Of a stretch of DNA of 64,000 nt, positions 1-64,000 are shown piece after piece. The first letter of the stretch is position 1; every line of letters begins with the position of its first letter. Source of the stretch: a bacterium (GTDB lineage: Bacteria; Patescibacteriota; Saccharimonadia; Saccharimonadales; Saccharimonadaceae); assembly GCA_030427525.1 (NCBI GenBank), contig JAUIBD010000001.1, positions 82,628-146,627 on the forward strand, given 5' to 3'. The notes beneath the pieces were generated by a model. The model was not told where the DNA came from. It saw only the letters and a program-made list of their open reading frames with translations, and did no database searches. The translations under genes were made by a program, and so were the position numbers.

Positions 1-44
1 TGTGGTTCCGTAGGTCGTGGGTTCAATTCCCATCATTCGCCCCA
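1..44 (+). tRNA. tRNA-His (GTG), 5' part missing
   Basis: This is the 3' part of a tRNA cut by the window edge. The first bases are the end of the anticodon loop with GTG at 2-4, followed by the 3' anticodon strand, a five-base variable loop, a T arm (GTGGG/CCCAT around TTCAATT), acceptor strand CATTCGC, discriminator C and an encoded CCA. The C73 discriminator is typical of tRNA-His. Only 12 nt separate it from the next tRNA, so they are probably cotranscribed. Confidence 0.85.
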
Positions 45-56
45 AGTTTCAGATAT

Positions 57-131
57 GCGGGTGTCGTATAATGGCTAATATATCTGCCTTCCAAGCAAAT
101 GATGCGAGTTCGATTCTCGCCACCCGCACCA
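57..131 (+). tRNA. tRNA-Gly (TCC)
   Basis: The full cloverleaf is visible: acceptor GCGGGTG/CACCCGC, anticodon loop CTTCCAA on a TGC/GCA-containing stem, T arm GCGAG/CTCGC around TTCGATT, discriminator A and encoded CCA. It reads GGA codons, and GGG by wobble. It follows tRNA-His and is followed directly by a terminator. Confidence 0.95.
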
Positions 132-167
132 AATAAAAATGTCTAGCCCGTCTAGATATTTTTATTT
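131..167 (+). terminator. terminator after the tRNA-His/Gly pair
   Basis: AAATAAAAATGTCTAG and CTAGATATTTTTATTT form a 16-bp stem with one G-T pair around a CCCGT loop, ending in a T-rich strand. The A/T tracts allow termination in both directions. Confidence 0.75.
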
Positions 168-430
168 GGTCTCGATGACTAGCATTGGACTCGGCTTTTG
201 TGAAGCAAAAGCGAGTTCGGTGTAGTGAATGAAGCGAAAGAAAGCACTTTAGTATTTTCTTTCGCGGATGAACGGAGGAGTGAAGCTTGCTGAGCGTCTT
301 CTCGCACCTTCTTACAGAAACTACCTCCTAGTTTGGAGCACGCTGCGAAATGCTGTCTTCTAGCCACACCCACCGAACGAATGCACTATCAACGCAAGAA
401 CCTCTAAGGAGTCTTTGATATCATTAAAGT
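168..430. other. non-coding stretch with two strong hairpins
   Basis: I see no convincing gene here; the open frame on the minus strand at 179-373 has unconvincing composition and no promoter. Two stable hairpins stand out. Positions 189-216 carry ACTC-GCTTTTG paired with CAAAAGC-GAGT around a five-base loop with one bulged G. Positions 234-265 carry a perfect 10-bp stem, GCGAAAGAAA with TTTCTTTCGC, and a 12-base loop. The end of the stretch holds the promoter of the next gene, TATCAT at 419-424. Function is unknown; a small RNA is possible. Confidence 0.4.
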
Positions 431-826
431 ATGAAGAGGTTCAGTATGGTTCAGGTACGTCAAGCTATAGAATCTTCGTGGGGTGCTGATACGGCTTATC
501 TTGGCATATTCGAAGAAGGTAATTCAGCGCTAGGCAATTGTTACCCTACCTCACGAGTTGTTCAACACTATTTCCCTGATACAGAAATTGTCGAAGGACA
601 AGTTAAGACGCCAGACGGCACCGAAAAGCACTTTTGGAATGTCTTAATCATAGATGAAGTTGAATATCATATTGATTTATCCTGGCAACAATTTCCAGCT
701 GGGTCGTATGTGGAGTCATATAAGACGAGAGACCGGAATAATCTCAATGATGGAGAAGATGCGCTAAGACGTGTAAGGCTTCTATTAAGCCGGGTTGCAA
801 CATTCTTGAACGACAAGCCTGACTAA
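431..826 (+). CDS. YunG-like small protein
   Basis: This 131-residue soluble protein resembles the YunG family of uncharacterised bacterial proteins. The shared pattern is an N-terminal AIxxSW segment, then GNCYPTS with a cysteine near residue 37, then KHFWN with a histidine near residue 67, then HIDLSW. The Cys-His-Asp order recalls papain-like folds, but catalysis is inference. No signal peptide or membrane segment is seen. The ATG lies 6 nt after TATCAT with no Shine-Dalgarno, so the mRNA is probably leaderless. It stands alone and ends shortly before a terminator. Family assignment is moderate and function unknown. Confidence 0.6.
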   Translation: MKRFSMVQVRQAIESSWGADTAYLGIFEEGNSALGNCYPTSRVVQHYFPDTEIVEGQVKTPDGTEKHFWNVLIIDEVEYHIDLSWQQFPAGSYVESYKTRDRNNLNDGEDALRRVRLLLSRVATFLNDKPD

Positions 827-859
827 TAATTGCGAAGTATGGTTCGAAGGTCAGCAATT

Positions 860-883
860 AAAAAAGACCGTTTGGTCTTTTTT
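860..883 (+). terminator. terminator after the YunG-like gene
   Basis: AAAAAAGACC and GGTCTTTTTT form a perfect 10-bp stem around a GTTT loop, followed by more T-rich sequence. It lies just upstream of the promoter of the next gene. Confidence 0.85.
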
Positions 884-911
884 ATTTTGCTTGTGCTGTA
901 TAATCATAAGC

Positions 912-1292
912 ATGAACCAATCTGCTCTTATGAAACGAATTGTTAGTGTTGAATTCCTGTTTGCCGCGGTGCTCGTGGCACTCTTTTACTTCAACGTCAG
1001 TAACTACCCATGGTGGTGGCTACTCATCGCCTTTCCTATTTTTGACATTAGCGCACTTGGGTATATTGAAGGGCCAAAGGTTGGGGCATTCTTATACAAC
1101 TCAGTCCACAGCCTCATAGGTCCTAGTTTACTTGCCGGTGTATTCATATTCACTAGTTCTGACATTGTACTTGCCGTTACGCTACTGTGGCTATTCCACA
1201 TATTTGTTGACCGTGCCCTTGGCTACGGTCTTAAACACAGCAAAGGCTTTCACCACACCCACCTCGGCCCCATCGGCAAAGCCAAGAAGTAA
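912..1292 (+). CDS. DUF4260-type membrane protein
   Basis: This 126-residue protein has three to four hydrophobic segments and conserved-looking motifs: GPKVGAFLYNSVHS in the middle and FVDRALGYGLKHSKGFHHTHLG near the C terminus. These match the DUF4260 family of small integral membrane proteins, whose function is unknown. I chose ATG 912 over an upstream in-frame start at 891 because TATAAT at 899-904 lies inside the longer version and exactly 7 nt before ATG 912. That spacing implies a leaderless mRNA. Confidence 0.75.
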   Translation: MNQSALMKRIVSVEFLFAAVLVALFYFNVSNYPWWWLLIAFPIFDISALGYIEGPKVGAFLYNSVHSLIGPSLLAGVFIFTSSDIVLAVTLLWLFHIFVDRALGYGLKHSKGFHHTHLGPIGKAKK

Positions 1293-1307
1293 GAGCATCT
1301 CATCTGT

Positions 1308-1422
1308 TATAATACAAATAACTCTCCAGAAACGAGGCAACTGCCGAGTTTTAGGGGGAGGAGCGAATTTTTGAATTCATTTCAAAAATGAAGCGGAGGG
1401 GTGTACCCCTCCTAATATATCC
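1308..1422 (+). other. promoter and two hairpins upstream of tRNA-Arg
   Basis: TATAAT at 1308-1313 is a good -10 element pointing at tRNA-Arg. Two hairpins follow: TTTTTGAA/TTCAAAAA at 1368-1388 with a five-base loop, and GGAGGGGT/ACCCCTCC at 1395-1412 with a two-base loop. They could be the processed leader of the tRNA transcript or a separate small RNA. No gene is seen. Confidence 0.4.
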
Positions 1423-1499
1423 GCCCCGGTAGCTCAGCTGGATAGAGCAGGAGACTTCTAAGCTTCAGGCCGTAGGTTCGAACCCTACCCGGGGTACCA
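1423..1499 (+). tRNA. tRNA-Arg (TCT)
   Basis: The acceptor stem GCCCCGG/CCGGGGT closes with a G-T pair. The D arm is GCTC/GAGC, the anticodon loop CTTCTAA gives anticodon TCT, the T arm is GTAGG/CCTAC around TTCGAAC, and CCA is encoded. The anticodon stem GGAGA/GCTTC has an A-G mismatch next to the loop and a G-T pair, which is weaker than usual. Confidence 0.9.
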
Positions 1500-1506
1500 T
1501 GTAAAC

Positions 1507-1533
1507 TAGCTAGTCAGTAGGCTGGCTATTTTT
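1507..1533 (+). terminator. terminator after tRNA-Arg
   Basis: TAGCTAG and CTGGCTA pair with one G-T wobble around an eight-base loop, followed by five T. It ends immediately before the stop codon of the convergent hydrolase gene. Confidence 0.7.
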
Positions 1534-1536
1534 CAT

Positions 1537-2628
1537 CTATGCCGCAACATCGTGCATTATTTCTAGCCTAGCAAGGCTGTCGGCAATGTAATTACCATGT
1601 TGTGGGTTGGTATTCATATCGACATGTTTCGCACCTTCAATATGAACTATGTCATCTAACAGAGAGCCACTCGCAGCTAACACATCTTCTTCTCTGAAGA
1701 ACGAGTCGTTTCCCGGCAATATTGCACCCACTTTTATACCTGCCTCTTTTAGCGGTGGAAGAGTATGCGTCGCATCCTTGCGTAACACACAGGCAGCCCC
1801 TTCTCGAGCCAGACGTATAGGACTCCTGAGTAAATAGTACAGGGCATGGTATATGAAGGCCTTGCGGGACTCTGGGTCATACATATTGTTCGCTTCCGCT
1901 TTTAGTTCTTCCTCAATTATGATGGCCATCTGTTCAAAATGTCTTCCCAAACTACCAGGACCATCGAGGCCTGCACCCGCATCGCTCAGTAGAGTATGTA
2001 CAGTGTCAGGTGGTTGCGTTTCTACAATTCGCTTCGCTATTCGTTGTGCTATTAAAAATCCCATCGAGTGACCGACGAGATCGACATGCTCCGCACCTGT
2101 TCGTTCTTGGATACCCTTCCAAGTGGCGTATCCTGCCTGAGACTGCACTAGTAATGGATCTACCATGTGGCCTGCTTTATACGTTGAAAGTGATGCCGGG
2201 CTTTGTGAGCGAGGTGGTGACCATGTACCCACCATATAGCCCCTATTTACCATGTCTACGGCTACCTTCATATAGGCTACTTCAGGCGCTCCAAAACCAC
2301 CCGCAATCAAGACTGCCTTTGTCCGGTCTATCGGCTGGTCGGGTATCCAAACCGTTGAGCGTACGACCGCTCCCCCTATTTTCGTTTTCCATTGCTCTAC
2401 ACTGAATTCTTGGCCGTCATGAATATAATCTATGGGATTCAGATCAAATAGTTGCTGTGCGAGATCATGAAGGTGGGTATTCTGAAAGATTCCGGCGCCT
2501 TTTGTTGCAAGGTCACCCACGCAGCGTGCAACGTTTTCAAGCTTTAGTCTGCCAACCATTTCTTCAAAGATCTGGTCTACATCGTCATCCAGAAAGTCTG
2601 TCGAATTTGGCCTAATTTCCACCGTCAT
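1537..2628 (-). CDS. alpha/beta hydrolase
   Basis: This 363-residue protein has the alpha/beta hydrolase nucleophile elbow GHSMG, with Ser near residue 188, preceded by beta-strand VDLV. A late Asp in GNDSFF and a His in EGAKHVDM complete a plausible Ser-Asp-His triad. An AVLIAGGFGAP segment would supply the oxyanion region. No signal peptide is seen, so it is probably a cytoplasmic esterase or lipase-like enzyme; the substrate cannot be told. The frame stays open upstream to 2715 into the Clp gene, but ATG 2628 sits 6 nt after TACAAC and fits the local leaderless pattern, so I take it as the start. That places the promoter inside the 3' part of its own upstream spacer. Confidence 0.75.
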   Translation of the reverse strand: MTVEIRPNSTDFLDDDVDQIFEEMVGRLKLENVARCVGDLATKGAGIFQNTHLHDLAQQLFDLNPIDYIHDGQEFSVEQWKTKIGGAVVRSTVWIPDQPIDRTKAVLIAGGFGAPEVAYMKVAVDMVNRGYMVGTWSPPRSQSPASLSTYKAGHMVDPLLVQSQAGYATWKGIQERTGAEHVDLVGHSMGFLIAQRIAKRIVETQPPDTVHTLLSDAGAGLDGPGSLGRHFEQMAIIIEEELKAEANNMYDPESRKAFIYHALYYLLRSPIRLAREGAACVLRKDATHTLPPLKEAGIKVGAILPGNDSFFREEDVLAASGSLLDDIVHIEGAKHVDMNTNPQHGNYIADSLARLEIMHDVAA

Positions 2629-2674
2629 AACAGTGTTGTAATTATCTCCTATTTCTAGAAAAAATTCAAGCAAA

Positions 2675-5098
2675 TTACTGCTCTGAGAGCCTCGCGGCAG
2701 TTGCCTCTTTCCCAAGGATTTGTTCTATTTCGTAGCTAGTTATTGCTACGGTACTGCCCGGCGCCACTTCGCCAGACAACATTTTCTTTGCAACTGTATT
2801 TTCAACTGCTTTTTGCACCACCCTACGCATCGGTCGTGCCCCAAGTCGTGGGTCGTAGCCCTTTTCGACTAATAGTTGCTTGGCCTCTTCATCAACTGAA
2901 ACACTGACCTTTTGTACTGTTAAGGTTTTATTTACACCCGCAATCATTAAGTCAATCACTTGCAGCAGTTCCTTTTTACCAAGAGGCGTGAAGAGCACGA
3001 TTTCATCGAAACGGTTTACGAACTCTGGCTTAAATATATTCGAGCTAATTAACTCGTTAGTAAAGTCCTGTTCAAATTGTTCCAGCTTGTAGCCTCGGTC
3101 AATGTATTCACGAATACGTTCGGCACCAGCGTTGCTGGTTGCAATTATAATTGCGTCCCGAAAACTAACTTCCCTATTTTTCTCATCACGAAGTATTCCT
3201 TCGTCTAGAAGCTGTAGCAATGTTGTCAGCACGCTGGGGTGTGCTTTTTCTATTTCATCTAGTAACACAACGCTAAATGGCTGTTTCATGATTTGAGCCG
3301 TTAAACTCATGGGGTCATTCGCACCGTCAGCAAGCAGCTTTGCAACGTCGCTACTGCGCACAAATTCGTTCAAGTCGAGACGCACAATGTTGTTTTCGCC
3401 ACTAAAATACACATCGGCAAGTGCTTTCGCAAGCTCTGTTTTACCGACTCCGGTTGGGCCCAAGAATAAAAACGTGCCTATTGGTCGATTCTCGTTCCGT
3501 ACACCTGCACCAGCTCGTCGCAGTGCATCGCTAACTACTTGCACCGCACGACTTTGATTTATCATACGTTCGTGAATCAGGCTTTCTAAATTGAGTAGTT
3601 TTTGCCGCTCCCCATCACCAGATGCCACGCTCACTTTTACATTCATAGTTTTTTCAATCGCTTCTTGCACAGAATTCATAGTAACCAGCTTGCCTTCAGC
3701 GTAGCTAGCTGCAGCTTCAAGTAATTTCAGTGCCTTCCCAGGCATGGCGAGATCATGGACATATCTATCACCCAGTCGATATGCTTCGGCCAGTGACTGG
3801 AAAGTATAAGTTACACCTCTCTGATGCTCAAGCAGTAGTAGTTGGTCTTGCATGACTGCCATTGTTTCAGCCTGATTCGCTGGTGGCACGATTACTCGGT
3901 TTAGTGCATTGGCCAAAGCTGAATTTCGCTGACTAATCTGCAAATACCGTTGTTCATCCATCGTTAAAATTATACGTAAGCGCCCAGCTTCAAGTATCGG
4001 TAGTAGAACGTTCGTCAAGTTAACTGACCCTACACCATCCTCAAAAAATAACTGTGCGTCATCCAAGCAAACAATGACATTTTTTGCTGCATACGCTTCA
4101 CCTAAAATATTCATTACGAGGTCCTCGAGCTCTCCCCTACCCGGTGCGGCAGATATCAGTGAAGCTGCGTCAAGCATGAATACCTGACGAAATTTTAAGC
4201 TGGCAGGTAAAGTACTGGACGCATCCATGAGTTTTTCGGCGAATGCGCGCACAACAGTCGTTTTACCAACGCCGGTTGGGCCAACCAATGTTACATTCTG
4301 CCTACCTCGGTTTGAAAAAGTTTCAATAAGTTGATCAAGCGCATCTCGGTGCGCATCAAGATCAACACTAAGAATGCCGCCTGCAACCTGTTCGCTTAGA
4401 TTCGCGCTAAATCGACTGAGCATAGGCACATACCCAAACGACCAATCGCGCGCAATACCACCACTACGATGCGGACGAGAATGTATTTTTACCAAGTGTA
4501 GTATATGATCTTGCCATCGAATTGCTTGTTTTATATCTTCCATAGAAAGATGTAGATGTGCAAGCAGTGCTTCATGCTCGGGAAATTGTTTTATGAGTGA
4601 ATACACTAGCATACCTGCAGTCATTTGCTGGCTACCAATTTCATCATATATATCAATGGCATCTTGCCAAACCTCTTTTGATGCGCCTTGATCTGAGCTA
4701 GCTATTTCAGTAAGGAAATTGGGCGTTATACCCATGCGCGCACCATAAAATAGACCTTCATTGGTTGTACTGAGTGCTGCTGCTATTTGCTTTGGTGATG
4801 CATGTTTGGGTATCTTGCCAAGTAGAGCCGAGCTAATTACATCATCTATTGTTTTCGCTGGTTTCGTTACCGGCACATCAGCTAGTTCACCCTTGTGCCA
4901 TTCTGCTAATATAGCCGGTAAAAAGGCAAGTCCAGCAACCATCCAACCAAGACTGTAGCCGATAATGAGCAGTAGCACACCTACCCCTAATAGCACTGCT
5001 GCTAGCACACCAACTAGGCGAATTGTGACGCCGTCCAGCCGAACACCAAGTCGTGCCTTGTGAGCGCGTTCAGATGAAAAATCTATAGAAGCGTCCAT
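2675..5098 (-). CDS. membrane-anchored Clp-family AAA+ ATPase (ClpC-like)
   Basis: This 807-residue protein has two AAA+ modules. D1 has Walker A GPTGVGKT near residue 275 and a Walker B-like VIVCLDD. D2 has Walker A GPTGVGKT near residue 549, Walker B VVLLDEIEKAH and sensor IATSNAG, then the C-terminal D2-small domain. Residues about 25-65 form two hydrophobic helices, so it should sit in the inner membrane. A Clp_N-like helical region follows. Known ClpC proteins are soluble and feed ClpP or refold proteins; anchoring suggests membrane or envelope substrates, which is inference. The start at 5098 (an alternative ATG is at 5110) overlaps the upstream membrane-protein gene by 16 nt, so the two are probably translated together and may interact. 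Confidence 0.85.
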   Translation of the reverse strand: MDASIDFSSERAHKARLGVRLDGVTIRLVGVLAAVLLGVGVLLLIIGYSLGWMVAGLAFLPAILAEWHKGELADVPVTKPAKTIDDVISSALLGKIPKHASPKQIAAALSTTNEGLFYGARMGITPNFLTEIASSDQGASKEVWQDAIDIYDEIGSQQMTAGMLVYSLIKQFPEHEALLAHLHLSMEDIKQAIRWQDHILHLVKIHSRPHRSGGIARDWSFGYVPMLSRFSANLSEQVAGGILSVDLDAHRDALDQLIETFSNRGRQNVTLVGPTGVGKTTVVRAFAEKLMDASSTLPASLKFRQVFMLDAASLISAAPGRGELEDLVMNILGEAYAAKNVIVCLDDAQLFFEDGVGSVNLTNVLLPILEAGRLRIILTMDEQRYLQISQRNSALANALNRVIVPPANQAETMAVMQDQLLLLEHQRGVTYTFQSLAEAYRLGDRYVHDLAMPGKALKLLEAAASYAEGKLVTMNSVQEAIEKTMNVKVSVASGDGERQKLLNLESLIHERMINQSRAVQVVSDALRRAGAGVRNENRPIGTFLFLGPTGVGKTELAKALADVYFSGENNIVRLDLNEFVRSSDVAKLLADGANDPMSLTAQIMKQPFSVVLLDEIEKAHPSVLTTLLQLLDEGILRDEKNREVSFRDAIIIATSNAGAERIREYIDRGYKLEQFEQDFTNELISSNIFKPEFVNRFDEIVLFTPLGKKELLQVIDLMIAGVNKTLTVQKVSVSVDEEAKQLLVEKGYDPRLGARPMRRVVQKAVENTVAKKMLSGEVAPGSTVAITSYEIEQILGKEATAARLSEQ

Positions 5099-5472
5099 GG
5101 TGGTAACCATCCCGATGCCATCAATATAAACCCAACGATTGGAAGCAGTGGTACGACAACCCAGCCAGCCAACAATATAATTCCTATAAAACACTGTGTC
5201 GCCAGCCACAAAGCGCCCACCACAATGACCGCGCTTCGAATCATTGCGCCTATCATGCGTGAAATCACTCTATCAAGAAATGCCCGCCACTGTACTGCCA
5301 ATGGGCCGCGCACCTTACCTGCAGAGATTTGGCGAAATGGCGAAAAGAGCGATTTGATAAGTAAATCAATCGAGAAGTAATCTGCGGTCTTTGCCATGCG
5401 CTCAACAAAGATAGCAAAGCGTGCCTTTAAGCCAGCGCCATACCACCAGGAGAGTGCCCACACAATTACCAT
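5083..5472 (-). CDS. small membrane protein upstream of the Clp ATPase
   Basis: I do not recognise this 129-residue protein. It starts with a hydrophobic VIVWALSWWYGAG segment and has a long hydrophobic C-terminal region (about residues 75-125) with two to three membrane helices. The middle is amphipathic and basic. The ATG at 5472 lies 6 nt after TACAAT (minus strand, 5484-5479). A TTG six codons upstream overlaps that hexamer and is rejected. It overlaps the Clp gene by 16 nt, so a role as a membrane partner of that ATPase is a reasonable guess only. Confidence 0.7.
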   Translation of the reverse strand: MVIVWALSWWYGAGLKARFAIFVERMAKTADYFSIDLLIKSLFSPFRQISAGKVRGPLAVQWRAFLDRVISRMIGAMIRSAVIVVGALWLATQCFIGIILLAGWVVVPLLPIVGFILMASGWLPPWTLL

Positions 5473-5518
5473 GAGCTTATTGTACCGCAACCGCCTCTAT
5501 TAAGCTATAATAGTTCCT
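5473..5518. promoter_or_regulatory. divergent leaderless promoters (Clp operon / murT-gatD)
   Basis: The 46 bp between two divergent start codons holds a -10 for each gene: TACAAT on the minus strand at 5479-5484, 6 nt before the ATG at 5472, and TATAAT on the plus strand at 5506-5511, 7 nt before the ATG at 5519. No Shine-Dalgarno fits in either leader. Confidence 0.75.
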
Positions 5519-6790
5519 ATGCGAAGGCCCCTTGTTACTATTTTAGGAAAAGCAGTTAAATCTGCTAGTAAGCTCCGTGGTGGTGGTTCTGCTCTACCTG
5601 GCCTAGTCGTAGAGCGTATCGACCCCGATTTCATCCGCTACACATTAGCCCAACTTCCGCATGGTGTTGTACTCGTTAGTGGCACAAACGGCAAAACAAC
5701 GACGACAAAAATGGTAGTAGAGCTTCTGGAGAGTCAAGGCTTACAGGTTTTTACAAACCGCACTGGCAGCAACTTTACTCGTGGCGTGGCCGCAGCGCTT
5801 CTTGGTGAGGTCGACATAAAAGGAAATTTAGCCGCCGATATTGCCGTACTCGAACTCGATGAAGCGCACGCTGTACATTTTGTAAAAGTTGTACAACCTC
5901 GATTCAGCTTGTTACTAAACGTCATGCGTGACCAGCTTGATCGCTTCGGCGAAATTGACACCACCGCAAAGATGTTACAAGCAGTCGCAGAAGCGACGTC
6001 TGAGTACGTTGTAATTAACCGCGAGGACCCGAGGTTGTTGAAACTAGCTTCATCACTACCGAAAGATAAGGTGAGTTTTTTTGGTCTTGATCCATCTCTT
6101 ACCCATCTATTCCCAAACGATGATGCAATGCGTGGTGGTGAAACAGATAGAAAAAACATACCTCCAGCCCAAGCAGTACTGCAAAGAGTCGAGGGCAAAT
6201 CTGCGCACATTTCACTCGGCAAAAAAAGTGTTTCCCTAAATCTGAAACTCGATGGTATTTACAATATCTTTAATGCAGTTGCCGCTGTTAGCCTGGTCCA
6301 AGCTGTGATGGGTACGGACTTACAGCAAGCGGCATTGCTTACCGCACTCGAAAACGTCAAACCAGCATTTGGTCGTGGTGAGACGCTTATGGTAAAAGGT
6401 CAGCCACTCGAACTAGTGCTGGTAAAAAATCCTGGTGGTTTTCGGCTTAGTTTAGCATCATTTCTACCTGATGGCTGGGCAACAATGATTGCAATCAATG
6501 ACAATTATGCTGATGGCCGTGATATGAGTTGGTTGTGGGATGTCGAGTTTGAAGGCTTGAAAGATGGTGGCGTTGCACAAGTAGGTGGCATACGAGCATA
6601 CGACATGGCACTACGCTTACAATACGATGAAGTAAAAGTAAAATACGTGCAGACAGACCTCAGAAAAGCCTTAAAACAATTTATCGAAGCTAACCCCAAT
6701 GCCCCAAAGCGTATTTTTTGCACCTATACAGCTATGCTAGCATTGCGTCGTGATCTCGCTAAAATCACCAACGTCGAGGTGATTTCATGA
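5519..6790 (+). CDS. murT: MurT-like lipid II isoglutaminyl synthase subunit
   Basis: This 423-residue Mur-ligase-family protein has the ATP-binding loop VSGTNGKTTTTK near residue 55, central-domain motifs DEAHAVHF and LLNVMRDQLDRFGE, and a C-terminal DUF1727-like domain (LVLVKNPGGFRLSL, IAINDNYADGRDMSWLWD). With GatD, MurT amidates the D-Glu carboxylate of the lipid II stem peptide in the cytoplasm, as known in Staphylococcus and Streptococcus. The gatD start overlaps the murT stop (ATGA), which supports the assignment. The four-cysteine zinc ribbon found in the middle of Gram-positive MurT appears absent: the region around residues 190-225 has no cysteine pairs. TATAAT lies 7 nt before the ATG. 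Confidence 0.88.
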   Translation: MRRPLVTILGKAVKSASKLRGGGSALPGLVVERIDPDFIRYTLAQLPHGVVLVSGTNGKTTTTKMVVELLESQGLQVFTNRTGSNFTRGVAAALLGEVDIKGNLAADIAVLELDEAHAVHFVKVVQPRFSLLLNVMRDQLDRFGEIDTTAKMLQAVAEATSEYVVINREDPRLLKLASSLPKDKVSFFGLDPSLTHLFPNDDAMRGGETDRKNIPPAQAVLQRVEGKSAHISLGKKSVSLNLKLDGIYNIFNAVAAVSLVQAVMGTDLQQAALLTALENVKPAFGRGETLMVKGQPLELVLVKNPGGFRLSLASFLPDGWATMIAINDNYADGRDMSWLWDVEFEGLKDGGVAQVGGIRAYDMALRLQYDEVKVKYVQTDLRKALKQFIEANPNAPKRIFCTYTAMLALRRDLAKITNVEVIS

Positions 6791-7509
6791 ATAAAAAAGA
6801 ACTAACTATTTTGCAACTGTATCCACGCGATATGAACATATACGGCGACTGGGGCAATGTACTGACTGTCATACGACGTGCACAGTGGTACGGTTATGAA
6901 CCAAAGCTTCTTGAATACAACCCTGGTGATACATTTCCTGTTCATGTCGATATCGTCCTCGGTGGTGGCGGTCAAGATGCAGGTCAAGAAAAAATACAAG
7001 CCGACTTATTAAAAATGAGCCCGAAACTTCACGAACTAGTAGAGAACGATGTACCGATGCTGATGATATGTGGTCTTTACCAATTGTTTGGTAAATTCTT
7101 CAAAACAAAAGATGGTGTCATGATCGATGGCATTGGTATTTTAGACATCGAAACCTATGGTGGCGAGGAACGCATGATAGGTAATATCGTGACAGACAGC
7201 GATGAGTTCGGCGAAATCATTGGCTATGAAAACCATAGCGGTCAGACATTTTTAGGCGAAGGCGTTCAACCTCTCGGTACGGTTCGAAAAGGTGCAGGCA
7301 ACAATGGCCAAGACAACGGCGAAGGTGCTCGTTATCGGCATGTTATCGGCAGCTACCTCCATGGCTCTCTTCTACCAAAAAATCCTGCGATTGCCGACTG
7401 GTTACTAGAGAAAGCTGCCATACAGCGCTATGGTGAGTTTAGTCAAACAATTTTGGATGATCATTTTGCTAGTCACGCACGTGAAATTGCCCTAAAACGA
7501 CCGCGCTAA
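6787..7509 (+). CDS. gatD: GatD-like glutamine amidotransferase subunit
   Basis: This 240-residue class I glutamine amidotransferase opens with LQLYPRDMNIYGDWGN, typical of GatD/CobQ-like enzymes. The glutaminase Cys lies in LMICGLYQLFG near residue 95, and the catalytic His in YLHGSLLPKNP near residue 196. It hydrolyses glutamine and passes ammonia to MurT. The ATG overlaps the murT stop by 4 nt, indicating coupled translation. It converges with the peroxiredoxin gene with only 3 nt between the stops and no visible terminator. Confidence 0.9.
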   Translation: MNKKELTILQLYPRDMNIYGDWGNVLTVIRRAQWYGYEPKLLEYNPGDTFPVHVDIVLGGGGQDAGQEKIQADLLKMSPKLHELVENDVPMLMICGLYQLFGKFFKTKDGVMIDGIGILDIETYGGEERMIGNIVTDSDEFGEIIGYENHSGQTFLGEGVQPLGTVRKGAGNNGQDNGEGARYRHVIGSYLHGSLLPKNPAIADWLLEKAAIQRYGEFSQTILDDHFASHAREIALKRPR

Positions 7510-7512
7510 TTT

Positions 7513-8001
7513 CTAAAATGCACCACTTCCGTAGCCGCTTTTCGCCTGCATATGGCTTCGAAGTTCAGTTGTCACTTGATCGCCGTGTCCAAGTGGTGTT
7601 ACTCTGCCCCATACCTTCACCACTTGCCCATCTGGGTTTATTAAAAATGTTTTTCGTAAAACTCCTTCTTTACCAAACATTTTCTTACCCCAAGCACCGT
7701 ACGCTTCTAGTACTTTACCATCTGGATCAGATAGCAGCGTAAAGTTCAGGCTGTGTTTTGCCTTGAATTTTTCGTGACTGCTGGCATCATCTTTACTTAC
7801 TCCAACCACCTCTGCACCCAGCGCAGCTAAGTCGTCTCGTGCATCACGCAAGCTACACGCCTCCACTGTACAGCCCGGCGTATCGTCTTTTGGGTAAAAA
7901 TACAAAACAAGCCATTTTCCTTTAAAGTCACCGAGGCTTCTTTGTTCTCCATTTTCGTTACTTAGCTTAAAATCTGGTGCAGTGTAAGGAACTTTATTCA
8001 T
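7513..8001 (-). CDS. bcp: thiol peroxidase of the Bcp/PrxQ family
   Basis: This 162-residue AhpC/TSA-family protein has the active-site segment YFYPKDDTPGCTVEAC. The peroxidatic Cys is near residue 44 and a resolving Cys lies five residues later, the atypical two-Cys layout of Bcp/PrxQ. It reduces hydroperoxides using thioredoxin-like donors in the cytoplasm. Further family motifs are LLSDPDGKVLEAYG and RKTFLINPDG. The ATG is 6 nt after TATACT (minus strand, 8008-8013), so the mRNA is probably leaderless. Confidence 0.93.
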   Translation of the reverse strand: MNKVPYTAPDFKLSNENGEQRSLGDFKGKWLVLYFYPKDDTPGCTVEACSLRDARDDLAALGAEVVGVSKDDASSHEKFKAKHSLNFTLLSDPDGKVLEAYGAWGKKMFGKEGVLRKTFLINPDGQVVKVWGRVTPLGHGDQVTTELRSHMQAKSGYGSGAF

Positions 8002-8043
8002 ATATTTAGTATACCACCTCTAGTAATTCATCGCATTTTAGGC

Positions 8044-8049
8044 TATAAT
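8044..8049 (+). promoter_or_regulatory. -10 element of tRNA-Pro
   Basis: TATAAT lies 20 nt upstream of the 5' end of tRNA-Pro, leaving room for a short leader to be removed by RNase P. Confidence 0.6.
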
Positions 8050-8069
8050 CGTGCAAGATTACACACTAT

Positions 8070-8146
8070 CGGGGTGTGGCGCAGTTGGCTAGCGCGCGCG
8101 GTTTGGGACCGTGAGGTCGGAGGTTCGAGTCCTCTCACCCCGACCA
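8070..8146 (+). tRNA. tRNA-Pro (TGG)
   Basis: Acceptor CGGGGTG/CACCCCG is perfect. The anticodon arm CGGTT/GACCG encloses TGG, the T arm is GGAGG/CCTCT-like around TTCGAGT, and discriminator A and CCA are encoded. The C1-G72 pair is typical of bacterial tRNA-Pro. Confidence 0.95.
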
Positions 8147-8149
8147 TAG

Positions 8150-8178
8150 AAAAAACCTGCAAATACTGCAGGTTTTTT
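8150..8178 (+). terminator. terminator after tRNA-Pro
   Basis: AAAAAACCTGCA and TGCAGGTTTTTT form a perfect 12-bp stem around a five-base loop, ending in a T tract. Confidence 0.9.
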
Positions 8179-8203
8179 CTTGTTTGTTACTATATGTATT
8201 GTG

Positions 8204-8770
8204 ATGTTAAATTTCATGCATTTTGCTATTAGTTTTCTTCGAGCAGTTAGCTACCTATCTACGGCTTTTGGTTGGCTATGGGTAGCAATGTTGGTGACGC
8301 CGCGTTTGGTTGAGTCCGGTTTTTTTGAATTTTTTATACAAACTCCGCCAGAAGCTTCCCAACCTACCGCTATTACTGTTTCGCAATCCCCTATTTTACT
8401 AGCAGTAGCCGCAGTGGTGACAGTCATTATGATCGTACTGTCTATCGTGATACTTTGGCAGTTGCCAAAGAAAGTTTCTAAAACTGGCCACCAAGTAACA
8501 CACCATTTTTCAGGTGCGATATTACCTGTGCTCACTCATCATAAAAAAATACCAAAGAAAAAGCGCCAGATTCTTTCGGAACGACTAGTGGTGTATATAC
8601 GGCTCGTGCTCATTGTTCTACCCCTCATTGGTGTGGTTTTCTTACCTGCTTCAGAAAATCTTGACTATAGTGTAGGGCTGATTGTGTCTGGACTCCTTGC
8701 GTTTATAGCTAGTTTAAGTATCCTGCTGGAGTATCTCGGTGTAAGCTTGCAGACCCGCTTCAAAGCTTGA
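8204..8770 (+). CDS. multi-pass membrane protein, unknown
   Basis: I do not recognise this 188-residue protein. It has four hydrophobic segments, at about residues 8-28, 60-85, 125-145 and 152-175. A basic histidine-rich loop lies between the second and third (HHFSGAILPVLTHHKKIPKKKRQ), probably cytoplasmic. ATG 8204 is chosen; in-frame alternatives are a TTG at 8180 and an ATG at 8216. A weak TACTAT/TATATG -10 lies just upstream. The gene stands between tRNA-Pro and a subtilase. Confidence 0.6.
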   Translation: MLNFMHFAISFLRAVSYLSTAFGWLWVAMLVTPRLVESGFFEFFIQTPPEASQPTAITVSQSPILLAVAAVVTVIMIVLSIVILWQLPKKVSKTGHQVTHHFSGAILPVLTHHKKIPKKKRQILSERLVVYIRLVLIVLPLIGVVFLPASENLDYSVGLIVSGLLAFIASLSILLEYLGVSLQTRFKA

Positions 8771-8815
8771 GCATCATAGAGTATTCGGTTATGATAGATG
8801 TGGTTTATCCACCAC

Positions 8816-10480
8816 ATGAAAACAAACAAAAAACTCAACCTGTACATATTTGCCGGTATTTCGGTGTTTTTAGGAGTGCGAGCACTGTCCGTATGGCCGC
8901 AGTATTCATCCGATTTGGAGCTGCCAACACAGCCCATAAGCGAGCATCAATCGATTGGTGGTAGCATAGCTGATACTAAGCGTGAAAAAAATACGTCGGG
9001 CGAGTCGCCTATCAATCAAACCGTTGCTAAGAAAACTACCCCAAGACAGAGAGCTCCGAAACAGGTTGCAATCGCTGATACTATAGCAAAAGAATTTGAG
9101 TACCGTGCGCTGCTTACGAGTAACGACCCGTTAACTTCAACAAGCTGGGCACTCGATGCGGTAAATGCTTCATCTGGCTGGAACACTTCAACAGGAAATG
9201 GTGTTGTCGTCGCTGTAATAGACAGTGGCTTTGGACTGAACCATGAAGATTTACAAAGCCAGTGGTACCAAAACACCGGCGAAACGGGCACGACGAGCTC
9301 CGGCGATACCTGTTGGTCGGGTTCCGCGCAAAATAAAGCAAACAATAATTGTGATGATGACGGCAACGGCTACGTTGACGATTGGCAAGGCTGGAGTTTT
9401 ATTCATACCGATAACAACCCTCAAGCCGGTCGGAGTAACCCTATTGGAGCAGGTGTTAGTCATGGAACTGAGGTAAGTGGTATAGTTGGCGCGGCCGGAA
9501 ATAACGGCAAAGGTATTGCTACAATTAGCTGGAATAATGAAATCATGCCTCTGCAGGTGCTGAGTGATTCAGGTATTGGCTACACCAGCGATGTAGTTGG
9601 GGCGATTTACTATGCTGTAGACAACGGGGCTTCGGTGATTAATATGAGCCTGGGCGGTGACTCTGTTGACCCAGCCATGCAAGCCGCACTAGCCTATGCG
9701 TACAATAACAATGTTGTTGTGGTTGCCGCCGCCGGCAACTGTGGCACAGGTACAGAGTATGGTTGCGACCCAGCAAATCCGGGTGCGATGAGCTATCCTG
9801 CTATTGATCCAACGGTTATCTCGGTAGGCGCCTCCACAAACGGTAACGAACGTGCGAGCTTTAGTAGCTATGGAGCAAATCTTGATGTCGTTGCGCCAGG
9901 AAGCGGTAATATTCGATCAACTGTTTGGACAGAATCAAATGGCACGAATGCATACGTCACAAATCTGTATGGCACATCATTTGCCTCACCGTTTGTCGCC
10001 AGTCTCGCTGGCTTGATTAAGTCGATTCGTCCTAATACTTCTGTTAATGATGTACGCGCGCTGATTGACGCATCAGCACAAAAAATTGGTGCCATGGGGA
10101 GCAATTGGTACACAAACCAGTACGGCCATGGGCTAATCGATGTTTCAACCGCACTCACCGTAGCAAATACCCTACAGACTACTCCTCCATCTCAGCTACC
10201 GACACTCTACCAAACTGCCAACCATAAAACAGAACATCGCTACAGTTCAAATACCTCCTTAACGAGTGGCTGCGAGTTGGCGGAGCAAACATACTGCACT
10301 ATATATGCCGTTGATAGCTCTTCTAGTTTGATCCGATATTTACCGTATGAACTGACTGATACAAATTTTGCGGCGTCGTGGGATTACAAAGGCTCACTTT
10401 TCCCTGCTGGTGGCTGGAGGTTATACGCACAGAGCGGTGAAAAAGAATCATCCAGCGGTCACTGGATGATTCAAAAGTAA
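8816..10480 (+). CDS. secreted subtilisin-like serine protease (S8)
   Basis: This 554-residue protein begins with a basic stretch and a hydrophobic segment (LYIFAGISVFLGVRAL), so it is secreted or membrane-tethered. The subtilase triad is intact: Asp in VIDSGFGLNHED (about 136), His in SHGTEVSGIVG (about 216) and Ser in YGTSFASPFVAS (about 388). The oxyanion Asn is in AAAGN. An acidic CDDDGNGYVDD loop probably binds calcium. About 110 residues follow the catalytic domain and carry two cysteines. The region before the catalytic domain (about 25-105) may be a propeptide. ATG 8816 is preferred over 8798, which lies only 2 nt after a TATGAT -10 at 8790-8795. It probably degrades host or environmental protein for an organism that imports amino acids. 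Confidence 0.92.
   Translation: MKTNKKLNLYIFAGISVFLGVRALSVWPQYSSDLELPTQPISEHQSIGGSIADTKREKNTSGESPINQTVAKKTTPRQRAPKQVAIADTIAKEFEYRALLTSNDPLTSTSWALDAVNASSGWNTSTGNGVVVAVIDSGFGLNHEDLQSQWYQNTGETGTTSSGDTCWSGSAQNKANNNCDDDGNGYVDDWQGWSFIHTDNNPQAGRSNPIGAGVSHGTEVSGIVGAAGNNGKGIATISWNNEIMPLQVLSDSGIGYTSDVVGAIYYAVDNGASVINMSLGGDSVDPAMQAALAYAYNNNVVVVAAAGNCGTGTEYGCDPANPGAMSYPAIDPTVISVGASTNGNERASFSSYGANLDVVAPGSGNIRSTVWTESNGTNAYVTNLYGTSFASPFVASLAGLIKSIRPNTSVNDVRALIDASAQKIGAMGSNWYTNQYGHGLIDVSTALTVANTLQTTPPSQLPTLYQTANHKTEHRYSSNTSLTSGCELAEQTYCTIYAVDSSSSLIRYLPYELTDTNFAASWDYKGSLFPAGGWRLYAQSGEKESSSGHWMIQK
10445..10472. terminator. bidirectional hairpin inside the end of the subtilase gene
   Basis: GAATCATCCAG and CTGGATGATTC form a perfect 11-bp stem with a six-base loop, flanked by AAAA on both sides. 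It lies within the last codons of the subtilase and 20 nt beyond the convergent rny stop, so it may terminate rny transcription and stabilise the subtilase mRNA end. Confidence 0.5.
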
Positions 10481-10491
10481 CTGGCTAATGC

Positions 10492-11982
10492 TTATTTAGC
10501 AAATTCGATTGCGCGGGTTTCGCGAATAACATTCACTTTGATAGTGCCCGGGTACTGCATGGTGCTTTCAATCTTGTTAGCGATATCTCGTGCAAGCTTG
10601 ATACCTGAAAGGTCGTCGATACGTTCAGGCTTTACGATGACACGAACTTCGCGGCCTGCCGAAATAGCATAGGCTTTGTCGATACCATCGAAGCTTGTTG
10701 CGACATTTTCCAGGTCTCGCATACGCTCGGCAAAGTTCTCTGCAGAGATATTACGGGCACCGGGGCGAGCTGCTGATGCAGCGTCTACCACGCGCACAAC
10801 TAATGCTTCTGGTGTTGTTGCTTCAATATCATCGTGGTGGGCTTCAATAGCATGAACGATTTCATCTTTCATTCCGTATTTCTTGGCGAGTTCAGCACCA
10901 ATGTGGTGGTGTTTGCCTTCGATCTTGTGCGTAACAGCCTTGCCTACATCATGCAGCAACGTCGCAATTTTAACGGTACGAACATCTGCACCTACTTCCT
11001 CGGCAATCATACCTGCGATGTGTGCCATCTCAGTACTGTGCATCAGTACGTTTTGGCCATAGCTGGTTCGAAATTTCAGTTCACCAAGCAAGCGTAGCAT
11101 TTCCTTTGGAATACCCACCACACCAACTTCACGGGCTGCGTCTTCACCAGCGCGGTCGACTTCTTTATCGATCTGCTTTTGCGCCTTGGCAACCACTTCT
11201 TCAATGCGGCCTGGGTGAATACGTCCATCTTTCATGAGCATTTCAAGAGTCAAACGAGCAACCTGGCGACGCACTGGGTCAAAGCTACTCATCACAATCA
11301 TACCGGGTGTGTCATCGACTAAAATATCGACACCCGTGGCTCGCTGAAGAGCCTGAATGTTACGGCCTTCCTTGCCGATAATACGCCCCTTCATTTCGTC
11401 GTCTGTTAGCTTGATGGCTGTGATGGTTCGTTCTGCAGTGACTTCACTGCTCATACGCTCCATTGCCGTTAAAAGAACTGTTTGCGCACGTTCTTCGGCA
11501 TCTTGCATCGCATCGTTTTGTAACTTATTCACAAGTCCAAGCAAATCGTGCTTGATGTCTCGTTCAGTCATCTGCATCAGCTTTTCAGCGGCGTCTTTTT
11601 TCTTCAGACCAGCAATCTTTTCTAGCTTGTCTTGCTGCTTCGTACGAATATCACGAATCTCGTTTTTCAGCGATTCTACATCGTCTTCTTGAGCACGAAG
11701 TTTCTCGGCACGCTTGTCTAATTCGTCTAGTTTCTTGTCGAGATTTGTTTCGCGTTCTGCGAGGCGATTCTCTACCTTTTGTAACTCTTTGCGGCGCTCT
11801 TTTTCAATCTCTACAGCTTCGTCTTTGGCTTTTAACACAATATCGCTTGCTTTGGTTTTGGCGCTGGCGAGCTCTTTTTCAATTTTATTTTTTCCTTGAG
11901 TTGTCTGCTGCTTGTCATAGGCAAATTTTCCGCCCACTCCTAAAACAATTCCGACAACAGCGGCAATAATCTCTATGCCCAT
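10492..11982 (-). CDS. rny: ribonuclease Y
   Basis: This 496-residue protein matches RNase Y throughout. It has an N-terminal membrane anchor (about residues 3-20), a long charged coiled coil (about 25-190), a KH domain with GRIIGKEGRNIQALQ, and an HD domain with the metal-binding LLHDVGKAV and conserved GKHHHIGAE and EAHHDD. RNase Y is a membrane-bound endonuclease that starts mRNA decay in many bacteria lacking RNase E. The ATG has a Shine-Dalgarno (AAAGGAA) 6 nt upstream. Its promoter appears to be TACAAT on the minus strand at 12109-12114, giving a leader of about 120 nt with a hairpin, unlike the leaderless neighbours. Confidence 0.95.
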   Translation of the reverse strand: MGIEIIAAVVGIVLGVGGKFAYDKQQTTQGKNKIEKELASAKTKASDIVLKAKDEAVEIEKERRKELQKVENRLAERETNLDKKLDELDKRAEKLRAQEDDVESLKNEIRDIRTKQQDKLEKIAGLKKKDAAEKLMQMTERDIKHDLLGLVNKLQNDAMQDAEERAQTVLLTAMERMSSEVTAERTITAIKLTDDEMKGRIIGKEGRNIQALQRATGVDILVDDTPGMIVMSSFDPVRRQVARLTLEMLMKDGRIHPGRIEEVVAKAQKQIDKEVDRAGEDAAREVGVVGIPKEMLRLLGELKFRTSYGQNVLMHSTEMAHIAGMIAEEVGADVRTVKIATLLHDVGKAVTHKIEGKHHHIGAELAKKYGMKDEIVHAIEAHHDDIEATTPEALVVRVVDAASAARPGARNISAENFAERMRDLENVATSFDGIDKAYAISAGREVRVIVKPERIDDLSGIKLARDIANKIESTMQYPGTIKVNVIRETRAIEFAK

Positions 11983-12007
11983 ACTGGTTCCTTTCTCTGT
12001 TTACTCC

Positions 12008-12028
12008 CGCTACGTGTTCGTCGTAGCG
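12008..12028 (-). promoter_or_regulatory. hairpin in the rny mRNA leader
   Basis: CGCTACG and CGTAGCG form a perfect 7-bp stem with a seven-base loop, about 25 nt upstream of the rny start and before its Shine-Dalgarno. In the leader of an RNase gene it could be a site of self-cleavage or stability control; that role is inference. Confidence 0.45.
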
Positions 12029-12139
12029 AAAATGGTGTTATCACAGAATAAACAGAAGATTTCAATAAGTTAGTAACAAATCAGTCCCAAAAATCAGACT
12101 ACTCCTATTGTAGCGCTTTTTGCCGTATGCGAGCAAGAG

Positions 12140-12526
12140 TTATTTACGTGGTTTGGTAATGTTTGCCTCACGCCCGTAGACAGGCAGTACAATCTGCTCG
12201 TTTTCCCCATTTTTCAGACGACGCACAGCCTTTTCCTGCCAGTCGTCGCCCATCTCACCTACAATTAGAACGCTTTTTGTGTCTGCAATCGTGTTTAGTA
12301 CTGTCATGCCTATACGTAGACCCGTAAAGCTACCAGGCCCTTTCATGACGCCAATGCCTGAAACAGCATCCCAATCAGCTCCATTCATTCTCAGTTGCTC
12401 TTCTAAATACTTTAAGAGGTTTTGTGCCAATGTGCGATCTGCTTGCCATGAGTCAGTATAGCTTTTTCCATCGTCAATGAGTGTTAGCTTACAGACTGGT
12501 GTTGATGTATCAAGCAGCAGAAACAT
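12140..12526 (-). CDS. tsaB: TsaB-like t6A synthesis protein, short form
   Basis: This 128-residue protein keeps the N-terminal ASKHA fold of TsaB: LLLDTSTPVCKLTL at the start and the signature GVMKGPGSFTGLRIG near residue 65. TsaB forms a complex with TsaD and TsaE that makes N6-threonylcarbamoyladenosine at position 37 of tRNAs reading ANN codons. Typical TsaB is about 220-230 residues; most of the C-terminal domain is missing here, though the region used to pair with TsaD (N-terminal) remains. It overlaps the tsaE gene by 17 nt and follows it in the same operon. Confidence 0.85.
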   Translation of the reverse strand: MFLLLDTSTPVCKLTLIDDGKSYTDSWQADRTLAQNLLKYLEEQLRMNGADWDAVSGIGVMKGPGSFTGLRIGMTVLNTIADTKSVLIVGEMGDDWQEKAVRRLKNGENEQIVLPVYGREANITKPRK

Positions 12527-12995
12527 TCGGTACCTCCTCTATTTTGATACGCCCAAGCAATGCTTCACTCGACTCACCTTTTGCCGCTAAGACAATCTCC
12601 CGCTCAGTTTCGGCTGGACTAGTAAACGTAATCTCTAGGTTATCATTGCCTAATAAATCTGCAACGCTTTCGCCCCATTCTGTAATGATAACTGTGTTAG
12701 TGTCTTGACTCGTCTCAGCCAGCTCATCCGCCATTACGCCAGGCTCACTGAGGCGATAAAAATCATAGTGAGATAGGTTAATACCATCTCGCCCGTCGTA
12801 CACACGGTTGATGGTAAATGTTGGACTTTGAACGGTCTCTGTTATATCTAAGCCTTTAGCGATGCCTTTCGTTAGCGTCGTCTTGCCTGCACCAATATCA
12901 CCGACAAGCTGAATGTGCTCGCCACCAACCAATGAGCGACCAATCCTCTCACCAAATGCTTTCATAGCATCCTCACTTTGAATTTGAATATTCAC
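12510..12995 (-). CDS. tsaE: TsaE tRNA t6A ATPase
   Basis: This 161-residue protein has the TsaE P-loop GDIGAGKTTLTKG and later family motifs SPTFTINRVYDG, NLSHYDFYRLSEP and IITEWGE. TsaE hydrolyses ATP to drive the TsaBD complex cycle. I place the start at GTG 12995: TATACT lies 8 nt upstream and the resulting N terminus (NIQIQSEDAMKAFGERIG) fits the family. A longer version from ATG 13013 would contain the -10 element in its codons. Its promoter is back to back with that of the GNAT gene. Confidence 0.9.
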   Translation of the reverse strand: MNIQIQSEDAMKAFGERIGRSLVGGEHIQLVGDIGAGKTTLTKGIAKGLDITETVQSPTFTINRVYDGRDGINLSHYDFYRLSEPGVMADELAETSQDTNTVIITEWGESVADLLGNDNLEITFTSPAETEREIVLAAKGESSEALLGRIKIEEVPNVSAA

Positions 12996-13030
12996 TAGTG
13001 TTAAGTATAGCATTTGTTATACTTGTTTGT

Positions 13031-13474
13031 ATGAATCCTCACGTGGAAATCCGATCTGCATCATCTGATGACATTTCTGAAATAGCCGCTCTTGAAAAAG
13101 TACTGCATACATATGAAGTAGACCCCCGTGAACAATGGGCTCACTTTGAAAATAACCCTGATCGTGTGGTGTTACTCGCTTTAGTCAACGGCAAGGTAGC
13201 CGGTATGGTGAAGCTGAATCTTGTATACAAGCTCTCAAAAATTATGGTCATGCTCGACGAGCTGGTGGTCCACGAAGCAAATCGTGGACAAGGTGTTGGC
13301 TCGAACCTGATGGCTGCAGCAGAAGAATGGTCGTGGAGTCGTGGGGCTGATATTATCGATTTTACTAGTCGCGAAGATCACGCAGCGCTTGGCTTTTACG
13401 CAAAACTTGGTTACGAGAAGCGCGACACAAATGTTTACCGAAAACTGCGTGAGGGCTACGATGGCTCGCGTTAA
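13031..13474 (+). CDS. GNAT-family N-acetyltransferase
   Basis: This 147-residue protein is a compact GNAT: VEIRSASSDDISEIAALE at the start, beta strands around VMLDELVVHEANRGQGVGSNLMAAAEEW (the acetyl-CoA-binding RGQGVG loop near residue 92), and LGFYAKLGYEKR near the end. It transfers an acyl group from acyl-CoA to an unknown amine. TATACT at 13018-13023 lies 7 nt before the ATG. The following ATP-citrate lyase gene overlaps it by 14 nt, so a protein using acetyl-CoA is made from the same mRNA as an enzyme producing it; functional linkage is inference. Confidence 0.88.
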   Translation: MNPHVEIRSASSDDISEIAALEKVLHTYEVDPREQWAHFENNPDRVVLLALVNGKVAGMVKLNLVYKLSKIMVMLDELVVHEANRGQGVGSNLMAAAEEWSWSRGADIIDFTSREDHAALGFYAKLGYEKRDTNVYRKLREGYDGSR

Positions 13475-14594
13475 GCTGTCTGAATACCGTGCAAAATCAC
13501 TGCTAGTTGGCGAAGTATATAACGGAGTTTGCTTACATAGCGAAACACTTGAGCAAGATATTGAAAAACTTGATGAACATGCATCGTACATCATAAAAGT
13601 TGACCAAGGCATGAAAAAACGCGGCAAGCAAGGCCTGCTGCGGCTAAATGTCACTGCGCCTGAGGCGCAACCAGCCGTTCAGTCACTGGCTGAAAAAGGT
13701 TTTACGCGTTTTATTGCGGAGCCAATGTTGCCCCACGATGACAGCGAAGAATGTTATGTTAGTTTTGAACGAACAAGAGACGGGATAAAAATTATGTATT
13801 CGGAACATGGTGGTGTCACTGTTGAAGACAAACCAGAGAGTGTCCGGGAGTACAGCATCGATGATGTACCTTTACCTAAATTATTCGTACAGCATGTTAC
13901 TGAGGTAATGAACAACCAACATATGAGTTTTGTGGAAATTAACCCCCTGTTAGTTCGGGGTGAAGAGTGTTTGCTACTGGATGCTGCTGTACTAGTGGAC
14001 AGCGCGGGTGAGTATGAATCATCTTGGAATCAGAATGATATCGTTTCGACAGAAACATTAAGCAAATTGGAACAGGCTATCAAAGATTTGAATAATAATT
14101 CCCCTGCCTCTTTCTCGTTTAAGCTACTTAATCCCGATGCTAGTTTATGGATGCAGCTAATGGGTGGAGGTGCGTGCATTACTATTGCAGACGAAGCTAG
14201 CAATCAACATAAAACACAATATGTTGCTGGATATGGTGAATATAGCGGAGGCCCGAACACAGAAGAAATCTACCTTTACACATCGCGGGTACTTGATCAG
14301 ATGCTCGAGTCGAGAGCAAGCAAAAAAGCGTTTATCATCGCCGGTGGTGCAGCAAATTTTAGTGATGTAAAAGTTATGTTCAAAGGAGTTATTCAGGCTA
14401 TGAAGGAGCGTCAAGCAAGACTATCTAGCCAAAACATAAAGGTCTTTGTGCGTAGAGCTGGACCAAATGAAACTGAAGGTTTGGCGCTTATTTCTGAATA
14501 TTTACATAGAAATGAGATATTTGGTAGTGTGCATGGATCTGAAACAGTACTTACGGATGTAGTTAGCGAAGCCTTGGAGTATGTTGATGCGTAG
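13461..14594 (+). CDS. aclB: ATP-citrate lyase, ATP-grasp subunit (AclB-type)
   Basis: This 377-residue protein matches the ATP-grasp (succinyl-CoA-synthetase beta-like) part of ATP-citrate lyase. Features seen are SEYRAKSLL at the start, FVEINPLLV near residue 155, and a citrate-binding region with GGGACITIADE, YGEYSGGPNTEE, IIAGGAANFSDV and VRRAGPNETEG. The last group is characteristic of ATP-citrate lyase rather than succinyl-CoA synthetase. In two-subunit enzymes this subunit phosphorylates the catalytic His and binds citrate. The start overlaps the GNAT stop by 14 nt and its own stop overlaps the large-subunit start by 14 nt, so all three are translationally coupled. Slightly short compared with the usual ~400 residues. 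Confidence 0.9.
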   Translation: MARVKLSEYRAKSLLVGEVYNGVCLHSETLEQDIEKLDEHASYIIKVDQGMKKRGKQGLLRLNVTAPEAQPAVQSLAEKGFTRFIAEPMLPHDDSEECYVSFERTRDGIKIMYSEHGGVTVEDKPESVREYSIDDVPLPKLFVQHVTEVMNNQHMSFVEINPLLVRGEECLLLDAAVLVDSAGEYESSWNQNDIVSTETLSKLEQAIKDLNNNSPASFSFKLLNPDASLWMQLMGGGACITIADEASNQHKTQYVAGYGEYSGGPNTEEIYLYTSRVLDQMLESRASKKAFIIAGGAANFSDVKVMFKGVIQAMKERQARLSSQNIKVFVRRAGPNETEGLALISEYLHRNEIFGSVHGSETVLTDVVSEALEYVDA

Positions 14595-16353
14595 TATTGA
14601 AGAGATTAGAAACAAACCTGGCACTTGCTTGGTGCTTGGCAACTATCGTCCAGGCATACAAGCCATACTAGATTTTGATCACCTGTGCGGGAAAGAAGCA
14701 CCGTCGATAAAAGCCATAGTTACTGCAGGTACAAAATTCCAAAAGTATTTCTGGGGTAAAGGTGAAGTACTGATACCCTGTTTTCCAACGATGCTTGCTG
14801 CTGCAGATGCAATTGAATCAGTTGAATGGATGTTTAATATTAACTCCGGACGCCGTGCGCGTCAAACCACGATTGAGTTCTTTGATGCCTTTCCTAGCGC
14901 CTTAGGTGGACACATTTTTGCAGAGGATGTACCAGAGAAGCATGCTATTGAGTTATACGAGCGCTATCAAAAAAAGGGTAAAACTCTAGTCGGGACGGCT
15001 GGCGTTGGACTATTGGTTCCAGGCTATCTCAAGCTGGGTGTTGTCGGAGGTGCCGACTGGAGGCAACTCGAAAAGAACAATCTAAAAGAGTCGGGATCTG
15101 TCGCCGTGCTATCAGCGTCAGGTGGCATGATAAATGAAATAATCACCATGGTTGCATCAACCAGTCATGGTATTAGCTTTGCACTATGCTTTGGTGGTGA
15201 TCGTTTTCCTCTGACCTCACCGAAAGATGCGTTCCTTGCGGCGCAGGACGACTCACAAACAAAGCACATCGTGTACTACGGGGAGCTTGGTGGCTATGAT
15301 GAATACGAGCTAGTAGAGCTAATGAAAAGTGGTGCTGTCAGTAAACCCGTCATCTGCTACATATCTGGTGTCATCGGTGAAGCTTTCGATGAACCCGTTC
15401 AGTTTGGACACGCCAAAGCTCTGGCTGGTAACAAATCTGAAACGGCGAGCGCTAAGCGTGCTGCACTTACCGAGGCGGGTGCCATTGTCGCACACTCGAT
15501 GAAAGAATTTTCAGAACGAATTGCTGGAATTGAAAAAGATGAACTAAAGGAGGAAGCGATGAGTTTAGACGGACGCTCAGCGAGTTTATTTACATCGACG
15601 ATATCGAAAGAAACTGAAAACGGCTATGAGTTTGCTGGTTCGTCATTGCCAGACTGGGCACATGAAGGTGATATTGCACTGCAAATTTGCTCAGCACTAC
15701 TAGGTAAACACCCTCAATCACAAATTACAGTAGATTTTATTCGTACCGTGTTTCTACTCTCCGTTGACCATGGACCACAAGTCTCTGGTGCACTGAATAC
15801 GATCGTAACCGCTCGCGCTGGGAAAAACTTGGTTGATTCGTTGGCTGCCGGCCTGATGACTATCGGCCCACGTTTTGGCGGTGCTGTATCTGGCGCAGCA
15901 AATGAGTGGCTGTCGGGGGTTACAGAAGCAAAAGACCCGGCAGAGCATATTGAAAGCTACGCCAAGGTAAAAAAATACATTGCTGGGATTGGTCACAAAA
16001 AATATCGTGTTGGGTTAGAGGACCCAAGGACTGCAATTCTCGCTAAGTTTTCGAATCGGTTGCCAAACCATCGCTACTACGACTACGCGAAGGCTATAGA
16101 AGCCATTACAACCACTAAAAAAGGCTCGTTGATACTAAATGTCGATGGCACGATAGCAGCGCTTATGTTAGATATTCTTGAAAGCGAAGAACACTATAGC
16201 CACCAGGAGCTGAAAGAGTTGGTCGATGCGGACTTCTTCAATGCACTTTTTGTTATTCCTCGAATAGTTGGCTTCACGGCGCATTACCTTGATCAAAAAC
16301 GGCTGGACGAAGGCCTGTTTAGGCTTCCAGACGACGATGTGCTACTAGGGTAA
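14581..16353 (+). CDS. aclA: ATP-citrate lyase, CoA-ligase/citryl-CoA lyase subunit (AclA-type)
   Basis: This 590-residue protein has a CoA-binding/ligase half and a citrate-synthase-like half, as in AclA. The phosphohistidine motif is QFGHAKAL, followed by the family pattern SETASAKRAALTEAGA. The lyase half keeps three catalytic positions known from human ACLY: His in SVDHGPQVSGALNT, His in GIGHKKYRVG and Asp in LILNVDGTIAAL. The end GFTAHYLDQKRLDEGL is also diagnostic. With AclB it converts citrate, CoA and ATP to acetyl-CoA and oxaloacetate in the cytoplasm. A second in-frame ATG is at 14587. No other tricarboxylic-acid-cycle gene is in the window. The pilus operon promoter follows 30 nt downstream. 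Confidence 0.92.
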   Translation: MLMRSIEEIRNKPGTCLVLGNYRPGIQAILDFDHLCGKEAPSIKAIVTAGTKFQKYFWGKGEVLIPCFPTMLAAADAIESVEWMFNINSGRRARQTTIEFFDAFPSALGGHIFAEDVPEKHAIELYERYQKKGKTLVGTAGVGLLVPGYLKLGVVGGADWRQLEKNNLKESGSVAVLSASGGMINEIITMVASTSHGISFALCFGGDRFPLTSPKDAFLAAQDDSQTKHIVYYGELGGYDEYELVELMKSGAVSKPVICYISGVIGEAFDEPVQFGHAKALAGNKSETASAKRAALTEAGAIVAHSMKEFSERIAGIEKDELKEEAMSLDGRSASLFTSTISKETENGYEFAGSSLPDWAHEGDIALQICSALLGKHPQSQITVDFIRTVFLLSVDHGPQVSGALNTIVTARAGKNLVDSLAAGLMTIGPRFGGAVSGAANEWLSGVTEAKDPAEHIESYAKVKKYIAGIGHKKYRVGLEDPRTAILAKFSNRLPNHRYYDYAKAIEAITTTKKGSLILNVDGTIAALMLDILESEEHYSHQELKELVDADFFNALFVIPRIVGFTAHYLDQKRLDEGLFRLPDDDVLLG

Positions 16354-16403
16354 AAACTACTGGCGAATTATTGCCCTACACGCTATACTAGAGCGTAAGC
16401 AGT

Positions 16404-18185
16404 ATGCGCATTTCCGATGTCACAGTAGAAAAGCTCTTAGAGCGGGGTGGGAAGGCATCACCCGAGCAGCTGGCCGAACTTAAAGAAGCAGCGGCTCGTT
16501 CAAGGCGACCCCTCCAGGAGATAGTGGTACAAAAAGAAGTTCTTGCTGAAAAAGAACTCGCGCAATTATTTTCTGACTATACTGGCATCCCCTTTATAGA
16601 ACTTGATCCCAAAGATATTCCGTCAGATGTACTTAATAAGATACCTGAGCGCACCGCGACTCAGTACCTCGCAATCTTGTTTAAGATCGATGAAGCAGGT
16701 GTCATGCATCTGGCCATGGATGACCCCGATGATATTCAGGCTGTTGACTTTATTGAAAAAGAGATTGGCGAGAATACAAAGCTCTACTTTGCCCTTCGCG
16801 ACAACATTCTATCGTGTCTTGGTAATTATCATGGTGATGTTGGCGAACAGCTGAATGAAGTGATTGATGTTCAGCGCGAAGACGACGGTAGCGAACAAGT
16901 CGTATCTGATGCTGACATTGCTGAAGATTCTCCGGTTGCCCAAACTGTTAATCTACTCCTTGAATACGCTATTCGTTCTGGCGCAAGCGATATTCACATT
17001 GAACCCCGCGAAGAATATGTACAAGTTCGCTACCGTGTAGACGGTGTGCTGAAGGAAGTAAACCGCCTTCCGCGCAATGTGCTTGGCGCATTAATTAGCC
17101 GAATTAAGATTCTTTCTAATCTCAAGATTGACGAACGACGAGTGCCCCAAGATGGACGATTTAAAATAAAGGTCTCTGGCCACCAATACGCACTGCGTGT
17201 TAGTACACTGCCAATCGCAGATGGGGAAAAGGTAGTTATGCGTATTCTTGACGAAAGTGATCAAGCTATCACTCTTGAGGAGCTCGGTTACTGGGGACAT
17301 GCCCTCGAAGTTGTGAACAATGCCATGACGGAGCCAAACGGTATCGTTCTTATTACCGGACCGACAGGAAGCGGAAAATCAACCAGTCTCTTCAGCGTGC
17401 TTACCCTCATAAATAAGCCTGATATCAACATCTCTACCGTAGAGGATCCAGTCGAGTATAAGATTCGCGGTGTTAACCAAACTCAGACAAACCCAAAGGC
17501 AGGCATGACCTTTGCAACTGGCCTTCGTGCACTGCTGCGTCAAGACCCCAACGTGATCATGGTAGGTGAGGTTCGTGACGCAGAGACAGCTGACTTGGCC
17601 GTACAGGCCGCGCTTACTGGACACCTCGTTTTCTCGACGCTTCACACCAACGATGCTGCTACTAGTCTGCCCCGCTTGCTTGACATGGGTATTGAGCCAT
17701 TTCTAATTGCCAGCACCATTCGCGCTGTTATAGGACAGCGTTTGGTACGTCGCTTGTGTTTAACATGCCGACAAAACTTTACGCCAAATGCGGAAGAACT
17801 CGCAGCCATGACAAAAGCGTTTTCTTTGACTTCACAATCTTTGGCAGCCATTTCAGGACTTGAGCAACAAGCAAAACAGCAGGGACTCGGTAGTGATGTT
17901 GACCTCAGCATTAGGAACGGTACCGTAGCAATCATGTGGCGAGCAGCCCCCGAAGGTTGTGATGAATGTAACCACACAGGCTACAAAGGTCGGGTTGGTA
18001 TTTATGAGGCACTGCGCAATTCATCAGATGTACAGAAGCTAATCATTTCACGAGGAACGAGCGAACAAATCGATGTACAAGCAGCACAGGAAGGTATGAT
18101 AAGTATGCATACTGATGGCTTCATAAAAGCACTGAGAGGTGTCACAAGTATTGAAGAAATTATTCGGGTAACAAAGGAATCATAA
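16404..18185 (+). CDS. pilB: type IV pilus assembly ATPase PilB
   Basis: This 593-residue GspE/PilB ATPase has an N-terminal MshEN-like domain (about residues 1-150), then the catalytic region with Walker A GPTGSGKSTS, Asp box ISTVEDPVEY, Walker B PNVIMVGEVRDAETAD and His box LVFSTLHTNDA. A four-cysteine zinc motif, RLCLTCRQNF with CDECNHTGYKGR, lies near the C terminus with an unusually long insert between the pairs. It powers pilin polymerisation at the inner membrane. TATACT at 16384-16389 is the likely promoter, with about 14 nt to the ATG. It begins the pilB-C-M-N-O operon. Confidence 0.96.
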   Translation: MRISDVTVEKLLERGGKASPEQLAELKEAAARSRRPLQEIVVQKEVLAEKELAQLFSDYTGIPFIELDPKDIPSDVLNKIPERTATQYLAILFKIDEAGVMHLAMDDPDDIQAVDFIEKEIGENTKLYFALRDNILSCLGNYHGDVGEQLNEVIDVQREDDGSEQVVSDADIAEDSPVAQTVNLLLEYAIRSGASDIHIEPREEYVQVRYRVDGVLKEVNRLPRNVLGALISRIKILSNLKIDERRVPQDGRFKIKVSGHQYALRVSTLPIADGEKVVMRILDESDQAITLEELGYWGHALEVVNNAMTEPNGIVLITGPTGSGKSTSLFSVLTLINKPDINISTVEDPVEYKIRGVNQTQTNPKAGMTFATGLRALLRQDPNVIMVGEVRDAETADLAVQAALTGHLVFSTLHTNDAATSLPRLLDMGIEPFLIASTIRAVIGQRLVRRLCLTCRQNFTPNAEELAAMTKAFSLTSQSLAAISGLEQQAKQQGLGSDVDLSIRNGTVAIMWRAAPEGCDECNHTGYKGRVGIYEALRNSSDVQKLIISRGTSEQIDVQAAQEGMISMHTDGFIKALRGVTSIEEIIRVTKES

Positions 18186-19408
18186 TGGCCAAGTTCAGCT
18201 ATACAGCCGTCGACTCATCAGGAAAGACCGTCCAAGGATCCATTGATGCGAATGAACGAGAGACTGTGCTAAAAGCTCTCGCAAAGCAAGGCTTAAAGCC
18301 AATATCTATAAAGTCTGGTAAGGAAGGGGCTTCAAGCAAAAAATCACTCTTTTCGAGTAATAAAGTTAGGGGTGATCATCTTGTTGTATTCACGCGTGAG
18401 CTGAGTGCGATGGTGAGCGCAGGTGTACCTCTGCTACGTGCGCTGACATCCTTGCAAGAACACAGTGAAAGCCCCGCACTAAAAAACGTGCTTACCGGTA
18501 TTATTAAAGATATTGAGGGCGGTTCAGCGCTTGCCGATAGTCTAGCTAAGTATCCTGAATCTTTTAGTGATGTTTATGTAAACATGGTGCGCGCTGGTGA
18601 AGCCGCGGGTATTTTGGATGAAATTCTGAAACGCGTGGCATTCCAGCAAGAGAAAAACGCGAGTATTCGAAAAAAAATTAAGAGCGCCATGACCTACCCG
18701 ACTGTGCTCATAGTCATTACCATCGTGGCATTCTTTGGCTTGATGTTATTTGTCATTCCTCAAATAGGCAATATTCTTACTGATCTTGGTGGGCCCGACG
18801 CAAAGCTACCAGTTCTTACACAAATAATGTTGAATCTCAGCCAGCTTATGACAAGTTACTGGTATCTATTCATAGCTGCACTTGGTGGTGGTATTTTTGG
18901 CATAACTCGCTACATCAGTACCCCTGGTGGTAAATACAAATTCCACGCCTTAATCTTAAAATTGCCCGCCATAAGAACAATTGTCATGAAAGTTGCGATC
19001 GCACGCTTTGCTCGAACTTTTTCTGCGCTGATTGGCGCTGGTGTTGCAGTGCTCGAAGCACTCGATGTCACCTCTCATGCAGTTGGCAATATGGTATACG
19101 AGCGCGATATCCAGGCAGCTGCCGAAGAGGTAAAGAACGGCGCTACACTCTCATCGGTTATACAGAAAAATCCGCTATTCCCTGCTATTGTTCCCCAGAT
19201 GCTTTCGGTTGGTGAGGAGACAGGGCAAACGGATACCGTTCTCGTAAAAGTCGCCGACTTTTACGAAGAAGAAGTTGACGCTGCAATTGATGGTATTAGC
19301 TCAATTATCGAACCGGTTATGATTGTATTTATGGGCGGCATGGTCGGCCTGATTGCCGCCAGTGTTATGATGCCAATTGCGAGCCTATCGCAGAACATCA
19401 AGAGTTAG
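18185..19408 (+). CDS. pilC: type IV pilus inner-membrane platform protein PilC
   Basis: This 407-residue protein has two GspF domains (about residues 70-190 and 270-395) and three membrane helices, typical of PilC. Recognisable parts are FTRELSAMVSAGVPLLRALTSL and FARTFSALIGAGVAVLEAL. It is the membrane platform that PilB turns or pushes to assemble the pilus. The ATG shares one base with the pilB stop (TAATG), and AAGGA lies upstream, so it is translated with pilB. Confidence 0.95.
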   Translation: MAKFSYTAVDSSGKTVQGSIDANERETVLKALAKQGLKPISIKSGKEGASSKKSLFSSNKVRGDHLVVFTRELSAMVSAGVPLLRALTSLQEHSESPALKNVLTGIIKDIEGGSALADSLAKYPESFSDVYVNMVRAGEAAGILDEILKRVAFQQEKNASIRKKIKSAMTYPTVLIVITIVAFFGLMLFVIPQIGNILTDLGGPDAKLPVLTQIMLNLSQLMTSYWYLFIAALGGGIFGITRYISTPGGKYKFHALILKLPAIRTIVMKVAIARFARTFSALIGAGVAVLEALDVTSHAVGNMVYERDIQAAAEEVKNGATLSSVIQKNPLFPAIVPQMLSVGEETGQTDTVLVKVADFYEEEVDAAIDGISSIIEPVMIVFMGGMVGLIAASVMMPIASLSQNIKS

Positions 19409-19468
19409 TAGTATTTCACTGTTTACTACTGTATACTAAGGGTAAGCAGAACGTGGGCAATATCAGAG

Positions 19469-20521
19469 GTGGCAAAACTATTTTATAAAGACAAACCCAT
19501 AATAGGACTTGATATCAGTCAAACTGGTATGAAGGTTATGTCTGTCGACCCAAAAAAATGGCTTGTTACAGGCTATGGTTCAATCGACCTGGATCCTGCA
19601 AAAGTGCAAAATGCGTTCGATACGAACGACGACTACCTGGGTACTAACCTCTCGACACTCATGCAAAAACATATTGTTGGTTCTATTCCTAGTAGGCATA
19701 CAGTGATCGGACTGCCCGCGTCAAAAACATTTACTCGTACATTTACATTGCCAGCAAAAGCAGAAAAGACTTTGCATGATGCTATTGAGTTAGAGGTGGA
19801 GCAATATGTGCCTGTGCCAATGAGTGCTCTATACGTTGACTACGAAATTATTGAACGATCAAAAGATAATCTGACAATTTTAATGAGTGCCGTTCCACGA
19901 GCCATAGTTGATACATGTATCACAGCCGCAGAAGCTGCTGGCCTAGAGGTGTGTATGGTTGAGCCAAGCATAAATTCTGTTGCTCGAGTACTTGAGGCAA
20001 CAGAAGATGGTCATTTGCCAACAGTTATCGTTGATATTGGTCCTGCGAGTACAGATATTGCCATCCTCGATAAATCTATACGTGTTGCTGGTGCACTGAG
20101 TATTGGTGGTAACACATTTACGCTCGATATTGCCAAAAAGCTACACATTCCTCTTGAAAATGCCCACCAATTGAAAGTTATCAACGGACTTAGTCCCGGC
20201 GCGCGGCAACATAAGATTACGACCGCTTTACAGCCAAGTCTCGAACGAATAGCATCAGAAACACGTAAGGTAATGCGTTACTATGATGAGCGAATTGAAG
20301 GACACAGAAAGCTAGAGCAGGTTTTGATTGTTGGAGGAGGAGCAAATGTGCCAGGTATTGGCGAGTACTTTACGAATGAACTTGTCATGCCATCTCGTGT
20401 TGCGATACCGTGGCAAAAATTAGACTTCGGTAAACTGAAAGAGCCAGTAAAACACTTTCGGCCTCGATACATTACGGTCGCAGGACTAGCAAGCGTTCCA
20501 TATGAGAGGATCTGGTTGTGA
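19469..20521 (+). CDS. pilM: type IV pilus assembly protein PilM
   Basis: This 350-residue actin-like protein opens with PIIGLDISQTGMKV and has EVEQYVPVPMSALYVDYEI, TVIVDIGPASTDIAI and LIVGGGANVPGIGEYF, matching PilM. It forms a cytoplasmic ring and binds the N terminus of PilN. The start is GTG at 19469. TATACT at 19432-19437 suggests a second promoter in the 60-nt gap after pilC. Confidence 0.93.
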   Translation: MAKLFYKDKPIIGLDISQTGMKVMSVDPKKWLVTGYGSIDLDPAKVQNAFDTNDDYLGTNLSTLMQKHIVGSIPSRHTVIGLPASKTFTRTFTLPAKAEKTLHDAIELEVEQYVPVPMSALYVDYEIIERSKDNLTILMSAVPRAIVDTCITAAEAAGLEVCMVEPSINSVARVLEATEDGHLPTVIVDIGPASTDIAILDKSIRVAGALSIGGNTFTLDIAKKLHIPLENAHQLKVINGLSPGARQHKITTALQPSLERIASETRKVMRYYDERIEGHRKLEQVLIVGGGANVPGIGEYFTNELVMPSRVAIPWQKLDFGKLKEPVKHFRPRYITVAGLASVPYERIWL

Positions 20522-21078
20522 TAAATTTGCTGCCCGCAGAATATAAATCCGAGATACGCGCAGCAAGAATTAATGTGCTTATCGTACGCTATATTAGCAT
20601 GATTATTAGCGGCATCCTTATTGTATCTGCACTTATCTTAGGCACCTATTTTACATTGTCGATTGCACAAGATGGAGCTAAGCAACGAGTTGACGAAAAC
20701 AAAAAACGTGAAGCACTGTTTGCCGACACTAAAAAAGAGGCCGACCAATTTCGCTCCGATCTTGCAATCGCAAAAGCGATTATAAACAATGAGGTTAAGT
20801 ACTCTTCCCTCATTTACAAAATTAGCGCTGCATTGCCGCCTGGTGTCATCTTGAGTAACTTAACGGTTGACTCACAAACTTTAGGAACGCAAGTTACCAT
20901 AAGTGCAAAAGCCAAGTCCACGAGAGACGCTATCGCACTGAAGACCGCGTTCGAAAACCAGACAGAGTTATTTTCAAATGTCCACTTTGAATCAATCACC
21001 TACCAGGAAGATGAGGACACAGGCTACCATTACCAAACAGAGCTGAGCGTTATTATTCAAAAAGGAGCTCTACAATGA
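20518..21078 (+). CDS. pilN: type IV pilus assembly protein PilN
   Basis: This 186-residue protein starts with INLLPAEYKSEI, the conserved PilN tail that binds PilM, then a membrane helix (about residues 28-50), a short coiled coil and a ferredoxin-like periplasmic-type domain ending in beta strands. The GTG start overlaps the pilM stop by 4 nt. Confidence 0.9.
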   Translation: MINLLPAEYKSEIRAARINVLIVRYISMIISGILIVSALILGTYFTLSIAQDGAKQRVDENKKREALFADTKKEADQFRSDLAIAKAIINNEVKYSSLIYKISAALPPGVILSNLTVDSQTLGTQVTISAKAKSTRDAIALKTAFENQTELFSNVHFESITYQEDEDTGYHYQTELSVIIQKGALQ

Positions 21079-21704
21079 AAAAATTGGCTTCTTTGAAACT
21101 GAATGCTAAATTACTGCGCATACTTCTTATTGTATTAATGTTCGTGGTGCTCATTGCAGGTATTACCGGGTTTATCTTTGCTCTGGATTGGCTCCGTGCG
21201 TACGCAGTGAAAACAAGTGAATTGGACGCTCAGGCAAATGCAGGCAGTAAAAATCTGCAAATCTTGCTATCGCAGAAAACTACTCTGGCAGAATTAGAAC
21301 CTATTGTACAAAAAGCACACAAAATCGTTGCGGAAAGTCAGAGCTACTCGTATCAAAATGAGATTATTTCTGATCTAAATCAATACGCAAAAGATTCTGG
21401 TGTGTTCATTACTGGTTACTCCTTTGACACGATTCCTGATACAACCGTAGCTACTCCTGGTTCTGCAGGCGACCTTCAAACGACGGTTTCTGGTTTGCCA
21501 GCGGGTATTAAGGCAACGACTGTTAACGTATCGTTAGCAAGCCCAACACGGTATAGCAGTGCAATGAAATTCATACAGCAAATCGAACAAAATGTGACAA
21601 AAATGCAAATTGGCAATATTTCTATGACTCGGGCGAATGATGAAAATGCGCCCGCAGATGGTGTTGACTTACCAAACTTGCGCATACAGGTATATATCCG
21701 ATGA
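21075..21704 (+). CDS. pilO: type IV pilus assembly protein PilO-like
   Basis: This 209-residue protein has one membrane helix (about residues 14-38), a coiled coil, and a domain with ISDLNQYAKDSGVFITGYSF and PTRYSSAMKFIQQIEQN, which resembles PilO. PilO pairs with PilN to align the assembly machine. The ATG overlaps the pilN stop (ATGA). Assignment rests on architecture and position as well as sequence. Confidence 0.85.
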   Translation: MKKLASLKLNAKLLRILLIVLMFVVLIAGITGFIFALDWLRAYAVKTSELDAQANAGSKNLQILLSQKTTLAELEPIVQKAHKIVAESQSYSYQNEIISDLNQYAKDSGVFITGYSFDTIPDTTVATPGSAGDLQTTVSGLPAGIKATTVNVSLASPTRYSSAMKFIQQIEQNVTKMQIGNISMTRANDENAPADGVDLPNLRIQVYIR

Positions 21705-21970
21705 ACGTAAACTTAGATATCCCAACAATTATTCGATCGCTTCAGCAGTTTATAAAGCGCTTCCACAGTATTATATTCTTTACGATATTAGGTGGACTCC
21801 TTATTACTGGTTCGATTTTTGTACTATTTGTCATTAATAATGGTCCCCTACCGGAAGTCCCGCCTGAGTTTAGTGACTCATTTGATCAAGAAACTATCGA
21901 CAAAGTTGAACAGCTTGACCCTAGCGAATTATACAAACCAACTGGTCGTTCAAACCCGTTCATTGAATAG
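21701..21970 (+). CDS. small single-pass protein at the end of the pil operon
   Basis: I do not recognise this 89-residue protein. It has one membrane helix (about residues 23-46) and an acidic, proline-rich tail ending in TGRSNPFIE. Its ATG overlaps the pilO stop by 4 nt. Position after pilO suggests a PilP-like linker, and the RSNPF end resembles the RDPF-type segment of PilP, but it is much shorter. Confidence 0.65.
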   Translation: MNVNLDIPTIIRSLQQFIKRFHSIIFFTILGGLLITGSIFVLFVINNGPLPEVPPEFSDSFDQETIDKVEQLDPSELYKPTGRSNPFIE

Positions 21971-21998
21971 TTGACAGGTAGAGGTCTATACTAATAGT

Positions 21999-22583
21999 AT
22001 GCTAATCCCCCACGAGAATCTGCTTCACAAGCCAGTCATGAGCCTGCAAACAGGTGTTGAATTAGCACGGACCAAAGATATTTTGATTGATCCTCGAACA
22101 CTCACAGTCGTTGCCTACGAGCTAGAGGGGCGAATGCTTGACGCACATCCTTCGTTTCTACGAATTGAAGAAATTCGCGAATACGGCGCGCTGGGTTTTA
22201 TTGTTGATAGTAGCGATGAGTTTGTAGGGCTTGATGATGTGTTGAAGCTTAAGGAAATCTACGAGTTTAATTTCTCCCTCATTGGCTTAGATGTCGCAGA
22301 GCAAAAAGGTAGCAAGCTTGGAAAAGTCCATGCATACGCAGTTGATGGAAGTGCGTATGCTGTGCAGCAACTTATGGTAAAACGTCCTTTGTTAAAAAGT
22401 TTTACCGAAACCGAGCTCATTGTACATCGCTCTCAAGTCATCGAAGTCAATAACTCACGTGTGCTCGTTCGCTCTACTGCTCATAAGCAAGAAACTGTTT
22501 TACAAAATAACGTAAAGAGTTATGCGAACCCATTTCGTCAATCACAGCCTGCAGGCCCCGATTCAATCGATACAAATCACTAA
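21999..22583 (+). CDS. PRC-barrel domain protein
   Basis: This 194-residue protein appears to have two PRC-barrel-like halves: LARTKDILIDPRTLTVVAYEL in the first and LIGLDVAEQKGSKLGKVHAYAVD in the second. PRC barrels occur in RimM and in proteins that bind RNA or photosynthetic complexes; the role here is unknown. The tail is polar. TATACT at 21987-21992 lies 6 nt before the ATG and TTGAAT lies 18 nt further upstream, so it has its own leaderless promoter although it follows the pil operon. Its stop codon overlaps that of convergent recX. Confidence 0.75.
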   Translation: MLIPHENLLHKPVMSLQTGVELARTKDILIDPRTLTVVAYELEGRMLDAHPSFLRIEEIREYGALGFIVDSSDEFVGLDDVLKLKEIYEFNFSLIGLDVAEQKGSKLGKVHAYAVDGSAYAVQQLMVKRPLLKSFTETELIVHRSQVIEVNNSRVLVRSTAHKQETVLQNNVKSYANPFRQSQPAGPDSIDTNH

Positions 22584-23233
22584 TTTTCTTGTGCTGCTTC
22601 TTCGATTGCACGCTTGATATCATCATAGCGAAAGCCCTGTCTGGCAAGATACTGAATTAGCTTATTATCGTCGTATTTTGTTCGTTTTTTTTGTAGTATT
22701 TTTTTTAACTCTTCAGTATCTGATCGTTCAGAATTTTCCAATACCGACTCTACGATGCTCGACTCGACACCTTTGGCACTCAACTCTGCTCGTAACTTTC
22801 GTATACTCGTGCCCTTGCGTTGGTTTCGATTTTCTACCCAAAACCTAGCAAATTTTTCGTCGTCAATATAGCCTTTTTCTGAGAGTCGACCAAATACTCG
22901 CTCACTGATTTCTTTGGACACACCCTCTTTAGCCTTTACTTCGCCTGATTTGCTTTTATACTTTTTAGAAAGCGTTTTTTTCCATAAATAGTCATGTACT
23001 TCACGCGCACTATGTGGTCTGAGCATTATAAACTCTAGCGTACGAGCATACAGTTTTCCAAACTGACTCTCAGACTCTAATTCCGCAAGTTCATCTTCAT
23101 TATATTCCTTACCGACTCTTATGCCTAAGTTGCTGATCTGAAAAACATCTAAGCTAAGTTTGTATTTTCCGTCTACAAAAACGTTAACCCTGTTGCTGTT
23201 TTTTGCTTGAATCGATATGTCTGTTATTTTCAT
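22580..23233 (-). CDS. recX: RecX regulatory protein
   Basis: This 217-residue protein has RecX features: SAREVHDYLWKK, RLSEKGYIDDEKFARFWVENR with RKGTSIRKLRAELSAKGV, and a C-terminal LIQYLARQGFRYDDIKRAI. RecX binds RecA filaments and blocks or remodels them. It lies in an operon with the HIT gene and recA; its ATG overlaps the HIT stop by 4 nt. The stop shares bases with the convergent PRC-barrel gene (CTAA serves both strands). Confidence 0.92.
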   Translation of the reverse strand: MKITDISIQAKNSNRVNVFVDGKYKLSLDVFQISNLGIRVGKEYNEDELAELESESQFGKLYARTLEFIMLRPHSAREVHDYLWKKTLSKKYKSKSGEVKAKEGVSKEISERVFGRLSEKGYIDDEKFARFWVENRNQRKGTSIRKLRAELSAKGVESSIVESVLENSERSDTEELKKILQKKRTKYDDNKLIQYLARQGFRYDDIKRAIEEAAQEN

Positions 23234-23688
23234 GACCTATTATTTAGCTTGACGTGTCGTCTAATCATATCGGCAGTCCTCGATAGTTCACTTTCTGTGC
23301 TCAGCTGCCTATCGCCTGGTCGATAAAAAACTTTACGCGGGTCAAAATTATCTACCCCGCCGTCACCTTTTTTGCGTGGGACTATATGTACGTGGAAGTG
23401 AGGCACAGACTGGCCAAATTCATCACCTTGGTTCCATGCATAGTTAAAGCCTTCAGCACCAAAGATTTCCGCAAGCACCAACTCCATGTCCTCAACAAGC
23501 TCAAGAACCGCGAGCTTTTCTGCGTCGTTCATCTGTTTTAGTGTCTTAACAACACGCTTTGGTGCAACAAGCGTATGTCCTTCTGTTATGGGAATATTTG
23601 TAATGAAGGCGAAAGCAAGATCATTTTCTGCAACAATTCGGCCTTCGTCAGCCACCACAGTCGTGAATACTGACTGTAGTAAAGTCAT
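23230..23688 (-). CDS. HIT-family nucleotide hydrolase or transferase
   Basis: This 152-residue protein has the histidine-triad motif PHFHVHIVPR near residue 98 and earlier parts NDLAFAFITNIPITEGHTLVAPKR. HIT proteins hydrolyse or transfer nucleotides from substrates such as AMP-lysine or Ap4A. It is placed between recA and recX, overlapping recX by 4 nt and abutting recA. Confidence 0.92.
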   Translation of the reverse strand: MTLLQSVFTTVVADEGRIVAENDLAFAFITNIPITEGHTLVAPKRVVKTLKQMNDAEKLAVLELVEDMELVLAEIFGAEGFNYAWNQGDEFGQSVPHFHVHIVPRKKGDGGVDNFDPRKVFYRPGDRQLSTESELSRTADMIRRHVKLNNRS

Positions 23689-24726
23689 TTAGCCCTCAGC
23701 TTCGGAAACTTTCTTGCGGACTTCTTTTTCGATTTCGCCAAGGACTTTTGGATTTTCCTTTAGGAAAACCTTGACTGCTTCGCGGCCTTGGCCTATTTTT
23801 TCTTCCTTATAGTCATACCATGCACCGCTTTTACCGACAACACCGTGCAAGGCTGCTAGGTCAAGTACGTCACCGGTTCTTGAAATACCTTCATTGTACA
23901 TAATGTCAAATTCTGCAGTCCTAAATGGCGGTGCAATCTTATTCTTCACTATTTTAACTTTGGTCCTATTTCCAATGATATCTTCGCCGACTTTTAACTG
24001 GCCAATACGACGAATATCTAGACGAACTGAAGCATAGAATTTGAGGGCATTACCACCTGTGGTTGTCTCCGGATTGCCAAACATCACACCAATCTTCATA
24101 CGAATCTGGTTAATGAAAATAACCGTTGCTTTGCTTTTGTTAATGATACCTGTAAGTTTACGAAGTGCCTGGCTCATCAAACGTGCCTGAAGACCCATGT
24201 GGCTATCGCCCATGTCTCCATCTATTTCTGCTTGTGGAACAAGTGCGGCAACAGAGTCAACGACAATAAGATCTACCGCATTTGAGCGAACAAGTGTTTC
24301 AGCAATTTCAAGCGCCTGCTCGCCATTGTCAGGTTGTGAAACGAGTAGGTTATCGGTATCAACCCCAAGTTTTTTTGCGTATGCAGGATCGAGTGCGTGT
24401 TCTGCATCGATAAACGCTGCTGTACCACCTTGTTTTTGAATCTCGGCGATTGCGTGCAAGGTAAGCGTTGTCTTACCAGAACTTTCTGGACCATAAATTT
24501 CGATAATTCGCCCCTTAGGGTAACCGCCGCCTAGTGCAATATCAAGCGAAAGTGCCCCTGAAGGTAGTAGCTCTACATCAACCTTCTTAGCTTCTCCAAG
24601 TTTCATAATCGAACCATCACCAAATTGTTTGGTGATCTGATCCATCGCAAGACCAAGCGCCTTCACTTTTCCGTCATTGTCTGGTTTTTCTGTCACAATT
24701 GGATCTTTCGCAGCCTTTTTCGCCAT
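23689..24726 (-). CDS. recA: RecA recombinase
   Basis: This 345-residue protein is a standard RecA: Walker [21 protein letters not shown], Walker [13 protein letters not shown], loop L1/L2 region with [22 protein letters not shown], and a charged tail. It forms filaments on single-stranded DNA for repair and natural transformation. I chose ATG 24726 with GAGGGAG upstream; the frame opens further to 24756 but that includes the -10. The -10 TATAAT lies on the minus strand at 24755-24760. I see no LexA-type palindrome at the promoter. Confidence 0.97.
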
Positions 24727-24794
24727 AGTTATACTCCCTCTTCTTAGTACTACCATTATACGTATTATCGCTAGAATTTGCTATAATTAGTCTA
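24727..24794. promoter_or_regulatory. divergent promoters of recA and the pilin gene
   Basis: The minus-strand TATAAT at 24755-24760 serves recA with a leader of about 25 nt and a Shine-Dalgarno. The plus-strand TATAAT at 24782-24787 lies 7 nt before the pilin ATG with no Shine-Dalgarno. Both modes of translation start thus occur side by side. Confidence 0.7.
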
Positions 24795-25181
24795 ATGAAG
24801 CAACGTGGTTTTACAGTAATCGAGCTGATGTCCGTATTAGTTTTGCTGCTGGCAATTGGCACTGTGTTTCTTGTGCAAAATAAAAATCTGCAAGTAGCAG
24901 CTCGTGATAGCGAACGTAAAACAGCAATCAATAGCATCTACTACACACTAGAGAAAGTTTACTATCCTACTAAGAAATCCTACCCGAAGTCGATTACTGA
25001 GACAATCCTACCATCCGTTGAACCAAAACTACTAAAAGATCCAAATGGCGAACTGATAGGTGCTGCGTCTTCAGACTATCGCTACGAGCCGACTGGTTGC
25101 AAGGGTGATCTTTGTACAGGTTACATACTGCGTGCACAGCTCGAAAATGAAGCTGATTACGTTAAGAAAAGTGCAAACTAG
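24795..25181 (+). CDS. type IV pilin or pseudopilin
   Basis: This 128-residue protein has a classic prepilin leader: MKQRG cleaved before FTVIELMSVLVLLLAIGTVFLV, with Glu at mature position 5. The globular part has a GspG-like pattern (RDSERKTAINSIYYTLEKVYY) and two cysteines (CKGDLC) near the C terminus. It should be processed by a PilD-type peptidase, not in this window, and assembled by the PilBCMNO machine encoded 3 kb upstream. Confidence 0.9.
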   Translation: MKQRGFTVIELMSVLVLLLAIGTVFLVQNKNLQVAARDSERKTAINSIYYTLEKVYYPTKKSYPKSITETILPSVEPKLLKDPNGELIGAASSDYRYEPTGCKGDLCTGYILRAQLENEADYVKKSAN

Positions 25182-25191
25182 TATTTAAATT

Positions 25192-26004
25192 TCACGTTTC
25201 ATATGGGTCAACAGGTCGACCATTTTTAAACGATTCAATTGCATTATTTAGTATGGCAATTTGCTTTCGTGGGTCAGCAACAAAGGCAAATCGATATGTT
25301 GTTTCTTCACCCTCAGTACTGAGTCGTATAGTACCGTAGTTGAACATGGTTTGAAAAATTCCCACCTGTCGAAAGCTTGCATCTTCAATACTTCCCAGGC
25401 TTACTGTTTGTTCATGCCGCGAAAAGAGTCCATGCTGTATTTCTTGCACCACGCTTTCGTTGGTTAGAAAGAATTGATTTTGTAAATACACCCATACCGC
25501 AATGAGTCCTCCGACGCCGAGGAGAATCATGAAGAGTAGAGCCGGCAGTAGTACTTGGTTAAAGCTTGGTAAGCCCGATCCGTCTGTGATATCACTGCCT
25601 GGATATAGGATTAGCGCTGCAGCCGAGGCAAGCAAAGCCGCACCTGTAGCGACAACTGGCAGAAATAAACCGATTGGATGTCGTTTGATATCAAGAATCA
25701 CAAACTCACCATCACTTAAGTTCAAAGCAGGGTATTGTTTGCGTGATTCTTCACATAATTTTTGAATCTCATCACTCATATGAATAGGCCTGACTGCACC
25801 AACCCTATGCGGTTCGTTCGCCTCGGCATTTTGCACCCTTAGCTTTGGGTCATAGTCATGGCCGTTTGTGTCAATGCCATGTGCCTTGCTAACGTAAGAG
25901 TCACTTTGGCCCTTTGCAAAGCTTTCGTGAGTTTGAGGCGCCGCATACAGTGGTCGTCCTTCGGAGTCATACGCGACCGGCTTATTTAAATCTTCTTGCT
26001 TCAT
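25192..26004 (-). CDS. bacterial PH-domain membrane protein
   Basis: This 270-residue protein has a polar N-terminal third, two membrane helices (about residues 112-135 and 150-175), then a bPH2-type domain: QNQFFLTNESVVQEIQHGLFSRHEQTVSLGSIEDASFRQVG followed by GTIRLSTEGEETTYRFAFVADP. Such YdbS/YdbT-like domains are usually membrane-associated and of unknown role. TATAAT overlaps the ruvB end and lies 9 nt before the ATG. Confidence 0.8.
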   Translation of the reverse strand: MKQEDLNKPVAYDSEGRPLYAAPQTHESFAKGQSDSYVSKAHGIDTNGHDYDPKLRVQNAEANEPHRVGAVRPIHMSDEIQKLCEESRKQYPALNLSDGEFVILDIKRHPIGLFLPVVATGAALLASAAALILYPGSDITDGSGLPSFNQVLLPALLFMILLGVGGLIAVWVYLQNQFFLTNESVVQEIQHGLFSRHEQTVSLGSIEDASFRQVGIFQTMFNYGTIRLSTEGEETTYRFAFVADPRKQIAILNNAIESFKNGRPVDPYET

Positions 26005-26025
26005 GTTAGTTGTATTATAGCAAAA

Positions 26026-27048
26026 TTACACTTTCTTCTCGCTGTGGTCGGGGAAATCCAGATGCCTTTTCGCTTTGTTGGTTACCACACGGCCACGCGG
26101 TGTTCGTTCAATAAAGCCAATCTGCATAAGGTAAGGCTCGTAGAAGTCTTCTATGGTTGTTTGTTCGTCTCCTGTCAAAGCTGCAATAGTGCTTAGTCCT
26201 ACCGGCTTTTCACCGTAGTTCTGCAGAATACTGTTTAGCATCTGCCGGTCAGCAGGGTCCAAACCAAGTTCATCAATTTCTAAGAGCGCCAGAGCTTTCT
26301 CGGTCATGCGTGTATCAATAATTCCGTCACCGTTAATATCCGCATAGTCACGAACTCGTTTAAGTAAACGATTTGCGATTCGTGGCGTTAAACGCGCACG
26401 AGTTGAGAGTACTTTTGCAGAAGCGGGTTGTATATTTGCTTTTAAAATCCTAGCGGCACGGGTGATGATGGTCGATATTTCACTAGGTGTATAAAATTCA
26501 AGACGGTACAAGTGCCCAAACCTATCGCGCAGTGGTGCCGCTAAACTACCGGTTCGTGTTGTAGCACCAATCACTGTAAATCTTGGAAGATCTAGGCGAA
26601 TACTACGAGCAGCGGGGCCTTTGCCAATCACTATATCAAGTTTAAAATCTTCCATCGCACTATATAATACTTCCTCTACCGCTCGAGATAACCTGTGTAT
26701 TTCGTCGATAAATAGTATGTCACCGTCTGATAAGTTTGTTAGAATACTTGCTAAATCACCGGCTCGTTCTATTGCCGGGCCAGCAGTCACACGGAATCCA
26801 ACTCCCATTTCATTTGCGATCACATTTGCCATCGTGGTTTTGCCAAGTCCGGGAGGACCATATAGTAACACATGGTCAATTGGCTCGCCTCTTTTTTTAG
26901 CAGCAGCAATGGCAAGTTCTAAGTTTTTCTTTAGACGCTCTTGACCAACATATTCATCAAAGTTCTGCGGACGAAGTGTTATTTCAACCCGCTGCTCTTC
27001 GGCATCGTCATCTGAAACTGTCGTATTTACTATTCGATCAATTGCCAT
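26026..27048 (-). CDS. ruvB: Holliday junction helicase RuvB
   Basis: This 340-residue protein has RuvB motifs: [12 protein letters not shown], Walker [10 protein letters not shown], Walker [11 protein letters not shown], sensor [18 protein letters not shown] and the winged-helix end with [19 protein letters not shown]. It drives branch migration with RuvA. Three bases separate it from ruvA. Confidence 0.97.
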
Positions 27049-27051
27049 ATG

Positions 27052-27624
27052 CTACGATTTTAATGCCTCGGTAACTCTTTTGCTTGTAGACAAAGCAGGG
27101 TCAACACCTTCCAATGCTTTTGTTGCATCAGCAAGCGTATAGCCAAGTGCTATTAATGCTTCAAGTGCTTCGTCACTAGTGTTTAGCTCAGTTTGAACAG
27201 GTGTCGTAGTGCTGTATTGCGTCGGCAAACCAACCTTATCTGCCAAGTCTACTACAACTCTTTCTGCTGATTTTTTACCCACCCCGTTTGCTTTTGCTAC
27301 AAAGCTAGAATCCGAATTTGCAATAGCATTACGAACCATTTCGGCATTTCCCAAACTCAATATTGCCAGTGCTGCTTTAGGACCAACTCCTTGGACAGTT
27401 ATTAGCAATTCGAATAATTTTTTTGCTGCAAGTGTCGAAAAACCAAACAGCTCTTCAGCTTGTTCACGAACATGGTGGTAAGTATAGAGTTTTACCTCTT
27501 CGTCGAGCAAAAGTTCTTCGTAATCACCAAGAGCTACTGTTACTTCATAGCCGACACCAGCAACATCAATAATAACCGAATTAGCAATTTTTTCTGCCAC
27601 CTTACCGTGCACGTGTGCAATCAT
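27052..27624 (-). CDS. ruvA: Holliday junction binding protein RuvA
   Basis: This 190-residue protein has the OB fold MIAHVHGKV...VIIDVAGVGYEV, helix-hairpin-helix VQGVGPKAALAIL and KANGVGKKSAERVVVDL, and a C-terminal domain III with ALEALIALGYTLADA. A GGAG lies 8 nt before the ATG, and TACTAT further upstream is a likely -10, so this one has a short leader. Confidence 0.96.
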   Translation of the reverse strand: MIAHVHGKVAEKIANSVIIDVAGVGYEVTVALGDYEELLLDEEVKLYTYHHVREQAEELFGFSTLAAKKLFELLITVQGVGPKAALAILSLGNAEMVRNAIANSDSSFVAKANGVGKKSAERVVVDLADKVGLPTQYSTTTPVQTELNTSDEALEALIALGYTLADATKALEGVDPALSTSKRVTEALKS

Positions 27625-27658
27625 TTAATCTCCAAACATTTGTTTATAGTATGCCACA

Positions 27659-29965
27659 CTACGGTTCTGTGGCTGGTGTTTGGCCAGCGGCACATCCGAC
27701 CGCATCGACCGTCTCGCCTTCTGGCGTTGCTGGACACTGGTCAATATCATTTGTTACACCATCATTATCATCATCAACTGTACTTGGGTCAACACAATTC
27801 GGGTCGTTCGCGGCAAGCTCTTCGAGGCCAGCGTATTCACACATTTCGACAACACAGTCTGGGTCAGACGCTTTTAGATCTTCCTTACCAGAGATTGCAC
27901 ACATTTCTGTTTCGGTGTCTTTCTTCTTTATGGTATCTTTTTTCTTTTCTGTTTTCTTACATTCTTTCGGAACATTGTTGCTAAGGAATACGTCTGTCAA
28001 TGTACCAACTTCTGTACAAACTGTCGCCTTTGTGATGCCAGAAGGCTGAACGAACTTTGGAGATTTTGTACCTATTGCAGCGCTCATCATTTCTCGCCAT
28101 ATTGGTCCTGCCATACCAGAGCCGCCGTTATACATCGGCGCATTGTCATTATTACCTACCCAAACACCCACTGCTATATCTGGAGTGTAGCCTATCGTCC
28201 AAGCATCTCGGTTTTCGTCGGTGGTACCTGTCTTTACTGCAGCTGTTTTTACCTGATAGTCACTGCCGTATACAGTTAACGAACTTCCGAATATACGGCT
28301 TCTCGTTGTGTTATCTGCTAATATATCCGAGATCAAGTAAGCACCTTGCTCGCTTATCGCTTTGTGACTTTTCTTGTCTGCCGTAAAGATACTATCATCA
28401 TATTTGTCTTTAATGCTTTCAATACTTGCGTAATCATACTGTTCACCTGCGTTGGCAAAACCCGCATAGGCGTTTGTCATCTCGACTAATGGTACTTCAG
28501 CTGCACCTAGTGCGAGTGCCAGTCCATAGTTATTATCTTCATCTAGCGTAGTGATTCCTAGGTCTTTTGCAGCTTGCACACTTCCGTCAATGCCTACTTT
28601 TTGCATTACTCGTACTGCTGGTATGTTTAGCGACCAGTCTAAAGCCTGGCGTACCGTTACATTACCCCTATAGCTCCGGTCGGCATTTTGAGGGCGGAAG
28701 TCTCCAAGGTCTGTAATAGGTGCGTCATCAAATACAGTAACTGGAGTGACTTTACCGTCTGCAAGCGCCTTGCTGTAATAAATCGGCTTGAAGCTCGAGC
28801 CTGGCTGACGGGCAGTGGTTACCATATTCACTTTTCCATAATTCGTATCAGTATAATCATAGCTACCTACCAAAGCACGAATACCACCACTCTTAGGGTC
28901 AATGGCTACGAGGCTTGCGTTTGAGCCACCCTGCGATTGAATAAATGGCATGCCATCGTCAACACTACGATTAGCTGCTTCTTGTAGGTTCAAATCTAGT
29001 GTTGTAGTAACCTGAAAGCCCGAACGAGTCACCTTTTCTTCGCCATATTTTTCATACAACTGATTTAGAATCATTTCGGTAAAGTGTGGTGCCTCGTTAT
29101 TGATACCAGAACTTGCTTTTTTATACTTCAATTTTTGCGCTAAGGCTGATTCTTTCTGTGCTTCGGTAATATACCCATTCTCTACCATGCGACTCAGCAC
29201 CGTTGTTTGGCGTTCTTTAGCTAGTTCAGGGTCACCTGAAACAGGAGAATAGGCACTTGGAGCTGGTAAAACGCCAATCAACATAGAGCTTTCAGCTAGT
29301 GTGAGTTGGCTCGGTTTCTTGCCAAAATACACCCTCGCTGCAGATTCAATTCCGAATGCATTTTCACCGTAATATACCGAGTTTAGGTACATATCTAAAA
29401 TCTGATCCTTGCTGTAGCGCTGCTCGATCGCCATTGCGATTACTAGTTCTTGGTACTTCCGTAGTATTGTTTGGTTTTTTGTTAGCAGTGTATTTTTTGC
29501 CAGTTGCTGAGTAATTGTAGAGCCACCGCCAGCGATACTTCGAGTAACAATGTTCGCGTATAGTGAACGAATTATACTAAAAATTGAAAACCCACCATGT
29601 TTATAAAAATCCTTATCTTCACTCGCTACTAAAGCATCTTCTGTCACATCTGATATCTCTGAGAGTGGTACAAGGTCTCGGTGCTTGGCATTTTCTGTGC
29701 TAAAGAAAATCTTGCCGCGTTTGTCCATCAACACAACGCCTGTATTGTTCTTGTTTAGTAGCCTATCAATGTCTGAGATGTCGTTGTAGTAGTAAATATA
29801 AGTCAAAATTGGAGTGATTATCAAAAACGCCGAAATAGGCCCAGTTACTACTGCAATCTTTTGCCAACGCTTTAATTTTTTCCACCAATCATGGCGTCGT
29901 TTTAGAAAACGTCTAGTAGCGCGGAGTGGTCCGCGCTTTTTAGTATATTTTCCCTGTCTGTACAT
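27659..29965 (-). CDS. class A penicillin-binding protein (PBP1A-type)
   Basis: This 768-residue enzyme has a basic cytoplasmic tail, a membrane helix (about residues 40-60), a GT51 glycosyltransferase domain (EDKDFYKHGG, GGGSTITQQLAKN) and a transpeptidase domain with SSFK, SLN and KTGTTDE motifs. It polymerises and cross-links peptidoglycan outside the membrane. The last ~110 residues are unusual: cysteine pairs followed by DDDNDGVTNDIDQCP, a thrombospondin type 3-like calcium repeat, which may anchor it to the envelope. TATAAT (minus strand, 29973-29978) lies 7 nt before the ATG. Confidence 0.93.
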   Translation of the reverse strand: MYRQGKYTKKRGPLRATRRFLKRRHDWWKKLKRWQKIAVVTGPISAFLIITPILTYIYYYNDISDIDRLLNKNNTGVVLMDKRGKIFFSTENAKHRDLVPLSEISDVTEDALVASEDKDFYKHGGFSIFSIIRSLYANIVTRSIAGGGSTITQQLAKNTLLTKNQTILRKYQELVIAMAIEQRYSKDQILDMYLNSVYYGENAFGIESAARVYFGKKPSQLTLAESSMLIGVLPAPSAYSPVSGDPELAKERQTTVLSRMVENGYITEAQKESALAQKLKYKKASSGINNEAPHFTEMILNQLYEKYGEEKVTRSGFQVTTTLDLNLQEAANRSVDDGMPFIQSQGGSNASLVAIDPKSGGIRALVGSYDYTDTNYGKVNMVTTARQPGSSFKPIYYSKALADGKVTPVTVFDDAPITDLGDFRPQNADRSYRGNVTVRQALDWSLNIPAVRVMQKVGIDGSVQAAKDLGITTLDEDNNYGLALALGAAEVPLVEMTNAYAGFANAGEQYDYASIESIKDKYDDSIFTADKKSHKAISEQGAYLISDILADNTTRSRIFGSSLTVYGSDYQVKTAAVKTGTTDENRDAWTIGYTPDIAVGVWVGNNDNAPMYNGGSGMAGPIWREMMSAAIGTKSPKFVQPSGITKATVCTEVGTLTDVFLSNNVPKECKKTEKKKDTIKKKDTETEMCAISGKEDLKASDPDCVVEMCEYAGLEELAANDPNCVDPSTVDDDNDGVTNDIDQCPATPEGETVDAVGCAAGQTPATEP

Positions 29966-29994
29966 CTTTTCTATTATACCAAATTTTCTTAAAT

Positions 29995-30028
29995 CAAGTG
30001 CTGCTCAAAGGGGACAGAGCAGCACTTG
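29995..30028 (-). terminator. hairpin after the small secreted protein gene
   Basis: CAAGTGCTGCTC and GAGCAGCACTTG form a perfect 12-bp stem with a ten-base loop just past the stop at 30054. The following T-run is weak (ATTT), so it may act as a 3' stabiliser as well as a terminator. Confidence 0.65.
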
Positions 30029-30053
30029 GTCGGAAGTGTGGAGCTATTTCGTC

Positions 30054-30530
30054 TTACTGGTCATCGTTGTCACTGTGTGGACCACCCGGACCGCGCGGCG
30101 GCATACCCATTACTGATTTATCAATATTCTGTGCGTCCATCCATTTGCGTAACTTCTCCATTAAGTTATGCATCTTCTTATGATTCGCCTGATTCTTTTT
30201 TCCTTCATGCAGCTTGTCCATCTGTGACCATACATCAGTTATATGGTTGTACTGACTTTGAGAAATTTTACCATCGCTGAGCGCTGACTTTAAGGCTGCT
30301 TCACGATCTGATTTCATCTCTTTTTCGTGAGTAGCATGTACGTCGTCAAAAACTGCCTGGACTTCACTCTCATTCAAATTAAATTTGCTTACGAGTTTAT
30401 CAATTAGGCTTTGTTCAGGATTGTTCGTATCACCAGATAACGCAGAAGTAGTGGCCGTAATGCCCATTCCTGCCGCGCTTATCGTCATAACGCCCGCTCC
30501 GATTAGTAGTGCTTGCTTTGTCTTGTTCAC
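30054..30530 (-). CDS. small secreted helical protein
   Basis: I do not recognise this 158-residue protein. It has a signal peptide (KTKQALLIGAGVMTISAAGMG...TSALSG), a charged helical body with QSLIDKLVSKFNLNESEVQAVFDDV and ALSDGKISQSQYNHITDVWSQMDKL, and a flexible PPRGPGGPHSDNDD tail. The pattern (a two-step DGKI...Q motif) resembles short exported proteins of unknown role. The start is GTG with AGGAG upstream. A long inverted repeat overlaps its promoter. Confidence 0.65.
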   Translation of the reverse strand: MNKTKQALLIGAGVMTISAAGMGITATTSALSGDTNNPEQSLIDKLVSKFNLNESEVQAVFDDVHATHEKEMKSDREAALKSALSDGKISQSQYNHITDVWSQMDKLHEGKKNQANHKKMHNLMEKLRKWMDAQNIDKSVMGMPPRGPGGPHSDNDDQ

Positions 30531-30548
30531 TTGATCTCCTGTTTAGGG

Positions 30549-30583
30549 TTGGTATAGGATCCTACGATTAGGTACTATACCAA
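30549..30583. promoter_or_regulatory. inverted repeat over the promoter of the secreted protein gene
   Basis: TTGGTATAG and CTATACCAA form a perfect 9-bp inverted repeat separated by 17 bp; inside lie CCTA/TAGG arms and an AGGATCCT palindrome. A minus-strand TATAGT -10 is part of the repeat, so it looks like an operator rather than an RNA hairpin. Confidence 0.55.
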
Positions 30584-30608
30584 GCCTTTCTGACAGAAAA
30601 CTGAATGA

Positions 30609-31085
30609 CTAAAGTGTTCGAGACATCATCTGGTGGGTAATTGCTGCCGCTAGCGCGTCCGCAGCATCGTCAGGCTTTGGAACTTCTTTCAAGTTTAGCT
30701 GCATACGAACCATTTCTTGCATTTGCTTTTTGTCAGCTTTGCCGTAACCAGTCAGGGTCTGTTTAATTTGCATCGGTGTATACTCCGCTATCGGCAGTCG
30801 TGCTTTTCTGCCAGCTAGCATAGCAACGCCGCGCGCATGCGAAACGCTCATGGCCGTTGTTACGTTTCGGGCGAAAAATAGATGCTCAATACTCATCACG
30901 TCTGGTTTTGTTTCTTCAATTATTTCTGTTAGGCCATCAAATATTTCTTCGAGTCGTTCGTCTAGCGGTGTGTGTGCTGGGGTACGTATTACGCCTGCAG
31001 TCACCAGCACACTTTTTCCCCGCTTCGCATCTACTACGCCAAAGCCTAGTATTCCCGTACCTGGGTCTATGCCGATAATTCTCAT
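30609..31085 (-). CDS. ruvC: Holliday junction resolvase RuvC
   Basis: This 158-residue nuclease has RuvC acidic residues in IIGIDPGTGILGFGVV, MSIEHLFFARN and the late DDAADALAAAI, plus GYGKADKKQM. It cuts Holliday junctions processed by RuvAB. It lies apart from ruvAB, in an operon with an S51 peptidase whose stop overlaps the ruvC ATG by 4 nt. Confidence 0.96.
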   Translation of the reverse strand: MRIIGIDPGTGILGFGVVDAKRGKSVLVTAGVIRTPAHTPLDERLEEIFDGLTEIIEETKPDVMSIEHLFFARNVTTAMSVSHARGVAMLAGRKARLPIAEYTPMQIKQTLTGYGKADKKQMQEMVRMQLNLKEVPKPDDAADALAAAITHQMMSRTL

Positions 31086-31729
31086 GTCAGCAGCTCTTTC
31101 TTGTTACCATCTACTACATACACTTCACCATCACGCAGTGCTATATACTCCAAGCATTCCCGTTCATAATATGCAATCAACGCATCGGACTCTAGATCTG
31201 CCCATCCAGATTTATAGTGCGGTACTAGCTGTACATCGACAAGCCCAAGTCCATCCCATAGTACTTCCGATTCATATCCGTCTGGAATAAAGTTTGCATC
31301 GTCCCACTCCTCGCAGCCACGAAGCGTTTTCGTAAGAATCATCATGCCCGCGCTAGAGCCACCGTACAATAGCCTATCTGCTTTTATAGATTCCAGAATT
31401 AACGTATCGAAACCGCTGTACGCATAGGCCTTGCGCAGTAAGAACTCATTGCCACCACTCGCCCATATGAATGAAGTCTTGTCTATCAGTTCTTTCAGAT
31501 CTTCCTGTGAGTCGAAATAGTTCCTGAGGTCCAACTCTTTTGCGTCAAACCCAGCTTCTTTAAACCCCTTAATCTTCTCCGCTACGTCAGCAGTCCGCTC
31601 GGATAGTGTGTAATAATCTTTGGCGTTATTGATAAAAAGGACTTTGTTGCTGCTGCCCGCCATATCATGAAGTCGTTGCCAATGCGGCTTTATGGTCAGT
31701 ACTCCGCTTGAAGACAAGAATAATCGCAT
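31082..31729 (-). CDS. peptidase E-like S51 peptidase
   Basis: This 215-residue protein resembles peptidase E/cyanophycinase: VLFINNAKDYY, FIWASGGNEFLLRKA, nucleophile Ser in LLYGGSSAGMM (near residue 124) and His in QLVPHYKSGW. S51 enzymes cleave dipeptides beginning with Asp. The ATG lies 6 nt after TATACT, a leaderless start, and ruvC follows by a 4-nt overlap. Confidence 0.85.
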   Translation of the reverse strand: MRLFLSSSGVLTIKPHWQRLHDMAGSSNKVLFINNAKDYYTLSERTADVAEKIKGFKEAGFDAKELDLRNYFDSQEDLKELIDKTSFIWASGGNEFLLRKAYAYSGFDTLILESIKADRLLYGGSSAGMMILTKTLRGCEEWDDANFIPDGYESEVLWDGLGLVDVQLVPHYKSGWADLESDALIAYYERECLEYIALRDGEVYVVDGNKKELLT

Positions 31730-31743
31730 AGTTTAAGTATACG

Positions 31744-33618
31744 CTACTTACCGAGAGGCATAAACGAGCTAGCTTTGCGTATAATACTGGCTACTTCCCT
31801 ACGCCACTCCCAACCTGCATACCCAGCTGCAATCATTCCTACGCCACCAAATGCCCACCAACCAATCGTACCTTGCCCCGCGTCGGCAATTGCTTCCACT
31901 GGAAAGTCGGCGTTTATATTCTTTACGATGTTGCGACAGCGGTTGGTATCTGGGTTACGTTCTTGATTCGGCGCACATGGCTTTAACGTGCTCGACGCAC
32001 TGGCTAATGATCGACAACGATTCGTCTCGGGACTGCGATACTGGCCTACTTTACATGGTGTTAGTGCGCTTGCTGACGCTACATTTCTGCAGCGATTTGT
32101 TTCGGGGCTACGGTACTGAGTTGGCAAGCAGGGTGTTAGTGTATCTTCAGCAACAATTTTGTTACATCGTCCACTCTCGAGGTTGCGCACATACCCAGTT
32201 TCACATGGTGGATATGCTGCATAAGAATTCGAACTCCCTGGCGTAACAATAAATGTTTGTAGCCATGTGCCACCTACTAACGCAAACGAGGTGTCTTCAT
32301 CAAGATCTTCATAATTTCTCGCGTCAACCTCTGACAAACCATCTGAACTAAGTACATACACAGTGCCTGATGTCGTCTTTGTAAGAGATAGGTTCGTACT
32401 TTCAATTGGAATTGCTAAATATCCGCCTGTGGCTAATAATGTGTTATCTGGAAATACATAACTATCTGTTTGGCTACGATTCGTCTGCAATTGACATCCA
32501 GAAATATCTATAGCTTCTGGTGTGCTGTTATAGACTTCGATAAATTGCGGCAAGTAGTTCGCGCCAATTTCGGATAATTTTAGACCATCACACTGGTTCA
32601 CTACGCCGCCCGATGCAAACTGATTCTCTTGATCATATGGTGTAGGGTATTTTGTCCACTGCCAGCTACCATTGCTGGCATTATAAGAATAGCTCCAGCC
32701 AGCATGACCCGAACTTGATGGATATGCTACGACAGTATCATCATATAGTGAGATACCGTAGACATCTTCAATCCATACCCAACTGCCACTGTTCGTCAAA
32801 CCAATTGGTAGTGCCGCGTACGCAGCTGGTGGTAATAGTCCATTAGGATAAATCGTATTATTGCTCGTAGCGCTCTGTCCAGCGGCACCAACTCTTAAAC
32901 GAAGAAGTGATAGGTCGATAGGCGTATCACTAATGTTTTGTACTTTTACATAATCACTGCAAAGAAGGCTCGTTGACCCAGGTGAACAAGTCGCTGCTTC
33001 TGGATATACTTCGACAATTTGCAGCGGACTTGTGCTTGGTGGTTCATACAACTCATCTTGTTCTAGCACCAAACTATTGCCAGGCACAAATGCTGAAAAC
33101 GTTGATAAAAAGTTACCCGTTGAGCCTGAAACATTACGTGCAAAATAGTATGTTGCAGGTGCTGTGGCAACATTTACTGTGCTACCTGAGACGCTGATTA
33201 CCACTACGTGTTCATTAAAATTACTGCCAAGTGGGGGTGTTAGCTTCAGCAGTGAAGCCCGTGGATCTGCCGGGCTTTCTGGGGGCGTAAACGTAAACGT
33301 TGCACTAGGTACTATAGTGGGGTCTGCTACAATAATTTTCTTGTGTGCTGGTAATAAACCGTTCAATGAATCACTCACCCAAATACCCGGTGACCATTCA
33401 AATGATACGTTCCATCCATCCAAACTAGCAATCTCATTTGAGTTATTGGTAACTTGTACATAGCGAAGTGTGTGTCCGCTGAAGGAATAGCCAGTAATCA
33501 TAAATGGACCGTCAATTAGTGGCTGCGCCGTAGGAGCTGTTTCGATCGCATGCGCAGTAGGAGCTGCTATTTGCATTACTAACGCACATACCGCCAACAA
33601 CTTGCCAAGCCGCTTCAT
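31744..33618 (-). CDS. lamin-tail-domain surface protein with Cys repeats
   Basis: This 624-residue protein has a signal peptide and about three lamin-tail (LTD)-like beta domains, e.g. GYSFSGHTLRYVQVTNNSNEIASL, LQIVEVYPEAATC...DYVKVQNIS and LKLSEIGANYLPQFIEVYNS. Four ~25-residue cysteine repeats follow (pattern C-x5-R[SN]P-x-TNRCR), then a C-terminal membrane helix (WWAFGGVGMIAAGYAGW) and a short basic tail. It is probably exposed on the cell surface and held by its C terminus. TACAAT lies 11 nt before the ATG. Confidence 0.8.
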   Translation of the reverse strand: MKRLGKLLAVCALVMQIAAPTAHAIETAPTAQPLIDGPFMITGYSFSGHTLRYVQVTNNSNEIASLDGWNVSFEWSPGIWVSDSLNGLLPAHKKIIVADPTIVPSATFTFTPPESPADPRASLLKLTPPLGSNFNEHVVVISVSGSTVNVATAPATYYFARNVSGSTGNFLSTFSAFVPGNSLVLEQDELYEPPSTSPLQIVEVYPEAATCSPGSTSLLCSDYVKVQNISDTPIDLSLLRLRVGAAGQSATSNNTIYPNGLLPPAAYAALPIGLTNSGSWVWIEDVYGISLYDDTVVAYPSSSGHAGWSYSYNASNGSWQWTKYPTPYDQENQFASGGVVNQCDGLKLSEIGANYLPQFIEVYNSTPEAIDISGCQLQTNRSQTDSYVFPDNTLLATGGYLAIPIESTNLSLTKTTSGTVYVLSSDGLSEVDARNYEDLDEDTSFALVGGTWLQTFIVTPGSSNSYAAYPPCETGYVRNLESGRCNKIVAEDTLTPCLPTQYRSPETNRCRNVASASALTPCKVGQYRSPETNRCRSLASASSTLKPCAPNQERNPDTNRCRNIVKNINADFPVEAIADAGQGTIGWWAFGGVGMIAAGYAGWEWRREVASIIRKASSFMPLGK

Positions 33619-33659
33619 AATTGTGACTAATTGTAGATGGTTATGCTAAAAATACAAGC

Positions 33660-34370
33660 TTATTTTAAGTCTGCATTCGTGTGTACATTCACCACATCAT
33701 CAAGATCGTCTAAGGCGTCTAATACTTTCATGACTTTTTCACTTGTTTCCTCGTCGGATATTTCGACTGGGGTGTTTGGCACATACTGAAGTTCTGCTTC
33801 TTCAACTTTCAGATCTGCATCAACAAGTGCTTTTCGTACCTTCATTAAATCTTTTGCATCGGTATACACAATAATCTCACCGTCTTCTTCACTAGCATCC
33901 TCCGCACCTGCATCGAGTATTGTCAGCAGTACATCTTCGCCCGTTTCCGCCACGCGTATCACACCTTTTCGTGTAAACTGAAACATCACGCTGCCTGCAT
34001 CAGCAATCCGTCCACCATTTTTCACCAACGCAGTCTTTACTTCTGGCAATGTTCGGTTTCGATTGTCTGTGGTGGTCTCAACAATTATTCCTACACCGCC
34101 TGGGCCGTATCCTTCGTAAGTCACTTCCTCCATAGCGGCAGCGTTCTTATCAGCAACTCGGTCGATACTGCGCTGAATGTTGTCTTTTGGCATATTTGCC
34201 TGACGGGCTTTTTCAATCGCCATAGCCAGCGCTGGGTTCATGTCTGGGTCGGTACCACTTCGTGCAGCTATAGCTATTTGGTTACCAATTTTCGTAAAAA
34301 CAGCACCACGCTTCGCGTCATTAGCACCTTTATCTCGTTTAATTTTTGACCATTTATTGTGTCCAGCCAT
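33660..34370 (-). CDS. YebC/PmpR-family protein
   Basis: This 236-residue protein matches YebC: AGHNKWSKIKRDKGANDAKRG at the start, NMPKDNIQRSID, YEGYGPGGVGIIVE and TDNRNRT. Family members bind DNA or help ribosomes at difficult sequences (YebC-type translation factors). AGGAG lies upstream of the ATG, and TATAAT about 40 nt further, so it has a normal leader. Confidence 0.95.
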   Translation of the reverse strand: MAGHNKWSKIKRDKGANDAKRGAVFTKIGNQIAIAARSGTDPDMNPALAMAIEKARQANMPKDNIQRSIDRVADKNAAAMEEVTYEGYGPGGVGIIVETTTDNRNRTLPEVKTALVKNGGRIADAGSVMFQFTRKGVIRVAETGEDVLLTILDAGAEDASEEDGEIIVYTDAKDLMKVRKALVDADLKVEEAELQYVPNTPVEISDEETSEKVMKVLDALDDLDDVVNVHTNADLK

Positions 34371-34430
34371 AAAGCTCCTAGCGAGTTAGAAATTATCGTA
34401 ATTAGTTTTATTATAACAGATATGAAGTGA

Positions 34431-35888
34431 CTACTCCACCAAGCTTGTCTTTGCTAGATCAAGTCGTGTTTTATGCCATAAATAAATCGTAATGGCTAGT
34501 AAGCCAGCGTAAACCAACAGGCCACCAAATGGGCTCAAAGATATTTCCTGGAGTGCCCAGGGAATGTTGCCAACAAACAAAATAGTCTGCGTCATATAGC
34601 CGAGAACTACCTCGGCAGGGAATCCAATAATCGTAGCCGCCGCAGGTACAAGCAACCCACCTATGCCCGCAATAAATGTTAATAGCATCGCTAGTGGCAC
34701 GAGCGGTAAGATAAGCAAATTAGCTATGGGTGCTATGACGCTATATTGGCCGAATGTTACTAAAAGAATTGGCAGTGTATAAAGCTGTGCGGCAATTGTT
34801 TCTATCATAATACGCCCAAGCGGTTGCTCTTTTTTATCACCAAAGAAATATGCGTTCATAAGTGGTGCGAGTATCATGACTCCTGCAAACGCTGCGAAAC
34901 TTAGCTGCCAACCAACATCTCCCCACGCGTAACTTGGATTAATTAGCACCGTAATAGCTACGGCAAACGGTAGTAGAACAAGTGGATGAAATTTACGACC
35001 ATAGTACCATGCAAGTAGGCTCAGCCCCGCCACCAACCCAGCGCGTGACATACTAGGGCTCATCCCCGTAATAGCAATGAAGCTCATTATCATTCCACCA
35101 GAAACTAAGAATGAGAGATACTTTGATATTTTTTCAAACAGACGTCTCGCTAGACGAACCAATATGGTCAAATTGTAGCCACTTGCAACTACGATATGGG
35201 TGAGGCCAGCAACTTTTAGAGCGGTAGCTAGATCTTCTGGTAAACCTCTTCTCTGACCTACCAAATAGCCTAAGCCGAGGCTTGTTTGCGGTTCTGAAGT
35301 TGCATTTACTACACCACTTGCGAACCAGTTGCGCACACTCAACGCTACATCACCTGGTGTTTCTCTATGAATTTTTGTAATGTCCGCGCTGTACATCGTC
35401 GCCGCAAATGTACCGAACCCTTTGTCTAACTTTCCCGAAACTGTAACGATGTCACTACGCTGTAGTTCTGCTTTGTTTGATGTAGTAACCCATACCATGC
35501 CCGATAAAGGATGATTACGTACAGTAATGTCTTTCAACCTGAGCACCAACTGGCCTCTTTTATTGGTTTCGGGGTCCTCACTAACCTTTCCTGACATCTG
35601 CACAGTAGCACCGTAAATTTGAGTATACTGCGAAAGTTCGCTTGCCTGAATTGAGCCTCGCCATAATCCAATAACCAAACCGCCGATGATAGCAAAGCTT
35701 ACCGCCCATACCCTTGCACGCCACAATGCGATTGCAACAAGCAGAATCCCTAACGTAAGCCAGCTAAAATACGAAAACAATGAGCTTTCCACGTTATGTA
35801 CAGCAACGATGCCTGCGAAAATTCCCACACATGCTGCAGCTATCTGCCACGAACTGTGCAGTCGTCGACGCAAGTAGATAAACAGCAT
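34431..35888 (-). CDS. comEC: ComEC-like DNA uptake channel, membrane part only
   Basis: This 485-residue protein has three N-terminal membrane helices, an OB-like DUF4131 region (VQMSGKVSEDPETNKRGQLVLRL) and the Competence domain with VASGYNLTILVR, ITGMSPSMSRAG and about nine helices. ComEC carries single-stranded DNA across the membrane in transformation. The metallo-beta-lactamase nuclease domain of full-length ComEC (about 700-800 residues) is absent. With the pilus genes and recA it makes DNA uptake plausible. TATACT lies 6 nt before the ATG. Confidence 0.88.
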   Translation of the reverse strand: MLFIYLRRRLHSSWQIAAACVGIFAGIVAVHNVESSLFSYFSWLTLGILLVAIALWRARVWAVSFAIIGGLVIGLWRGSIQASELSQYTQIYGATVQMSGKVSEDPETNKRGQLVLRLKDITVRNHPLSGMVWVTTSNKAELQRSDIVTVSGKLDKGFGTFAATMYSADITKIHRETPGDVALSVRNWFASGVVNATSEPQTSLGLGYLVGQRRGLPEDLATALKVAGLTHIVVASGYNLTILVRLARRLFEKISKYLSFLVSGGMIMSFIAITGMSPSMSRAGLVAGLSLLAWYYGRKFHPLVLLPFAVAITVLINPSYAWGDVGWQLSFAAFAGVMILAPLMNAYFFGDKKEQPLGRIMIETIAAQLYTLPILLVTFGQYSVIAPIANLLILPLVPLAMLLTFIAGIGGLLVPAAATIIGFPAEVVLGYMTQTILFVGNIPWALQEISLSPFGGLLVYAGLLAITIYLWHKTRLDLAKTSLVE

Positions 35889-35909
35889 GCGCTTAGTATA
35901 GCAGTCTCG

Positions 35910-37091
35910 TTATTTTTGGCAGAAGTTACACGATTCGTCTTCGAAATGGTCGGTGTTTTGCCAAATAGTGAGGGCTTTTAGTAGGCCAAGTACATCTTTG
36001 TAGCCTACCAAGTCTGCAACTCGACGGACAATATTCATGTAGGTACCGCCGAGGGTAAGGCCGCGGTACTGCAGAATGGAAATTTTACCTATAGGAACAA
36101 CCTGAGTAGGGTACGGATCTTCGTATGCATGGCGGGGCTTGCGCGCCATACGTGCTTTTATGTCTTTAGAAATATAGTTGGCATGCCGAATGGCCGTAAG
36201 TGCCAGGCCACTAAAGCGCGTATCGGCATTATCACCAGCAACATATACCGAACCATGTGATTGCAGGTGTTTGTTTACATGTACTTTACCGCGATTATTA
36301 AATTTGAAATGCTGCTTGTTGTTCTGGAAAAACGGGTTGTTCATAGCACCTGCTGTCCAAATTACGTTTTGTGTGGCAATGCTACCTCCAGACGTTTTAA
36401 GTCGTAAGGAAGTTTCAGCATTCACGATAGTATTCGTAAGTACTTTCACACCACGTTTTGTTAGCTCTTTCTCTGCGAGTTTGGACGCTTTTTCAGACAT
36501 CTGCGGTAAAATTCGCGGGCCCGCTTCGACTAAGAATACTTCTGCTCGGAAGTCTTTTATTTTGTGTTTTTTCATCACCGACTGCACATATAGCCCAAGT
36601 GTTGCGGCAACCTCAACACCCGTCGGGCCCGCCCCAATCACTACGTAGTTTTGGCGTTTATGTGCATTCGTGGCTACAGTATTGTGGATATGCTGCTTTA
36701 GTTCTAGGATTTCTTGAACCGACTTTACGCCAAATGAATGGTCAGCAATGCCTTCGATATTGAAATAGGTTGTCACCATACCTAGTGCGCACACAGCGTA
36801 GTCAAAATCAAGCGTAGTGCCATCATCGAGCGTCATCATTTTTCTAGTAGGATTAATTTTTTCGACTTTTTTGTATATCACATTGGTGTTTTCCACGTCG
36901 ATTAGCATCCATTCTAGCGGAATACGGGCGGCTCCAACCTTAAAACCCGTTGCAGCGCGGTACAATGCCGGGCTATAGCGAAAATCTTCTGAATCATTTA
37001 CTAGTGTAATTTTCAGATCTTTTTGTTTACGTAATTTTCGCGCTAGGCGCACACCGGCAAAACCCCCACCGGCAATGACTAAGTGCTTCAT
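35910..37091 (-). CDS. type II NADH dehydrogenase-like FAD oxidoreductase
   Basis: This 393-residue protein has an N-terminal FAD-binding HLVIAGGGFAGVRLARKL, an NADH-binding YVVIGAGPTGVEVAATLG near residue 155, and VYVAGDNADTRFSGLAL near residue 285. The C-terminal amphipathic region would let it sit on the membrane like NDH-2, passing electrons from NADH to quinone. The last residues CNFC are unusual. TATAGT lies 8 nt before the ATG. It is divergent from a flavin dehydrogenase gene. Confidence 0.88.
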   Translation of the reverse strand: MKHLVIAGGGFAGVRLARKLRKQKDLKITLVNDSEDFRYSPALYRAATGFKVGAARIPLEWMLIDVENTNVIYKKVEKINPTRKMMTLDDGTTLDFDYAVCALGMVTTYFNIEGIADHSFGVKSVQEILELKQHIHNTVATNAHKRQNYVVIGAGPTGVEVAATLGLYVQSVMKKHKIKDFRAEVFLVEAGPRILPQMSEKASKLAEKELTKRGVKVLTNTIVNAETSLRLKTSGGSIATQNVIWTAGAMNNPFFQNNKQHFKFNNRGKVHVNKHLQSHGSVYVAGDNADTRFSGLALTAIRHANYISKDIKARMARKPRHAYEDPYPTQVVPIGKISILQYRGLTLGGTYMNIVRRVADLVGYKDVLGLLKALTIWQNTDHFEDESCNFCQK

Positions 37092-37162
37092 ATACTTTTA
37101 CTATATCATGCATAGCGTTGGTCGTTGCAATAGCTGCTAAAAAGGCTTATGCTAAAAGTACT

Positions 37163-38815
37163 ATGAGTACTCTAAAAACGGCAATTCAAAGCATTATTAA
37201 AGGTGACGTTGATGACTCACCCGAAACAAAAGAAAACTTTAGTCACGACGCAAGCATGTTTGAGCTTCGGCCAGAGCTAGTTGTCGCACCAAAAGATAGT
37301 GCCGACATTCAAGCGATTGTGCAGTATGTGGGTGAAAATAAAGCAAAGAATCCTCACCTATCGCTCACCGTCCGCAGCGGCGGAACATGTATGTCGGGTG
37401 GGGCTATTAATGATTCTATCGTGCTTGACGTGTCGAAATACCTGAATAAAATTGGTACGATTACAAAAACTGCAGGAAACACACAGCCGGGTGTATACTA
37501 CCGCGACTTTGAAAAGCAAACTCTCAAGCACGGCGTATTGATGCCAAGCTACCCTGCTTCACGTGATTTATGTACGGTAGGTGGAATGGTAGCAAACAAC
37601 GCTGGTGGCGAACGCTCGCTTCAGTATGGCAAAACGGAAGAATTTATCGAGTCGATAAAAGTGATCTTGCGAGACGGCAAAGAATACGAAATGAAAAAGC
37701 TGACAAAAAAACAGCTTGACAAAAAAATGGCACAAAAAGACCTAGAAGGTAATATTTACAAACAAGTGTACAAACTTTGCGAAGAAAATTACGATGCGAT
37801 TCGCAACGCAAGACCACATGTTAGCAAAGATTCGACCGGTTACCACCTATGGGATGTATGGGATCGTGAGACAGAAATATTTGATATTACTAGACTAGTT
37901 GTTGGCTCGCAGGGAACACTAGGCATTGTTACCGACATCACCTTCCGCCTCACCCCAGCGCCAAAGCATTCAGGTACATTGGTGATGTTCCTTCGTTCGA
38001 CTCATGACTTAGGCGACTTGATTAACAAAGTAATGACCCACGACCCCGCTACATTCGAAGGCTTCGATAACTATACACTACTGCTCAGTTTTAAATTGTT
38101 CTTCTTCTTTCACAAGCAAATTGGCTGGTGGGGCACGATTAAACTCGGCTTTCAGCTCATACCGGTAGCCTTGAAGCTTACTCGTGGCTTTCCACAAATG
38201 GTACTTCTGATTGAGTTCCAGGCAGATACCGAAGAAGAAGTTGCCCAAAAGGTACATAACATGCGTCAAGATATGAAAGAGTTTAAGCATGAGTCTGTAT
38301 TTGAAGAAGACGAAAACGAAGCAAAAAGTCGTAAATTTTGGATTATGCGGCGTTCGAGCTTTAACCTACTGCGTCAAAAAGTACATGACAAACATACCGC
38401 TCCATTTATGGACGATTTAATCGTACCCCCAAGTACGCTGCCAAAATTCTTGCCTGAAATACGTCGCGTCATCAAGAAATACAAACTGTTTGCTACTATC
38501 GCTGGCCACATGGGTGATGGAAACTTTCACATTATTCCACTGATGAACATTGAAAAACCAAAGGAAAAAGCAAAACTAGAGCCTGCTATGCACGAAATCA
38601 ACGACATCGTTCTCAAATACGGTGGCTCACTCTCTGGCGAACACAACGATGGCATGATTCGTGGTCCATTCCTAAAGGACATGTATGGCCCCGAGGTATT
38701 TGGTTACTTCAAGCGTGTTAAAGAAATATTCGACCCTGAAAACATCTTCAATCCTCACAAAAAGACCGATGCCAAGTGGCGTTACAGTATGGATCACTTG
38801 CGCGAAAAATTCTAG
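37163..38815 (+). CDS. FAD-linked D-lactate/glycolate dehydrogenase-type oxidase
   Basis: This 550-residue protein has an N-terminal FAD_binding_4 domain (VRSGGTCMSGGAIN, GGMVANNAGGERSLQYG, VVGSQGTLGIVTDITF) and a FAD-oxidase_C domain with GHMGDGNFHIIP and SGEHNDGM. It oxidises a 2-hydroxy acid, probably D-lactate, and passes electrons to quinone or another acceptor. A hydrophobic stretch near residues 310-335 could bind the membrane. ATG 37163 lies 9 nt after TATGCT. The divergent NDH-2-like gene suggests a short respiratory chain. Confidence 0.88.
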   Translation: MSTLKTAIQSIIKGDVDDSPETKENFSHDASMFELRPELVVAPKDSADIQAIVQYVGENKAKNPHLSLTVRSGGTCMSGGAINDSIVLDVSKYLNKIGTITKTAGNTQPGVYYRDFEKQTLKHGVLMPSYPASRDLCTVGGMVANNAGGERSLQYGKTEEFIESIKVILRDGKEYEMKKLTKKQLDKKMAQKDLEGNIYKQVYKLCEENYDAIRNARPHVSKDSTGYHLWDVWDRETEIFDITRLVVGSQGTLGIVTDITFRLTPAPKHSGTLVMFLRSTHDLGDLINKVMTHDPATFEGFDNYTLLLSFKLFFFFHKQIGWWGTIKLGFQLIPVALKLTRGFPQMVLLIEFQADTEEEVAQKVHNMRQDMKEFKHESVFEEDENEAKSRKFWIMRRSSFNLLRQKVHDKHTAPFMDDLIVPPSTLPKFLPEIRRVIKKYKLFATIAGHMGDGNFHIIPLMNIEKPKEKAKLEPAMHEINDIVLKYGGSLSGEHNDGMIRGPFLKDMYGPEVFGYFKRVKEIFDPENIFNPHKKTDAKWRYSMDHLREKF

Positions 38816-38818
38816 TTG

Positions 38819-41800
38819 CTATTTCACGAACAGCGTAACATTTTTGGTAGTAGTTTTGTTTGCGTAAACACTCAAGTTTACAGTTCTCGTCTTGAAACCA
38901 GGCTTGGTAAGCTTTATAGAGTGCTTGCCGACGGGAATATCTTTCATAACGAACCAACCATTCTTATTGGTACGATACGTCTTTAATTTTCCATTGACCT
39001 TGATTGTTAGCTTTACATTATTCAGCCGTTTACCATTAGGTCGAGTAACTCGTCCGTTAATCTTTCCAGCCGGCTTGGTCGCCTGTGTCGTTGCACTAAT
39101 CAAATCACTTTTAGTAGCCAAACTACCGGCTGAACTTTTCGCAACAATATGATAAACATACGTTGTCCCTGCTTTTAATCCAGTGTCTTTAAACTTTGTT
39201 TCAGCGGTCGTAGATATTTTAGTATCATTCCTAAATACGATATAACTGACGTTATTATCTGCATCGGGATTGATATTCCATTTCAGCGAAATCTCACTCG
39301 AAGTACTAGCAGTCTGGCTAAGGCCAGTTACTTGTAGCGGTGCAGTATTAATTACAGCTGTGTCACTTTGTGTACTTTGGTTTCCTGAATCATCACGTGC
39401 AATTACATAGTAACGATACGTTCTAGCAGTACTAAGGCCAAAGTCGTCATAATTTATTTCTGTAGTAGTGGTAACCTTATTGCCATTTCGGTATATGTCG
39501 TATGACACTATGCTACCTGAGTCGCTGCTAGATGCCCATTGGAGCTGTGCAGTTGTGTCATCAATTAGTTTTGCTGTTAGGCCGCTTGGTACTGTTGGTG
39601 GGGTAGTGTCTGTATTTCCTACCTGAATAGAGCGTTGTGCTGTTGCACTATTACCAGCCTTGTCATAGCCCACCACCTTTACACTATGCACACCATTCGT
39701 TGTGCCAGTCGTATCCCACGAATAGCTATACGGAGATGTGCTGTCTACTAGACGAACAATGCCATCGATATAGAACTCAACCTTAGCAACGTTATTATTA
39801 TCGGTTACCGATGCCTGCACGTCTATCGTGTTTGATACAGTAGCGCCGCCTGCTGGAGAGACAATAGAGACATCTGGAGCAGTACTGTCACCACCTGCAC
39901 CTATAGTGAAGTTTACGGTTTTTGTTACCCTATTCATCGCGCCGTCGTATAGCACTGCCTTGAGAATATGAGAACCTGGCTTAAAGTCCGATGGCCGAAT
40001 TGACACAGTAGATGAGGTCTGTGATATGACTGACTCTACGCGTTCGGCTACTTGATCACCGTCTATGTAAAAGCGAATGTTCTTTGCACCGTTTGGAGCC
40101 GTATAGTTTGCTGTGACCACCTTGAAAGCGTTGATCTCTGTATCCTCTATTAGGTTCAGTGCGAGTTCAGGCAAACGGCTTGTATTCGATTCATTCGTGC
40201 TAAGATTTGTGGTTACTTGCTTTACACTGCTCACTACACCATTAGCATCTGCAAATTTAATATAGAGCGTCTTTTGACCAGCCCCTTCTGATAGCAAGTG
40301 ATTCACGGAAAGAGTTTCAGTGACCGGAGACTTACTTTGCCAGAAATCACCCGCTCTATACGTCATGATGCCCGATTCTGGTCCAAATGTAGCAGGCGAG
40401 GTTGCTGTATCTGAATAACTATCCGAGAAATTTGCCACCGGTGGGGTTGCATCGATCACCCTCACAACATCGCTACCATGTCCAGTCAGTGCATATGGCT
40501 CTGACTCAATAACGTGATAAATAACTAGTCCTGAGCTCGTAAGATTTCGGTCAAAGTTGTGCATATTATTTTCTAGATTGTCACGTTTTGACCGCCACTC
40601 GAGCAAAAGATATTCCTGACCCTTGTATTGTCTATCGCCAAAGTAATCTGTTCTGGCGGCGAGTCCAAGTTCGCTAGTGGGTCGCAGCGGTACCTTTATG
40701 ACTGACGTCCTTGCGGCGGCGGCCAAGCTACCAAACTCAGAACGATATATCCTCACTGAAGTAGAAGATTTGTTATGCGGTACTGTAAGTGGATTAACCT
40801 GACCGAACATTGTTTTATTTGGTGCACTCAAAAGACTTGGCTCGTAGTAGGTGTATGGTGTGTATGACGGGTGTTTTGCATACTCATTCCCACTTGCCAT
40901 CAGGTCAAAGCTATCAACCTTGGCTGGTGGTTTGTAAAGGTCTCCAAGATGGGTACGTTCATTGTATGAATACTTTGCTGTATCTGAAACATCATGCATG
41001 AATTCATGAGTAAGATGTGGATACCAACTACTCTCAATTACCCAGTCTTTGCCAAGTGATCCCTCTTTACCAGCAACGGCTGCATCGTATTCTACAATTA
41101 CTCGAGAATCCGCGCTAGGAAGAGCTGTACCAAGGACTATTTTTGTAAATCTGGTGTTGGTTGATATATTGAGGCTACCTCCAGCGTAATAATTCTTTCC
41201 TGTTCGGCGCGTATCAGATTCCAGCCAGACTCCTTTCACGCTTCGTGGGTTGTATCGTGTCACTACTGTTTGAGCATCTGAAGCTGTTCGTGTTTCTGTG
41301 ATTGACTTTGCCAAGATTGAATTATTTTCATCAACAGGTAAAAGTCCGTACGTCAGTGATTGTCGAATGGTTCCGAAATTTCCATTGGCAACTTCTGGCA
41401 ATGCATGTTGGTAGTTTGTTCGGTCTACCGAATAGACATCAGGAGAAAGGGCGAGTAGCATGTCAAAGTTTTTTGTATCAAGATATGCTGGTCGCTCTGC
41501 CTGAATCGCGCGCAGCAGGTCGGCGTCATATGCCACTGTCGCATTTTCCTCGCGTAGCTTCCGGTATTTCTCGAGAGATAAATGCACGATTGTTGGATAT
41601 ACTTCTCCTGTTAAGTTCACTCTTCCATAGGTCGATTGCCATAAATAGTCACGGAGGCTTTGGTTCTTAAAGTAGCCGTCTGGACCGATTCCTGTGCTAT
41701 CACCGTATACAAGCCTGTTCGCCCATTTCGTTGTTACATATGGAGCAAGGTTTGCGGATGAACCGGTGTCGTCATCAAAAACGAACAATACTGTCAGTAC

Positions 41801-42193
41801 CTTTATATCTTTTGTGTTAGACGGAAGTGAAAACGGTACAGCAGCTTCCGTACTACTTCCAGACGGATATGTTATAGAAAGGTCTGCGTATGAATCATCG
41901 GCTGCAACATTAGTAATACTTACTTCAGGTCCTTTTGACTTTCCGAAGCTAGCGTCTTCCGATACACTGAAATAATTTGTGTCGCTACATCCGCTCAAGG
42001 TTATATTAATCAAACGAGTATTTGTTGACGTTGGAGCTGAAATACTGCACTGCTGCAAAGCCAGTCCGTTTAGGCCGAATGCGCCTACGGCAACTAAAAC
42101 GACCACCATAATAGCTATTAGTTTGGTCGAGCGCTTACTTTTTTGCACTATATTCTTTATTTTCACCACTGTCCGCCTCTTTTTCTTTACCAT
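38819..42193 (-). CDS. large secreted M6-like metalloprotease with Fn3 domains
   Basis: This 1,124-residue protein has a basic N terminus and a membrane/signal helix (about residues 24-45). A peptidase domain follows, with zinc motif HEFMH near residue 396 and DLMASG downstream, as in the M6 (immune inhibitor A) family, though the third metal ligand is unclear. Then come Ig-like domains (PDVSIVSPAGGATV), two fibronectin type III domains and a C-terminal carboxypeptidase-regulatory-like beta domain. It is likely a surface or secreted protease. The start at 42193 is chosen over GTG 42205. Its stop lies 3 nt from that of the convergent dehydrogenase. Confidence 0.82.
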   Translation of the reverse strand: MVKKKRRTVVKIKNIVQKSKRSTKLIAIMVVVLVAVGAFGLNGLALQQCSISAPTSTNTRLINITLSGCSDTNYFSVSEDASFGKSKGPEVSITNVAADDSYADLSITYPSGSSTEAAVPFSLPSNTKDIKVLTVLFVFDDDTGSSANLAPYVTTKWANRLVYGDSTGIGPDGYFKNQSLRDYLWQSTYGRVNLTGEVYPTIVHLSLEKYRKLREENATVAYDADLLRAIQAERPAYLDTKNFDMLLALSPDVYSVDRTNYQHALPEVANGNFGTIRQSLTYGLLPVDENNSILAKSITETRTASDAQTVVTRYNPRSVKGVWLESDTRRTGKNYYAGGSLNISTNTRFTKIVLGTALPSADSRVIVEYDAAVAGKEGSLGKDWVIESSWYPHLTHEFMHDVSDTAKYSYNERTHLGDLYKPPAKVDSFDLMASGNEYAKHPSYTPYTYYEPSLLSAPNKTMFGQVNPLTVPHNKSSTSVRIYRSEFGSLAAAARTSVIKVPLRPTSELGLAARTDYFGDRQYKGQEYLLLEWRSKRDNLENNMHNFDRNLTSSGLVIYHVIESEPYALTGHGSDVVRVIDATPPVANFSDSYSDTATSPATFGPESGIMTYRAGDFWQSKSPVTETLSVNHLLSEGAGQKTLYIKFADANGVVSSVKQVTTNLSTNESNTSRLPELALNLIEDTEINAFKVVTANYTAPNGAKNIRFYIDGDQVAERVESVISQTSSTVSIRPSDFKPGSHILKAVLYDGAMNRVTKTVNFTIGAGGDSTAPDVSIVSPAGGATVSNTIDVQASVTDNNNVAKVEFYIDGIVRLVDSTSPYSYSWDTTGTTNGVHSVKVVGYDKAGNSATAQRSIQVGNTDTTPPTVPSGLTAKLIDDTTAQLQWASSSDSGSIVSYDIYRNGNKVTTTTEINYDDFGLSTARTYRYYVIARDDSGNQSTQSDTAVINTAPLQVTGLSQTASTSSEISLKWNINPDADNNVSYIVFRNDTKISTTAETKFKDTGLKAGTTYVYHIVAKSSAGSLATKSDLISATTQATKPAGKINGRVTRPNGKRLNNVKLTIKVNGKLKTYRTNKNGWFVMKDIPVGKHSIKLTKPGFKTRTVNLSVYANKTTTKNVTLFVK

Positions 42194-42266
42194 ATAACGG
42201 CCCACACTTGTAGTCTTGGCTAATTATGAGACACTTCCAGCGATAAATCAAGGTTTAACCACAAAG

Positions 42267-42291
42267 AAAACCGCTAGATAGTCTAGGTTTT
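42267..42291. terminator. hairpin terminator
   Basis: AAAACC-TAGA (with a two-base GC bulge) pairs with TCTA-GGTTTT around a three-base loop. It lies 27 nt from the terminator at 42299, giving a tandem barrier. Confidence 0.5.
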
Positions 42292-42298
42292 ATGTTCT

Positions 42299-42337
42299 AA
42301 ATAAAAGCGACCTGCGCGAGACAGATCGTTTTTATTT
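42299..42337 (-). terminator. terminator after the ATPase gene
   Basis: AAATAAAAGCGA and TCGTTTTTATTT form a 12-bp stem with one G-T pair and a 15-base loop; its A/T ends allow termination on both strands. It closes the restriction-associated ATPase transcript. Confidence 0.7.
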
Positions 42338-42495
42338 GGAGGTCCACCGAGGAAAAAGTTTATATATTTTTATCGAGGAACTGATGCGCTGGAGAGAGCT
42401 ACTTGAAACCCCTTATCAGCAGTACAGATTGGAACAACGCCGTAAAAGCAATCTATATTCCCAGTAGTATTTATAGATAGTTAGTCGTATAGGAC

Positions 42496-45108
42496 TCATC
42501 TAGCCTTAACTTCCGCAAGCCAATCAGTTAATTTTTCAAAATCCTTCTTGACCGTTTGTGGCTCAGGAACCGGATTGCTTTCTTCATCTGCATTGTCGTG
42601 TATAAAATCGCCACACCGAGACATATTTTCTTCAATTACCGTGTGGTCGCCGCCCAAAAACTTTACATTGCGTAACTTCGAGGTTTCTATATCACGTTTA
42701 TATCGCTTAACGGCATCTCCAAAAAGCACCTCCTCGACAGCTCGCTCCCAAGTTTCGCGCATACGTTTATAGAAAGCCTCACCAGCCAATTGATATTTAT
42801 CACTGTCACCGCGTGAATACTCCGCTTGTAATTCCTGGAACATGGCGTTCAACTTACGAACTCGCTTACTTGTTCCTAATGCATCCCAAGGTAAGCCTTC
42901 GTTAACGTTTCCTGGGTCTGGCATACGAGTGATTTCTTGCGTATACGGCTCTGTACCAAGAATCTTTTTTGATTGCTCGATTAAATGAGTTGCAAAAACA
43001 ATGTTATGAGTGAATACAATAACCTGCCGCTTTTTTGCCTCATTTACTATACGTTTGGCTATCTTAGCAATATTCAGATGGTCGAGCGATGTGACGGGGT
43101 CATCCAAAACAATTGCCGATTCTATATGTGGCATCATAGATAATTCTGCAAAGTAACCAGCCAAAGAAACGACTTTTTGCTCGCTCTCGCTCATTACATC
43201 TTCGGGACTAAGCCGTTTACCTTCAACATCTGCGCTAAGTGTGATTTCACTATATGTAACACCAAACTCTGTACGAGCTTTTTTCATTTCGACAATTAGC
43301 TTTCTGTCATAGATTGCCTCGAGCTCCTTATCGAATGACTTTTTGAGGGAGCCCACGAGATATTTATCCTTAAACTCACCTCCACGCTTACTTATCGAGG
43401 TTGTATTAGTAGTAGCTGCAGCTTCAGTTAAATATTTGAGCTTTTCGATGTCAGCTCGTTCTCTCATAATTTCTTTATCGTAGCCAAGTAACTGACTTCG
43501 CGCTTGCAAGCTCATAAGCTCTTTCTTTTCGAGAGCTAACTGTTTATTGAACTCTACGATATCAATTTCTTTGGCCTCAACTTCGATGGCATCTACTAAT
43601 GCCTTTAGTCGCTTGGCGGGTTCGAAATCTATTTCGGTTAGTTTAATTTCTATTTCATATTCGTCACTGCCAAGCGCATCACTTACTGCCTTAAAGTCTT
43701 TGGCGTAATTCTCCGCCATAGCCTTTACAGCTTCGACCTCTTCAAACTCATCCGATTCCAGTTCAGTTAATGCGGCACCTAGTTGCTCTCCACTAATCAT
43801 ATTTGGATTCTCGAAATCCTCCCACGAGTCTTCGAATGCTACTTTTGTCTTTCTCGCTAGCTCTTGACTCTTATCATTCATGAACTTATAAAAGCTCTTG
43901 AAACGAGTAGCAGACTCTTCATCAAGTGGTCGTTGACAGAGTACACACTTAGCATCCTTCTCAGTGTTAGGGAATGTATGCTCGTGGTAAACAAGCTCAG
44001 AATAGTCTTTTGCAGCTTCCCACAATTCACGCCACACCGAACTTCCAGTACCAGTAAGGTAGTCGTCGTCCTTGAACTTCTCTTTTTCGGCCTGAGCTGC
44101 AACTTTGGCTGCATCCAATTTTTCTCGCCTAAGTTTTACTAACTGTCTGACTTTTTCCTCAGTCAATAAACTGCAATATCCGTATAAAAAATTATATAAG
44201 CCAGCATATCGCTGCCACTTCAAGCGCATTAGTTGTTGTCGTTTTACTGGGCCTTTAGCTTCCTTCTCTGGGACTGATTTGGTTAAAGTTTTCAGTCTTT
44301 CATTTTCAACCTCGCTTAAGACTTTCAATTCATCTAAACGCGCTTTGGTTTCAGGTTTCCCCAGCTTTCCTAACAGCTCAAAAACTTCCGTTTCTTCAAA
44401 TCTTTCAAACATCGGCTGAACACTCAGCCCACTATCTGTTATAGTCTTGCTACGGTCAGCTATCTCATTACCTACCCGTCTTACCACACTCCCTAGTTTG
44501 TCAAATATGTCGAGTCCTGCTGGAACATACTTAATATCATTCTCACCTTTGAGGTAAACTCTGGCAGAACGCGAATCGAAGATGTTTACAGATTTTAGGG
44601 ATGAATTAGGCTTAGCGTTTTTTGTCCATTCAAACTCTGATTCAGCACCGTCGGCTTCATATTTTATATGTGCGGTTGATTCGTCTGCGCTTTCGCGACG
44701 TACATCACCGTGAACATGCTCTAAATCCCTACACGAGCACGAAGCCTTTAGTACTCTGGAAAAGCCTGATTTACCGGTTCCATTATTTCCATAGATGACT
44801 GATAATCCTTCTTGAAACTTTAGCTCTCCACCATCTTTAATGGCATTAATATTCTTTGTTGCTTTCAAAGAAGATAGTAATACCTTTACGGGTAGTTCTT
44901 CGTTCTCTTCATACTTAAAGCCAGCGAGTGGGTCACCCGTCTTTTCTGCTGTTTCTTCAGGGTCTTTTGCCTCATCTATAGCCAACTCGGCCAACGACAC
45001 AATGTCATCATCACTTAAATCTTCTTGTTTCAAGATTTTACTAAGCGCGGTTTGTTGCCATATAGGTAAACCCGACGCCCATTTGATAATTTCATCAAAT
45101 ATTTCCAC
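42496..45108 (-). CDS. AAA_13/SMC-like ATPase with HEPN-type C terminus (RloC/PrrC-like)
   Basis: This 870-residue ABC-type ATPase has Walker A YGNNGTGKSG near residue 107, long coiled coils, a CVLC motif at about 388-391 like the zinc hook of RloC/Rad50, a signature-like MSESEQKVVSLAGYF and Walker B AIVLDDPVTSLD. The C terminus has RETWE (Arg 784, Glu 788) and RCGDFIH (Arg 831, His 837), an Rx5H motif like HEPN ribonucleases. In known RloC and PrrC such a domain cuts tRNA anticodons when restriction is defeated. It lies next to the methyltransferase and endonuclease genes. TATTAT lies 6 nt before the GTG start. The ATPase call is firm; the RNase function is inference. Confidence 0.8.
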   Translation of the reverse strand: MEIFDEIIKWASGLPIWQQTALSKILKQEDLSDDDIVSLAELAIDEAKDPEETAEKTGDPLAGFKYEENEELPVKVLLSSLKATKNINAIKDGGELKFQEGLSVIYGNNGTGKSGFSRVLKASCSCRDLEHVHGDVRRESADESTAHIKYEADGAESEFEWTKNAKPNSSLKSVNIFDSRSARVYLKGENDIKYVPAGLDIFDKLGSVVRRVGNEIADRSKTITDSGLSVQPMFERFEETEVFELLGKLGKPETKARLDELKVLSEVENERLKTLTKSVPEKEAKGPVKRQQLMRLKWQRYAGLYNFLYGYCSLLTEEKVRQLVKLRREKLDAAKVAAQAEKEKFKDDDYLTGTGSSVWRELWEAAKDYSELVYHEHTFPNTEKDAKCVLCQRPLDEESATRFKSFYKFMNDKSQELARKTKVAFEDSWEDFENPNMISGEQLGAALTELESDEFEEVEAVKAMAENYAKDFKAVSDALGSDEYEIEIKLTEIDFEPAKRLKALVDAIEVEAKEIDIVEFNKQLALEKKELMSLQARSQLLGYDKEIMRERADIEKLKYLTEAAATTNTTSISKRGGEFKDKYLVGSLKKSFDKELEAIYDRKLIVEMKKARTEFGVTYSEITLSADVEGKRLSPEDVMSESEQKVVSLAGYFAELSMMPHIESAIVLDDPVTSLDHLNIAKIAKRIVNEAKKRQVIVFTHNIVFATHLIEQSKKILGTEPYTQEITRMPDPGNVNEGLPWDALGTSKRVRKLNAMFQELQAEYSRGDSDKYQLAGEAFYKRMRETWERAVEEVLFGDAVKRYKRDIETSKLRNVKFLGGDHTVIEENMSRCGDFIHDNADEESNPVPEPQTVKKDFEKLTDWLAEVKAR

Positions 45109-45175
45109 TCCTTAATAATACTCGCATAGCGGTCATCATTACAGCATTAGCGATATCCATTCCAAGCAGAATCTA

Positions 45176-46441
45176 TTATCTGGCGGTGAGCTTTTTACTC
45201 AGACTTTCGCCTACTTTCTGAATCGCGCCGACTACTAGGGCATTTCCCGCTATAAAAGCTCGCTTACCATCCGAAACACCGTCTAGCTTCGTATGATTAT
45301 CAGGAAACATATCCAGGCGCTCAAGTTCAAGAGGAACAAGTCTTCGATATCTGCCCGATGGCGTCTTAACCACATGCTTGAACCTTGACGCACCGGCGCC
45401 ACCCTCACCCGTAATAATCGTGCGAGATGCTCGGTCAACTGCGTCAGGAAAAGTCATAGCGCCTTCGGAGTAGTAGTAAACATGGCCGTCAGCAGTCTTA
45501 CGCTCTTCTTTTTTCGCGCCTTTCAGATACTGCCACTCTTTCAGCTTAGCCTCTGGAATGAAGAACTCTTCCGGTACATCTTTTTCATCGATAAGGACGT
45601 CCCCAAGAGTCTTGTACGGCCCATCATACGAAGGCAGAACATGCGCCGTGGTAACTTCCCTATCTAGCATGACACCCGCATTATCGAACGGACTAAGGGT
45701 AGGCTTATTCGAGGAGAAGTTATTCGTAATCTCAACCTGAGAACCTTCGATGATAAATTCCTTGTGCATAGGCTGCTCGGCTTCGATAGGAAACGCATCT
45801 ACGAAAACACCTTTTTTAGTAATCCAATCAACCTTATTCTCAAGCTTTTTTATCTGTTCATACGCCTTTGTGCCCTTTTTGTAGCCAAGAATGAACACAC
45901 GACGACGGCGTTGCGGAAATCCGTAGTCTGCTGCGTTCACTACACGCCACTCTATCGCATACCCTAAGTCTGATAGCGCCGAGAGCATCACCGCGAAATC
46001 TTTTCCGCGCTGCTTAGCGGGTGACTTCAAAAGTCGGTCAACGTTCTCCAGGAAAAGATAGTCGGGAGCTTTGTCGCCCTTCAACTTCAAAATGTTGTAT
46101 ATAGACCAGAATAAGACACCCTTCTTGCCAACAAGCCCTTTCGAACGCATCAAGGTGCTTGCCACAGAGTAATCTTGGCAAGGAAAACCACCGACTAAAA
46201 GATTATGGTCAGGTATTGTGTCGAACTTTTTTTCAATGACTGTTTCAATGTTTTCGTTACTTACACTGTCTTCACCAAACCGAGCTGCATAGATTTCTGC
46301 CGCGTGTTGCTTTACTGTCGAAGGCTCCCACTGGCTAGCCCAAACTGTCTCATACTTACATTTGTCACTACTCGCTCCGTCTAAGCCAATTCGGAAACCA
46401 CCGACGCCAGCGAACAACTCAACCACTTTTATTTTCTTCAT
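45176..46441 (-). CDS. DNA cytosine-5 methyltransferase
   Basis: This 421-residue enzyme has the ordered C5-methyltransferase motifs: I (VVELFAGVGGFRIGL), IV with the catalytic Cys (GGFPCQDYSVAS), VI (FLENVDRLL), VIII (FPQRRRRVFILGY), and IX/X near the end (RRLVPLELERLDMFPDN, AGNALVVGAI). The region between VIII and IX is the target-recognition domain. Facing a Sau3AI/MutH-type nuclease, it should methylate cytosine in the same site, possibly GATC. TACAAT lies 6 nt before the ATG. Confidence 0.95.
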   Translation of the reverse strand: MKKIKVVELFAGVGGFRIGLDGASSDKCKYETVWASQWEPSTVKQHAAEIYAARFGEDSVSNENIETVIEKKFDTIPDHNLLVGGFPCQDYSVASTLMRSKGLVGKKGVLFWSIYNILKLKGDKAPDYLFLENVDRLLKSPAKQRGKDFAVMLSALSDLGYAIEWRVVNAADYGFPQRRRRVFILGYKKGTKAYEQIKKLENKVDWITKKGVFVDAFPIEAEQPMHKEFIIEGSQVEITNNFSSNKPTLSPFDNAGVMLDREVTTAHVLPSYDGPYKTLGDVLIDEKDVPEEFFIPEAKLKEWQYLKGAKKEERKTADGHVYYYSEGAMTFPDAVDRASRTIITGEGGAGASRFKHVVKTPSGRYRRLVPLELERLDMFPDNHTKLDGVSDGKRAFIAGNALVVGAIQKVGESLSKKLTAR

Positions 46442-46506
46442 AACCCTATTGTAGCAACTTCAACGCGTGGGATCAATATCCAGTTGTATCTGTTACAATC
46501 TACTAT
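46442..46506. promoter_or_regulatory. divergent promoters of the restriction-modification genes
   Basis: The 65 bp between the methyltransferase and nuclease starts hold TACAAT on the minus strand at 46448-46453 (6 nt from its ATG) and TACAAT on the plus strand at 46494-46499 (7 nt from its ATG). Identical hexamers suggest similar expression; no separate controller gene is seen. Confidence 0.65.
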
Positions 46507-47844
46507 ATGAGTCAAGCCCTTCCGTATGACATCACATCGCCTGAATCAATCCTTGAATACGCCAAAGGCTTGTCGGGAAAGACCCTTGAAGAAGTAGCTG
46601 ATTTGCCAGACTTTGTGGAAAATATAAAAGACAAAGGCGACTTGGGCAAGATGGTTGAGAGGTATTACTTCGGACATGTTCCACCAAACAATCATGACCC
46701 TGATTTCGCAGAAGCGGGCGTTGAGCTAAAGACTACTGGAGTAAAAACGCTTAAAAACGGCGAGTACCGAGCGAAGGAACGTCTCGTACTTACCAATATC
46801 GACTATAATGCCCTCGACCGTGAAGAATGGTTGACGAATACCCTCCTGACAAAATGTGGATTAATGCTTTTGCTGTTCTACTATTATGAGAAGATTGCGA
46901 TATACAAGCGTCGCTTCGTATACGAGCCTCTTCTATGGAGCTTCCCCGCTACAGACCTGGAAATCATCAAGAAGGACTGGGAAACAATAAAACAAAAAAT
47001 TCGTGATGGAAAAGCTCACGAGCTATCCGAAGGAGATACTTTCTACTTAGGAGCTTGCCGAAAAGGTTCCGGCGGCGAGAAGGAACCACTGAAGACGCAA
47101 CCCTACTCGGAAATAAAAGCCAAAGCCCGAGCATTTTCTCTTAAGCCTAGCTACATTAACACCATCTTGGACAACCATGCTCAACCCGCACTCATCAAAA
47201 ACCAAGATGATGCCAGCATGGGGCTGGAGGAGTTGGTCGAACGAAAATTTGCACCTTACTTTGGTAAGACAATCGAAGAAATCAGCGATATGCTCGATTT
47301 CCATAAACCAAGTAAAAACCATAAAGGATTTGGGAAGTCACTCGTCATGCGAATTCTGGGAACTACCAAAAAGACCATCCCTGAATTTGAAAAAGCAGAT
47401 ATTGAGATGAAGCTCCTGACGCTAAATCGAAGCGGCACGCCTACAGAATACCTGCAATTCCCTACCTTCGACTACATGAAAATCGTTGATGAAGATTGGA
47501 TTGATTCCAGCTTCTATGCGAAGCTCGAGAAGAAGTTCCTTTTCGTAGTCTTTCAGGTCGGACAAGATAAAGAAGTGCGTCTGAGCAAAACAGTCTTTTG
47601 GAATATGCCGTATGCTGACCGATTGCAAGCAAAGCAGGTTTGGGAAGACACCAAGTACCTTGTAGCTAACCATAAAGCGGAGCTCCAGTATTTACCGAAG
47701 ATTTCAGACGACCGTGTTGCTCATGTCCGCCCACACGGCGCCAATAATACGACGGCCCTGTTTCCTACACCTCAAGGCGATATGCTTCCAAGGCTAGGCT
47801 TCTGGTTAAATAAAAAATATATAGCTGAGCAGATTAACAAATAG
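46507..47844 (+). CDS. Sau3AI/MutH-family restriction endonuclease
   Basis: This 445-residue protein resembles Sau3AI. The N-terminal domain has GKMVERYYFG then D66-x6-E73-L-K75, matching the D-x6-ExK spacing of MutH and Sau3AI active sites. The C-terminal half is a second MutH-like domain (LEELVERKFAPYFGKTIEEI, ADIEMKLLTL), as in the two-domain Sau3AI of about 490 residues. Sau3AI cuts before GATC and is blocked by C5 methylation, which fits the divergent 5mC methyltransferase. TACAAT lies 7 nt before the ATG. Confidence 0.85.
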   Translation: MSQALPYDITSPESILEYAKGLSGKTLEEVADLPDFVENIKDKGDLGKMVERYYFGHVPPNNHDPDFAEAGVELKTTGVKTLKNGEYRAKERLVLTNIDYNALDREEWLTNTLLTKCGLMLLLFYYYEKIAIYKRRFVYEPLLWSFPATDLEIIKKDWETIKQKIRDGKAHELSEGDTFYLGACRKGSGGEKEPLKTQPYSEIKAKARAFSLKPSYINTILDNHAQPALIKNQDDASMGLEELVERKFAPYFGKTIEEISDMLDFHKPSKNHKGFGKSLVMRILGTTKKTIPEFEKADIEMKLLTLNRSGTPTEYLQFPTFDYMKIVDEDWIDSSFYAKLEKKFLFVVFQVGQDKEVRLSKTVFWNMPYADRLQAKQVWEDTKYLVANHKAELQYLPKISDDRVAHVRPHGANNTTALFPTPQGDMLPRLGFWLNKKYIAEQINK

Positions 47845-47854
47845 TGTAAGTACT

Positions 47855-47983
47855 TCACGCATCAAGATTCAATTCTTCGACTAGTACCTCTTCTGAAACA
47901 AACACCGCATATATAGCTATATTCTCATAAGTCACTTGGATGCCTTGTCGTTCAAGCTCTTCAACGATTCGGCTCATCTTCAT
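47855..47983 (-). CDS. small ORF, 42 residues
   Basis: This short frame encodes an acidic peptide starting MKMSRIVEELERQG and ending VLVEELNLDA. I do not recognise it. It is supported by a TAAAAT hexamer exactly 6 nt before the ATG, the same leaderless layout as neighbouring genes, and by a helical, protein-like composition. An alternative ATG is two codons later. It sits downstream of, and convergent with, the restriction endonuclease gene. A regulatory or antitoxin-like role is possible but unproven. Confidence 0.5.
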   Translation of the reverse strand: MKMSRIVEELERQGIQVTYENIAIYAVFVSEEVLVEELNLDA

Positions 47984-48099
47984 AACTTTATTTTAATATC
48001 ATGAGTTCCGTCCCTCAAGGCTAGAACTCAGTGAATATTGCCGTTACAACCGCCGTAGAGGCGTCTTTGAGCGACGTGATGGAGTAGATGGGATATTAA

Positions 48100-48702
48100 T
48101 TACATCTTGCCAATAATCTTTTGCTTAGCCTCGGCGAATTCCTTGTCGGTCAGAACACCCTGTTTATGGAGTGCTGCTAGTTTCGACAGCTCATCACTAT
48201 TCGATACTTGAGCGGTTACGGTTTGGACGCCACCTGTTTTAGCCGCATGTATTTTCTGTTGCATCCAATCAATTTGCGGGCGAACCTGATTGTAGAAACG
48301 TTTGTCCCATGGCAACGTATTCGATGACTCGTGCGCACTCTTATCGTTGCCGAAGCTCCAAGGACTGTTGGTTGTCTTACCAGTGTAGCTTGCGGTTAGT
48401 ATTTCGAGCACTCCAGTTACGATACCGGAATTATATTCAATGCCAGTGATATCTCGATAGGCAAATGTGGCAACTCGTCCACCACCGAGCGAACCAGCCA
48501 TGAATGACGTGCCGAGTCCTTTCTTTATGACCATGCACCTATCGTCAAAAGCGGCTAAGACGCCGTTAATGCCGTCCCCGAGAATGAAATTCGGCATCTC
48601 GCCCGAACGGCACGATTTGATAACCTCCTGCAACGCAGCTTTGTTTACTTTTCCTGTAATAAGAGCATTCCACTCTTCTTCGTTTCGCATGTGAACTTTC
48701 AT
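48100..48702 (-). CDS. PH-like and SHOCT domain protein
   Basis: This 200-residue protein has a PH-like domain (VLAAFDDRCMVIKKG, GGGRVATFAYRDITGIEYNSGIVTGVLEI) and a C-terminal SHOCT motif (DELSKLAALHKQGVLTDKEFAEAKQKII). SHOCT modules occur at the ends of small bacterial proteins and phage-linked proteins; function is unknown. ATG 48702 is chosen because AAAGGAG lies 8 nt upstream. A structured leader of about 200 nt precedes it. Confidence 0.75.
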   Translation of the reverse strand: MKVHMRNEEEWNALITGKVNKAALQEVIKSCRSGEMPNFILGDGINGVLAAFDDRCMVIKKGLGTSFMAGSLGGGRVATFAYRDITGIEYNSGIVTGVLEILTASYTGKTTNSPWSFGNDKSAHESSNTLPWDKRFYNQVRPQIDWMQQKIHAAKTGGVQTVTAQVSNSDELSKLAALHKQGVLTDKEFAEAKQKIIGKM

Positions 48703-48916
48703 ATGCCAGCTCCTTTTGTTAATTTCAGACAATTCTGGAGCCAACTAAAAAGCTCGCCGCCAGCGATAGCCGAAGCTACCAAGTACCGTTTCCGATACCT
48801 ACCATTAGGAATAGTGCTCTGACGACGAGCTTGTTATTCCTAATGGATTTTGACGGTCATACCTTCTCGTGAGAGCGGCTCTAGACCTAGGTGCATTTGC
48901 ACTTGGTAATATTATA
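48703..48916 (-). ncRNA. structured RNA or leader upstream of the SHOCT gene
   Basis: A minus-strand TATAAT at 48911-48916 would start an RNA that folds strongly. Visible pairings are ACCAAG with CTTGGT (outer), a GTGC-AAAT-GCAC hairpin, ACCGT with ACGGT, a perfect 12-bp stem CCATTAGGAATA/TATTCCTAATGG (48802-48813 and 48835-48846) with an inner GCTC/GAGC, and GGTAGC-TTCG-GCTATC at 48765-48780, a UUCG tetraloop. A GAGC-TTTTTAG segment follows. It could be a riboswitch-like leader or a small RNA; I match it to no known class. Confidence 0.5.
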
Positions 48917-49002
48917 TAAGATTTCCGTAATAACAGTGAAGAACAGTGGGCTTTTTAGACCTTTGTAGTAAATCATACATCGAAATGACATAAAAAAGTA
49001 AC

Positions 49003-49203
49003 TATAATAGTGTATAGCGAAAGGATATGTACCTTATCTAAAAATTAACTGCGACGTTTTATGCCATCGGCAGCAAGCTTGGAGGTAGCTTTGTAGACGT
49101 CCGATAAAACCGTAACTCAAGCGGACGCCTGGTCGGTGTCGTCTCATTGGGCAGAGGAAAATCATGACAACTTCTAATAAGTCATGGTCTATTAAGTATT
49201 GCT
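49003..49203 (+). ncRNA. structured leader or RNA before the recombinase genes
   Basis: TATAAT at 49003-49008 precedes about 190 nt without a convincing long frame. Pairings seen include GTTTTAT-CGG with CCGATAAAAC (five-base bulge), AAGCT/AGCTT, GTCCG/CGGAC, GACGCC/GGTGTC and CATGAC/GTCATG. It ends at a small ORF and then the recombinases. It may be a regulatory leader or part of the recombination site. Confidence 0.4.
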
Positions 49204-49326
49204 ATGGAAAGCGATGGTAGCGAAAAAATCATCAGTAGTGATTACGAATTCGCTTTTACCGAACTAGCCTCATTACTTTATGAACAATACCGCAAACAAA
49301 AACAGCTAGAACAAACCGATAATTAA
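49204..49326 (+). CDS. small ORF, 40 residues, before the recombinases
   Basis: This frame encodes MESDGSEKIISSDYEF followed by a helical AFTELASLLYEQYRKQKQLEQ. I do not recognise it. It ends 21 nt before the next gene, which has its own Shine-Dalgarno, so it could be a leader peptide or small partner of the recombinases. No clear Shine-Dalgarno of its own is seen. Confidence 0.5.
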   Translation: MESDGSEKIISSDYEFAFTELASLLYEQYRKQKQLEQTDN

Positions 49327-49347
49327 TTATTACAAAGGGAGAAAACA

Positions 49348-49782
49348 ATGTCTTACTCAAAAAGAAACGAAGTAAAGAAAACTGGTTTAGCATTTTGTCG
49401 AGCTAGCGGGACAGAGGGAGCCACAAAACACCACCTTAATCTTCAAGAGAGGCTCATTACACAAACCGCTCGTAAAGATGGAGTCGTACTGAAACGAGTA
49501 GTTAAGGTGCGCAATCATCGCGTGACTTTGCCAGAATTACTTAGGCTAGCCCAGGGTATAGATATCCTATACGTCATTTCTCCAAAAAATTTGACGAGAA
49601 GCTATACAACCTTTAATAACATGACCTCTAAGCTAGAAGCTATGGGAGTTGAAGTGCGCGTTGCTGAAACTAAACAGGATTCGGTCTTTGATGACCTATT
49701 CAATTATTTGCTCGAGGAGCGGATGTACTGGATGCGACGCGAATTACAGCTACGCACCCAAAAACGCAAAGAAACTTGCTAA
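49348..49782 (+). CDS. serine-recombinase-like catalytic domain protein
   Basis: This 144-residue protein resembles only the N-terminal resolvase domain: GLAFCRASG with the presumed catalytic Ser near residue 20, NLQERLITQTARKDG, and DILYVISPKNLTRSYTTF (equivalent to the conserved D-R-x-x-R region). It lacks any DNA-binding domain and ends with a long helix (LFNYLLEERMYWMRRELQ). It may assist or regulate the large recombinase encoded 51 nt downstream. AGGGAGA lies 6 nt before the ATG. Confidence 0.7.
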   Translation: MSYSKRNEVKKTGLAFCRASGTEGATKHHLNLQERLITQTARKDGVVLKRVVKVRNHRVTLPELLRLAQGIDILYVISPKNLTRSYTTFNNMTSKLEAMGVEVRVAETKQDSVFDDLFNYLLEERMYWMRRELQLRTQKRKETC

Positions 49783-49833
49783 ATATATAAATTATTGTTT
49801 GGAATATATAATTGTCATTAGGAGGGCAACAAA

Positions 49834-51486
49834 ATGTCAAAAACAGTAAAGGCTATTGCGCTGTGCCGAGTGTCGACCAAAGCACAAGAGCTTGACGGAA
49901 ACCTAGACCCACAGAAAGAGAACGTTGAAAAAGCAGCGAACATTCTTGATGCGGAGTTAGTAAAAGTATGGGCTCTTGCCGTATCAAGTCGCAAAGGTAA
50001 GAACATGAACCGCAAAGATTTGCGTGAAATGTATGAATACTGCAAGCGATACAAGTCGGTCAAGTATTTGATAGTAGATGAAGTAGACCGCTTCATGCGT
50101 TCTATAGACGAGTACTACTGGTGGAAGATGGAGTTCAAGGTTATTGGTGTACGCATCATATTTGCAAAGCGTCCAGATATAGACCCTGACGATGAGAGAG
50201 CTGTATTCGACGAGTTAATCGAAATCTACCGCGCCCAGCAAAGCAACCAAGAACGAATTACTAAGACTCCAGAAAAGCAAAAGGCAAAACTCTACGCAGG
50301 TTACTATCCGAGCAACCCACACACTGGCTATAGAAAGTCTGAGATAGCGGGATTGCATATTCCAGATGAGCCGAACTGGTCGGCAATGCGTAAGTCATTC
50401 AAGGCTATCGCATCGGGCGAATGGACAATTGAGGAAGGGCTAAAACAAGCATTAAACGACGGTCTGCGAACCCGTAATTACGGACCAAGAGCAATAGGCG
50501 GTAATAAAATTGATATGTATCGCTGGAAAGATTTACTGATAGACCCTTACTACTGCGGGATAATCAAGTTTGCAGATTGGGACTTAGGTGAAAAGGTAAT
50601 TGAGGGGTTGCATCAGCCCATGATTACTGTCGAAGAACACCAGGTACTGCTGCAGCTTGTTAAGAATAAAGGCAAGCGTTTTATCATCCGAAAAGGTGGC
50701 AACCCCGACTACCCTCTCGCAAACATGGCAGAATGCGCAAGGTGTGTATTATCGGAATATAAGCATCCCCGTCTCACAAGTGCAAATCAAAACAATGGCG
50801 CAGCGAAGGGCTATGTAAGGTATCAACGCTATCGCTGCAGAGCATGTCATCTGGAAGTCTTGAAGGATACTTTTCACGAAGACATTACAGAGGAGCTATC
50901 GCAGCTACTCCTCTCGTATGAGCAAAAAGAGAAACTCAAAGAACACGCCCGTAAGATTTGGACTTCTCACGAAAAGACACGAATGGAAAAGGCTCGTATC
51001 GCTCTTGGGCGATTATCTACGCTCAGGCAGCGTAAGAATACGATTGTAGACCAGCTCATAGACGCTCAGGCACAGCAAGACGACACGGTTGATGATATCA
51101 AGGAAAGACTCGAGTCTATCAAGATTGAAATTGCCGAAGCCGATAAAGTAGCTGCTGAGGCACAAGACTTTGAGAAGGACTTCGACGAGTTCATCGGCTT
51201 CGCTTTTGACTTCATGGACAACCTCGGAGGTGAATGGTGGAAACTTGATAAGAGATTAATGGGAATATATAAACAAATGTTATTTCCTGCCGGAATTCAG
51301 CTCACACCAGATAAAAAAGTTTATATACCAAAAATTAGCCCTATTTACCTCTATAAAACACAAAAAATAGCCCCAAAAGAGGCTGATTTTTCTAGTATGG
51401 AGGAGCCACTGGGGCTTGAACCCAGGACACCCTGCTTAAAAGGCAGGTGCTCTAACCAGCTGAGCTATGGCTCCGTAGCTCTATAA
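49834..51486 (+). CDS. large serine recombinase/integrase
   Basis: This 550-residue protein has an N-terminal resolvase domain (AIALCRVSTKAQE, Ser near residue 14; VDEVDRFMRS), a Recombinase domain (NPHTGYRKSEIAG, RWKDLLIDPYYCGII), a zinc-ribbon-type region (CARCVLSEYKHPR, CRACHLE) and a coiled coil (about 370-450). Such enzymes insert and excise mobile elements. A strong AGGAGG lies 8 nt before the ATG. The last ~30 codons run antisense through tRNA-Lys, so the native C terminus was probably shorter or different before integration. Confidence 0.9.
   Translation: MSKTVKAIALCRVSTKAQELDGNLDPQKENVEKAANILDAELVKVWALAVSSRKGKNMNRKDLREMYEYCKRYKSVKYLIVDEVDRFMRSIDEYYWWKMEFKVIGVRIIFAKRPDIDPDDERAVFDELIEIYRAQQSNQERITKTPEKQKAKLYAGYYPSNPHTGYRKSEIAGLHIPDEPNWSAMRKSFKAIASGEWTIEEGLKQALNDGLRTRNYGPRAIGGNKIDMYRWKDLLIDPYYCGIIKFADWDLGEKVIEGLHQPMITVEEHQVLLQLVKNKGKRFIIRKGGNPDYPLANMAECARCVLSEYKHPRLTSANQNNGAAKGYVRYQRYRCRACHLEVLKDTFHEDITEELSQLLLSYEQKEKLKEHARKIWTSHEKTRMEKARIALGRLSTLRQRKNTIVDQLIDAQAQQDDTVDDIKERLESIKIEIAEADKVAAEAQDFEKDFDEFIGFAFDFMDNLGGEWWKLDKRLMGIYKQMLFPAGIQLTPDKKVYIPKISPIYLYKTQKIAPKEADFSSMEEPLGLEPRTPCLKGRCSNQLSYGSVAL
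51362..51391 (-). terminator. terminator of tRNA-Lys
   Basis: On the minus strand AAAAAT-C-AGCC pairs with GGCT-ATTTTT around an eight-base loop, 7 nt past the tRNA 3' end. It lies inside the recombinase reading frame. Confidence 0.7.
51398..51474 (-). tRNA. tRNA-Lys (TTT)
   Basis: The acceptor GGAGCCA/TGGCTCC, D arm, anticodon arm CCTGC-CTTTTAA-GCAGG with TTT, and T arm CTGGG/CCCAG around TTCAAGC are all perfect, and CCA is encoded. The discriminator base is T, which is unusual for tRNA-Lys (A is usual in bacteria). A TATAGA -10 lies on the minus strand 6 nt upstream. It probably marks the integration site of the accessory block. Confidence 0.93.
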
Positions 51487-51511
51487 AATGTAACTTATCA
51501 GAGGTAAAATG

Positions 51512-51988
51512 TCAATGTTTGCCACCGCGCTTTGGTATGCGGGTAAACAAAATATCGATAACAGCAATAATGAGGCCACCTGTGATGATATATACCCTAT
51601 TCTCTGCAATCACATCGTAGACTTGCTTGCTTTCCCCGCTTAGTAGTAACCCACTGCCCAGAGGTTCTACCAACAAAGCTACTGCCAATAGAGCAAACAA
51701 AAATGCGCCAATAAGACGTTCGTTCGATTTGCGGTACACGGGTCCGCTAACAAATAACACCACTGCAGGTAGTAGGACGATTCCTGCAGCAACAAGTGTC
51801 AGCAACGGTGGACGCTCTACTACTACGCCGCTATCTGCAATAAGCGGCGTTAGTTTATCTGCCCACAAGTCACTAAGAAGCGCACCCGCAGCGAGTGCTA
51901 AACCCAGTACACCAAACCGTCGTTTCGTTAGATACGCAACAACGAATAAAACAATCAGGATGATGCCAAATAATATAGCAATGTCCAT
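51512..51988 (-). CDS. multi-pass membrane protein, unknown
   Basis: I do not recognise this 158-residue protein. It has about five hydrophobic segments: residues 3-19, 25-42, 62-82, 92-115 and 132-148. The loops are short and the C terminus basic (RIPKRGGKH). CvpA-like proteins have a similar layout but the motifs are not convincing. TATACT lies 9 nt before the ATG. It begins right after tRNA-Lys, so it is likely chromosomal backbone. Confidence 0.65.
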   Translation of the reverse strand: MDIAILFGIILIVLFVVAYLTKRRFGVLGLALAAGALLSDLWADKLTPLIADSGVVVERPPLLTLVAAGIVLLPAVVLFVSGPVYRKSNERLIGAFLFALLAVALLVEPLGSGLLLSGESKQVYDVIAENRVYIITGGLIIAVIDILFTRIPKRGGKH

Positions 51989-52007
51989 ATACTATTTAGT
52001 ATACTGC

Positions 52008-52913
52008 CTATGCGCCAATTTTGTCTTTTTTAGGCTGACGCTTGGCATTCATTTCTACGTATTCAATAATCTTTTCAGCAACGTTTCGGCCCGTTATTTT
52101 TTCAGGGGTTTTAATACTTGCACTTGAGTTTACTTCGAGCACTAATGGTCCAGCTTTCGAACGCATCATATCAACACCACAAATAGGTAGTCCCATTGCT
52201 TTGGCCGCTTTAATGGCAGTTTTTCGCTCCTCTTCGCTAAGCTTCACCGGGATGCCTTCACCACCTTGGTGCGTATTGCTGCGAAAATCACCGTCAAGAC
52301 TCTGGCGTTTCACGCTTGCGACGACCCGACCACCGACTACAAGCGCACGTATATCTGTACCTGCTGACTCCTCAATAAATTGCTGCACAAGAAAGCTTAC
52401 GCCTTCTACATAAAATGCCTGCATTACAGCTTTGGCCGCTTTTGGTGTCTCGGCTAATACTACACCGTTACCGTGCGTACCACGGGCAACTTTTATGATA
52501 AGTGGCGTGCCTCCGGCTAGTTCTGCAATGTCCTCGAAACTAGCAGATTCACGAGCAAATACCGTTTTTGGAATACCCACGCCCGCTTTTGCTAACACTT
52601 GGTATGCTCGCAATTTGTCGCGTGAACGATTGATCGCCAAACTACCCGCTGTCGTAAATGAACCCTGTGACTCAAATTGTCGTACGATTGCTGATCCGTA
52701 CTTTGTGTAGCTCTGCGCAATCCGTGGAATAATAGCGTCGAACTTCTCGAGGCTGGCACCCTTATATCGCACCACATTATTGTTGGTTTCGACAGCTGTA
52801 TAGCAATCTTTGTACTTGATTACCTTTACTTCATGACCGCGCTTTACCGCCTCTTCTTTTAGGCGTTTGGTCGTGTAGTTGGCTGGACCATTACTTAGAA
52901 TTGCGATTTTCAT
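52008..52913 (-). CDS. rimK: RimK-like ATP-grasp amino-acid ligase
   Basis: This 301-residue protein matches RimK: AILSNGPANYTTKRLKEEA at the start, PRIAQSYTKYGSAIVRQFE, the ATP-grasp lid and ligand region (PLIIKVARGTHGNGVVLAE, VQQFIEESAGTDIRALVV) and the metal-binding ICGVDMMRSKAGPLVLEVNSS. RimK adds glutamates to the C terminus of ribosomal protein S6 in E. coli; others make different peptides. The ATG overlaps the rimB-like stop by 4 nt, and the last residues are lysine-rich. It is the third gene of a run with two peptidases. Confidence 0.9.
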   Translation of the reverse strand: MKIAILSNGPANYTTKRLKEEAVKRGHEVKVIKYKDCYTAVETNNNVVRYKGASLEKFDAIIPRIAQSYTKYGSAIVRQFESQGSFTTAGSLAINRSRDKLRAYQVLAKAGVGIPKTVFARESASFEDIAELAGGTPLIIKVARGTHGNGVVLAETPKAAKAVMQAFYVEGVSFLVQQFIEESAGTDIRALVVGGRVVASVKRQSLDGDFRSNTHQGGEGIPVKLSEEERKTAIKAAKAMGLPICGVDMMRSKAGPLVLEVNSSASIKTPEKITGRNVAEKIIEYVEMNAKRQPKKDKIGA

Positions 52914-53398
52914 AGGGCCTCACTTTCAGTAAATTCTTTTGCTTCATCGGGGTACTTATATATCATTGCTTCGCCGGGGTCGCCGCTGTCGACAAGGAAA
53001 TTTCCTCGTAATGTATTGCGACCGATTAATATTGGGTAGGTCTGCGTTGATCTATCTGACAGAGTAAACTTAGCGTTCAAACGTTTGCCATGCAGCTTCA
53101 CAGACATGTTCACGACATAGCGAGTTTGTTCGTGACCAGTCGAGCTAGTGACCTCGCGTGTACCAACAACCGGTTTTCGAACCACCTTTCCAGTGTAATA
53201 GTTCGATTCTGGCCCGAATAGTTTAAACGTCGCAACCTTATTTTTGATTTTTATATCAGACGCCCACAGTGATGATGTGCGAGCTCCTGTATCAATACGA
53301 GCAGGTATGTCCTTAAGGTTTTTATAGCCAACAAAATCGACTAGTGATGATACACCGATTACTGTGTCTGGTAGTTTGTTGGATGTCATATTGCTCAT
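52910..53398 (-). CDS. RimB-like aspartyl protease (pfam Zn_protease family)
   Basis: This 162-residue protein has the retropepsin-like ARIDTGARTSSLWA near residue 35 and later TYPILIGRNTLRGNFLVD, the pattern of proteins named ATP-dependent zinc protease or RimB. In Pseudomonas RimB is encoded with RimK and trims its products. Two starts are possible: 53398, or 53389, which lies 7 nt after a TACAAT that overlaps the first ATG. It lies 15 nt after the DUF1704 gene. Confidence 0.85.
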   Translation of the reverse strand: MSNMTSNKLPDTVIGVSSLVDFVGYKNLKDIPARIDTGARTSSLWASDIKIKNKVATFKLFGPESNYYTGKVVRKPVVGTREVTSSTGHEQTRYVVNMSVKLHGKRLNAKFTLSDRSTQTYPILIGRNTLRGNFLVDSGDPGEAMIYKYPDEAKEFTESEAL

Positions 53399-53413
53399 TG
53401 TAACACCTTTGCC

Positions 53414-54868
53414 TTATGCTGCTTCCTGAAGATATGTTTGCACTTGCTTGGCTTCACCTTCAGTATCGGTGTGGTCATGCTTGGCTGCCAGCGAACTAAC
53501 AAGGGCTGCTTTTACATCAGCTGCCTTTGCGTAGTATGTACCATTTTTTTGCAGACCTTCCCAGTACATTTTGAGCTTTCTATAAATAACTCCAGGCATT
53601 GTTTGCGGTGTACCTCGAAACGCGTTATCTACGTGTGCAAAGGCAAGATCCTTAGCTTGTTTCATTACCTCATCGGTCATTTCACCATCATTTGCCAAGC
53701 GAACTGCAATAACGCGCCACGCAATTTCAAATGTTTGTCGAGCGTCACGCGGTGCATCATCAACGCCCAAAGCCAGACCAGCAACAATGTAGCGGTCACG
53801 AGCGCGGTTCATTGAAGGATTATCAAGATCACCCGCGAGAGCACATTCAAAAAGAACACCTTCCCCTTCTTCTACATCTGCATACTTTGCGGTACCGTAC
53901 TTCAAAGCACGGAGACCAGCTTCCTCGCCGTTCTGCCCACGCAGCGCATGTACGCCTATTTCATGAACCAGTAGTCGACGCAGTTCATCGGCAGTACGCA
54001 GTGTTGTTTCAGGCATTTTTACTAGTTTGTCTTCAACCTCAGTTGACGGAATTGAAATAGATGGATCAACCACAGACCGCCAGTCTTTTTCGTAAAGTCC
54101 CTGAGCGCGCAAAGCATTGTTAATAATATCTTTGCATTCGTCCGCACCATATTTCACCGTTTCATCTGTATCAGGTACAGCAGCAAGCATGTCTTTAAAG
54201 TATTCAAGCAAGACTTCACGCAGGGCGCCTAGCGTTTCAGCATCAATAATTTCAGCCTCTTCGGTATCAAGCTCTTTACCTTCGAAGTACTGCTCTAGCT
54301 GTTCCTTTACACGAATACCGTTTTCGTCACTTGGCGTGTACGCGGCTAAACGATTCCGTTCGGTTGTCATGATACCTTCGAATGTTGGTACATCAATTTC
54401 ACCGAATAGCGTTTCGTTCAGTGACACGAACTCATATACCGCTAACTCCTGCTCAGCAGCGCCACCTACTGTCTGCAAACGATGTGCTGATTCAGCCAGC
54501 ATCATCTTCTGTAGGTATGACTCATGCATGCCTGCGCTTAAATCGTACTCTTCGTCAGATAATTCACCAGATGCACGGTTCGCCTCAAGCTCTAGCACAG
54601 CCTTGTAAGTACGGCTTTTTCTGTCAGAGATTGATTCTTTTATCGTTGTCTCTCCAAGTCCTGGAGCAGCTTTTATTTCGTAGCCAAAATCATACAGTGT
54701 ACTGAGTTCTGGGTATGTGTAACTAGGAGTGTAGATTTCACCAGCAATAAATGCTTCTTTTTGCTGTTTTAACTCTGTTTTTCCACGCGCGAAGTCAAGA
54801 TATTCGATATATACGCTATCGGTTTCGGTATACGCTCTTTGGGCTGTATGACTTTCGTACGTGCTCAT
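53414..54868 (-). CDS. DUF1704 metallopeptidase (QEGLA/MATCAP-like)
   Basis: This 484-residue protein resembles DUF1704, the family of flavohemoglobin-associated QEGLA proteins and of the eukaryotic tubulin carboxypeptidase MATCAP. The zinc motif LLVHEIGVHALRGQNG lies near residue 305 and is followed by VEEGEGVLFE, equivalent to the QEGLA segment. In MATCAP this fold removes a C-terminal tyrosine from a protein. No signal peptide is seen, so it should act in the cytoplasm. TACTAT lies 6 nt before the ATG. Its position before rimB and rimK suggests a shared substrate. Confidence 0.85.
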   Translation of the reverse strand: MSTYESHTAQRAYTETDSVYIEYLDFARGKTELKQQKEAFIAGEIYTPSYTYPELSTLYDFGYEIKAAPGLGETTIKESISDRKSRTYKAVLELEANRASGELSDEEYDLSAGMHESYLQKMMLAESAHRLQTVGGAAEQELAVYEFVSLNETLFGEIDVPTFEGIMTTERNRLAAYTPSDENGIRVKEQLEQYFEGKELDTEEAEIIDAETLGALREVLLEYFKDMLAAVPDTDETVKYGADECKDIINNALRAQGLYEKDWRSVVDPSISIPSTEVEDKLVKMPETTLRTADELRRLLVHEIGVHALRGQNGEEAGLRALKYGTAKYADVEEGEGVLFECALAGDLDNPSMNRARDRYIVAGLALGVDDAPRDARQTFEIAWRVIAVRLANDGEMTDEVMKQAKDLAFAHVDNAFRGTPQTMPGVIYRKLKMYWEGLQKNGTYYAKAADVKAALVSSLAAKHDHTDTEGEAKQVQTYLQEAA

Positions 54869-54921
54869 GCTTAAATAGTAGCATATTATTGCTAATATGT
54901 CAATACTATGCTATCAGTTAG

Positions 54922-56022
54922 CTAGTTAAACAGGCTCCGTTTTTTGGCGGAATCGAATCGCTCAAGTAATTCTTTTTGTTTTTTAGAAAGTTTCGTTGGA
55001 ATATCAACAATTATCGATACAATGTGGGCACCTCTGCGGTCGCTACGTAGGTGTGGTACTCCATGGCCAGAAAGCTTGAAGTCAGTGCCGCTTTGCGTAC
55101 CGGCAGGTACTTTCATTTTCACGCTACCGTCGACAGTTTCGACTTTTATCTCTGTACCAAGTGCGGCATCTATCATCGATATATGCTCATCACTTAAGAT
55201 CAAATCTCCCTCGCGTGTGAACTTTTTATGAGCTTTCACGCGTATGTGCACATATAAGTCACCTTTCGGCGCATTAGCAGTTGCCTCGCCCCTTTCTTTT
55301 AAGCGAATCGTTGCACCATCATCGATACCTGCCGGAACTTTTAGGGTAACCGTTTGCTTGCGACGTTCTGTGCCTTTGCCATGGCACACAGTACATTCTT
55401 TCTCTGGAACTTTACCTCGGCCCTGGCACGTTTCACAAACAACTGCCTGTTGAATTGCGCCAAACATAGTATTCATCACACGTGTTTGCTGACCAGCACC
55501 TTTACACGTATCACAAGTTTTCATGCTGTGTCCTGGCTCTACAGTCGAACCTTTGCAGTGGCTACACTCGTCTTCCATAGTAAGCTCGAGTTCGCGCTCT
55601 ACGCCGAACACAGCCTGCTCGAACGAAAGTGTAATTTGTGTTTCAACATCGCGACCTCGTTGTGGTCCACGTGATGTTTGGCCGCCACCAAAAAATTGTC
55701 CGAATATATCGCCAAGTCCGCCATCGCCAAAGTCAAAGTGAACGTTTTGGCCATTAAACCCACCAAAGCCTTCAAATGGGTTACCGCCACCACCTCCCCC
55801 AGCGCCACCTACGCCAGCATGGCCGAATTGATCGTAGCGTTGACGTTTCTGTTTGTCTTTCAGCACTTCGTAGGCTTCATTGGCTTCTTTAAATTTTGTT
55901 TCGTCACCGCCTTCTTTGTCAGGGTGATATTTTACAGCCAATTTCCGAAAAGCCTTCTTGATTTCGTCATCAGAAGCAGTTTTTTCTACACCTAAAATTT
56001 CATAGTAATCACGTTTTGACAT
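54922..56022 (-). CDS. dnaJ: chaperone DnaJ
   Basis: This 366-residue DnaJ has the J domain with YHPDKEG, a Gly/Phe-rich linker, four CxxCxGxG zinc repeats ([31 protein letters not shown]) and the C-terminal substrate-binding domains. It stimulates DnaK. TATACT lies 8 nt before the ATG and a CIRCE operator lies just upstream of that, so HrcA should repress it. Confidence 0.97.
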
Positions 56023-56041
56023 CTGTTATTAGTATAAAGAT

Positions 56042-56068
56042 TTAGCACTCAAAATGCAAGAGTGCTAA
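56042..56068. promoter_or_regulatory. CIRCE operator at dnaJ
   Basis: TTAGCACTC-N9-GAGTGCTAA, a perfect consensus CIRCE, starts 20 bp upstream of the dnaJ ATG, immediately before its -10 TATACT. HrcA binds CIRCE and blocks transcription until heat stress. Confidence 0.96.
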
Positions 56069-56075
56069 TCGTTGC

Positions 56076-57053
56076 CTACTCACGTTCTAGACTATGGTCG
56101 GTCTCATCAGCGATATCATGACCAATAATCTCCTCTATCAAATCTTCAACGGTGAGAACACCTACTACTTTATCGTCCTTTTCTATGGCTACCATATGAG
56201 TCTTCAGGCCAAAAAATTTTCGAAGCATCGTATCAAGCGCTGTACGGCTGCCTACCAGAATAGTTTTGTGTAGTCTAAAGTCGGTAACTGCTACTGGGTA
56301 CTCATCGAAGTCGATGTCTACCATATCTTTCATCAAAAGCACGCCGTAACACTGGCTAAGTTTACTATCAAACACTGGCACCCGGCTATAGCCTTTCTCT
56401 TTTATTTCGTCGACAGTTTTTGCATCAAGGATCGCAGTGTTTTTCAGCCAGTACACTTCCTTGATTGGTTGCATTATGCTGCCGACTTGCTTTTCACTCA
56501 TCTGCAAAGCTGCTTGAATAATCTCAACTTCATCTTCGTCGAGTTCACTGTCGCCTTTGTGATGTTCGCCCACTATCATCCCCAGTTCATCGCGTGAATG
56601 AAGCTGACGCTCTTCCTTCGAAATCAACGCATCAAGCAGTAGCTGAATTGGTTTTGAAAATATATAGGTAATCGCAATAACTACTCTCAAAAATGGTGCA
56701 AAGAATGCACAGAAACGTAACGCAAACCGTGCAAATACCGCCTGGGGTATAACTTCGCCAAATATCACAATTAAAATCGTGCTGATGAACCCGGCTAAAA
56801 TCCCCTGAAAATGTGGCTCGAGAATAAGTGATAGCGTAGACACCATGGCAATATTGCCGAATAGAATACTTGCGAGGCTAAGGTGCGTTTTTTGACGCAA
56901 TGGTAATACCCTGGCAGCATCCTTGTTACCAAGTTTTTTCTTGCGTCGCAGGTCATCTAAATCGAGTGACATCAGCGAAATATTAAGTCCAGAAAAAATT
57001 GCCGACAGGCCGACAAGAATAATAACTTCAATGACAAGAATCGCTATATTCAC
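56076..57053 (-). CDS. CNNM/CorC-family membrane protein with CBS domains
   Basis: This 325-residue protein has a DUF21/CNNM membrane domain (about residues 1-150; GLNISLMSLDLDDLRRKKKLG, VIFGEVIPQAVFARF) and a pair of CBS domains (IMQPIKEVYWL and THMVAIEKDDKVVGVLTVEDLIEEIIG). Relatives export magnesium or resist cobalt. The start is GTG 57053, with TATAAT 7 nt upstream, so it is probably leaderless. The usual CorC_HlyC domain after the CBS pair is absent. Confidence 0.9.
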   Translation of the reverse strand: MNIAILVIEVIILVGLSAIFSGLNISLMSLDLDDLRRKKKLGNKDAARVLPLRQKTHLSLASILFGNIAMVSTLSLILEPHFQGILAGFISTILIVIFGEVIPQAVFARFALRFCAFFAPFLRVVIAITYIFSKPIQLLLDALISKEERQLHSRDELGMIVGEHHKGDSELDEDEVEIIQAALQMSEKQVGSIMQPIKEVYWLKNTAILDAKTVDEIKEKGYSRVPVFDSKLSQCYGVLLMKDMVDIDFDEYPVAVTDFRLHKTILVGSRTALDTMLRKFFGLKTHMVAIEKDDKVVGVLTVEDLIEEIIGHDIADETDHSLERE

Positions 57054-57082
57054 TGAGACTATTATACGATATTACCCTGTCA

Positions 57083-58216
57083 CTAGTGGTAATTGCCGCC
57101 AGTATTGGTAATGTGCAGGTCGTGTGGATGACTTTCAATCAAAGATGCTTGCGTAATTTGAATTAATTCACCGTCTGCCTGCGCCTCGGCAACACTGGGT
57201 GTACCCAAATAGAATAATCCTGAAACTACGCCCCCCTTGAATTGGTCTACTAGTTGCTCGACTGTTCCGGAACAAGGAATTATACCTTCTACGCCTTCGG
57301 CTATTAGGGTATCTTTGCCGCTATAATTTTTGCCATGAAACTCGTCTTCTGAACTTACCTCAAGCCCACGCTTCATTGAAGCCAGCGAACCCATACCGCG
57401 GTATTCTTTGAATGTATAGGTTTTGGCACCATTCAGTAGTGAGTTGTAGCTCGCTGGTACGTCTTTTGCGGCTATCTCAAATAATCTTCCTGGTGATTCC
57501 TCGCAGGCTGCAAACATACGCCCCATCATTACCGTACTTGCTCCAGCGACAATTGCTTTTACCACATCGCCTGAGTTTATAATGCCGCCATCAGCTATTA
57601 GTGGTACGTCAGCTTTTTTAGCAATGGGTGCAATTTCAAGTAGAGCACTGAGTTGCGGTACACCCATGCCTGAGACAATTCTCGTGGAACAAATTGCTCC
57701 TGGACCCATGCCAACACGCAGGCCATCTGCGCCAGCATCGATTAAAGCCGTGGCTGCTTCAGCTGTAGCAACACTGCCTGCAATGACGTCCAAGTTGAAA
57801 TTCTTTTTTACATATATAGTTGCTTCGATCACTTTTTTCGCATAACCATGCGCAGAATCTATCAAAATTGCATCCGCGCCAGCTTCTATGAGCGCTGCGA
57901 CACGCTTTTCATAGCCTTTGCTCGAACCGACTGCAGCTGCTGCATGATACCCAGCTTTTTTTACCTTTCTTACTTCTGTTGCCTGAGCCTCAATAGTCAG
58001 GTTTCTATGTATTATGCCAATGCCCCCTTGCTTTGCTAATGCAATGGCTAGCTCGCCTTCTGTCACAGTGTCCATAGGCGAAGAAACAAAAGGAGCCGTC
58101 AAGCGAATGTTGCGACTCAATCGTGTGTCTAGTTGTATTTCGTCTCGTTCAAAGTCGGTATAGCCCGGCTTGACCAAAACATCGTTGAATGTGAGATATG
58201 TTTTTAGTGTGTCCAT
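57083..58216 (-). CDS. guaB: IMP dehydrogenase without CBS domains
   Basis: This 377-residue TIM-barrel enzyme has [26 protein letters not shown], the catalytic Cys loop [15 protein letters not shown] and the flap [10 protein letters not shown]. These fit IMP dehydrogenase (NAD-dependent oxidation of IMP to XMP) better than GMP reductase. The CBS pair that normally interrupts the barrel is missing, so nucleotide control through it is lost. TATACT lies 5 nt before the ATG. Confidence 0.9.
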
Positions 58217-58250
58217 GCTTTAGTATACCTGAACTAATGTGTATATGTAA

Positions 58251-58277
58251 AAGTAGGCAACACGATGTTGCCTACTT
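58251..58277 (-). terminator. terminator after dnaK
   Basis: AAGTAGGCAACA and TGTTGCCTACTT form a perfect 12-bp stem with a three-base loop, 20 nt past the dnaK stop. Confidence 0.85.
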
Positions 58278-58297
58278 TCTCATTTTTACTACTCGAC

Positions 58298-60178
58298 TTA
58301 CTTTTCGTCGATGACTTCGCCTTCTACAGGTTCGTCTTTTTCAGATTTCTTTTCGTCTGATTCACCTTCTGCTGGCGCTGCCTGCTCGTACATTTTTGCA
58401 CCGATGGGCATGATTGCGTCGTTTAAAGCTTTCATGGCTGCTTCAAGTTCTTCCTTGTCGTCAGAATCTTTCTTTTCTTCGGCAGTCTTTACAGCCTCTT
58501 CAATGGTTTTCTTGTCTTCATCAGAAATCTTGTCTTTATACTCGTCTGGCATTTTCTTTGCCTGGTAGATCGCGTTTTCTAGCATGTTCTTTGCATCTAC
58601 AGCTTCACGCTTTTTCTTGTCTTCATCAGCATGCGCTTCGGCTTCTTTTTGCGCCTTTTCGATGTCTTCTTTAGACATATTGCCAGATTCCTGGATAGTA
58701 ATGGATTGCTCTTTACCGGTGCCCTTATCTTTTGCTGTTACGTTCAATAGACCGTTTGCATCGAGGTTGAAGGTTACTTCGATTTGCGGTACACCACGTG
58801 GCGCTGGTGCAATGCCGTCTAGTACGAATTTGCCCAGTGATTTGTTGTCCTGTGCGAATTCGCGCTCACCTTGCAGTACATGAATTTCTACCTGCGGCTG
58901 GTTGTCTGCAGCAGTTGAAAATGTCTCAGACTTACTGGTAGGAATGGTTGTGTTTCGTTCAATTAGCTTGGTCGTTACATTACCCATGGTTTCAATACCA
59001 AGGCTTAGTGGTGTCACGTCTAGCAGCAGTACGTCTTTTACGTCACCAGCCAGCACACCACCCTGTATCGCAGCGCCGATTGCCACAACTTCGTCTGGGT
59101 TGACACCTTGCATAGGGTCTTTGCCGAAGATTTCTTTCACTTTCTCAACCACGGCTGGCATACGTGTCATACCACCAACCAAGACAACTTCGTTGATGTC
59201 TTTGGCTGAAAGCTTGGCGTCTTTAAGCGCTTTTTCAACTGGCTCGACTGTTTTCTGGATGAGGTCTGCTACAAGATCTTCAAGCTTCGAACGAGTCAGT
59301 GTATACTCAAAATGCTTTGGACCATCCGCGTCTGCGGTTAAGAATGGCAAGTTGATATCGACTTGCGGTGTGCTAGAAAGCTCTTTCTTTGCTTTTTCTG
59401 CTTCGTCTTTCAGACGCTGCAGGGCTGCGTTGTCTTTCTTTAAGTCGATGCCTTCTTGCTTCTTGAATTCTTCTAGGAAGTGGTCGACAATCCTATTGTC
59501 GAAGTCTTCACCACCCAGGTGAGTGTCGCCATTGGTGCTTTTTACTTCAAACACACCGTCGCCAAGCTCTAGAACGGATACGTCGAAGGTACCGCCACCG
59601 AGGTCGAATACGACTATCTTTTCTTCTTTGCCTTTGTCTAGACCGTAGGCTAGGGCAGCTGCAGTTGGCTCGTTTATGATTCGCTTTACTTCCAGGCCAG
59701 CGATTTTACCGGCGTCTTTGGTAGCCTGACGCTGTGAATCGTCAAAGTATGCAGGCACGGTAATGACCGCTTCTGTCACAGGTTCGCCAAGGTGTTTCTC
59801 GGCGTCAGCTTTTAGCTTGCCCAGGATCATTGCAGAGACTTCTTCTGGCGTGTAATCTTTGCCGTCCATCTTTACTGCAACACCAGTGCCTTTTTTCACG
59901 ATTTCAAATGGCATGATGTCGTGATCTTTTTGGACTTCTTTGTCGCTGAATTTACGGCCAATCAAACGCTTCACACCGTAAATGGTGTTTTTTGCGTTCG
60001 TTACTCGCTGTCGTTGGGCTACTTGGCCAACAATTCGTTCGCCTTTTTTAGTTACTGCTACAACGCTTGGTGTGGTGCGGTTGCCTTCTGCATTGGCAAT
60101 TACCTCTGGCTTGCCTGCTACCATGTAGGCAACTGCAGAGTTAGTTGTTCCTAGGTCGATTCCGATAATTTTTCCCAT
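58298..60178 (-). CDS. dnaK: chaperone DnaK
   Basis: This 626-residue Hsp70 has [48 protein letters not shown] and a charged C-terminal tail ending [10 protein letters not shown]. It folds proteins with DnaJ and GrpE. A strong AGGAGG lies 8 nt before the ATG in a leader of about 85 nt, so it is not leaderless. Transcription starts from its own CIRCE-controlled promoter between grpE and dnaK. Confidence 0.98.
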
Positions 60179-60228
60179 GTAGGGTTCCTCCTATTTTATG
60201 ATAAGTATGTAAAATCTTTGTAAATTTC

Positions 60229-60256
60229 TTGGCACTCCTCGCAGAATAGTGCCAAA
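60229..60256. promoter_or_regulatory. degenerate CIRCE-like repeat in the dnaK leader
   Basis: TTGGCACTC and TAGTGCCAA lie 9 bp apart, the arm and spacer lengths of CIRCE but with three mismatches to consensus. Its TTGGCAC half matches the variant at hrcA. It lies downstream of the dnaK -10, so it could be a second HrcA site or an RNA hairpin (8 bp perfect). Confidence 0.55.
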
Positions 60257-60259
60257 TCT

Positions 60260-60303
60260 ACTTCCATAATAGCGAGTTAGCACTCTCGTGTCAAGAGTGC
60301 TAA
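60260..60303. promoter_or_regulatory. dnaK promoter with CIRCE operator
   Basis: CIRCE TTAGCACTC-N9-GAGTGCTAA lies at 60277-60303, extended to 13-bp arms by flanking CGAG/CTCG. On the minus strand TTGACA lies in the CIRCE spacer and TATTAT 17 bp downstream, a consensus-spaced promoter. HrcA binding would cover the -35 box. Confidence 0.95.
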
Positions 60304-60329
60304 CTCGTGTCTTTACCTCTGTTGAAAAC

Positions 60330-60358
60330 AAAAAGTACCCAGATTTTGGGCACTTTTT
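60330..60358 (-). terminator. terminator after grpE
   Basis: AAAAAGT-CCCA pairs with TGGG-ACTTTTT (one A-C mismatch) around a short loop, just before the grpE stop at 60372 in reading direction and upstream of the dnaK promoter. Confidence 0.65.
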
Positions 60359-60371
60359 TGGCATTATTGGC

Positions 60372-60836
60372 TTACTTTCGAGTAACTTTTACCATTGCAT
60401 GACGCATGGGCGTGCCATTCAGCGTATAGCCAGCTTGCAGCTCTTCGGCAATGACTTCTTGTTCGCCGGTGGTGTCTTCATCGAACTGGATTGCTTCGTG
60501 GAGCTCTGGGTTAAACGCCGTACCTGGTGTGGCTTCGATGCGTTTCACATTCAATGCTTCGAGTGATTTTTCAAGATTTTTCACTAGCCCTGCGATACCT
60601 TGTGCCCACTTGTTATCTGCTAGCTCGGCTGGTGTATGTGCAATTGCACGCTCGATGTTATCAATAACAGGAAGAAGTTTTAATATCGCACTAGATTGCC
60701 CACTATCACGAGCAAAAGCTTTTTCAGCTTCCATTCGTTTTCGATAGTTTTCGAAATCAGCTCTCGTGCGCTGGAGATCAAGTGTGAGGTCGGCTATCTG
60801 CTGCTGCAGGTCATCCTGTTGTTTACTTTTTGCCAT
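60372..60836 (-). CDS. grpE: nucleotide exchange factor GrpE
   Basis: This 154-residue protein has a coiled-coil N terminus (DLQQQIADLTLDLQRTRADFENYRKRME) and the C-terminal beta domain with NPELHEAIQF and EELQAGYTLNGTPMRHAMVKV. It releases ADP from DnaK. AAGGAGG lies 6 nt before the ATG. A 51-residue frame upstream overlaps it by 14 nt. Confidence 0.96.
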   Translation of the reverse strand: MAKSKQQDDLQQQIADLTLDLQRTRADFENYRKRMEAEKAFARDSGQSSAILKLLPVIDNIERAIAHTPAELADNKWAQGIAGLVKNLEKSLEALNVKRIEATPGTAFNPELHEAIQFDEDTTGEQEVIAEELQAGYTLNGTPMRHAMVKVTRK

Positions 60837-60978
60837 TCCGCCTCCTTGAAATTATCGGTATTTCTGCTCCGGAATATATGATGTATGCAAATACAACTCC
60901 TAATGCAACAATTAGCGTAACTACACCTATCGCCCATGTCGGCCAGTTGCTCATCATTTCACCGAACAATTCCGCCAT
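60823..60978 (-). CDS. small membrane ORF between hrcA and grpE, 51 residues
   Basis: This frame encodes MAELFGEMMSNWPTW, one membrane helix (about residues 16-35, IGVVTLIVALGVVFAYII) and a basic tail. Its ATG comes one base after the hrcA stop and its end overlaps grpE by 14 nt, so it sits in the heat-shock operon with coupled translation. I do not recognise it. Conservation of this gap in relatives would settle whether it is expressed. Confidence 0.6.
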   Translation of the reverse strand: MAELFGEMMSNWPTWAIGVVTLIVALGVVFAYIIYSGAEIPIISRRRNGKK

Positions 60979-60979
60979 A

Positions 60980-61684
60980 TTATAATGTCTCCTCGAGCAT
61001 TGCCCCTGTTTGGCGTACTAGTCGCATAACTCGGCCATAGCTCTGGCGGGTTGGGCCTAGCACACCGATGTAGCTGTTGTCTGAAAACGGCGAACGGAAA
61101 CGACTGATGATTAGCGTTGCGCCGCTGCTTTTTCCAATAGGGTTTTCGCTACCAATGAATACGTTCAACGGTTCGTTTGGCGCAGCTTCTCGCAGCCATG
61201 GCTCGAGATTGTCGAGCAACCGCGCAACTGATTGCGCATGATTACCGTTCATAAATTCTGGCTGGCTAAATAGATTTCCCATTCCACTGAGGTACAGCTC
61301 ATCACCAATCGTTGCGAGGCCAAGGTTTGAAGTGAGATCGACTAAACTGTCGACGGCGCTACGAATTGCCCTATCTGCACGTGAACCATGTGTTGCTACA
61401 CGTGCTTCGATAGCACGCGAGCTACGGTCAGGAGCCTGTAATTGTTCCTGCTGCTGCGTGAGTAGGTTTACGTAAAATCGGTAGCCTTTGTCTGTGGGAA
61501 TACGACCAGCGCTGGTGTGGGGCTGACTAATCAAGCCTAGTTCTTCAAGTTTCGCCATCTCGCTGCGAATCGTTGCGCTAGAAACATTAAATAGCTTCGC
61601 CAGTGTAACACTACCAACCGGCGCGGCAACTTCAGCGTATTGCTCGATGATTGAAGAAAGAATGGCGATTTGTCGCTCTGTCAT
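60980..61684 (-). CDS. hrcA: heat-inducible repressor HrcA
   Basis: This 234-residue repressor has the winged-helix domain with [39 protein letters not shown] and the later [18 protein letters not shown]. It binds CIRCE operators. ATG 61684 follows TATAAT by 6 nt; a longer frame to 61720 is rejected because it contains the promoter. It is shorter than typical HrcA (~340 residues), with a reduced central domain. It probably controls itself through a variant CIRCE. Confidence 0.93.
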
Positions 61685-61690
61685 GCTTGC

Positions 61691-61731
61691 ATTATAGCGT
61701 GTGTTTGGCACTCTGGTCAAGCGAGTGCCAG
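61691..61731. promoter_or_regulatory. hrcA promoter with variant CIRCE
   Basis: TTGGCACTC-N9-GAGTGCCAG at 61705-61731 has CIRCE arm and spacer lengths but GGCACTC/GAGTGCC cores. On the minus strand TTGACC lies in its spacer and TATAAT 18 bp on, the same layout as at dnaK. Confidence 0.85.
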
Positions 61732-61732
61732 A

Positions 61733-62455
61733 CTACGAGTTCTTTAGTTGTGTGAGTATTTCTTTGGCTACTTCTTTTGCGCGTTTATTTTCTTCACTAT
61801 TATCAGAACCATCTACCACGCGTGCTATCGTTTTTGACACACGCTCAAGACTATCATTCACAACATAGTGGAAATAATCTTTACTCAGGGCCTCTTCCAG
61901 CTCTTCAAGCGCTGACTGCTTTCTATTCTTTAGTTCTGCTTCTGTCATCTGTTCCCTGCCCGTCAAACGCTTCATCCACTCACCAAAGCTTGGCGGAACA
62001 ACGAAAAATATCGTCGTATCTTGTTTTGCATCACGCACATTGGAGACACCCTCTCTTGCCACCTCATTAATGGGTACTTTTCCGCTTTTGTGTGCACGTT
62101 CTAATTCTCGTACACTAATTCCAGATACTTGTTGGTTATGAATTAATTCTGCTTCTAAATACATACCATTCCTCAAATCGGTCAGCACGTCTTCCTCAGA
62201 TCGAAAGAAATATTGCACGCCATTTTGTTCCATGACACCATTTCGCAATTTCGGTGGGCGTGTGGTATCAGAAACAACTTGATGAAAATGACTGTGTTGT
62301 ACCAAATAATCTATTATTGCATTGCGGCCACTTCCTGTGATGCCTTGCAATATAACGAAGGGCATTTCGCTCAAAAGTCGCTTTGCTTCGATAGACGGGC
62401 TATAACCCTGAAGAATCTTCTCAAACTCATCACGTTTATGTAGTACAACTTCCAT
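61733..62455 (-). CDS. guanylate-kinase-like protein with altered P-loop
   Basis: This 240-residue protein resembles guanylate kinase: VSDTTRPPKLRNGVMEQNGVQYFF (GMP-binding), LEAELIHNQQVSGIS and TTIFFVVPPSFGEWMKRLTGR. The P-loop, however, reads QGITGSGRNAI: the invariant Lys and Ser/Thr of GxxGxGK[ST] are Arg and Asn. An extra ~30 residues precede it. It may be a weak kinase or have lost activity. TATAAG lies 6 nt before the ATG. Confidence 0.8.
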   Translation of the reverse strand: MEVVLHKRDEFEKILQGYSPSIEAKRLLSEMPFVILQGITGSGRNAIIDYLVQHSHFHQVVSDTTRPPKLRNGVMEQNGVQYFFRSEEDVLTDLRNGMYLEAELIHNQQVSGISVRELERAHKSGKVPINEVAREGVSNVRDAKQDTTIFFVVPPSFGEWMKRLTGREQMTEAELKNRKQSALEELEEALSKDYFHYVVNDSLERVSKTIARVVDGSDNSEENKRAKEVAKEILTQLKNS

Positions 62456-62504
62456 ACACTACTTATATCACACCGACAAGTATAGTGCTGTATACTTAAA
62501 TACA

Positions 62505-64000
62505 ATGACATTGCACAAGGCTGCAGTACTGGTAAGGGGAGTTACGGGTTCAAGCCAGTTCTTTTGGGTGGTTCTTGGGTTTTTTGTTTTAGGTTCCACA
62601 TGGGTAGCGACAGCTAGTTTGTACCCCATGGCTTTTGATGAAGAGTTTCATTTTGGCCTAATACAACTGTATTCACAACATTGGTTGCCATACGGAATTG
62701 AAAATACCCGTGACCTTGCTCAGTATGGTGCCGCAGCGGCCGATCCATCGTACTTATACCACTACCTAATGAGTTTTCCATATCGTTTATTTGACTGGTT
62801 TGGGTTATCGCAAACGGCAAACATTATATTACTTCGGCTCATTAATGTTGCGTTGGTAGCGTTGTCGATTGTTATATTCAGAAAAGCTCTACTGGCGGCC
62901 AGGGTTTCAAAACCTGTTGCAAATGCGTCTGTAGCAGCTTTCTCGCTCGTACCAATTCTGCCTATGATGGCAGGTCAACTAAACTATGACAACCTTTTGT
63001 TGGTTATGGTCGCACTGTGCTTTCTGCTACTATTTCGTATTACCGAGTACGTCCGCACTCACAAGAATTTACCAACTACACTAACTCTGGCATTCCTTGG
63101 CACGGTACTCATCACTATGCCTATAAAATATGCGTTTTTACCAATTGTGCTAGGTATGGGACTATGGCTGACCTGGCTCATATTTGTTGTTGTTCGCAAG
63201 CAAGGCTTGCACCCATTTCGGGCACATATTTTCAGTAGTCTGAAAAATACTAGCAAGCTAACAGCTTGGAGTCTAGCAGCTTTATTCGTTGCTGGCGCTT
63301 TCTTTAACATTCGCTACTTCGAAAACTATATTCGTTACAATAGCCCGATTCCTGATTGTTCGGTGGTGTTTAGTGAAGAAGCATGCATGGAATACGGCCC
63401 CTGGGCCCGTAATAAAAATTACAAGGAAAACTTGGACCCTAGTTTTGAAGCCAAGTCTTATCCCGAGTACATGATTGCAGATTGGACAACTGGCATGGTT
63501 ATGCGACTTACGTTTGCCGTTGCCGGGCCAACTAACGGCTACCAGACCAAACCGCCCTTACCCCTCCATTGGCCAATTGCGGCGATAGTCGTTTTTTCTG
63601 GTTTACTCGCCCTGCTTCGGTATGGCAAAACGCTGTATAAAAAGTGGCCGTATATTGGTGCCGCTTCGCTAGTAAGCATCGTTTACGTCGGTACACTGTC
63701 GCTTAAGCTCTACAATGAATATGCTGCCACGGGTATTCCTGTTGCAATTAACGGACGATACCTGCTGCCGCTAATACCCGTTGTTATGGCTATGTGTCTG
63801 CAGGCTCTGCTGTATGCGGCGGGTCAACTAAAAATCAAGAACTATGTCATTGCTATCCTAGCCGTGCTATTCATTGTTGCATTCATACAAGGTGGTGGTG
63901 TATTTACCTACATCGTTCAGTCAGAAGCGCATTGGTTCTGGGATGGTTGGGGGCAAGCGAGTTGGAAAATATTACATGGCGTAATTAGTTTCTTTACGTG
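62505..64000 (+). CDS. GT-C-type/DUF2142-like multi-pass membrane protein, truncated by window end
   Basis: At least 498 residues are present and the frame runs off the window. It has about ten hydrophobic helices. The first outer loop has MAFDEEFHFGLIQLYSQHW, with acidic residues placed as in GT-C glycosyltransferases (ArnT/PMT-like), and a late helix has NGRYLLPLIPVV, common in DUF2142 proteins. It probably transfers a sugar from a lipid carrier on the outer face of the membrane. TATACT at 62491-62496 lies 8 nt before the ATG. Confidence 0.75.
   Translation, partial: MTLHKAAVLVRGVTGSSQFFWVVLGFFVLGSTWVATASLYPMAFDEEFHFGLIQLYSQHWLPYGIENTRDLAQYGAAAADPSYLYHYLMSFPYRLFDWFGLSQTANIILLRLINVALVALSIVIFRKALLAARVSKPVANASVAAFSLVPILPMMAGQLNYDNLLLVMVALCFLLLFRITEYVRTHKNLPTTLTLAFLGTVLITMPIKYAFLPIVLGMGLWLTWLIFVVVRKQGLHPFRAHIFSSLKNTSKLTAWSLAALFVAGAFFNIRYFENYIRYNSPIPDCSVVFSEEACMEYGPWARNKNYKENLDPSFEAKSYPEYMIADWTTGMVMRLTFAVAGPTNGYQTKPPLPLHWPIAAIVVFSGLLALLRYGKTLYKKWPYIGAASLVSIVYVGTLSLKLYNEYAATGIPVAINGRYLLPLIPVVMAMCLQALLYAAGQLKIKNYVIAILAVLFIVAFIQGGGVFTYIVQSEAHWFWDGWGQASWKILHGVISFFT

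Follow-up and report, generated by a model that had tools for sequence, protein, structure and literature searches.

An ATP-citrate lyase operon with an overlapping GNAT gene in Saccharibacteria and its possible role in UDP-GlcNAc synthesis

What ATP-citrate lyase (ACL) is for in a bacterium without a TCA cycle is the question raised by three consecutive genes of the window, the whole stretch of 64,000 nucleotides analysed here; it lies on a 201-kb contig of a Saccharibacteria assembly of 996 kb (29 contigs, 93% complete), in keeping with the reduced, CPR-like genome surmised in an earlier note on this DNA. The occurrence of aclAB in Saccharimonadia is already known, since a 2025 study lists the genes among those enriched there (PMC12577380); a 2019 study, in the passages concerned with the enzyme, describes the ACL of a Gracilibacterium as rare in CPR (PMC6851277). 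The reading proposed here, with a probability of about 0.6, is that acetyl-CoA produced by AclAB from probably imported citrate feeds the neighbouring GNAT, which would acetylate glucosamine phosphate for UDP-GlcNAc and peptidoglycan. This would give ACL a concrete purpose in bacteria devoid of a TCA cycle, and it proposes a candidate enzyme for the acetylation needed in CPR UDP-GlcNAc synthesis, for which CPR genomes otherwise appear to have none.

The locus and the identity of the enzyme

The open reading frames for GNAT, AclA and AclB form a block on the plus strand, as first described:

13031..13474, plus strand: GNAT acetyltransferase, 147 aa (Pfam Acetyltransf_1, 2.5e-17), proposed glucosamine-phosphate N-acetyltransferase
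13461..14594, plus strand: aclA, 377 aa, ATP-grasp (compact) and citrate-binding subunit of ATP-citrate lyase (Citrate_bind, 2e-43)
14581..16353, plus strand: aclB, 590 aa, phosphohistidine/CoA-ligase domain fused to a citryl-CoA lyase domain (Pfam, PDB matches, alignment)

Overlaps of 14 nt had been claimed at both junctions; this holds for GNAT/AclA, while the overlap of AclA and AclB is 14 or 8 nt according to the start codon (ATG at 14581 or in-frame ATG at 14587), and in close relatives it is likewise 8 or 14 nt. A foreign origin of the contig had been considered possible; contamination is ruled out by the synteny of the contig with other Saccharibacteria, to which the named relatives sharing the window synteny belong, and the GC content of the genes (0.451) matches that of the window (0.447), so that the locus is regarded as resident. 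Orthologues are 64-77% identical, with dN of 0.17-0.30 and a saturated dS that allows no dN/dS ratio; these values indicate purifying selection and therefore a locus that is not due to chance. Near the locus, at 8798-10480, the window also encodes a subtilisin-like serine protease that is not found in the syntenic stretch of another genome (G303, L032).

The region 13461-16353 encodes, almost certainly as judged from alignments and structural models, a complete two-subunit ACL with putative activity. AclA joins the citrate-binding domain to an ACL ATP-grasp domain (2e-26) and keeps the Mg/ATP residues E159, N161 and D174 and the RR-GPN motif of the citrate site; in the alignment it departs from the human citrate-site loop GGSIANF at one position, where Gly replaces Ser. 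AclB combines a CoA-ligase domain, with the phosphohistidine H277 in the loop VQFGHA, and a fused citrate-synthase-like domain, that of citryl-CoA lyase, whose two catalytic His and one Asp (H397, H472 and D522) align with H900, H975 and D1026 of human ACLY; the earlier statement that both subunits are present with these elements intact is thus borne out. Among proteins of solved structure, human ACLY and the Methanosaeta ACL are nearest in sequence (8e-105 for AclB, 4e-49 for AclA), and the best fold match of the AlphaFold model of AclA is human ACLY with citrate (Z 33.5), in comparison to about 24 for the beta subunit of succinyl-CoA synthetase. A grouping with the latter enzyme, which had been named as a possible objection, is rejected by this difference in fold and by the lyase domain of AclB, which is not expected in a succinyl-CoA synthetase alpha subunit; the PDB sequence matches also place the window enzyme nearer to ACL. 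On the basis of the conserved residues and fold, AclAB would phosphorylate itself with ATP, convert citrate and CoA to citryl-CoA and cleave this intermediate to acetyl-CoA and oxaloacetate.

Domain order, phosphohistidine loop, citrate-binding and lyase residues and the AclA fold are shared with the two-subunit archaeal and Chlorobium enzymes (Methanothrix 6hxi, Chlorobium 6hxj) and with human ACLY. Unlike these, the window enzyme belongs to a separate clade, exclusive to CPR bacteria and with a long stem; it is only about 30-39% identical to non-CPR enzymes, its AclA is about 40 residues shorter than the human and archaeal counterparts and, in contrast to the archaeal/Chlorobium type, no reductive TCA cycle surrounds it. 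The same chemistry is distributed over separate proteins in Hydrogenobacter, which has a citryl-CoA synthetase and a citryl-CoA lyase, while the window enzyme is of the fused AclB type.

Distribution and relationships in CPR bacteria

An AclB-type protein is present in 13 of 380 sampled CPR genomes, in one case broken and in another cut by the end of the contig. A wider scan of 84,980 species yielded 48 CPR loci (41-77% identity) in Saccharibacteria, Levy-, Woese-, Roizman-, Kaiser-, Magasanik- and Uhrbacteria and others, the next best matches being Cloacimonadota, archaea and Aquificota at 36-39%. In a tree of 83 AclB sequences, built by a quick method and containing long branches, the CPR sequences form one clade of 46 rows (SH-aLRT 100, stem 1.24). 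This divergent clade occurs only in CPR bacteria and is apparently new. Saccharibacteria fall in three places inside it, and the group of the window AclB is sister to a Kaiserbacteria/Parcubacteria group (support 100); this pattern suggests transfers of aclAB among CPR lineages. A few other CPR genomes have ACLs outside the clade; two of these, from G252 and G039, fall among archaeal and human-type enzymes. In G039 this ACL is encoded in a cluster with genes for aconitase and an isocitrate dehydrogenase-like protein (L043:1249-8566), an arrangement that might allow acetyl-CoA to be made reductively from 2-oxoglutarate.

Individual loci depart from the common layout. In G009, whose genome is devoid of glmS, aclB is interrupted into two frames beside an intact aclA (L170:10001-11763, equal to L039:9716-11478), and in a Woesebacteria locus (L158:10001-11812) it is split into a CoA-ligase gene and a citryl-CoA lyase gene, an apparent fission to the two-enzyme layout. 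In two related CPR genomes an archaeal-type PEP carboxylase gene is located three genes upstream of aclA (L140:168-5171 and L166:2671-7815).

Gene neighbourhood and a possible replacement of GlmU

The genes around aclAB in the 48 CPR-clade loci were counted as near (within 3 genes) or far (at least 5 genes away, 490 genes). GNATs occur 20 times near and never far, and the same holds for GlmS (5 vs 0), GlmM (3 vs 0), GlmR (2 vs 0) and acyltransferase-3 (3 vs 0), MurB being found 5 times near and once far; Fisher's test gives 4e-10 for the GNATs and, for the amino-sugar set, 1e-6, uncorrected for relatedness among the loci. Among representatives, GlmS, YvcK/GlmR and MurB exceed the NCBIfam cut-offs and GlmM falls just below (435.9 vs 447.6 bits). 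GNATs of two subfamilies (c5 and c8) lie directly upstream of aclA, and the window subfamily also adjoins aclAB in other CPR loci. The order AclA-AclB-GlmM-GNAT is found in L167, L169 and G219, and that of GlmR, HAD/GNAT fusion, AclA and AclB in L176; in the latter the fusion of a HAD phosphatase-like domain to the GNAT (L176:7645-8817) overlaps glmR and directly precedes aclA, and glmR adjoins HAD-like genes in L146 and L229 as well. In CPR bacteria whose SucC-like, SucD-like and citryl-CoA lyase genes are separate, GlmS, GlmR and a GNAT stand beside them (L044, L045, L046, L234).

The replacement of aclAB by another acetyl-CoA generator is observed in relatives. Two Saccharibacteria without aclAB carry a Pta-GlmM-GNAT operon with a GNAT of the window subfamily, and in three others Pta stands behind acyltransferase-3, as aclAB does in L154, L162 and L187. 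Among 33 Saccharibacteria and near relatives, aclAB and Pta are never found together, and intact aclAB or Pta is present in 12 of 20 genomes with GlmS and in none of the 13 lacking it (p=5e-4, uncorrected). Eight GlmS-bearing Saccharibacteria, including a genome of the same genus (G336), possess neither, and another acetyl-CoA route must therefore exist. The coupling of aclAB to GNATs is well supported, and the hint in the earlier note that the acetyl-CoA serves acylation is much strengthened by the presence of GNATs beside aclAB in many CPR lineages and by the exchange with Pta.

As regards the acceptor, GlmU (TIGR01173) reaches its cut-off in none of the 380 CPR genomes, and many have only the nucleotidyltransferase half. 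The collinear loci of two sister genera (G079 and G093), whose shared genes are 62-80% identical, adjoin citryl-CoA synthetase/lyase genes; that of G079 encodes a stand-alone GlmU acetyltransferase half (TIGR01173 positions 249-438, 6e-69), of which G093 has no copy, the GNAT standing there instead. One genome (G323) contains a GNAT together with an LbH-bearing nucleotidyltransferase. From this genome context we infer that the substrate of the GNAT is glucosamine phosphate: the enzyme would use acetyl-CoA for the N-acetylation of glucosamine-1-phosphate or glucosamine-6-phosphate, replacing the GlmU acetyltransferase half that is missing from the own genome and apparently from most CPR bacteria, and its product would be converted to UDP-GlcNAc and then used for peptidoglycan. 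The proposed acetyl-CoA-dependent reaction is that of the GlmU acetyltransferase half and of eukaryotic GNA1. GlmU, however, employs a left-handed beta-helix domain, none of which was found in the window system, and the window GNAT is not, by sequence, specifically close to GNA1. Its AF2 model (pLDDT 91) has a GNAT fold of GNA1 type, with which many GNATs tie in a fold search that singles out no substrate class; a profile search includes GNA1 entries among the matches (human 3cxp, 9e-12; 3fb3, which we take to be T. brucei GNA1, 7e-16), and generic GNATs rank higher. The UDP-GlcNAc reading is weakest at three points: the eight GlmS-bearing genomes in which no acetyl-CoA source is recognised, the citrate transporter missing from the own genome, and this generic character of GNAT sequence and fold. 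The combination of genes in G323, the position of glmS and the glmM-like gene apart from aclAB in the own genome and the 93% completeness of that assembly also speak against it.

These data also bear on the possibility that AclAB is a general acetyl-CoA supply and that the GNAT has a different target (another amino sugar, the N-terminus of a protein, a polyamine or an antibiotic). The breadth of GNAT families, the generic best PDB matches and the variety of neighbours, with two GNAT subfamilies and acyltransferase-3 genes, are consistent with it; the repeated linkage to GlmM, GlmS, GlmR and MurB, the Pta-GlmM-GNAT operons and the alternation of GlmU half and GNAT make it unlikely. A broader form of the preferred reading, for which the chances appear evenly balanced, is a modular UDP-GlcNAc cassette of CPR bacteria, in which an interchangeable acetyl-CoA generator (ACL, citryl-CoA synthetase/lyase or Pta) would be combined with a GNAT acting on glucosamine phosphate, host citrate being a source of cell-wall acetyl groups.

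Citrate, acetyl-CoA and the metabolic setting

The earlier note had supposed that a TCA route to citrate is lacking, and the searches agree with this: E. coli-based queries for citrate synthase, aconitase and isocitrate dehydrogenase had no match in the own genome, whose assembly is 93% complete. PDH, PFL, PFOR, Acs, Pta, PduL, EutE and Kbl were not found there either, and ACL is the sole acetyl-CoA source recognised. Consumers of acetyl-CoA are few, because the E. coli-based search recovered no fatty-acid synthesis in the own genome and HMG-CoA synthase is absent from the 20 genomes searched, including this one, which also rules out the mevalonate pathway as a sink; Acetyltransf_1 GNATs number only five. 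The genome encodes GlmS, a GlmM-like mutase, acetate kinase and glutamate dehydrogenase (E. coli-based search), together with malic enzyme, GlmR and the peptidoglycan proteins MurB, MurC-G, MraY, FtsI, FtsW and Ddl; glmS and the glmM-like gene are located away from aclAB. In the proposed coupling the locus would act as a dedicated acetyl-CoA generator joined to its consumer, and the oxaloacetate may conceivably yield pyruvate through the malic enzyme.

Since no route to make citrate was found, the host or the surroundings are its most likely source. E. coli CitT had no significant match in the own genome and no canonical citrate transporter was recognised; its large membrane proteins resemble, by eye, MFS, EamA, NRAMP, MMPL, oxidases and others. 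The bacterium is probably host-dependent, and citrate is a candidate metabolite tying these bacteria to hosts or neighbours. The Gracilibacterium BD1-5 is likewise a CPR bacterium with an ACL and citrate assumed to be imported; its enzyme is reported as archaeal-like, UDP-GlcNAc is predicted to be taken up from outside, and the parts of that paper dealing with the enzyme draw no link to a GNAT or UDP-GlcNAc (PMC6851277). Among the papers searched, none was found that ties ACL, GNAT and UDP-GlcNAc together in CPR bacteria; the CPR-specific clade and the GNAT/UDP-GlcNAc coupling thus appear to be new.

In the same passages the Gracilibacterium ACL is interpreted as serving the catabolism of imported citrate (PMC6851277), with acetyl-CoA as a by-product and oxaloacetate feeding the formation of pyruvate or amino acids. 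Malic enzyme in the own genome would suit this role; nevertheless, PEP carboxykinase, malate dehydrogenase and an AspC-type enzyme had no match in the E. coli-based search of the own genome, and Pta, which makes no oxaloacetate, replaces aclAB in equivalent operons, so that catabolism as the main role is improbable. ACL is reversible in principle, and its operation as an ATP-yielding citrate synthase could be connected with the PEP carboxylase of L140 and L166, which counts against the UDP-GlcNAc reading in that it would fit other carbon flows; this reversal is nonetheless very improbable in the own genome, where neither an acetyl-CoA source nor a citrate-using enzyme was found. A related tricarboxylate as substrate, suggested by the long stem of the clade and the altered loop, is hardly to be expected of an enzyme that keeps the citrate-binding domain and the RR-GPN motif and has lost none of the catalytic residues of the lyase.

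Other features of the own genome accompany these genes. The acetate kinase (C2:47370-48500) has no recognisable Pta or PduL partner, PduL having been considered for this orphan enzyme and discarded as absent. Alpha/beta-like subunits of a rotary ATP synthase are encoded in two sets (C22:49175-53362 and C2:190587-194558), and proteins of this 1-Mb genome resemble, by eye, bd and haem-copper oxidases.
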